23,676 nt of DNA from IMG/VR virus record IMGVR_UViG_3300037042_000820, positions 1 to 23,676 of that record; one strand, written 5' to 3'. Position numbers and translations under genes: made by a program. A model generated the notes under the pieces. It did not search any database and had not been told where the DNA came from. It was given only the letters and a program-made list of their open reading frames with translations. Of the stretch, positions 1 to 23,676 are shown piece by piece; positions within the stretch are counted from its first letter, which is position 1; each line of letters starts with the position of its first letter. The stretch is from a virus.

Positions 1-1
1 A

Positions 2-226
2 TCGGCGACCTATGACGAGCCAGAGGGCGAGCGGTCGATGGGCAAGATCGTGCTGGCCTTCAACGCGATCACAGGCCGCGACCTGACCGAGAGCGAGGGC
101 TGGATGTTCATGCAGCAGGTCAAGCTCGTGCGGCTGTTCACGCGCCGCGAATACCACGCCGACAGCGCCGAGGACAACATCGCCTATGCCGCGCTGCTGG
201 CCGAAGCGAAGGGAGAGGGGCGGTGA
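2..226 (+). CDS. DUF6378-like phage protein, 5' partial
   Basis: The reading frame is open from base 2, so the gene starts before the window. The visible 74 residues run through GERSMGKIVLAFNAITGRDL, then a Trp-containing helix (EGWMFMQQVKLVRL) and end with AEDNIAYAALLAEA. From memory this pattern (start GERS, AFNAITG, EGW, then D/A-rich helix before the end) matches the C-terminal half of DUF6378, a small helical family of unknown function common in phages and prophages. The ATG at 38 is internal to the conserved region and is unlikely to be the true start. The stop overlaps the start of the next plus-strand gene as GTGA, which implies a coupled pair. These two genes are probably the end of an early or metabolic transcript running against the late operon. 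Confidence 0.7.
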   Translation, partial: SATYDEPEGERSMGKIVLAFNAITGRDLTESEGWMFMQQVKLVRLFTRREYHADSAEDNIAYAALLAEAKGEGR

Positions 227-444
227 AGGGCGTCCCGCGCGAGATCGAGGCGGCCTTGATCGCCATGGGCCAGCCGTGGGAGCTGAAACCCGGCGGCAGG
301 CACATCAAGATCATGGTCTGCGGGCAGCTGGCCGGGGTCTTGCCGATCAACGGCAAGTGCGAAAACGACCGCCGGGCGACGCTCAACATCGTGTCCCAGA
401 TCAAACGGGTGGCGCGCACTGGGCACGCCGCCCGTCGGGGTTAG
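223..444 (+). CDS. HicA-like small phage protein
   Basis: This 73-residue protein starts at GTG overlapping the preceding stop by four bases, with a purine-rich ribosome-binding stretch (GGGAGAGGGG) just upstream. Residues 16 to 45 (GQPWELKPGGRHIKIMV followed by a Gly-Leu-Pro turn) and the helix with DRRATLNIVSQIKR recall the HicA/YcfA double-stranded-RNA-binding-like fold; His27 sits where HicA toxins have their active histidine. Many phages carry such proteins without a HicB partner, and no HicB-like gene is visible here, so an mRNA-cleaving toxin role is only a possibility. The last four codons and the TAG stop lie in a 27-bp repeat that also ends two minus-strand genes, so the C-terminus may have been reshaped by a rearrangement. 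Confidence 0.65.
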   Translation: MKGVPREIEAALIAMGQPWELKPGGRHIKIMVCGQLAGVLPINGKCENDRRATLNIVSQIKRVARTGHAARRG

Positions 445-457
445 CAGTACCGGTCAG
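431..457. repeat. 27-bp direct repeat, copy 1
   Basis: The 27 bases beginning CCCGTCGGGG and ending ACCGGTCAG are identical to positions 1005 to 1031. This copy lies across the convergent junction: it contains the TAG stop of the plus-strand HicA-like gene (442 to 444) and the TGA stop of the minus-strand 174-residue gene (454 to 456). Similarity extends weakly upstream (GGGCA before both copies). It looks like a scar of duplication or of insertion of the 174-residue gene. Confidence 0.9.
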
Positions 458-978
458 TATGTGGGCCGTTTCTTGCTCCCCGCAACGCGCCCACCGACCG
501 CGAAATCGGATTTTAACGGCACCCACTTCTTCGCCATGGCGTCCCAGCGTTGCGCTGTTTTCACGGACAGAGGTGCATCGGGCGTAAAATCGCCGATAGG
601 CACGCGCACGGTGCCAGCGCCTTTGTTCCACGGACGGCCAAACACACCCTCTTCGTCAGCGGGCGACCACCATTTTTGGCCCACGCCATGCTTGGTCTGC
701 CCCGATGGCGGCAGCTGGAAAACACCAGAGGCCAACGCGTCTTCTATCTCGGCCAAAGACATGTTGCGCGACGCGTACATGGCCTGCTCGATATTGTGCA
801 TCGGGCGTCCCTCCAGAATGCTCGGCTTGGCATCGCGCGCGGCCAACGGTGGGTATGCCATGATGTTTTTGATTTGTCGGGCCTGCGCGGGTTGCTGAGC
901 CTTTCCCGCAGCGCGCTTCTTCGCTTCGGCAGCGGCGGTTCGCGCAGCACGGACAGCTAAACCAACACCTCGGGGCAT
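454..978 (-). CDS. Phage protein, 174 aa, unknown function
   Basis: This is the last gene of the minus-strand late operon and I do not recognise its family. The N-terminus is a basic Ala-rich helix (residues 6 to 30, LAVRAARTAAAEAKKRAAGK), resembling in style the N-termini of the two genes upstream. The middle (residues 50 to 110) is helical with the segment MSLAEIEDALASGVFQLPP, followed by an aromatic part containing KWWSPADEEGVFGRPWNKG. The C-terminus is basic and carries the Gly-Gly motif FAVGGRV seen in neighbours. It starts at ATG 978, behind a weak AAAGG ribosome-binding site, 36 bases after the stop of the 410-residue gene. Its own stop codon is provided by the 27-bp repeat. A virion-packaged or accessory protein is my guess. 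Confidence 0.7.
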   Translation of the reverse strand: MPRGVGLAVRAARTAAAEAKKRAAGKAQQPAQARQIKNIMAYPPLAARDAKPSILEGRPMHNIEQAMYASRNMSLAEIEDALASGVFQLPPSGQTKHGVGQKWWSPADEEGVFGRPWNKGAGTVRVPIGDFTPDAPLSVKTAQRWDAMAKKWVPLKSDFAVGGRVAGSKKRPTY

Positions 979-1004
979 AAGTATCTACCTTTCTTCGCGG
1001 GCAG

Positions 1005-1031
1005 CCCGTCGGGGTTAGCAGTACCGGTCAG
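1005..1031. repeat. 27-bp direct repeat, copy 2
   Basis: This is identical to positions 431 to 457. Here it spans the last residues and the TAA stop (1015 to 1017) of the minus-strand 410-residue gene plus ten bases of its 3' flank. The minus-strand reading frame used here differs from that used in copy 1, where the stop is TGA. Confidence 0.9.
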
Positions 1032-2247
1032 CCAGCTCTGCGAGGCCGCCCTGCGCGAAGATCGGGCGCTTCGCCTGCACAACGCCCTCGCCGACCACTT
1101 CGTCAGGCGACAGGCCGGTGATGCGGGAGGTGCGCTCGATCGCGTCGTTGACGATGCCGATCATCGGGCCCGGGGTGTATGAGCCGGGCTTCGCCTTCGG
1201 CAGCTTGATGCCTGCCCACATGACGTCCTGCCCTTCAGCCGCCGGTACGCCGAGCTGACGCACCAGTCGCTGGAGCGCACCTTCGTAGATGCCGTAGGTG
1301 TTGGACGGCGGGCTGGCCAGCTTTGGATCCCACGCGCCGAGCATCTGCTCGTCAAGGGTCGCACGATCGAGGTGCCCAAGGAAGTCGCCCGAGAAGTTGA
1401 AGCGTTTCGGGTTAGCGGGGCTCAGGCCCGCACCGCGATTGATGATCGCCTCGTACTGCGCGATGTTCGGCATGATGCCGTACTTGCCGCCGCCGATCGG
1501 GTAGGGCAGCTCGTACGACGCCAACGGGGTCGGCATGTCGTTCTCGTTCAGGTAGTTCATGTAGTGCGCAAGGCGGAAGTTGGCGTCGGGGTCCATGCCG
1601 CCGGTCGTCGCGGCCATAGCATCGGCGAACCGCTGCTTGTACATGTTCTGGCCCTGCTCAACGCCGAGGCCTTGCTTGAACGCGTCTTCGAGCTGGCCCA
1701 TGGCGTACCACCGCTTGGCACCCGGGTACTGCGACCCGAGGTCGTACGCCGCAACAAGGCGAGCCAATGCGTCTGGGTCGTTCGCCAACATCTCGTACTT
1801 GTCGATCGTTGCCTGCTTCGCGGGCATGATGTCGAGCGTGTTGCCGACCAGCGGATAGTCAGCCGGGTTGACGTAGTAGCGGTCTTCCGGGTTGAAGAAA
1901 GGCGTGTAGCCTTCGTCCTTCATCTCCGAAGTGACGCGGGCCATTTCCTTGGCGAGAGCGAGGCCTTCTTCGCTGGGCCCCTTGGCGGGGTACATTGTCC
2001 CCTTTTTTGGGTCGAGCGTCATCACGGGTTCGCCGACCTGCGGGTACCGCTGCGCGGCATCCTCGCGGCTGAACCCTGCGCGGCTGGGCGCGCGCTTTTC
2101 AGCGCCGGAGACACGACGGATGATGTTAGGGGCCGCCGGTACGGCGAGACTTGACGCGGGAGGGGCGGCGCGGGTCGCAGCCTTCGCTGCAGCGGCCTTC
2201 GCTGCCTTCTGCGCGGCCTTAGCGGCGAGGTTGCTCAGCTTACCCAT
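1015..2247 (-). CDS. Phage protein, 410 aa, possible DUF7178-like/HhH-like core
   Basis: The N-terminus (residues 1 to 24, MGKLSNLAAKAAQKAAKAAA and onward) is an Ala/Lys-rich helix almost the same as in the ADP-ribosyltransferase-like gene upstream. Residues 35 to 120 look like a linker. Residues 150 to 370 form a helical domain with KRWYAMGQLEDAF, FADAMAATTGGMDPDANF, FSGDFLGHLDRATLDEQML, WDPKLA and VRQLGVPAAEGQDVMWAGIK. This order of motifs weakly recalls DUF7178-type phage proteins, which have an endonuclease-III-like helix-hairpin-helix look; the activity is unknown and I am not sure of the match. The C-terminus has IFAQGGLAE before the end. The start overlaps the upstream stop by eight bases (ATGGGTAA), so the two are coupled. 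Gene position and the shared N-terminus suggest it travels with the ADP-ribosyltransferase-like protein. Confidence 0.7.
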   Translation of the reverse strand: MGKLSNLAAKAAQKAAKAAAAKAATRAAPPASSLAVPAAPNIIRRVSGAEKRAPSRAGFSREDAAQRYPQVGEPVMTLDPKKGTMYPAKGPSEEGLALAKEMARVTSEMKDEGYTPFFNPEDRYYVNPADYPLVGNTLDIMPAKQATIDKYEMLANDPDALARLVAAYDLGSQYPGAKRWYAMGQLEDAFKQGLGVEQGQNMYKQRFADAMAATTGGMDPDANFRLAHYMNYLNENDMPTPLASYELPYPIGGGKYGIMPNIAQYEAIINRGAGLSPANPKRFNFSGDFLGHLDRATLDEQMLGAWDPKLASPPSNTYGIYEGALQRLVRQLGVPAAEGQDVMWAGIKLPKAKPGSYTPGPMIGIVNDAIERTSRITGLSPDEVVGEGVVQAKRPIFAQGGLAELADRYC

Positions 2248-3349
2248 TAACTTCTACCTTCCCACCCATGTTGTACCGTTTCATGATCTCGATCAGATCC
2301 GGGTTCATAATAACATAATTCTCGGTGCCGACGCCACGGTTGCGTGAACCTTGATCCAGATACCGGACGCCCGGGATGCCCGCGCCGGTCAGCAAGCTCG
2401 ACATGGCGGGGTCGCGAACGTCGGAGCGCATGCGCAACTGGTGGTAGAGATCGCCACCGAGCGTCGGGTACTTCCCGTCATCGAGGCCCTCGATCTGATA
2501 CTTTTGGAGCAACGGCAGAACCGACTGCATGACCTCTGGCTGCTCAGTCACCGGAACGTCCCACGCCAGCATCTTTGCGGGATCGACGTCCAGATCGACC
2601 TGATAGAGCGAGCCGGGCGCGGACCATTGGGGTTCCACGTTCCGGTTGTACCAGTCTACTGCCTCGGGGCTGTACACGTCAGAGCTGCGTTTCAGTTTCT
2701 GCTGGATTGCAAGGGTATCACCGGCAGCGGTAAGATCCTCCAAAAGCGCAGCGCGGTCGTAGAATTTCTGCGCTTGCCCCGGGGGCAGATTGTCGGCCTC
2801 GTCCATTATCCTGCGGTACAAAGCGTAGGCATCTTCCCCGCCGATCATGGGATTGGGCGCATCGTGCGGCAAGTTTTCGTCACGAAATATACGAGCTACG
2901 TCCGGGTTCTCGGCAAAGTACAGACCGTGCCCGAAGGCTTGTGCGCCTTCGCCGGTGCCGATCCTATCCATGCGGAAACGTCCGAGGGGGTACTGCTGGG
3001 CGATCTCGACGCCGGATGGGAGGTTGGCCGGATCGACCCGCGCGCTCTCAAGGAACAGCTCTTCTCCGGTTCCGGGATCGCGAACTTTCGTCTCCGGCGC
3101 AAAGCGGTGCGGCGTGCCGTGATACACTTCGAGCTTCGGACGGGTGGGCGCGGGTTTAGCTGGCACTGAAAGCGACGTGCGCCGGACAGGGGCCGTGTAA
3201 ATCGGCACTTCCTCGTCCAGATCTGGAAGCTCCCAGTCCCCTTCGTCTGGGGTGGTGATCTTCTTAGGCTTGGGCGTAGAAGCCCTAGCAGCAGCCTTCT
3301 GCGCGGCTTTTCGTGCGGCTTTGGCAGCAAGGTTGGAGAGGCGGCCCAT
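2240..3349 (-). CDS. ADP-ribosyltransferase-like phage protein (polyvalent-protein ART type)
   Basis: The 369-residue product has a basic Ala-rich N-terminal helix (1 to 23), a Pro/Asp-rich linker (25 to 70), then an ADP-ribosyltransferase-like domain. Visible motifs are VYHGTPHRF with His77, GEGAQAFGHGLYFAE at 133 to 147 with Tyr144, the strand SLYQVDLDVDPAKMLAWDVP, the helix-turn with GIPGVRYLDQGSR near 324 to 336, and ENYVIMNPDLIEIM. This order is that of ART domains found in polyvalent phage proteins; such enzymes move ADP-ribose from NAD+ to target proteins. The third catalytic residue (Glu/Gln) is not obvious to me. T4 Alt is a known virion-packaged ADP-ribosyltransferase, so packaging and ejection is a plausible role here, but it is inferred. 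The start overlaps the upstream stop as TGATG, and the C-terminus carries YNMGGKVEV. Confidence 0.8.
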   Translation of the reverse strand: MGRLSNLAAKAARKAAQKAAARASTPKPKKITTPDEGDWELPDLDEEVPIYTAPVRRTSLSVPAKPAPTRPKLEVYHGTPHRFAPETKVRDPGTGEELFLESARVDPANLPSGVEIAQQYPLGRFRMDRIGTGEGAQAFGHGLYFAENPDVARIFRDENLPHDAPNPMIGGEDAYALYRRIMDEADNLPPGQAQKFYDRAALLEDLTAAGDTLAIQQKLKRSSDVYSPEAVDWYNRNVEPQWSAPGSLYQVDLDVDPAKMLAWDVPVTEQPEVMQSVLPLLQKYQIEGLDDGKYPTLGGDLYHQLRMRSDVRDPAMSSLLTGAGIPGVRYLDQGSRNRGVGTENYVIMNPDLIEIMKRYNMGGKVEVNG

Positions 3350-4098
3350 CAGCGGCGGCCCTTCTTGGCGGCGAGACCGCCGTGCTTCTTCCGCATTCTC
3401 TTACGGGCGAGCATCGCGGCACCGGGGATCACGGCGAGGGGCGGCAGCGCGCTGGCTGCATCGACCATGCTCTGCGCGCGGGCTGCTTCGGCGTCGTCCT
3501 TGACGTAAGGGTCGAGCATCTGCGAGCCTTCGCGCATCTGGGCGTAATCGAAGGGTGTTGCCGCCAAAAGGGTCTGGGGCGACGCGTACATCAGGGTGTT
3601 GAACACCGAGCCGTACGGATCTTCTTTGACAGCCTCGTACCCGCTGCGGGCAAGGTCGCCAACGTCCTGCGCGACGCCCATGGGCGTGTTGCTCTGGAAG
3701 TACTGACCAACAGCGCGAAGCGCACCGGGCGCTTCACGCGCGACGGCGGCAGGGATAGCCTGCGGCCTGTAAGCAGCAGCGCCCAGCCGCACCGGCATCT
3801 GCACGTCGTCCGGCTTGCGAGCGCCGCGCCCACCGGCTTGGCGGAAACGAGCTTCGTTCGATCGCACGCCAGCTTCAACGATCGCCCGGTTGCTGCCCAG
3901 CGGCTGCAGGTTCCGGCGGATGCGCGCGACTTCTTCGGGCGACCGGCCTTCGATGTTCTCCGCGATCCACGCCGTTGCGGCAGCCGGGGTGAGGCCATAG
4001 CGATCGGCGAGGTCCGCCGCAGCGCCGACAAGGTCGTTGCCCCGACGGCTCGCCGCCATCACAAGGTTGTCGAACCAAGAGGCCTGTTTCCCAGCCAT
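3349..4098 (-). CDS. Phage protein, 249 aa, probable virion component
   Basis: I do not recognise the family. The protein is Ala/Arg-rich and basic. It begins MAGKQASWFDNLVMAASRRG, continues with helices including DLADRYGLTPAAATAWIAEN and RSPEEVARIRRNL, and has a central region of Gly/Arg/Ala-rich linker. Residues 217 to 235 form a short hydrophobic stretch (ALPPLAVIPGAAMLA) directly followed by a strongly basic tail with the motif KKHGGLAAKKGRR. The gene starts three bases after the stop of the 914-residue gene and its stop overlaps the ART-like start. A small internal or membrane-interacting virion protein is possible; nothing points to an enzyme. Confidence 0.65.
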   Translation of the reverse strand: MAGKQASWFDNLVMAASRRGNDLVGAAADLADRYGLTPAAATAWIAENIEGRSPEEVARIRRNLQPLGSNRAIVEAGVRSNEARFRQAGGRGARKPDDVQMPVRLGAAAYRPQAIPAAVAREAPGALRAVGQYFQSNTPMGVAQDVGDLARSGYEAVKEDPYGSVFNTLMYASPQTLLAATPFDYAQMREGSQMLDPYVKDDAEAARAQSMVDAASALPPLAVIPGAAMLARKRMRKKHGGLAAKKGRR

Positions 4099-4101
4099 GC
4101 C

Positions 4102-6846
4102 TCAGTCCTTCAGGTAAGCAGACATTTCGGGCGGAAGCTCGGGAACCGTGATCCCGTACCGCTCGCGCAACCTGCGACGCTTTTCCTCTTCGGTCTCTTG
4201 AAGCCGGGTGCCAAGCTGAGCCTCTGCAAGGAAAGCCTGCGGGTACTTCTGGTAGAGATCCGCAATACTCTTCCCGAGTGTGCCGAGGCCCTCGCCGAAC
4301 GGCGACTGCGCGGCGGCGTCGAATGCACGCTTGCCGGTGCCCGCGACGCGGCCCGCGCCGTACGTCAACTCACCAGCCAGACGCGGGGAAGATGCCAGCA
4401 GCGTCGGGATGGTGGCCAACAACGTCATCGGGTTGACCAACGCGCCAGCAGCGGTCAACGGCAGACCGCCAGCCGCGACCCCACCGGTAATGCCGCGTGC
4501 GAACGGTGCCGAAAGCATCTGCCCGGACGTGGCGGACATGAGAGTGCCCGTCGGATCGAGTTCTGCGAGGCGTTCGCCTTGCCTTGCCCGCATGCCGTAG
4601 TTTGTGAAGGCGTTGTTGCGCAGGATCGACTGGAGCTTGCGCGCCGCAGCATCAACCTTGAGCGGCTTGCCGCGCGCCTGACCGAGGCTGAAGGTGTCCT
4701 CAAGCTCGCGGGCCTCGACAGCGGCCCTCTCGTAATCGCGCATGATGTCAGCATAGACCGGGTCGTGCTTGACCAGCTCTTGCCGGACAGCATTGTAAGC
4801 GGTCTTGGCGATGTTGGCGGCGCTCTTGTCGTACTGACCGCCGATTTTTGCGCCAATCTCGTACAAGTCCTGTTTGAACTGGTCCATGGCCATCGGTTCG
4901 AGCAAAGAAGGATCTGCGGCAGCCTGCTGAGCGTAATACTCAACGGTGTCGTTCATCTGATCCCATGCGACGTGATCCGGGGGCCGCTTCGGCGCGTTGA
5001 GCATTGCGTCGTAGTTGCGCGGCTTAATGCCCGACATGCGCTGGCGAACAACGTCGATGCTGAGCGGGACAGGGTTCTGCCCGAATTGCTGCATAGCAGT
5101 CGAATACGCGTTTGACGCCGCTTGGCGCAGGCCCCTGATTGCGTCGCGCGCGGTGTAGACGATGCTTTCCGCGCTCTCGCCCGGGCGGCGCATGCCCTCT
5201 GTGAAGCTCTCGCTGCGCGCTGTTGGAGCGCCGGTGACGCCGCGTTCGAAACCCGAACCCGCCGCCTCGCGGATTGCCGCTCCGCCAGTATTAGACGGGA
5301 ACCCCACGACGTTGCTCGGCAGGTTTTCAACCCCTTGGACCGCGCCCGGAATGCGGTCCTTGCCCGCTTGATACAGCGCGGGCAGGCCTTCCGTCACTGC
5401 GGCAACACCACCGGACAGCGGATCAATGACACGACCGGCAGTCGCAACCTTTTTGCCAAAACTCCCTGCGACGCCCGGAAGACGTGCGGCAGCCGTGCCG
5501 CCGCCGCTCAAGATCATCGACAGATCGCCGAGGAGCCCGAGGGGATCTTTGACGCCGGTGCGCTGGATGGCGTCGAGACTGCCGTAGCGTTCCTTCATCG
5601 CGTCGGCGAAGGCCTTAGTGGTCGGGCCGTCAAGCCGCCCCTGACCCAGCTCCATAGCTAGATCGGTGAACGTCTTGATGGTGCCGGTGCGCGTGCCCGT
5701 CAGCGCGCTGAGGAGCGCATCCTTGGGGAGGGCCGTCAGACCTTCAACCAGCTGCGCGCCGCTCTCGGGCAGGTTGCGTGCGGCTTGGGCAACGCTATCG
5801 AAGAGGCCAGCGTTCTCGGACGCGGCCTTATCAATCTGGCTGTAGTCGATGGTCTGAGTGCCAACGCGCTGTTCGGGGGACTGCTTGAAGAAGTCTTGGT
5901 TGTCGGCAATCGTGCGCTGCATGTAGTCGGCGCGCTGCGAGGGCAGCAGATGGCCTTCTGCAATCGATTTGTCGGCCAGCAGCTGCGCGTAACCTTCCGG
6001 TGTCGCGCCCGGCTGACGAACGTACGTGACGACTTCGGCTTCGCTCTCCGGCGACAGACGCCAGCCCTTGATGTCTTCACCCGCGATCTGCATGCCTTCC
6101 GGCACGCCTTCGAGCAGGCCGACCCTCGGGCCTCCGGCCTCGCGATCCTTGCGGATGCGATCGGCTTCGAGCTTCTTGTCGTACGCGTCGATCTTCGGCT
6201 GGTAGAGCTTCAGCGGATCACCCGGCAGGATCTTGTCGACCTCGATCGGCTTAACCCCAAGCGGGCCCAGCTGTTCGTTGAACTGGCCGATGCGCCCCTC
6301 GAAGCCTTTGCGCGTTTCTTCATAAGGCAGCCGATAGGTGTCAATCCGGTTCCGCATGAACGCGATGATGTCGCGCCGCGCCTCGGGGCTGAACTTACCT
6401 TCGTTTTGGAACTGATCGCGGAACTGCTGCGGAATGTACTGCAGCGCCGTCTGAAGATTGTTGTAACGCTCGATGTCGCCCTGCATGACCGCGCCGGTAG
6501 GATCTTGCACCTTGGCCGCGAGTGTCACGAGGTCTTGGTCGCCAGCGCGCCCGATCGGGACATTCAGCGCCGTTGTGAAGTAGCGCATGCCCTGATCGTA
6601 CGTCTTGACGATCTCCAGCCCTTCGAACGTCTTCAGCTCGTCGCGGGCATTCGCGTTCACGTCGCGGATGATCTTGAGCTGCGCGTCGGTCAGGTCGGCC
6701 TTAGCCTTCGGCGCAATGTACGACAAATCGGCCTGCCCGCGCGCAGTGCTGGTCTGCGTGCCTTGGGTCTGGGCTTCTTCCTGACTGCGTTTTTGCGCCG
6801 AAGGGCCGCCAAAACGGCTGGGATCGATCTTGATCTTCTCACCCAT
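4102..6846 (-). CDS. Large internal/ejected virion protein candidate, 914 aa
   Basis: The N-terminal 70 residues are polar and probably disordered. Residues 60 to 175 hold a segment with DQDLVTLAAKVQDPTGAV (103 to 120), followed by a helical domain ending RRDIIAFMRNRIDTY. From memory this DQxL(V/L)xxxxKxxDPTG segment recurs in large structural proteins of environmental podoviruses, often proposed to be internal virion proteins. The middle is Gly/Ala-rich (around 430 to 520). Residues 540 to 770 are helical and charged, with the segment RDYERAAVEARELEDTF. Residues 785 to 818 form a hydrophobic Ala/Leu/Gly stretch compatible with membrane insertion. The charged tail contains EEEKRRRLRERYG. No transglycosylase or protease motif is visible. 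It overlaps the upstream stop by one base (TGATG). Channel-forming ejection protein is my inference. Confidence 0.65.
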   Translation of the reverse strand: MGEKIKIDPSRFGGPSAQKRSQEEAQTQGTQTSTARGQADLSYIAPKAKADLTDAQLKIIRDVNANARDELKTFEGLEIVKTYDQGMRYFTTALNVPIGRAGDQDLVTLAAKVQDPTGAVMQGDIERYNNLQTALQYIPQQFRDQFQNEGKFSPEARRDIIAFMRNRIDTYRLPYEETRKGFEGRIGQFNEQLGPLGVKPIEVDKILPGDPLKLYQPKIDAYDKKLEADRIRKDREAGGPRVGLLEGVPEGMQIAGEDIKGWRLSPESEAEVVTYVRQPGATPEGYAQLLADKSIAEGHLLPSQRADYMQRTIADNQDFFKQSPEQRVGTQTIDYSQIDKAASENAGLFDSVAQAARNLPESGAQLVEGLTALPKDALLSALTGTRTGTIKTFTDLAMELGQGRLDGPTTKAFADAMKERYGSLDAIQRTGVKDPLGLLGDLSMILSGGGTAAARLPGVAGSFGKKVATAGRVIDPLSGGVAAVTEGLPALYQAGKDRIPGAVQGVENLPSNVVGFPSNTGGAAIREAAGSGFERGVTGAPTARSESFTEGMRRPGESAESIVYTARDAIRGLRQAASNAYSTAMQQFGQNPVPLSIDVVRQRMSGIKPRNYDAMLNAPKRPPDHVAWDQMNDTVEYYAQQAAADPSLLEPMAMDQFKQDLYEIGAKIGGQYDKSAANIAKTAYNAVRQELVKHDPVYADIMRDYERAAVEARELEDTFSLGQARGKPLKVDAAARKLQSILRNNAFTNYGMRARQGERLAELDPTGTLMSATSGQMLSAPFARGITGGVAAGGLPLTAAGALVNPMTLLATIPTLLASSPRLAGELTYGAGRVAGTGKRAFDAAAQSPFGEGLGTLGKSIADLYQKYPQAFLAEAQLGTRLQETEEEKRRRLRERYGITVPELPPEMSAYLKD

Positions 6847-7556
6847 CAGCGGGCTCCTTCCGTGGGGAGTTCGTTGAACGCGTTACCTGCGCGTTCGAAT
6901 ACGCGGTATGTACCGTTTGGAAGCGCCTCACGCCAGAGGCCATCTTGCCATTGAACGAGGGTGCGACCGCCGCCGATGTCGTACGTGTTCTCGGTTGGAC
7001 GCGGGTTGCCGCGATTGACAAAGATGCCGCGCTGGCTGTCGTAAGTGTAACCGCCGGTGTTGGGCTTCAACGCCGCCGCAGCACCAGTCAGGTACTTCCC
7101 TTCGAGCCCGGCAAGATCCTTGGCCTTTGCGATCTCGATTTCCGAGAGCATCTTGTTCATGTCGGTCTCGTACGCGCGACGGCTCTGGGCGTACGTTCCG
7201 ACGCCGCGCAGACCGCGCTGGAGCGAGCCACCAAAACCGCCGCTGTCGTTCTCACCCGGCGGGGACATCATGCCCATGCCGACCTGAATGAGCAGATCGT
7301 TGATGTCGGGCGCGCGATAACGCTTCTGGATGTTCTGCGTGATTGTGTCGTACAGGTCGCCGATCGAACGCCGCTGCCCGGACAAAATACCAGAGAGCGT
7401 CGAGATGTCGGGGCGCGCCGAGAGGTCCGAGGGTGCCTCTCCATCGCCGGGTACGGTGTACCCACGCTCGCGCAGCATCGCGTTCGCGGCGTCTACGTCG
7501 CCGTCGAACTGCTGCACCATCAGTTCGTAGTCCTGCGGAGAAAGTGTATAGCCCAT
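6846..7556 (-). CDS. Phage protein, 236 aa, probable structural
   Basis: This gene lies between the repeat-rich 656-residue gene (3-base gap) and the 914-residue gene (one-base overlap). The N-terminus (SPQDYELMVQQFDGDVDAAN) is a small helical module, followed by a linker and a helical region around residues 70 to 150 with DLLIQVGMGMMSPPGENDSG and a long charged helix (RRAYETDMNKMLSEIEIAKA). The C-terminal third is beta-like with aromatic residues (GRTLVQWQDGLWREALPNG). The motif DLLIxxGMGMMxxP followed by a Gly-rich turn is something I associate with small virion proteins encoded beside internal proteins in environmental phages, but I cannot name a family. Confidence 0.6.
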   Translation of the reverse strand: MGYTLSPQDYELMVQQFDGDVDAANAMLRERGYTVPGDGEAPSDLSARPDISTLSGILSGQRRSIGDLYDTITQNIQKRYRAPDINDLLIQVGMGMMSPPGENDSGGFGGSLQRGLRGVGTYAQSRRAYETDMNKMLSEIEIAKAKDLAGLEGKYLTGAAAALKPNTGGYTYDSQRGIFVNRGNPRPTENTYDIGGGRTLVQWQDGLWREALPNGTYRVFERAGNAFNELPTEGAR

Positions 7557-7559
7557 GGC

Positions 7560-9530
7560 TTATCGTCCCCCAGTGCCAGCAAGCGTGAGCGCCGCACCGG
7601 CAAGATTGCCGACCATGCTGCTCGACGGGCCCTTGTTCGTCTGCAGCGACACCTGACCTTGCGGGACGCCGCCAGAGACACCGCCGAACGTCTTCGTCAT
7701 CTGGTCGATCTGAGCCTGATCGTAACCGCTCGCGCGCAGGAACTCCTGATAGTTCGCGTCGCGCCGTGCCTGCTCCAGAGCCTGCTGCTGGTTGCCCGCG
7801 CCGGTAACGGCCTGAGCGCCCGTGAGGCCCTGCTGCTGCATCTGCTGAGCAAACTGGCCAAGCTGACCCGATGCCGCCAGTTGATTGGCGGTGTCGGTGC
7901 CGTACATGCTCGCAACCTGATTGGCGAGTGTTGACATGAACTGCTGCTGGTTCTGCCCGATCCCTGCGTACTGAGCGCCCAGAGCGCCCATCTGCTGACC
8001 TGCGTTGGCCAGAGACTGCTGCTGCCCAGCGCCCAGAGCGCCGAACTGCTGGCCGATGTTCGTGAGCGCCTGCTGGTCCTGTCCAGTGAGCGCACCGTAC
8101 TGTTGGCCCAACGCGCCGACCTGCTGACCGGCTTGGGCCAGAGCCTGCTGCTGCCCGGCACCCAAGGCACCGTACTGTTGACCGATGTTCGCGAGGGTCT
8201 GCTGCTGCTGCCCTGTGAGCGCGCCGTACTGCTGACCCAGCGCGCCGATCTGCTGCCCGGCTTGGGCGATGGCCTGCTGCTGCCCAGCGCCCAAAGCACC
8301 GTACTGCTGGCCGATGTTCGAGAGGGCCTGTTGGTCCTGCCCAGTGAGCGCACCGTACTGCTGGCCGAGGGCCCCCAGCTGCTGACCAGCCTGCCCCAGA
8401 ACACCCTGCTGCTGGAAGCCGAAGTTGCCTGCGGTCTGCGCAAGTTGCCCCTGCCGCGCAAGATCCGCTTGGCTGAGGCCAGCGGCCTGCGTGTAGCCTT
8501 CCGCAAGGGCCTGACGCTGCTGCTGCCCAACACTATCCTGCACGTCGCGCAGGGCGCGGGCCGTGTCGGTCATCATGCCCGACGGAGCGCCCGAAGCGCC
8601 GGTGCCCGGACGGGTCGGACCGCCAAGCTGACCGGCTTTAATATACTTGCTCGTGATGGCTGGCATCAGCTGCTCTTGCAGCGTGCGCGCGCCAAGCTCA
8701 CCGAAACGGTTGACGACGTTTTCGGTGTACGGGTTCATGTAGCTGCCGATGTTCGACACGCTGCTCTGACCGGCCTGCTGCAGATACGGCTGCGCCATGT
8801 TCAGGCCCGTTGGGTCCGTGGACTGCATCGTCAGGTTAGCACCTGCCCGCATGCCGGGCATGGCAGCGCCAGCCGCAGACAGGTTAGAAGCCTGCTGCAG
8901 GTACGGCGAGGCGAGATTGAGCGCCATGGGGTTGGTGCTTTGCATCGCCAGATTGGCACCCTGCTGCATGCCGGGCGCGGCGGCGTCGGCAGGGGACATG
9001 CTCGCCGCCTGCTGTAGATACGGCGACGCATAATTGAGCGCCATCGGGTTGGTGCTTTGCAGCGCCAGATTTGTGCCCATTTGCATGTTCGGCGCGGCAG
9101 CGCCAGCCGAGGACATGTTCGAAGCCTGCTGCAGGTACGGCGCTGCGAAGTTAAGCGCCATGGGATTGGTGCTGGCTTGTGTGTACTGCGCTGCTTGACC
9201 CATCGCGTTGTAGGCAGGGATCATGCCCTGCTGGTTCGCGGCCTGCTGAAGGTACGGCTGTGCTGCGCCGAGGCTCGATCGGTTCAGAGTGTTGGCCCCC
9301 GTCTGGATCGCACCACCGAGCAGCGGCTGGTAGCCGGTAGCTGCCTGCTGCGTCATGTCGAAGCCCTGCTGCTGGGTCGGGTTGAACCCGGCCACGCGCT
9401 GGCTGGCGTCGTACGGCGTGAAGGGACGAGAGGCGAGGGTCTGCTGGTTCGACAGGATGTCCTGCGCGTAGTTGCTGTACCACGACGGCGTCGTGGACAT
9501 CGTGTACGTGGTTTGGGTCTTTGTAGCCAT
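7560..9530 (-). CDS. Gln/Gly/Ala-rich tandem-repeat virion protein, 656 aa
   Basis: The 656-residue product contains two unrelated tandem repeat arrays. Residues 120 to 253 hold three full and one partial copy of a 39-residue unit beginning STNPMALN and containing PYLQQA. Residues 382 to about 521 hold three full copies plus one partial copy of a 43-residue unit built on GQQYGALTGQ and GALGAGQQQ. Between them is a unique segment with YMNPYTENVVNRFGELGART and KYIKAGQLGGPTRPGTG. The N-terminus has PSWYSNYAQDIL and FTPYDASQRVAGFNPTQQQG, and the C-terminal part has DANYQEFLRASGYDQAQIDQ. The flanking motifs are ones I associate with repeat-rich structural proteins of environmental phages; whether it is internal, tail or fibre-like is unknown. 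The start overlaps the upstream stop as TAATG. Confidence 0.75.
   Translation of the reverse strand: MATKTQTTYTMSTTPSWYSNYAQDILSNQQTLASRPFTPYDASQRVAGFNPTQQQGFDMTQQAATGYQPLLGGAIQTGANTLNRSSLGAAQPYLQQAANQQGMIPAYNAMGQAAQYTQASTNPMALNFAAPYLQQASNMSSAGAAAPNMQMGTNLALQSTNPMALNYASPYLQQAASMSPADAAAPGMQQGANLAMQSTNPMALNLASPYLQQASNLSAAGAAMPGMRAGANLTMQSTDPTGLNMAQPYLQQAGQSSVSNIGSYMNPYTENVVNRFGELGARTLQEQLMPAITSKYIKAGQLGGPTRPGTGASGAPSGMMTDTARALRDVQDSVGQQQRQALAEGYTQAAGLSQADLARQGQLAQTAGNFGFQQQGVLGQAGQQLGALGQQYGALTGQDQQALSNIGQQYGALGAGQQQAIAQAGQQIGALGQQYGALTGQQQQTLANIGQQYGALGAGQQQALAQAGQQVGALGQQYGALTGQDQQALTNIGQQFGALGAGQQQSLANAGQQMGALGAQYAGIGQNQQQFMSTLANQVASMYGTDTANQLAASGQLGQFAQQMQQQGLTGAQAVTGAGNQQQALEQARRDANYQEFLRASGYDQAQIDQMTKTFGGVSGGVPQGQVSLQTNKGPSSSMVGNLAGAALTLAGTGGR
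7968..8387. repeat. 129-bp in-frame tandem repeats (43-aa units)
   Basis: Three full copies and one partial copy of a 129-bp unit encode residues 382 to 521 of the 656-residue protein. Units begin at residues 382, 425, 468 and 511 and differ mostly by single substitutions (for example QDQQALSN, QQQQTLAN, QDQQALTN). Each unit itself contains repeated GQQ(Y/F)GAL heptads, so it is a nested repeat. Confidence 0.9.
8772..9173. repeat. 117-bp in-frame tandem repeats (39-aa units)
   Basis: Unit starts at residues 120, 159, 198 and 237 of the 656-residue protein are exactly 39 residues apart; the fourth unit is cut short after PYLQQAG. At DNA level the spacing can be read directly from the GCGCCAT words at 8921, 9038 and 9155, which are 117 bases apart. 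Confidence 0.9.
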
Positions 9531-11038
9531 TAGATGCGCCCTCCGGCCATGTATTTGTCAGCGGACTTGGCATTGTGGCTGAACTTGCCCTTGGCCAGCT
9601 TCTTACCCTTATGCTTGCGGATCTTGACGCGCAAGTCATCGAGTTTCTTCGCGCCCGCTTTGGGCGAGCCGTTGCCGAGCAGTGCGACCGTTTCGGCGTC
9701 GATAACGTATTCACCGTCGGACAGCATCGCAGGGATGTCGTCGCTGCGCCCATCGCCGGGGCCGCTAACAGCGAAGCTGCTGCGACCGGAGCGGCCTTCG
9801 CCGACATCACCGCCGACGGCAAAGCCACTGAAGTAGCGTTTGGCGTATTCAGCCGCTGCGCTTTCGGGCAGTTCGCCACTAGCGATGCTGGCGAGCTTAA
9901 AGCTGCCGGGGCTCTTGGCGTTGAACGAAGGACCGAAGAACTGCTCCTGCGTCATCTCGTCTGTCTTGTCTTTCGGCTTCAATGCGTCGGACAAAGCCGC
10001 CGCGCCGATGACCGCAGGCACGGCGTATTTATTCTTCGCGATGCCGAGGCCGAGGAAATCCTTGTCCCAGAAGCTCGGCTTTGCGGCGGCAGCGGGAGCG
10101 GCAGCCGCTGCGGTGTCCATCGCGGCCTGCGTGCTGGGGTTTACCGCAAGCCGCGACATCGCGTCGACACCGGCTTGCGTGCTGGAGGGGAGGTTGAAGT
10201 CGTACGACGGCATGCCCGGCAGCCGCAGCGCGTTCGACGTCACACTGGGCGTCAGTTGCAAGCTCGGGCTGTACGAAGTCATGCTCGAAAGCGGCGAGCC
10301 GGAGAGCGACGGGGTCATTGACGGGAGCTGTGTGCTGGAGAACGACGGGATTGGCCCGGCCATCGAACCGCTGCCGGTCAGTGACGGCGCGGTGCTGGCT
10401 GACATCGTCGCGGGAGCCGCGCTGGTCACCTTAATGTCGGAAGGGGTGGGAGCGCCCGGCGTCACCTTCGCCATGGGGTTGCGCAGATAATTGCCGAGGC
10501 CGACGCTTAGCGCGCCGGTAAGAGGATTGCCGCCGAGCGCGGCGCTTGTGCCAGCACCGAGCGCGGCGCTGCCGAGAGCTTGAGCAAGACGCGGGCTTAC
10601 GGCTTTGCCGAGAACGCTTGTGCCGAGCTTCGCACCGACGCCACCAGCGCCGCCAGCGCCGAGGCCGCCCAGTGCGCCGCCGAGCAGCGCGCCTTTGATG
10701 CCGCCACCGCCGGTTGCGCCGAGGGCAGCGCCAACGGCTGCGGAGGCCAAGGGGCCAACGCCGGGGATGAAGTTGAGGGCGATCGGGACGACCGCCTTGA
10801 GGATCTTTCCGAGCTTGCCGAGAAAGAACTCAGGCATGCCGGTTTCGGGGTTGATGGTCGGCTCGCCGTACTCGGCCACCATTTCGGCGAACTCGTCGTC
10901 GTTGACGTGAACAAGACGGCTGTCGCCGTTGCGCCCTGCTTTCCTGACCGCCAGCGCCTCGTCGTGGAGGCCGCCTTCAGCGTAGCCCACAGGCCCGCCT
11001 TCGTAGAGCATCACGGGAAAGCGGTTAGCAGAGTACAT
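9530..11038 (-). CDS. Gly-rich phage structural protein with DDIPAMLSDGEYV motif, 502 aa
   Basis: I place the start at ATG 11038 (MYSANRFPVM), where it forms TAATG with the upstream stop behind an AGGACAAGG site; the in-frame ATG at 11089 would overlap the upstream gene by 52 bases. Residues 10 to 25 have Gly-Gly motifs (YEGGPVGYAEGG). Residues 39 to 72 include DSRLVHVNDDEFAEM and INPETGMPEFF, a pattern I know from phage structural proteins. Residues 75 to 185 are a Gly/Ala-rich hydrophobic region that could enter membranes. Residues 195 to 320 are Ser/Pro/Thr/Ala-rich. The C-terminal part holds FAVGGDVG, SGPGDGRSDDIPAMLSDGEY (425 to 444) and a Lys-rich tail ending KYMAGGRI. The SDxIPAxLSxGExV motif occurs in tail and virion proteins of many phages. 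Exact role unknown. Confidence 0.75.
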   Translation of the reverse strand: MYSANRFPVMLYEGGPVGYAEGGLHDEALAVRKAGRNGDSRLVHVNDDEFAEMVAEYGEPTINPETGMPEFFLGKLGKILKAVVPIALNFIPGVGPLASAAVGAALGATGGGGIKGALLGGALGGLGAGGAGGVGAKLGTSVLGKAVSPRLAQALGSAALGAGTSAALGGNPLTGALSVGLGNYLRNPMAKVTPGAPTPSDIKVTSAAPATMSASTAPSLTGSGSMAGPIPSFSSTQLPSMTPSLSGSPLSSMTSYSPSLQLTPSVTSNALRLPGMPSYDFNLPSSTQAGVDAMSRLAVNPSTQAAMDTAAAAAPAAAAKPSFWDKDFLGLGIAKNKYAVPAVIGAAALSDALKPKDKTDEMTQEQFFGPSFNAKSPGSFKLASIASGELPESAAAEYAKRYFSGFAVGGDVGEGRSGRSSFAVSGPGDGRSDDIPAMLSDGEYVIDAETVALLGNGSPKAGAKKLDDLRVKIRKHKGKKLAKGKFSHNAKSADKYMAGGRI

Positions 11039-11274
11039 TAGCCTTGTCCTTCGAGCATCGGGTAGGCGCGTTCCGCCCACTGTCGCCAATCATTGAACTG
11101 GTACGGGTCTGGGACAGTGCGCTGCGCAAATGGTGAAGCTCGCAAAAATGCTGAAGCCCACCCCTGCCATTCGCTCTCGTCGGTCAGCTTGCCAAAACTC
11201 CAAGCGTCTCCGACAGACAGCACTACACTATCAGCCCAATCTCGTAAAGTCATGCCGACTGGATTGATTGACAT
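11038..11274 (-). CDS. Small conserved phage protein, 78 aa
   Basis: This 78-residue acidic, Trp-rich protein reads MTLRDWADSVVLSVGDAWSF from residue 8 and contains DPYQFNDWRQWAERAYPMLE near the end. I recognise the pattern (MTLRxWADS, GDAWSFG, VPDPYQFxDWxxWA) as a short conserved protein next to structural genes in environmental podoviruses; function is not known. Its six tryptophans suggest a compact helical protein. It overlaps the hub-like gene's stop as TGATG and the following gene as TAATG, so it is translated as part of the tail/virion block. Confidence 0.75.
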   Translation of the reverse strand: MSINPVGMTLRDWADSVVLSVGDAWSFGKLTDESEWQGWASAFLRASPFAQRTVPDPYQFNDWRQWAERAYPMLEGQG

Positions 11275-12905
11275 CAGCCGATGACCGTTCCGTCGCCCGG
11301 CTGGACGTGTGCGAGGGTGAGACCCATCTGGTAGTCACCACCAACACAGTTGCTTTCGAAGCGGAAGCGCAGTTCGCGCCTCTGCTCTTTGAAGTAAATC
11401 ACCTGTTCTTGCGGCGTCTGCGGGGTTTCGACGATAGTCTTGATCTCGCCGTTTACTTCCTGCGCGCGGGCGTTGGCGCGGCCCATGGCCTGCACAGTGA
11501 GCGGACCTGACTGCACGAAATCGGGCTCCATCAGCAGCACTTGAAGCGCCTTGTTGGTCTGGCTCATCACCGGAAGCGAGAGATCTGCCGTCTCGAAATA
11601 CGACTGGATCGGGTTGACGTTCAGGCCATCGATCTCGTCGGTGCCGACCTCATGGATCCACAGCCGGTACTGCGGGACATCGCTGTCCTCGGTGATACGG
11701 TTGATGACGACGCCCGGCGGCGCTTCGATGATGCGGATGTCGTCGGCTTGCGTGATGCGGCGAGTAGTGTCCGTAAAAGTTGGGACGACGCCCGTCATCA
11801 GCGGCTTGCGGAACACCGCCGGGAAAAGACCCGCGCCGCGCCCTTCGTTGGGCAGCGCCGTGTCGTACCATGTGTTTTCGCGCACGTTGTAGATGACGGC
11901 GTGGTTTGGCTCGGTGCTGTCGCCGAAGGGGAAGCACCACCAGATCTCTCCGAAGCGCGGCACCTTCATCGCAAACACCTTCTGGCGCTGCTCGTAGTTC
12001 AGGTTGTCGAAGAAGAAGTTGATGTTCATGTTGTTTTCGATCTCGCGAACGACACCGTTGAACATCAGGAAGCGATCGGTGCCGATCCAATAGAAGACGC
12101 CGTCGTACTCGATCACACATTGCGCCGAGAGGATCGACGACTGGGCGCTGATCGTGTCGAACTGGAAGGCGGCGGTAGCGTCGCCCGTGTAGGACATGCG
12201 GATCAGACTGTCAGCCGACCAGAGCAGGCCCGACGGGCTGTTGCCCGGGCCGCCGCGCAGCGGCATGCCGCGCACGATCTTCTGCCCGGTAACGTACGCG
12301 TTGCCCGCGCCGGTGCCGGTAAAGTCAGTCGGATCTCCGGGCGTCGACCACATGACGAAGCCGTCGGTGCCGAAGGCGACCATGTACGGGTGCAGCGCAA
12401 CAACGCCACCGGTGACGCTGTAGATCGCCGGAAAGTTGGTGACCTCGGTCAGTGGGGTGGTGGCAAACGCATCGCCATAGAAGATCTGGCCGCCGTCGCT
12501 GTTGCAGATGCAGTTCAGGTTTGGGGCGACCTGAGCGATGATTTGAAGCCCGCTGCCGCCTGCCGTATCGACCTCAAACTGCCACAGGTTAGCGGCGCTT
12601 GCCGTCAGCGTGCTGGGCGTGCGATCGGTGATGACGCTGGTGTTATACCCGCCGTCGATGAAGAACTGTTCGAGGAGGTTGGCCGACCCGGCGTGAACAT
12701 AGGTCAGCAGATCGAGGGTGTACTCGTGCAGCGTGCGCGGGAGGCCGCGCAGGTATTTGTTGATCGACCGGTAGCCGCCCATCTTGCGCGGCAGGCCGCG
12801 CTGAAAGCGCACCCACTGTCCGTCGACGTACTGGTCGCCCTCGAACTTGGTGCCGTCCCGCTTGATGCCGGGGAGCGATTTGATCTGGACGATGTTATCA
12901 GCCAT
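11274..12905 (-). CDS. Tail hub / DNA-stabilisation-like protein (P22 gp10-like candidate), 543 aa
   Basis: The protein begins IVQIKSLPGIKRDGTKFEGD and continues QWVRFQRGLPRKMGGYRSI, an opening common to podoviral stabilisation or tail-hub proteins. The rest is beta-rich with repeated propeller-like strands, for example PYMVAFGTDGFVMWSTPGDP, GNSPSGLLWSADSLIRMSY, GVFYWIGTDRFLMFNGVV and KVPRFGEIWWCFPFG. The last 120 residues form an Ig-like or jelly-roll-like part. P22 gp10 is a 472-residue beta-propeller that binds below the adaptor ring and closes the DNA channel, so 543 residues is somewhat longer. An adaptor gene lies nearby in the same operon, which supports the call. It forms TGATG overlaps with both neighbours. 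Confidence 0.7.
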   Translation of the reverse strand: MADNIVQIKSLPGIKRDGTKFEGDQYVDGQWVRFQRGLPRKMGGYRSINKYLRGLPRTLHEYTLDLLTYVHAGSANLLEQFFIDGGYNTSVITDRTPSTLTASAANLWQFEVDTAGGSGLQIIAQVAPNLNCICNSDGGQIFYGDAFATTPLTEVTNFPAIYSVTGGVVALHPYMVAFGTDGFVMWSTPGDPTDFTGTGAGNAYVTGQKIVRGMPLRGGPGNSPSGLLWSADSLIRMSYTGDATAAFQFDTISAQSSILSAQCVIEYDGVFYWIGTDRFLMFNGVVREIENNMNINFFFDNLNYEQRQKVFAMKVPRFGEIWWCFPFGDSTEPNHAVIYNVRENTWYDTALPNEGRGAGLFPAVFRKPLMTGVVPTFTDTTRRITQADDIRIIEAPPGVVINRITEDSDVPQYRLWIHEVGTDEIDGLNVNPIQSYFETADLSLPVMSQTNKALQVLLMEPDFVQSGPLTVQAMGRANARAQEVNGEIKTIVETPQTPQEQVIYFKEQRRELRFRFESNCVGGDYQMGLTLAHVQPGDGTVIG

Positions 12906-13474
12906 CAGGGTTCTACCGTCGCTTCAAGGGTAATGGTCCACGTATCAAGGACAGTCGTGGTGCCAATCTTACGGACTTGAAAATCTAAAGCGGCGGTCTC
13001 GGTGCCGACGTTGCCGGTTTCTTGCACGTACCACTCTCGGGTCACAGTGATCGGGAGCCACGTATTGACAGTTCCCCCAGACAGGCTGCCCGAAGTCAGC
13101 GTGGCGTAAACCTCGTAGTTTACGGACTGACCAGTCGGACTGATCCACTGCTCAAGCTGATCAAACGGGATGCCAAGATTTGTCCCATAGACATAACCGT
13201 CGGTTCTAATTTGGTAGTAGCAAGTAGAGTTGCTGGGGGCGATCTCAAAGTCGGACAGGTCGAAGTTGTCGAAATTGACCACCACGTTGCTGGTGCCGTA
13301 GAAGTCGCGGATGCTGATCGCACCGCTCGACGGCACAGCGCCGTACGTGCCGGTGGTGCCTGAAGGGACCAGACCACCGCCAGCGTAGTACTCGCTCAAG
13401 CTGATCGGGTTCGAGCCGCCGAACTCGCCTTGGATGTCGGCGAGGCTCAGCGGGCCGCTTGCTGGCAGCGCCAT
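12905..13474 (-). CDS. Small phage tail protein with GPLSLADI/ISIRDFYG motifs, 189 aa
   Basis: The N-terminal 60 residues have two related motifs: SGPLSLADIQGEFGGSNPIS with SLSEYYAGG, and SSGAISIRDFYGTS. This doublet (SGxISLxD, then SGxISxxDFYG) is widespread at the N-terminus of phage tail-associated structural proteins. Residues 65 to 189 are beta-rich, with NFDNFDLSDFEIAP, QIRTDGYVYGTN and a final strand-rich sandwich ending WTITLEATVEP. It sits between fibre 1 and the hub-like gene with one-base stop/start overlaps on both sides (TAATG at 13474, TGATG at 12905). It may connect a fibre to the tail, which is inference. Confidence 0.75.
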   Translation of the reverse strand: MALPASGPLSLADIQGEFGGSNPISLSEYYAGGGLVPSGTTGTYGAVPSSGAISIRDFYGTSNVVVNFDNFDLSDFEIAPSNSTCYYQIRTDGYVYGTNLGIPFDQLEQWISPTGQSVNYEVYATLTSGSLSGGTVNTWLPITVTREWYVQETGNVGTETAALDFQVRKIGTTTVLDTWTITLEATVEP

Positions 13475-16400
13475 TATTTGATCACCTTCACAGCCTGCTG
13501 CTGAAGTTCAGCAACCTTAGCTTCAAGCTCCGCGATAGCCGCGAAGGCAACAGCGACGAGCTTCTCGTAGTCCACCGCCTTCGTGCCATCTTCACGGGTG
13601 CGGACGGCCAACGGGAACACCGCTTCCACGTCCTGCGCGATGACGCCGAAGTCGGACTTCTGGACGAAGTAGCCATCCTCGCCGCCGTGATCGGCGATGT
13701 AGGCATCCGTCCAGTCGAACGTCTTGCCGCCGACTGCCGACACGATGCCGAGTGCATCCGCGATTGGCTGCACGTTCTCCTTGAGGCGCGCGTCCGACGA
13801 ATAGTAGGCCGTGACGTTGTCGGTCGCACGGATTTCACCAGCCGTACCAGAGGGTGCTGTCCCGACGCCGAGAGACGTGAGTTGCGTTCCAGTTCCGCTG
13901 AATGTCGCCATAGCGGTGAAAGAGTTCGTGTTCCGAAGAACGATCGAGCCCGCAGACGCGCTACCCCCGGCAACATCAAAATAGATTGTGGAGCCGACAC
14001 CAAAGTTACGGACGCCAGAGTTGTCGCCAACTTGCAGCGCCGTCCCAGCGGTAGCGGTGGAGACGTAACCAACTGCGGTATATGTGTTGCCTGCGTTAAG
14101 CGCGTTGGCGGTCGATGCCGTCGTCGCGCTTGTGGCGGACGTAGCCGAAGTGGCGGTGGCAGCGTTACCGTTGATGCTAATTGGCCAAGTCGCCCCGAAG
14201 TTGGTGCTGTCAACCTGCACACCAATTTGGGAGCCAAGCCAACCGACGTAGATTTTATTCGACAACTGGCCGGTGCCGCCACCCTGCTGAACCGGAGTGT
14301 AGCCGAGGCGAGCCGGGATGTCGGTGTAGTAAGACGCGGCTTGGCCGTTCAGGTTTGTAGCGTTGCTGGCCGTGGTCGCTGTCGCGGCGTTGCCGCCGAT
14401 TGAGAGGCCAGAGGCAGTCCCAGTCAGGCCGGTGCCCGCACCAGCGAACGCTGTAGCGGTGACGGTACCAACAACTTGAAGCGTGGTAGACGGCGAAGTC
14501 GTTCCAATCCCGACGCTGCCGCCCGCAGTAACGGTTACATGATCCGTGTAAACGCCTGCTACAACTTGGCTAATTTTATACGCATGGTCCGCGCCAGACT
14601 TTTGTCCGGTAAACCATTCAGCTACCCCGCCTCCGTTGTAAGTCCAGTACCCCGCCTGCCCTACGCCGGGAACGTAGCTTGCGACAACCCCGACAACATC
14701 CAACTTAAAGGTAGGCACACTTGTGCCGATCCCGACGTTGCCGCTGCTGTTGATGCGCATACGCTCGTTGTTATTAGTGCGGAAAGCAAGGAGGCCTGAA
14801 GCGCCATCCGACTGGAGAACCATAACACCGGTATCGGTGCAGCTAACAAGCCCGTTCTGCGATAAACCTGCGCTGTTGGTAAACTGCATTGCCGCCGCTG
14901 TCGCTGTCGCGTTTGAGCGCAGACGCATAGCGTACCCGAGACTGGCAGTCGTGTCGCCAGAGACAATATCAAGGCGATAGGTGGGGCTGCTCGTCCCGAT
15001 CCCGACGTTGCCTGCGGCGGTGATGGTCATCTGAGTTGAGGGGCTGGCAACACTGTTACCGATGAAATCGAAGTTGCCACTGGCCCGGTCATACGCAAGG
15101 CGTCGGATGCCGCCAGACCCAGTGCTTGGCGATCCAAAATACAAAGTCGAGACAGCGCCAGATACGCCTGCGCCAACCTGATCCGTGGTATTGCCGACAG
15201 CCAGAAGCTGCGGCGGCGAAGCCGTCCCGATCCCGATGTTGCCTGCGTTGGTGATGCGCATGCGTTCGATGGCATTGGTTTTGAATACCGTGTCGGCGCT
15301 GCCCTCGTTGGTGATGACCATCCCACCCGTGCCGGTCTGGATAAGGTCGAGGCCGCCGTTGGCACCGGCGTAGCGGACGAAGCGGGCTTCGAAGTCGGTG
15401 CCGGTGACGGAGTGAAGGTCAATATACGCAAGGCCAGAGCCGGTGCGGTTAGCGCCGAGTTCAAGCTGAGCGTCCCCCGTCGAAAGCCCAGTACCGGTGA
15501 TGATCGCGGCTCCAAAGCTCGCGCTCCCGACCACGTCCAGCTTTGTAGTCGGGCTGTTTGTTCCAATCCCGACGTTCGTGCCGCTGTCGTACACAACAGA
15601 TGCCGATGCGGCAGAAGCCCCGTTGCCCTTGACCAGAAAGCCCGAGGTCAGCGACGTGGCACCGGTGCCCCCCTGCGGGACGCTCAGCGGCGTAGTCAGG
15701 CCAGAAAGCGACGTGATGTCGCTATTCGCGCCCGAAGCTGCTGCGCTAATCGTGGTGCGGACACTCGCGCCGGTGGTGGCGGTCACGATCGCGTCAGCAA
15801 AACTGGTGATGCCGAGGTTAAGCCGCGCGCCGGATGCCGTCGTCGAGCCGGTGCCGCCGTCGGAAATGACGATCGGCGTTGTCAGCGTAGTAGGGTCCGA
15901 CGCGAGAACCATGTTGGTCCCGTCGCAGTAGTAGATGCCCTTCGCGCCTTGATTGACCTGCGTCGGCGTTCCGGTGCTGGTCTGGACGAACAGCTGGAAG
16001 GGGCCGGTCGTCGCGTTGTTGATCCAGTATTGCTGGATCGTGGCTGGCACTACGATGGTGCAGTTGCTCGTCAGCGTGCCCACAAACTTGTACGCGATGC
16101 GGTTGAGCTGCGAGCCAGAGAGCGTGACGGTGCCGCCAGTGACGCTGATTGACGTGTAGTCAAACGCGAACACAGCCTCTTGGCCGAGGCCGATCGTGTA
16201 CCAGCTCACGCCGTCGGTAATGACCGTGGCGCTGTCACCGGGGCGCAGAACAAGGTTCAACGCGCTGTTGATGTTTTCAGTGCCAGCCGGTTCGATCGTG
16301 AGATCGCCACCACCTTCGTTGCGAACGAACACAAAGAAGTTGTTCCCCGCCGACGCTGCGGTCAGCAGGTTGAGCGTGCCAGATCCGGTAGCGGTCCAGA

Positions 16401-16911
16401 CGAAGGCCGACGCGCGGTTTGAAGTGGCGACCGTGATGCCCGTCGTGGAGAAGGTTGTGACCGGCAGTGACTGCGACAGCGTCGTGCCAGTGACGGTCAG
16501 GCCGAAGCCCGCCAGCGCCGAGGGCTGCACCGTTGCGGTCGAAGCGCCGTAGCGGAACACGCGCCACGTCCCGGCAGGGGTCGTGGTGGCGGCCAGATAG
16601 ACCTGCCACTGCGTACCGGCGGTTACGGTGGCCAGCGTGTTGCCCGCATAGTCTTTGACGAAAAAGCTGAAGGTGGCGTCGATGTTATTGAACAGGATCG
16701 TCTGGCCAGCGCCGGTCAGCGTGGCGTTCGGCAGCACAACGCTGAAGCCCGAGGCACTCGGGTCCACGTCGATGATGCGCGCGGCTGGATCTTCCGTGCC
16801 CGAGCTTTCGAGGGGCCACTCCAGCGGGGTGTCCGCCGAAAGGGGGATGGACAGGTAAGATACGTCGGACGGGTAGATGGTGTTGCCACCGAAAACGGAA
16901 GTGTAGGACAC
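13474..16911 (-). CDS. Tail fibre 1 with C-terminal S74 intramolecular chaperone/peptidase
   Basis: The 1145-residue fibre starts at GTG behind a perfect AGGAGG site eight bases upstream; the ribosome-binding site lies in the end of the adaptor gene. Residues 1 to 115 form a beta-rich attachment-like head. The long shaft has GGTG turns (ISDGGTGSTT, VPQGGTGATS) and five (N/S)(V/I)GIGT-type motifs, each followed by a strand such as LDVVG. The C-terminal 107 residues are an S74 domain: SDARLKEN at 1039, FGVIAQDVEAVFP, VDYEKLVAVAF, and a final coiled coil. In this family the domain helps the fibre trimerise and then cuts itself off at the Ser of the SD motif. Its shaft shares modules with fibre 2. 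Role: receptor binding or attachment at the virion tail. Confidence 0.92.
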   Translation of the reverse strand: MSYTSVFGGNTIYPSDVSYLSIPLSADTPLEWPLESSGTEDPAARIIDVDPSASGFSVVLPNATLTGAGQTILFNNIDATFSFFVKDYAGNTLATVTAGTQWQVYLAATTTPAGTWRVFRYGASTATVQPSALAGFGLTVTGTTLSQSLPVTTFSTTGITVATSNRASAFVWTATGSGTLNLLTAASAGNNFFVFVRNEGGGDLTIEPAGTENINSALNLVLRPGDSATVITDGVSWYTIGLGQEAVFAFDYTSISVTGGTVTLSGSQLNRIAYKFVGTLTSNCTIVVPATIQQYWINNATTGPFQLFVQTSTGTPTQVNQGAKGIYYCDGTNMVLASDPTTLTTPIVISDGGTGSTTASGARLNLGITSFADAIVTATTGASVRTTISAAASGANSDITSLSGLTTPLSVPQGGTGATSLTSGFLVKGNGASAASASVVYDSGTNVGIGTNSPTTKLDVVGSASFGAAIITGTGLSTGDAQLELGANRTGSGLAYIDLHSVTGTDFEARFVRYAGANGGLDLIQTGTGGMVITNEGSADTVFKTNAIERMRITNAGNIGIGTASPPQLLAVGNTTDQVGAGVSGAVSTLYFGSPSTGSGGIRRLAYDRASGNFDFIGNSVASPSTQMTITAAGNVGIGTSSPTYRLDIVSGDTTASLGYAMRLRSNATATAAAMQFTNSAGLSQNGLVSCTDTGVMVLQSDGASGLLAFRTNNNERMRINSSGNVGIGTSVPTFKLDVVGVVASYVPGVGQAGYWTYNGGGVAEWFTGQKSGADHAYKISQVVAGVYTDHVTVTAGGSVGIGTTSPSTTLQVVGTVTATAFAGAGTGLTGTASGLSIGGNAATATTASNATNLNGQAASYYTDIPARLGYTPVQQGGGTGQLSNKIYVGWLGSQIGVQVDSTNFGATWPISINGNAATATSATSATSATTASTANALNAGNTYTAVGYVSTATAGTALQVGDNSGVRNFGVGSTIYFDVAGGSASAGSIVLRNTNSFTAMATFSGTGTQLTSLGVGTAPSGTAGEIRATDNVTAYYSSDARLKENVQPIADALGIVSAVGGKTFDWTDAYIADHGGEDGYFVQKSDFGVIAQDVEAVFPLAVRTREDGTKAVDYEKLVAVAFAAIAELEAKVAELQQQAVKVIK
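13477..13797 (-). other. S74 chaperone domain of fibre 1
   Basis: Residues 1039 to 1145 contain the conserved S-D-x-R-L-K start, the IAQDVE strand and the VDY-K-L helix leading into a leucine-rich coiled coil. Autocleavage in the family releases this part after folding. Confidence 0.85.
14490..15590. repeat. Dispersed GIGT-coding repeats in fibre 1
   Basis: Five copies of a word coding for (V/I)GIGT and its flank, close to CGTCCCGATCCCGACGTTGC on the plus strand, lie near 14507, 14728, 14992, 15223 and 15565. The copies at 14992 and 15223 differ by one base over this word. The same word recurs in fibre 2. Confidence 0.8.
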
Positions 16912-16914
16912 CTC

Positions 16915-17568
16915 TTATGCCTCCTTGCGCACAGCTGCACGATCGAGGATCTTTGCGAGATCCTCACCGTTGAGCATCGCAGCGGCGCGGTCGTAATACT
17001 GCTGCCACGTTGCGATGCGTTCGTCGTTCTTCAAGAACGGGGTCGCTTCAAGCAACGTGCCATACAGCAAGAGCTGTGGTGCGTATTCTGTCAGCCAGTT
17101 GGTTTGGATGCTGTCATCGAGCAGCGGGGGCAGCTCGTAGTACAGCACCTCAAAGGGGTACGCCTGATCGGGCGTCGGCGCGATCAGCCAGTTGGAATAG
17201 TTGTAGTCGGCGTAGAACTGCGGCGTGTCCGTCTGGCTCTCATTCGGCCAATAGGCGCGGCAGTACTCATAGTCGCGGGTGTAGAGCGACGTGCGATCGG
17301 CCAGACTGGCCCCGGTGCCGATGTTGATCGAGACAGTGTCGCGCCAGCGGTCGGGCTTCGGGTACACCGACTGCCCGACCGTCAGCGTGTCCGAAACGAC
17401 GGCGATGAAGCCTTGGATCTTTAGTTCGCGGGAAATCCGGCGCTCGGCCAGATTGATCAAACGCGGGATCTGCTCGTAGACGACGGGGTCCGACGCAAGC
17501 GTCGCGCCACGCTCAAGGTAGCGTTGCACGTCCTGCTTCAAGGTTTCGAAGGTCATCGTCGTAGCCAT
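16915..17568 (-). CDS. Head-tail adaptor protein (SU10-adaptor-like)
   Basis: The 217-residue protein reads MTFETLKQDVQRYLERG, IPRLINLAERRISRELKIQG, TLTVGQSVYPKPDRWRDTVS, YTRDYEYCRAYWPNES, FYADYNYSNWLIAPTPD and LTEYAPQLLLYGTLLEATPF, finishing with the helix WQQYYDRAAAML. This series of motifs is that of podoviral head-tail connection proteins of the SU10-adaptor type: an N-terminal helical bundle, a small beta part, then C-terminal helices. Twelve copies would sit between portal and tail hub. The start ATG has an AAGGA site at suitable distance. The gene ends four bases before the fibre 1 start codon. It lies downstream of lysis and fibre genes instead of next to head genes in what can be seen. 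Confidence 0.88.
   Translation of the reverse strand: MATTMTFETLKQDVQRYLERGATLASDPVVYEQIPRLINLAERRISRELKIQGFIAVVSDTLTVGQSVYPKPDRWRDTVSINIGTGASLADRTSLYTRDYEYCRAYWPNESQTDTPQFYADYNYSNWLIAPTPDQAYPFEVLYYELPPLLDDSIQTNWLTEYAPQLLLYGTLLEATPFLKNDERIATWQQYYDRAAAMLNGEDLAKILDRAAVRKEA
16920..16925 (-). promoter_or_regulatory. Shine-Dalgarno AGGAGG for fibre 1 GTG start
   Basis: A full AGGAGG is placed eight bases before the GTG start of fibre 1 and lies within the last codons of the adaptor gene. It decides the GTG start, since no ATG follows nearby in frame. Confidence 0.8.
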
Positions 17569-17609
17569 GGGCCGTCCTTATAGCAGTTCTGCGGAGATTT
17601 AACAGCGTC

Positions 17610-17786
17610 TCACTTAATGAACTCAGGTGCGGCGGCGGCGACCGCACCGACGACGGCAAGGATCGCGGCCAGCTTGCCCTTTCCGAGCTTCTTCGGGGCA
17701 ACGCCTTCCATTGGCAGGATCTTTTCGCTGGCCTCGCGAAGGGCGGCGTCTTTGACCTTTGAGACGAGCAGTTTTTTCAGGTTCAT
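17610..17786 (-). CDS. Small membrane protein, 58 aa, possible holin-like
   Basis: I choose the ATG at 17786 because GAGGAG lies six bases before it; an in-frame ATG at 17831 lies inside the upstream gene. The 58 residues begin MNLKKLLVSKVKDAALREAS, an amphipathic basic helix, and continue with a Lys/Gly linker into a C-terminal hydrophobic segment (LAAILAVVGAVAAAAPEFI, about 17 residues). A single C-terminal membrane anchor beside an endolysin gene would fit a small holin or lysis regulator, but the same size and style also occurs among unrelated phage membrane proteins. Forty-one bases separate it from the adaptor gene; that gap shows no clear hairpin. Confidence 0.65.
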   Translation of the reverse strand: MNLKKLLVSKVKDAALREASEKILPMEGVAPKKLGKGKLAAILAVVGAVAAAAPEFIK

Positions 17787-17792
17787 GGTAAT

Positions 17793-17798
17793 CTCCTC
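17793..17798 (-). promoter_or_regulatory. Shine-Dalgarno GAGGAG for the 58-aa gene
   Basis: GAGGAG followed by six bases and ATG favours the internal start at 17786 over the longer reading from 17831. Confidence 0.75.
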
Positions 17799-17799
17799 G

Positions 17800-18066
17800 T
17801 TATTTATGTTTACTTTCGATAACGCCAACACGCACCTTTAGCTCGTTAATTTCGTCTGTAACATGCTCACGCAAGTCTGATCTTGCTTTTGCCGAAATCG
17901 GGCTATCGGTGGGCACACCGTCCTGCGTAATGAGAATGGGCATCGCAGCTTCGATCTTAGTCAGCCGGGTCTCAAAAGCATTAACTTGCCCCAACAGCCA
18001 CGCAATGCAGGCTATAAGGATAGGCACAGCACCCTTGAGAATATCAGTCCAGTTAATATCCTTCAC
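17800..18066 (-). CDS. Small membrane/coiled-coil protein, 88 aa, holin- or spanin-like topology
   Basis: The GTG at 18066 overlaps the endolysin stop as GTGA, like the four-base overlaps nearby; a second GTG two codons earlier (18072) is possible. After KDINWTDILKG comes one hydrophobic segment (AVPILIACIAWLLGQV), then a charged helix with ETRLTKIEAAMP, a short polar part with DGVPTDSPISAKARSD and a C-terminal coiled coil (DEINELKVRVGVIES). The short N-terminal membrane segment followed by coiled coil resembles BhlA/UviB-like phage proteins. Two other genes of the cassette have the same layout and the same RLxx(I/V/L)E signature after the membrane segment. A role in lysis is inferred from position. 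Confidence 0.7.
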   Translation of the reverse strand: MKDINWTDILKGAVPILIACIAWLLGQVNAFETRLTKIEAAMPILITQDGVPTDSPISAKARSDLREHVTDEINELKVRVGVIESKHK

Positions 18067-18674
18067 AGCCACCCCGCGTACTTCTTGGTCTTCAGTTTGC
18101 GATCGTCGAGGCCATGGGTGCCCCCGTTGATACGCTTGGTGAGCTGCAGGATCGCAGCGTCATTGATGCCCTGATCGCAGATCGACCAGAGCTTGTTCTT
18201 ATCGAAGAACCACAGGGCGCTTTCGAAGCAGAGTTCGCCAGCCACCAGATCAGGGTTCGTCATCACATCTGGGCGACCGACGTAATCGGCGAAGGCTTGG
18301 TAGTTGGCCTTCCCGGTGAGCTGGAGCGCGCCCCTGCCCCGGAACTTCCACCCGTCGCCTGACGCCTCATCGCCGTTCGCCATGCGGTTGGCGTAGACCC
18401 GATTGGCGATGCGCTGTGGCTGGCGTTCATAGTTCTTGGCCATGCCTTCGGTTGGGAAGTACTTGCCAAAGATGCCGCGCAGGCCCTTCCAGCCGTAGTT
18501 CAGGTTCTCGCTGAACGCCTTGAAGTTGCCGCTTTCGTGCGCCGTCTGGGCGAAGAAGTGCGCGGCACGGGCGGGCGACAGCTTGTAATAGGCCGCAGCG
18601 GCCTTGAGCGTGCCGGGGCCGAATGCGCCGTCGGCAGTCACGCCGATCTTCTTCTGCAGGTTTACGAGGCTCAT
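18063..18674 (-). CDS. Endolysin, glycoside hydrolase family 19
   Basis: The 203-residue enzyme begins NLQKKIGVTADGAFGPGTLK, which resembles a minimal peptidoglycan-binding repeat or the first GH19 helix, then AHFFAQTAHESGNFKAFSEN. Glu47 and Glu56, nine residues apart, match the spacing of the catalytic acids in GH19 endolysins. GWKFRGRGALQLTGKANYQ and the later FESALWFFDKN are typical of the substrate cleft and the final helices. The family cuts the glycan strands of peptidoglycan (or chitin in plants). No signal peptide is visible, so release would need a holin. It begins in an ATGA overlap with the 55-residue membrane gene and ends in a GTGA overlap with the next one, in the middle of a membrane-protein cluster. 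Confidence 0.92.
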   Translation of the reverse strand: MSLVNLQKKIGVTADGAFGPGTLKAAAAYYKLSPARAAHFFAQTAHESGNFKAFSENLNYGWKGLRGIFGKYFPTEGMAKNYERQPQRIANRVYANRMANGDEASGDGWKFRGRGALQLTGKANYQAFADYVGRPDVMTNPDLVAGELCFESALWFFDKNKLWSICDQGINDAAILQLTKRINGGTHGLDDRKLKTKKYAGWL

Positions 18675-18838
18675 TTGTCCTTACCCTTGTTCCATAGCTC
18701 GAAGAGCGTCTTGATTTTCTCCTCGACCACGCCGAGACGCACATCCATCTTGGCGAGGATGATCGTCAGCGAGATGAACGCCAGAACGACCGGCCAGAGC
18801 TGCCCGATCAGTTCAACGGTGGAAAGATTGCCCGCCAT
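18671..18838 (-). CDS. Small membrane protein, 55 aa, holin candidate
   Basis: I start it at ATG 18838, where it forms TAATG with the upstream stop. The 55 residues are one N-terminal hydrophobic segment (LIGQLWPVVLAFISLTIIL, about residues 8 to 26), then a charged helix KMDVRLGVVEEKIKTLFELW and a Lys-rich end. It lies directly before the endolysin, sharing ATGA, the usual place for a holin. The layout matches the 70- and 88-residue proteins of the same cassette. Which of them makes the lethal membrane lesion cannot be told from sequence. Confidence 0.7.
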   Translation of the reverse strand: MAGNLSTVELIGQLWPVVLAFISLTIILAKMDVRLGVVEEKIKTLFELWNKGKDK

Positions 18839-19308
18839 TACCGCCCCGCGTTGCGCCAATCTGGGAAGTCGTTCTCGTCGACCACGCCGTCGCCGTTGGC
18901 GTCATAGCGCAGGTCGTTGCGGTACTTCTCCCATGGAGCCATGTCATCATCATCATCATCATCGTTGTCTTCCACAATCGGCTCTTCGTGAGGGACAACT
19001 GGGCTTGTTTCTGGCGGCTGAGAGACAACCGGATCGATCGGATCTTCCTTGTCACGCGCGTTGGCGTTGAGGCTCAGACCGCCCAGCAGGCCGACAAAGG
19101 CACCGATGATGGTCTGGAAGGCGGGGTCGATCGTCGCAAGGATGGCGGCGCTATCCACCACTTCGTTCGGCAGGAAGAGGCCGACAACAAGCGCCAGTAC
19201 CACGACGAGGATGACAGCGGACAGCGTAACGATAGCCACGCGGATCACGAACTCGATGGTGTCGTTGACGCCGTCTTGCTTGCTCTCAAAGCGATCCCAA
19301 AAGCTCAT
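18838..19308 (-). CDS. Two-span membrane protein with Asp run and EF-hand-like loop, 156 aa
   Basis: Residues 20 to 46 and 56 to 78 are hydrophobic and likely cross the membrane. They are followed by a Pro/Glu/Val-rich tail, a run of seven Asp (116 to 122) encoded by a GAT microsatellite, and a C-terminal EF-hand-like loop DANGDGVVDENDF (136 to 148) with Asp/Asn/Asp at positions 1, 3, 5 and Asp at 9 and 12. The two-span hairpin fits a class II holin or antiholin and the gene lies in the lysis cassette, two genes before the endolysin. A calcium-binding tail on such a protein is unusual. Start and stop overlap both neighbours (ATGA and TAATG). Function inferred from place only. Confidence 0.7.
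   Translation of the reverse strand: MSFWDRFESKQDGVNDTIEFVIRVAIVTLSAVILVVVLALVVGLFLPNEVVDSAAILATIDPAFQTIIGAFVGLLGGLSLNANARDKEDPIDPVVSQPPETSPVVPHEEPIVEDNDDDDDDDMAPWEKYRNDLRYDANGDGVVDENDFPDWRNAGR
18944..18963. repeat. Trinucleotide (CAT/GAT)n microsatellite
   Basis: Twenty bases of pure TCA/ATC repeat on the plus strand encode most of the Asp run in the 156-residue membrane protein (six GAT codons, then a GAC). Confidence 0.95.
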
Positions 19309-19517
19309 CGATCTGCCTTTCCATCAAGTTTGTCCTCGATCCGGCGCAAGTGTGTCATCACCTCATCGAACTTCTTGTCGATGGCGTTGAACTTCTCGTC
19401 ACCGAAGCCGAGGCGTGCCTCAAGCAGCGTCAGCCTGCTGTTGAGATTGACCCAGACCGTTATCAGGCCCCCGATGAAACCAACAACGGTGAATATCGTG
19501 TTGAGGTCGATTTCCAT
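19305..19517 (-). CDS. Small membrane/coiled-coil protein, 70 aa
   Basis: The protein has an N-terminal hydrophobic segment (IFTVVGFIGGLITVWVNL, residues 8 to 25), then SRLTLLEARLGFGDEKFNAI and a long charged helix ending RRIEDKLDGKADR. It has the same layout and the RLxxLE signature of the 55- and 88-residue proteins on either side of the endolysin. It resembles BhlA- or XhlA-type phage membrane proteins, some of which act as holins. It overlaps its neighbours by TAATG and ATGA. Confidence 0.7.
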   Translation of the reverse strand: MEIDLNTIFTVVGFIGGLITVWVNLNSRLTLLEARLGFGDEKFNAIDKKFDEVMTHLRRIEDKLDGKADR

Positions 19518-19879
19518 TATTTGAGGTTCCGCAGTTTGTAGATCGTGCTGAGGTAGACGCCCGTGACGGTGTCGACCAGATTGGCGACGGCGCGGTTGCC
19601 CTTGCAGATGTCCTCGTGGTTCTCTTCAACCCACGCCGCGTCGGCCTCCAGCAGCTTCAGGACGTCGCCCTTGGGCGTCTCCGGTGCCGGGATGTTGCCG
19701 ATCAGCTCGAACGCGCCCTGATAGGCCTCGACGAGGTTGTCGATCGCGTCAATCACGTCGTCGTAGAAGCTGCCCAGAGCCATGTGCTTGGCGAAGCTGC
19801 CTTCGCCCTTCGCGCGCCAATGCTCGAAATGCGCGACGTTGCGGGCGTAGAACACCCGGCTGATGAGCTGTTCAATCAT
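19517..19879 (-). CDS. DUF5856 family protein (ferritin/Dps-like helical)
   Basis: The 120-residue helical protein reads MIEQLISRVFYARNVAHFEH, then KHMALGSFYDDVIDAIDNLV and EAYQGAFELIG, with an ending LVDTVTGVYLSTIYKLRNL. From memory this is the DUF5856 family, small four-helix proteins related in shape to Dps/ferritin, frequently encoded near structural or lysis genes in tailed phages. His17 and His20, His32, Asp40 and Asp41, and Asp44 could resemble metal ligands, but function is unknown. Stop and start overlap both neighbours (TGATG, TAATG). Confidence 0.85.
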   Translation of the reverse strand: MIEQLISRVFYARNVAHFEHWRAKGEGSFAKHMALGSFYDDVIDAIDNLVEAYQGAFELIGNIPAPETPKGDVLKLLEADAAWVEENHEDICKGNRAVANLVDTVTGVYLSTIYKLRNLK

Positions 19880-20496
19880 CAGGCGATCCTCTCCGAGGCT
19901 AGAATGATGGAGGGCGTGGCGGGCGCGATAGCACCAGCCGCGATGTAATCAATCGTCACTGCCGTGTTCAACGGGAGCCACATGATCTCGATATACTGCC
20001 CAGCGGTCACTTGCTCGTAAAACACGATTTGGAAGAACTGAGCGCCGCCATCGGCTACCTTTGGCACATTCACAAGTGTGTTTGAGTTGGCGATGTCCGT
20101 GCCGTTCTTGCGGAACCAGATGTTGACGTTATAGTCCGAACCCGCAGAGTTCGCGAATTGGATGCTCGGCGCAAGCATGTAGGTTCCAGCCGCCGCAAAG
20201 GTGATGCGCGTCGGGTTGCCGCTGCCGTTGTTGGCAACGCTGATGCCCGAACTGAAGCCGGTTGTGCCAATCAGCACAGCGGTCGCAGCCGACGTGCTGC
20301 CCGTCTGGTCGATCGTGCTGTACGCCGAGATGTACGCGCGGCCAGAGAGCGACGCAAAGGGAACCGAAGTGGCCGTGTTAGCGATGTCGCTCGCGGCCAC
20401 CTTCTTGCTGGTGCTGCTCTGGACCACCTCGAAGACTTCCGTCCCCGCCAAAGGCACAGTGGCGGCGGGAAGGGCGGAGATTTTTACGTCGGCCAT
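19879..20496 (-). CDS. Small fibre-like/receptor-binding-type protein, 205 aa
   Basis: The N-terminus MADVKISALPAATVPLAGTE continuing to VVQSSTSKKVAASDI is a common opening of phage tail fibre and decoration proteins (KISxLPAxTxPLAGTE, then VxxSDI). Residues 50 to 205 form a beta-rich domain with FAAAGTYMLAPSIQFANSAG, NVNIWFRKNGTDIANS and FYEQVTAGQYIEIMW, which in strand order and motifs resembles a C1q/TNF-like jelly roll found at phage fibre tips. The gene starts behind GGAAGGA in the end of the 51-residue gene. A receptor-binding or virion-decorating role is inferred. Confidence 0.72.
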   Translation of the reverse strand: MADVKISALPAATVPLAGTEVFEVVQSSTSKKVAASDIANTATSVPFASLSGRAYISAYSTIDQTGSTSAATAVLIGTTGFSSGISVANNGSGNPTRITFAAAGTYMLAPSIQFANSAGSDYNVNIWFRKNGTDIANSNTLVNVPKVADGGAQFFQIVFYEQVTAGQYIEIMWLPLNTAVTIDYIAAGAIAPATPSIILASERIA

Positions 20497-20501
20497 TGCG
20501 T

Positions 20502-20657
20502 TTATCCTTCCGTCGGATCTTCTGGCGGCACCTGAGCTTCAGCCTGCTGCTTGATCTTCATGAGGAGGGGAAACGCGCCCGAGGACGTCGGCAGCTGGCC
20601 GAGGGTCTGCAGGACGGCGTTGATCTCTTCGACGGTCAATTTCAGGTTCAGTTCCAT
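20502..20657 (-). CDS. Small conserved phage protein, 51 aa
   Basis: This short gene starts at ATG 20657, sharing one base with the preceding stop (TAATG), and ends TAA at 20502, five bases before the fibre-like gene. The product begins MELNLKLTVEEINAVLQTLG, continues QLPTSSGAFPLLMKIKQQAE and ends with a Pro/Glu-rich tail. The pattern MELxLxVxExNxxLxxLGxLP with a second helix KIKxQAE is one I recognise from small conserved phage proteins of unknown function. It is helical and acidic with a hydrophobic face. The coupled position between two structural genes makes it a real gene in spite of its size. Confidence 0.78.
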   Translation of the reverse strand: MELNLKLTVEEINAVLQTLGQLPTSSGAFPLLMKIKQQAEAQVPPEDPTEG

Positions 20658-20986
20658 TATGCGCTCCATGGGAGTGGCGGTGTGACAACAGGCGGCGCGA
20701 TCTGGTTGTTGATCTGCTCCGCCACATTTGCCTCATAGCTTGCCACTTGCTCTGCGCCCATAGCAGATTGGACCCAACCAATCACCTGTGTTTCGGTGAG
20801 ATCGGCGTAGGGTGTGAACGGAGCGTCGGGGTCGATGCTGACAGCCTGCGAACCGTAGGCGCTGCCGCTGAAACCCGCCTCTTCGCCGGTCAGGGTCCAG
20901 TGGACGTTGAAGACCACATCCTGCTCGCCGTCTTCTTCCGGGTAGCAGTCCATCTGCACGACGGCCCAAGTGTACGTTGTTGCCAT
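20657..20986 (-). CDS. DUF7936-like phage protein, 109 aa
   Basis: The protein begins MATTYTWAVVQMDCYPEEDG and continues DVVFNVHWTLTGEE, PFTPYADLTETQVIGWVQSA and ends QINNQIAPPVVTPPLPWSA. From memory this matches a small family (DUF7936) found next to tail fibre genes in tailed phages. The family looks like a beta-sandwich half followed by a helix and a Pro-rich tail. The position just after a fibre gene would fit a fibre-assembly or virion part, but no function is known. Its start follows the fibre stop by one base and its stop overlaps the 51-residue gene. Confidence 0.8.
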   Translation of the reverse strand: MATTYTWAVVQMDCYPEEDGEQDVVFNVHWTLTGEEAGFSGSAYGSQAVSIDPDAPFTPYADLTETQVIGWVQSAMGAEQVASYEANVAEQINNQIAPPVVTPPLPWSA

Positions 20987-20987
20987 G

Positions 20988-23676
20988 TTATTTTCCTTCG
21001 AGTTGTGCCACGCGGGCGCGGAGGGATTGCATTTCCTTTACGAGCATCGGAACGAGTTTGGAATAGTCAACAGCCCACTCAAGTCCGACCTCCTCTCCAT
21101 CATCGCCCTTGGAAACAGCGTGAGGTGCTGCCTCGTAAAGGTCTTGGGCGATAAAGGCATAAGGGATGACGGCGTCTGTGCCGTTGGTCCACTCATGACT
21201 GACGACCTCAATTTGGTCGATCTTGGCACCGACATCACCGACGGGCTTGATGTTCTTCTTGAGGCGACGGTCAGATGTCGTGTTGTAGCTAGTGCTGCTG
21301 CCACTTGTCCCGATCCAGCCGACGCGGGCAGACTGAGTGCTATCGTAGAAGCTGACCTGCGTAGAAGATGTCGCGTTAACTTTGAACGCCGCAGCGGAGC
21401 CAGCGGTGCCAAGGGACATGAAGTTCGCGCCGACGGTAGTGTCGAATGTGGTGGAGGTGCCAACAATAACGCGGTTGTTGCTGTTAACGACAAGGCCGCT
21501 ATCCCCCGTCCCTACGCCCGTTTGGAGGAAGAAATAATTGCTCGCGGTGACGCCATACGAATACCACTGGTCCGCGCCACCCGCACTAGATGATGCGATG
21601 ATGTTGAGATTGTTCTCCGATGTGCCCCCGGTGGAGCTTTGCGTCATGCGGGCGTTGCCGCCCTTGATACCTTGGAGGTGCAGCGTGGCGTTGGGGGTAG
21701 ACAGGCCAATCCCGACAGCGCCATCGGCCACGATGCGCATTTTTTCAACCGCGCCTGTCTGAAAGATCATGGCGGAGCCGTTGAGAAGGAAAAGCTGATA
21801 TGCGTTGTTCGCCGCGTTTACGCTGTCGATAACGCTGCAGCCCGTGCCGCGCTCGGTGAACAATAGACGTTGGTTCGACCCGGCGAGAACATCCAGCCTT
21901 GCGTTGGGAATGACACCGATCCCTAGAAAGCCGCTGGTGTCAAGTTGCATGCGTTGCGTGCCGCCGCTGCTCCAGAAACTCTGCCCGACGCCGTCAATCT
22001 TGTAGAATGAATACCACGAGCCCGACCCACCGCCAAAGATTGAGCCAGCCTCAAATACGGTCGAGGAGGATGCCGCCCAGCGATTGCCGACAAGGAGGCC
22101 GTTTTCCCCACTGCCGTCGGTCGCGTTGATTACGCGGGTGGCCCAAGTGCCAGTGGGGTACACTTCGGTCGCGTTGCTGCCGCGCTTGACGTGGAGGAGT
22201 GATGCGGGGCTGGCTGTCCCAATCCCGACATCGCCTGACGCGTTGATGCGCATACGTTCAGCAGAAACAAAGGACGCGTTCATCGTCTGGAAGGTAATCG
22301 CCGTGGGCGCGCCGCTGGCAGTGTTTGTACCTGCAGACACGTAGATAGACGCGAACTCTGCGTATCCACCTGTGGTCGTCAGGCCATCAAAACGGATCTG
22401 CGCGACATCTCCGTTACCAGCAAAGCTGGAACGCCATTGACGCAGAGCGAGGAACGGGGTCGCGGTACCGGAAGCTGCGATCGACCGGATAGCAACACCC
22501 TTCAACCCACCTGCCGTGTCGGTGCTGTCGAAAAACGCGGTATTTCCGTCCGTCGTTTGCACGGTGAACCGCCCCGACGCGCTTGTCGTCCCCAACATCA
22601 AGTTGCCGCTGCTGTCGATGCGGGCGCGTTCGGTGTTATTAGTCCCCAGAATTAGAGAGGCCGTCCCGGTATTGACGATCTCAAATTGACCGTTAACGCC
22701 GGAAGTACGGAGGATGCGCGCGCTAAAGTCAGTACCCGCCGCAGAGTGAAAATCGATGTAGGAATTGCCCGTGCTGCTTCGGTTTCCACCAAGTTCAATT
22801 TTACAATCGCCTGTGCTGACGCCTGTTCCTGTGAAAATGGTATCGCCGAAAGAAGCATCGCCATTTACGGACAATTTGTTGCCCGGCGCGCTCGTCCCGA
22901 TCCCGACGTTGCCGCTGGCGTCGATGCGCATGCGTTCGGTTGCGGAGGTCAGCAGCTTGATAGGCCCGTAGCCGCCACTGGTAAACCCGGCGATAAGCGA
23001 AATGCCATTGGCACCGGAAGATGCGTCCGCAGTAAGCTCTGCGACCGCACCGGCTGCACCGCCCGGACGGGAATAGATGGTGCCAATCACATCCAGCTTA
23101 GTAGCGGGGCTGGTCGTCCCGATCCCGACGTTGCCGCTGGCGTCGATGCGCATACGTTCGGTGCCGCCAGAGCCGAAGGCCATCCCCTGTGCGCCGCCAG
23201 TAACGAGGTCAATGTACCCAAAGTCAGTCGCGTCCACGCGCCCTTGGAGGCGCATGGCGGTTGTCGTCCAATCCGTGCCGTTGGACACGCGCACAAGGTT
23301 GGTGCGAATGCCAACGGCGTTACCGCCAGCGAGACCTTGGTCAATAGTGACGTTTAGCAGGTTGCCTGCGGTCGTGCCGACAGTGCCGCCAGATACATGC
23401 AGTTTTGCGCCCGGTGCGCTTGTCCCGATCCCGACATCGCCTGCGCTGGTGATACGCATAGCTTCGACGCCGCCTTCACTAAAGGCAATCGTGTCTGCAC
23501 CGGGCGAGAACATCCCAGTATTAGTGTTGCCAGTGAAGGTGTAGCTGGGAGCGGCGGCGGAGCCGAGAGGAGCGGCGATTGTGCCCGCAAACGAAACGGC
23601 ACCGTTAAGCGTAGTCGTGCTGGTGCCAGCGGTTGAGCCGATGGTGATTGTAGTCGTGGATCCGGCCAGACCACCC
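20988..23676 (-). CDS. Tail fibre 2 with S74 chaperone/peptidase domain, 5' partial
   Basis: The frame stays open to the right edge of the window, so the gene starts outside; the first in-frame ATG (23513) lies in the shaft and is not the start. The visible 895 residues are Ser/Thr/Gly-rich shaft with several NVGIGT-type motifs, each followed by a TKLDVIG- or LSVNG-like strand and then a module ending in TERMRI. One module (about 22655 to 22875) matches a module of fibre 1. The C-terminal 95 residues are an S74 domain: SDRRLKKN, YAFIAQDLYEAAP, VDYSKLVPML and a coiled coil. Such domains assist trimerisation and then cleave themselves. Role: receptor-binding or attachment fibre. Two S74 fibres in one phage suggest two binding specificities or two positions on the virion. 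Confidence 0.92.
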   Translation of the reverse strand, partial: GGLAGSTTTITIGSTAGTSTTTLNGAVSFAGTIAAPLGSAAAPSYTFTGNTNTGMFSPGADTIAFSEGGVEAMRITSAGDVGIGTSAPGAKLHVSGGTVGTTAGNLLNVTIDQGLAGGNAVGIRTNLVRVSNGTDWTTTAMRLQGRVDATDFGYIDLVTGGAQGMAFGSGGTERMRIDASGNVGIGTTSPATKLDVIGTIYSRPGGAAGAVAELTADASSGANGISLIAGFTSGGYGPIKLLTSATERMRIDASGNVGIGTSAPGNKLSVNGDASFGDTIFTGTGVSTGDCKIELGGNRSSTGNSYIDFHSAAGTDFSARILRTSGVNGQFEIVNTGTASLILGTNNTERARIDSSGNLMLGTTSASGRFTVQTTDGNTAFFDSTDTAGGLKGVAIRSIAASGTATPFLALRQWRSSFAGNGDVAQIRFDGLTTTGGYAEFASIYVSAGTNTASGAPTAITFQTMNASFVSAERMRINASGDVGIGTASPASLLHVKRGSNATEVYPTGTWATRVINATDGSGENGLLVGNRWAASSSTVFEAGSIFGGGSGSWYSFYKIDGVGQSFWSSGGTQRMQLDTSGFLGIGVIPNARLDVLAGSNQRLLFTERGTGCSVIDSVNAANNAYQLFLLNGSAMIFQTGAVEKMRIVADGAVGIGLSTPNATLHLQGIKGGNARMTQSSTGGTSENNLNIIASSSAGGADQWYSYGVTASNYFFLQTGVGTGDSGLVVNSNNRVIVGTSTTFDTTVGANFMSLGTAGSAAAFKVNATSSTQVSFYDSTQSARVGWIGTSGSSTSYNTTSDRRLKKNIKPVGDVGAKIDQIEVVSHEWTNGTDAVIPYAFIAQDLYEAAPHAVSKGDDGEEVGLEWAVDYSKLVPMLVKEMQSLRARVAQLEGK
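20991..21275 (-). other. S74 chaperone domain of fibre 2
   Basis: This codes for the last 95 residues: the S-D-x-R-L-K start, FIAQDLYEAAP and VDYSKLV, followed by a coiled coil ending RARVAQLEGK. It is clearly diverged from the domain of fibre 1. Confidence 0.85.
22893..22940. repeat. 48-bp repeat in fibre 2, copy A
   Basis: The 48 bases from CGTCCCGATC to GTTCGGT match positions 23115 to 23162 at 47 of 48 bases. They encode the MRIDASGNVGIGT-type linker between two shaft modules. Confidence 0.9.
23115..23162. repeat. 48-bp repeat in fibre 2, copy B
   Basis: This is the partner of 22893 to 22940, 222 bases away, which equals 74 codons, so recombination between the two would delete or duplicate one shaft module in frame. 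Confidence 0.9.

What the first reader, a model, noticed from the sequence alone, without database searches (positions are those of the whole stretch)
1015..3349. Shared Ala/Lys-rich N-terminal helix on two unrelated neighbouring proteins
The ADP-ribosyltransferase-like protein and the 410-residue protein begin almost alike (MG(K/R)LSNLAAKAA followed by alternating Lys and Ala) although the rest of the two proteins is unrelated. Their codons differ at many synonymous positions over this stretch, so the similarity is kept by selection on the protein and is not a recent copy. The 174-residue protein has a looser version. A shared N-terminal signal on unrelated proteins suggests a sorting, packaging or ejection tag.
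Basis: partly seen in the sequence, partly recalled or inferred. Interest (0 to 1): 0.62.

Follow-up and report, generated by a model that had tools for sequence, protein, structure and literature searches.

The report
Swappable docking tag on phage cargo
In a group of uncultured short-tailed phages, unrelated effector-like proteins encoded side by side carry the same short start sequence, which changes as a set from phage to phage together with a neighbouring helper domain sometimes fused to the DNA-ejection protein, so it looks like an address label that loads mixed cargo for delivery into the host cell.

Summary
The window's ADP-ribosyltransferase-like protein (ART) and 410-residue protein share an N-terminal amphipathic Ala/Lys helix far beyond composition (z=10) on unrelated bodies; 10 of 13 identical residues use different codons. 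The 174-residue protein has a weak version. It recurs: a degenerate DNA pattern for the tag, scanned over all viral contigs, hit 20 stretches; those whose genes I read all start cargo genes of this phage group, on up to four consecutive genes. Related phages carry other tags (MSWQ..., MSRASR..., MS[SG]RxRKPSP...DYIPD), again shared only among genome-mates, while bodies up to 79% identical wear different tags. The tag class tracks the domain encoded just upstream: the 249-residue protein here, fused to the ejection protein's C-terminus in other genomes. A separate scan with that domain found 11 contigs; all 11 precede an Ala/Lys tag. Tags and adaptors are scattered together across the tail-protein tree. 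Best explanation: a docking/packaging tag that loads non-homologous effectors onto an adaptor on the internal virion protein, for ejection with DNA. It works like the T4 and P1 capsid-targeting sequences, but is genome-specific and exchanged as a module. Virion location and tag-adaptor binding are inferred, not shown.

The parts
3278..3349 (-). N-terminal tag (residues 1-24) of the ART-like protein, MGRLSNLAAKAARKAAQKAAARAS
   Evidence: predicted helix 2-22 at low confidence
2176..2247 (-). N-terminal tag (residues 1-24) of the 410-residue protein, MGKLSNLAAKAAQKAAKAAAAKAA
   Evidence: predicted helix 4-25 at low confidence, then an unstructured linker up to about residue 51
907..978 (-). Looser N-terminal copy (residues 1-24) on the 174-residue protein
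   Evidence: z=3.2, p 0.01-0.02 only
2240..3349 (-). Cargo 1: ART-PolyVal-like protein, 369 aa
   Evidence: no direct Pfam hit; 32% identical to L098 345-aa protein, which matches PF18760 at 3.4e-6; phiGT1 gene 5 relative, E 4e-19, matches PF18760 at 1e-6
1015..2247 (-). Cargo 2: 410-aa protein, tag plus linker plus a helical body resembling HhH-GPD DNA glycosylases
   Evidence: 3n0u Z 9.6, rmsd 3.5, 179 residues; Foldseek alone not significant
454..978 (-). Possible cargo 3: 174-aa protein, family unknown
3349..4098 (-). Candidate tag adaptor (class A), 249 aa; its homologue is the C-terminal domain of the ejection protein in L199 (968-1180) and L079 (935-1161)
4102..6846 (-). Ejection / internal virion protein, 914 aa
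   Evidence: residues 396-835 match phiM5_31, a putative internal virion protein detected in the particle proteome

Best explanation
The shared N-terminus is a docking (packaging/ejection) tag. An amphipathic helix of about 15-25 residues, followed by a flexible linker, binds an adaptor domain that sits beside the phage's internal ejection protein or is fused to its C-terminus. Any effector gene that acquires the resident tag is loaded into the virion and ejected with the DNA. Shown: the sharing, its genome-specificity, tag swapping on homologous bodies, the tracking of tag class with the upstream domain, and the fusion of that domain to the ejection protein. Inferred: physical binding, presence in the virion, and injection.
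For: Within-genome tag similarity averages 47 against 21 between classes; label permutation p 5e-5 to 1.5e-4. The tag DNA pattern over the viral collection gives 20 stretches; each of those whose genes were read starts a cargo gene of this group. L205 has four consecutive tagged genes of at least three families. Bodies 79% identical carry different tags (W_410 vs L096_441; L199_354 vs L096_357). The adaptor-A profile hits 13 distinct upstream loci, all followed by an A tag, against 0 of 16 for other classes; class B precedes MSWQ in 3/3. An independent adaptor scan gives 11 contigs, 11/11 with an A tag next. Adaptor domains are fused to ejection proteins. Adaptor class is scattered on the tail-protein tree (A 4 changes for 5 rows, B 3 for 3, C 4 for 4, as in shuffles), so class and tag move together. 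The ejection-protein homologue is a virion protein in phiM5. Cargo domains are of polyvalent type: ART-PolyVal, PcfJ, ParB (PMC5512222).
Against: No virion proteomics, binding assay or complex model. Adaptor and first cargo gene are adjacent, so linkage could explain that pair, though not the second to fourth cargo genes. L175 507-aa protein has an A-like tag without an adaptor A in its cluster, and its neighbour is untagged. L095 has two cargo genes with different N-termini. Phylogenetically independent contrasts are few (2 and 3, all concordant, not significant alone). The 170-aa upstream protein of L200-L208 matches adaptor A only weakly (30 bits).
Confidence: 0.62

Rival explanations
1. 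The Lys/Ala-rich helix is a histone-like nucleic-acid-binding tail that holds cargo on the packaged DNA or takes it to host DNA; no protein receptor is involved.
For: A-class tags have net charge +3 to +6 and alternate Lys and Ala.
Against: MSWQ tags and the L098 416-aa tag have net charge 0 to -1 yet are shared in the same genome-specific way; a charge-only function would not fix MGxLSxLA or track adaptor class.
Confidence: 0.12
2. The tag is an amphipathic membrane or ejectosome-channel signal used after infection, to translocate or localise the effectors, rather than for loading into the virion.
For: Amphipathic moment exceeds shuffles in about half of the tags; predicted helices.
Against: A host-facing signal would not be expected to differ between close relatives and match the adaptor class; but adaptor docking and translocation could be coupled, so it is not excluded.
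Confidence: 0.14
3. The shared starts are remnants of gene duplication or a recombination hot-spot through which cargo bodies are exchanged, with no function of the peptide itself.
For: Bodies clearly move between genomes; the L186 pair is still 83% identical in DNA.
Against: In most genomes the tags are only 60-73% identical in DNA while the protein sequence is kept by synonymous change; tag class tracks adaptor class.
Confidence: 0.09
4. Coincidence of low-complexity Ala/Lys sequence in high-GC genes.
For: Half or more of residues 2-25 are Ala or Lys in most A tags.
Against: z=10 over composition shuffles; specificity of the collection-wide scan; non-Ala/Lys tags behave the same way.
Confidence: 0.02

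Closest known systems
Phage T4 capsid targeting sequence (CTS) of internal proteins and Alt
   Same: A short N-terminal sequence common to otherwise diverse injected proteins, one of which is an ADP-ribosyltransferase (Alt) (PMC3012670, PMC5694885).
   Different: The T4 CTS is a 6-20-residue propeptide cut by the prohead protease and acts on the scaffolding core. Here no shared [LI]xE site is present, the phages are podovirus-like, and the tag differs between close relatives together with an adaptor domain.
Phage P1 DarB N-terminal packaging signal
   Same: The N-terminal 30 residues suffice to bring a foreign protein into the head (PMC9024508).
   Different: [quoted passage not shown] here the common sequence is evident.
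Giant phage SPN3US ejection proteins gp53/gp54
   Same: Identical N-termini on diverged ejection proteins (PMC5694885).
   Different: Those are paralogues (34% identical) with long cleaved propeptides; here the bodies are unrelated.
Polyvalent proteins (Iyer et al. 2017)
   Same: Same cargo domains (ART-PolyVal, PcfJ, ParB), predicted to be injected early (PMC5512222).
   Different: There the domains are joined in one polypeptide; here mostly separate proteins unified by a tag.

Membership tests
T4-type capsid targeting sequence | short N-terminal sequence shared by non-homologous internal proteins | tested here: met
   (shared by non-homologous proteins; that they are internal virion proteins is not tested)
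T4-type capsid targeting sequence | necessary and sufficient for incorporation into the prohead | not testable with these tools
   needs phage genetics and virion proteomics
T4-type capsid targeting sequence | removed by a prohead protease at an [LI]xE-type site just after the tag | tested here: not met
   no such site in residues 1-60 of the 410-aa protein, and only at residues 44 and 54 of the ART and 174-aa proteins; no shared site. Another protease is not excluded.
ART-PolyVal (PF18760) for the 369-aa protein | direct match to the Pfam model | tested here: not met
   no Pfam family at E<=1
ART-PolyVal (PF18760) for the 369-aa protein | homology to proteins that match the model | tested here: met
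   32% identity (E 4e-32) to L098 345-aa protein and E 4e-19 to phiGT1 gene 5, which match PF18760 at 3.4e-6 and 1e-6, just under the gathering score
ART-PolyVal (PF18760) for the 369-aa protein | ART fold in a structure comparison | tested here: inconclusive
   model pLDDT 69.7 from 6 sequences; no significant PDB match
HhH-GPD DNA glycosylase superfamily for the 410-aa protein | fold | tested here: inconclusive
   the twelve best chains are DNA glycosylases or the DUF2419 queuosine enzyme, best Z 9.6; Foldseek E 0.38, no sequence match; helical folds give middling Z by chance
HhH-GPD DNA glycosylase superfamily for the 410-aa protein | catalytic Lys and Asp | tested here: inconclusive
   K281 and D299 are invariant in 20 sequences and 18 apart; the spacing in MjOgg (K129/D147) is from memory and no residue alignment was made
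Polyvalent proteins | several disparate domains in one polypeptide | tested here: not met
   no second domain identified in the window cargo; in relatives only the ParB-ART cargo has two

The most novel reading that the evidence does not exclude
A two-part, horizontally exchanged loading code: several cognate pairs of N-terminal tag and adaptor domain exist in one phage group, the adaptor sits on or beside the ejection protein, and unrelated effectors become injectable by acquiring the resident tag.
Probability: 0.5. Interest if true: 0.82.

Novelty: new variant of a known kind. Interest (0 to 1): 0.7.

Why it matters
How phages choose which proteins to inject with their DNA is known in detail only for T4 and partly for P1; in P1 no common signal could be found. 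A tag that is visible in sequence, comes in several classes and has a matching upstream domain makes loading of injected effectors directly testable, and allows injected phage effectors to be found by their tag rather than by their enzyme domain. If the code is real, it could also give orthogonal loading labels for laboratory protein delivery by phages into bacteria.

Tried and rejected
Low-complexity coincidence was rejected by shuffles. Recent DNA copying was rejected in most genomes by codon divergence; the L186 pair is younger. Pure charge or DNA binding as a common denominator is disfavoured by neutral and acidic tags. Pfam and PHROGs gave nothing useful for the 410-, 174-, 249- or 914-aa proteins (a weak YebC hit at 0.028 was ignored). 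Foldseek on both models found no significant PDB match. hhalign of the window ART family with the ParB-ART family aligned only the tag, not the ART core. A single BLAST clustering of upstream proteins merged everything through short C-terminal stretches of ejection proteins, so HMMs built from standalone adaptors were used instead. Cultured phages in the collection: tail-protein relatives (Caulobacter GB2A group) have no cargo genes after the ejection protein, and adaptors A and C have no match. Bacterial genomes gave one contig, in a metagenome bin, so no host could be named. Paper searches found no description of such a tag.

Full report
What is there. The window is a 23,676-base virus record. 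Its late genes run on the minus strand: tail fibres, a P22 gp10-like tail protein (phrog_3287), internal proteins, a 914-aa ejection protein, then a 249-aa protein, an ADP-ribosyltransferase-like protein (ART, 369 aa), a 410-aa protein and a 174-aa protein. The 914-aa protein is homologous to phiM5_31, annotated as a putative internal virion protein and detected in the phiM5 particle proteome. The tail protein is 59% identical to that of Caulobacter phages GB2A/RW/RLK/KcrB, which end at the ejection protein without cargo genes.

The ART and 410-aa proteins share MG(R/K)LSNLAAKAA and the following Ala/Lys stretch. The alignment score of residues 2-30 is 85, against 33.1+-5.2 for shuffles of the same composition, and the bodies do not match. 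Of 13 identical residues in codons 2-17, 10 use different codons, so the peptide is maintained by selection. The 174-aa protein resembles it only weakly (z=3.2).

It recurs. In L007, L008, L010/L018, L011 and L097 the same tag class is found at the start of ART, 410-family, PcfJ-like, DUF7178-like and other genes. A degenerate DNA pattern for M[SG]xx[ST]x[LF]A[AV]KAAxxAA over the viral collection gave 20 stretches; those whose genes I read all start a cargo gene of this phage group. L205 has four tagged genes in a row (ParB-ART, two PcfJ-like, one other); L199/L203, L200/L201/L202/L208 and L207 have two each.

It is genome-specific. Relatives carry other tags: MSWQ... on three genes of L096; MSRASR... 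on two of L098; a 45-residue MS[SG]RxRKPSPTRIIESGLRSA(I/V)RSGSDYIPD... on two of L186. Across eight genomes, one per tag class or state, within-genome similarity averages 47 and between-genome similarity 21; permutation p is 5e-5 to 1.5e-4 whichever genome represents the window's class. Homologous bodies wear different tags: the 410 family is 79% identical between the window and L096, and the ParB-ART family 79% between L199 and L096, with tag scores at background (14-16), whereas A-class members of a family with bodies 36-63% identical keep tag scores of 52-84.

It tracks an upstream domain. The protein encoded just before the first cargo gene falls into classes that go with the tag. A profile built only from standalone 249-aa proteins hit 13 distinct upstream loci, all followed by an Ala/Lys tag; loci with the other classes had none in 16 (some of those 16 are ejection proteins with weak matches rather than true adaptors); the 204-aa class precedes MSWQ in all three cases. 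Some of the 13 had been found through the tag, so the reverse was tested with a profile scan of the viral collection using the 249-aa family: 11 contigs, all 11 with the Ala/Lys tag on the next gene; several are near-copies. In L199 and L079 the 249-aa family is the C-terminal domain of the ejection protein (968-1180 and 935-1161); the 204- and 187-aa classes are fused likewise in L087, L082, L059 and L186. On a tree of the tail protein the classes are scattered (A 4 changes for 5 genomes, B 3 for 3, C 4 for 4), and near-identical tail proteins (L087, L090) go with different states. Independent contrasts are all concordant but few (2 and 3).

Mechanism. The simplest model is that the helix docks onto the adaptor domain on or beside the ejection protein, so that cargo is built into the virion and leaves with the DNA. 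The models show a helix at residues 2-25 followed by an unstructured linker, as expected for a flexible label, although confidence there is low. Tags are often amphipathic, but net charge runs from +6 to -1, which argues against plain DNA binding. Delivery to the host fits the cargo: ART-PolyVal, PcfJ and ParB domains are those of polyvalent proteins predicted to be injected (PMC5512222 for ART and ParB domains; the PcfJ link is from general knowledge). In other phages an ART relative lies two genes after the portal gene (phiGT1 gene 5), and distant 410-family members lie between genes that look like portal and scaffold/major capsid genes (gene roles there read from order and sequence, not tested). 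None of this shows packaging directly.

Comparison with what is known. In T4, diverse injected proteins share only a capsid targeting sequence (PMC3012670), and Alt, an ART, is among them (PMC5694885, PMC5512222). In P1, 30 N-terminal residues of DarB suffice to bring a reporter into the head, but no common sequence among Dar proteins was found (PMC9024508). The present case works like these but fails one defining T4 feature, a shared [LI]xE cleavage site, and adds class-specific tags with matching adaptors. I therefore file it as a new variant of a known kind.

Caveats. One A-like tag (L175 507 aa) lacks an adaptor, L095 has unmatched cargo N-termini, and the adaptor of L200-L208 is only weakly similar to class A. 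Genes were called by simple ORF rules with manual choice of starts; the automatic rule misplaced the L018 ART start, which lowers rather than raises the statistics.

Noticed in passing
window 1015-2247; A6 family (L095-L174): The 410-aa protein's predicted body resembles 8-oxoguanine DNA glycosylases (3n0u Z 9.6), with invariant K281 and D299 18 residues apart. The family is widespread: distant members appear to lie between portal and scaffold/capsid genes, and in L154-L172 many are followed directly by an ART-like gene. Possibly a virion DNA glycosylase.
   Followed up: partly
window C-termini of 454-978, 1015-2247, 2240-3349, 3349-4098, 9530-11089; same in L095-L098, L175-L187: Many of these proteins also end with a common patch, an aromatic or basic residue then xGG(L/K/R/I) and often a basic tail (FAQGGLAELADRYC, YNMGGKVEVNG, HGGLAAKKGRR, FAVGGRVAGSKK, YMAGGRI). 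It is shared across tag classes and with the ejection protein of relatives; meaning unknown.
   Followed up: partly
cargo proteins of 12 genomes, e.g. window ART residue 60 and 410-aa protein residue 34: A short motif [FL][ATS]V[KRP] (SLSVPA, SLAVPA, PLAVRK, GLAVKK) occurs 36 times in cargo and adaptor proteins against 4.1+-1.9 in shuffles, 2.6 per 1000 residues against 0.7 in other genes. Chosen after seeing the data, and some copies are homologous or lie in the tag.
   Followed up: partly
L175 and L176, 507-aa protein: Orphan: a DUF7178-like cargo with an A-like tag (MGIMSFAVKAAKAAKK) in a genome without adaptor A, next to an untagged PcfJ-like protein; body 80% identical to the tagged L007 462-aa protein. 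Perhaps a recent arrival.
   Followed up: no
L087 vs L090: Nearly identical tail proteins but one genome has an MSWQ tag with a fused adaptor and the other has neither: a natural before/after pair for the module exchange.
   Followed up: no
L036/L037 (G003, G004): A ParB-ART relative lies upstream of the tail genes (in L037 about 8 kb before the tail B gene) and not in the end-of-operon cargo cluster.
   Followed up: no
window 38-226 and 223-444, + strand: Two small convergent genes, one near DUF6378 (E 5.9e-5, below cut-off), the other a 73-aa protein without a clear family; both recur beside the helicase gene in relatives.
   Followed up: no
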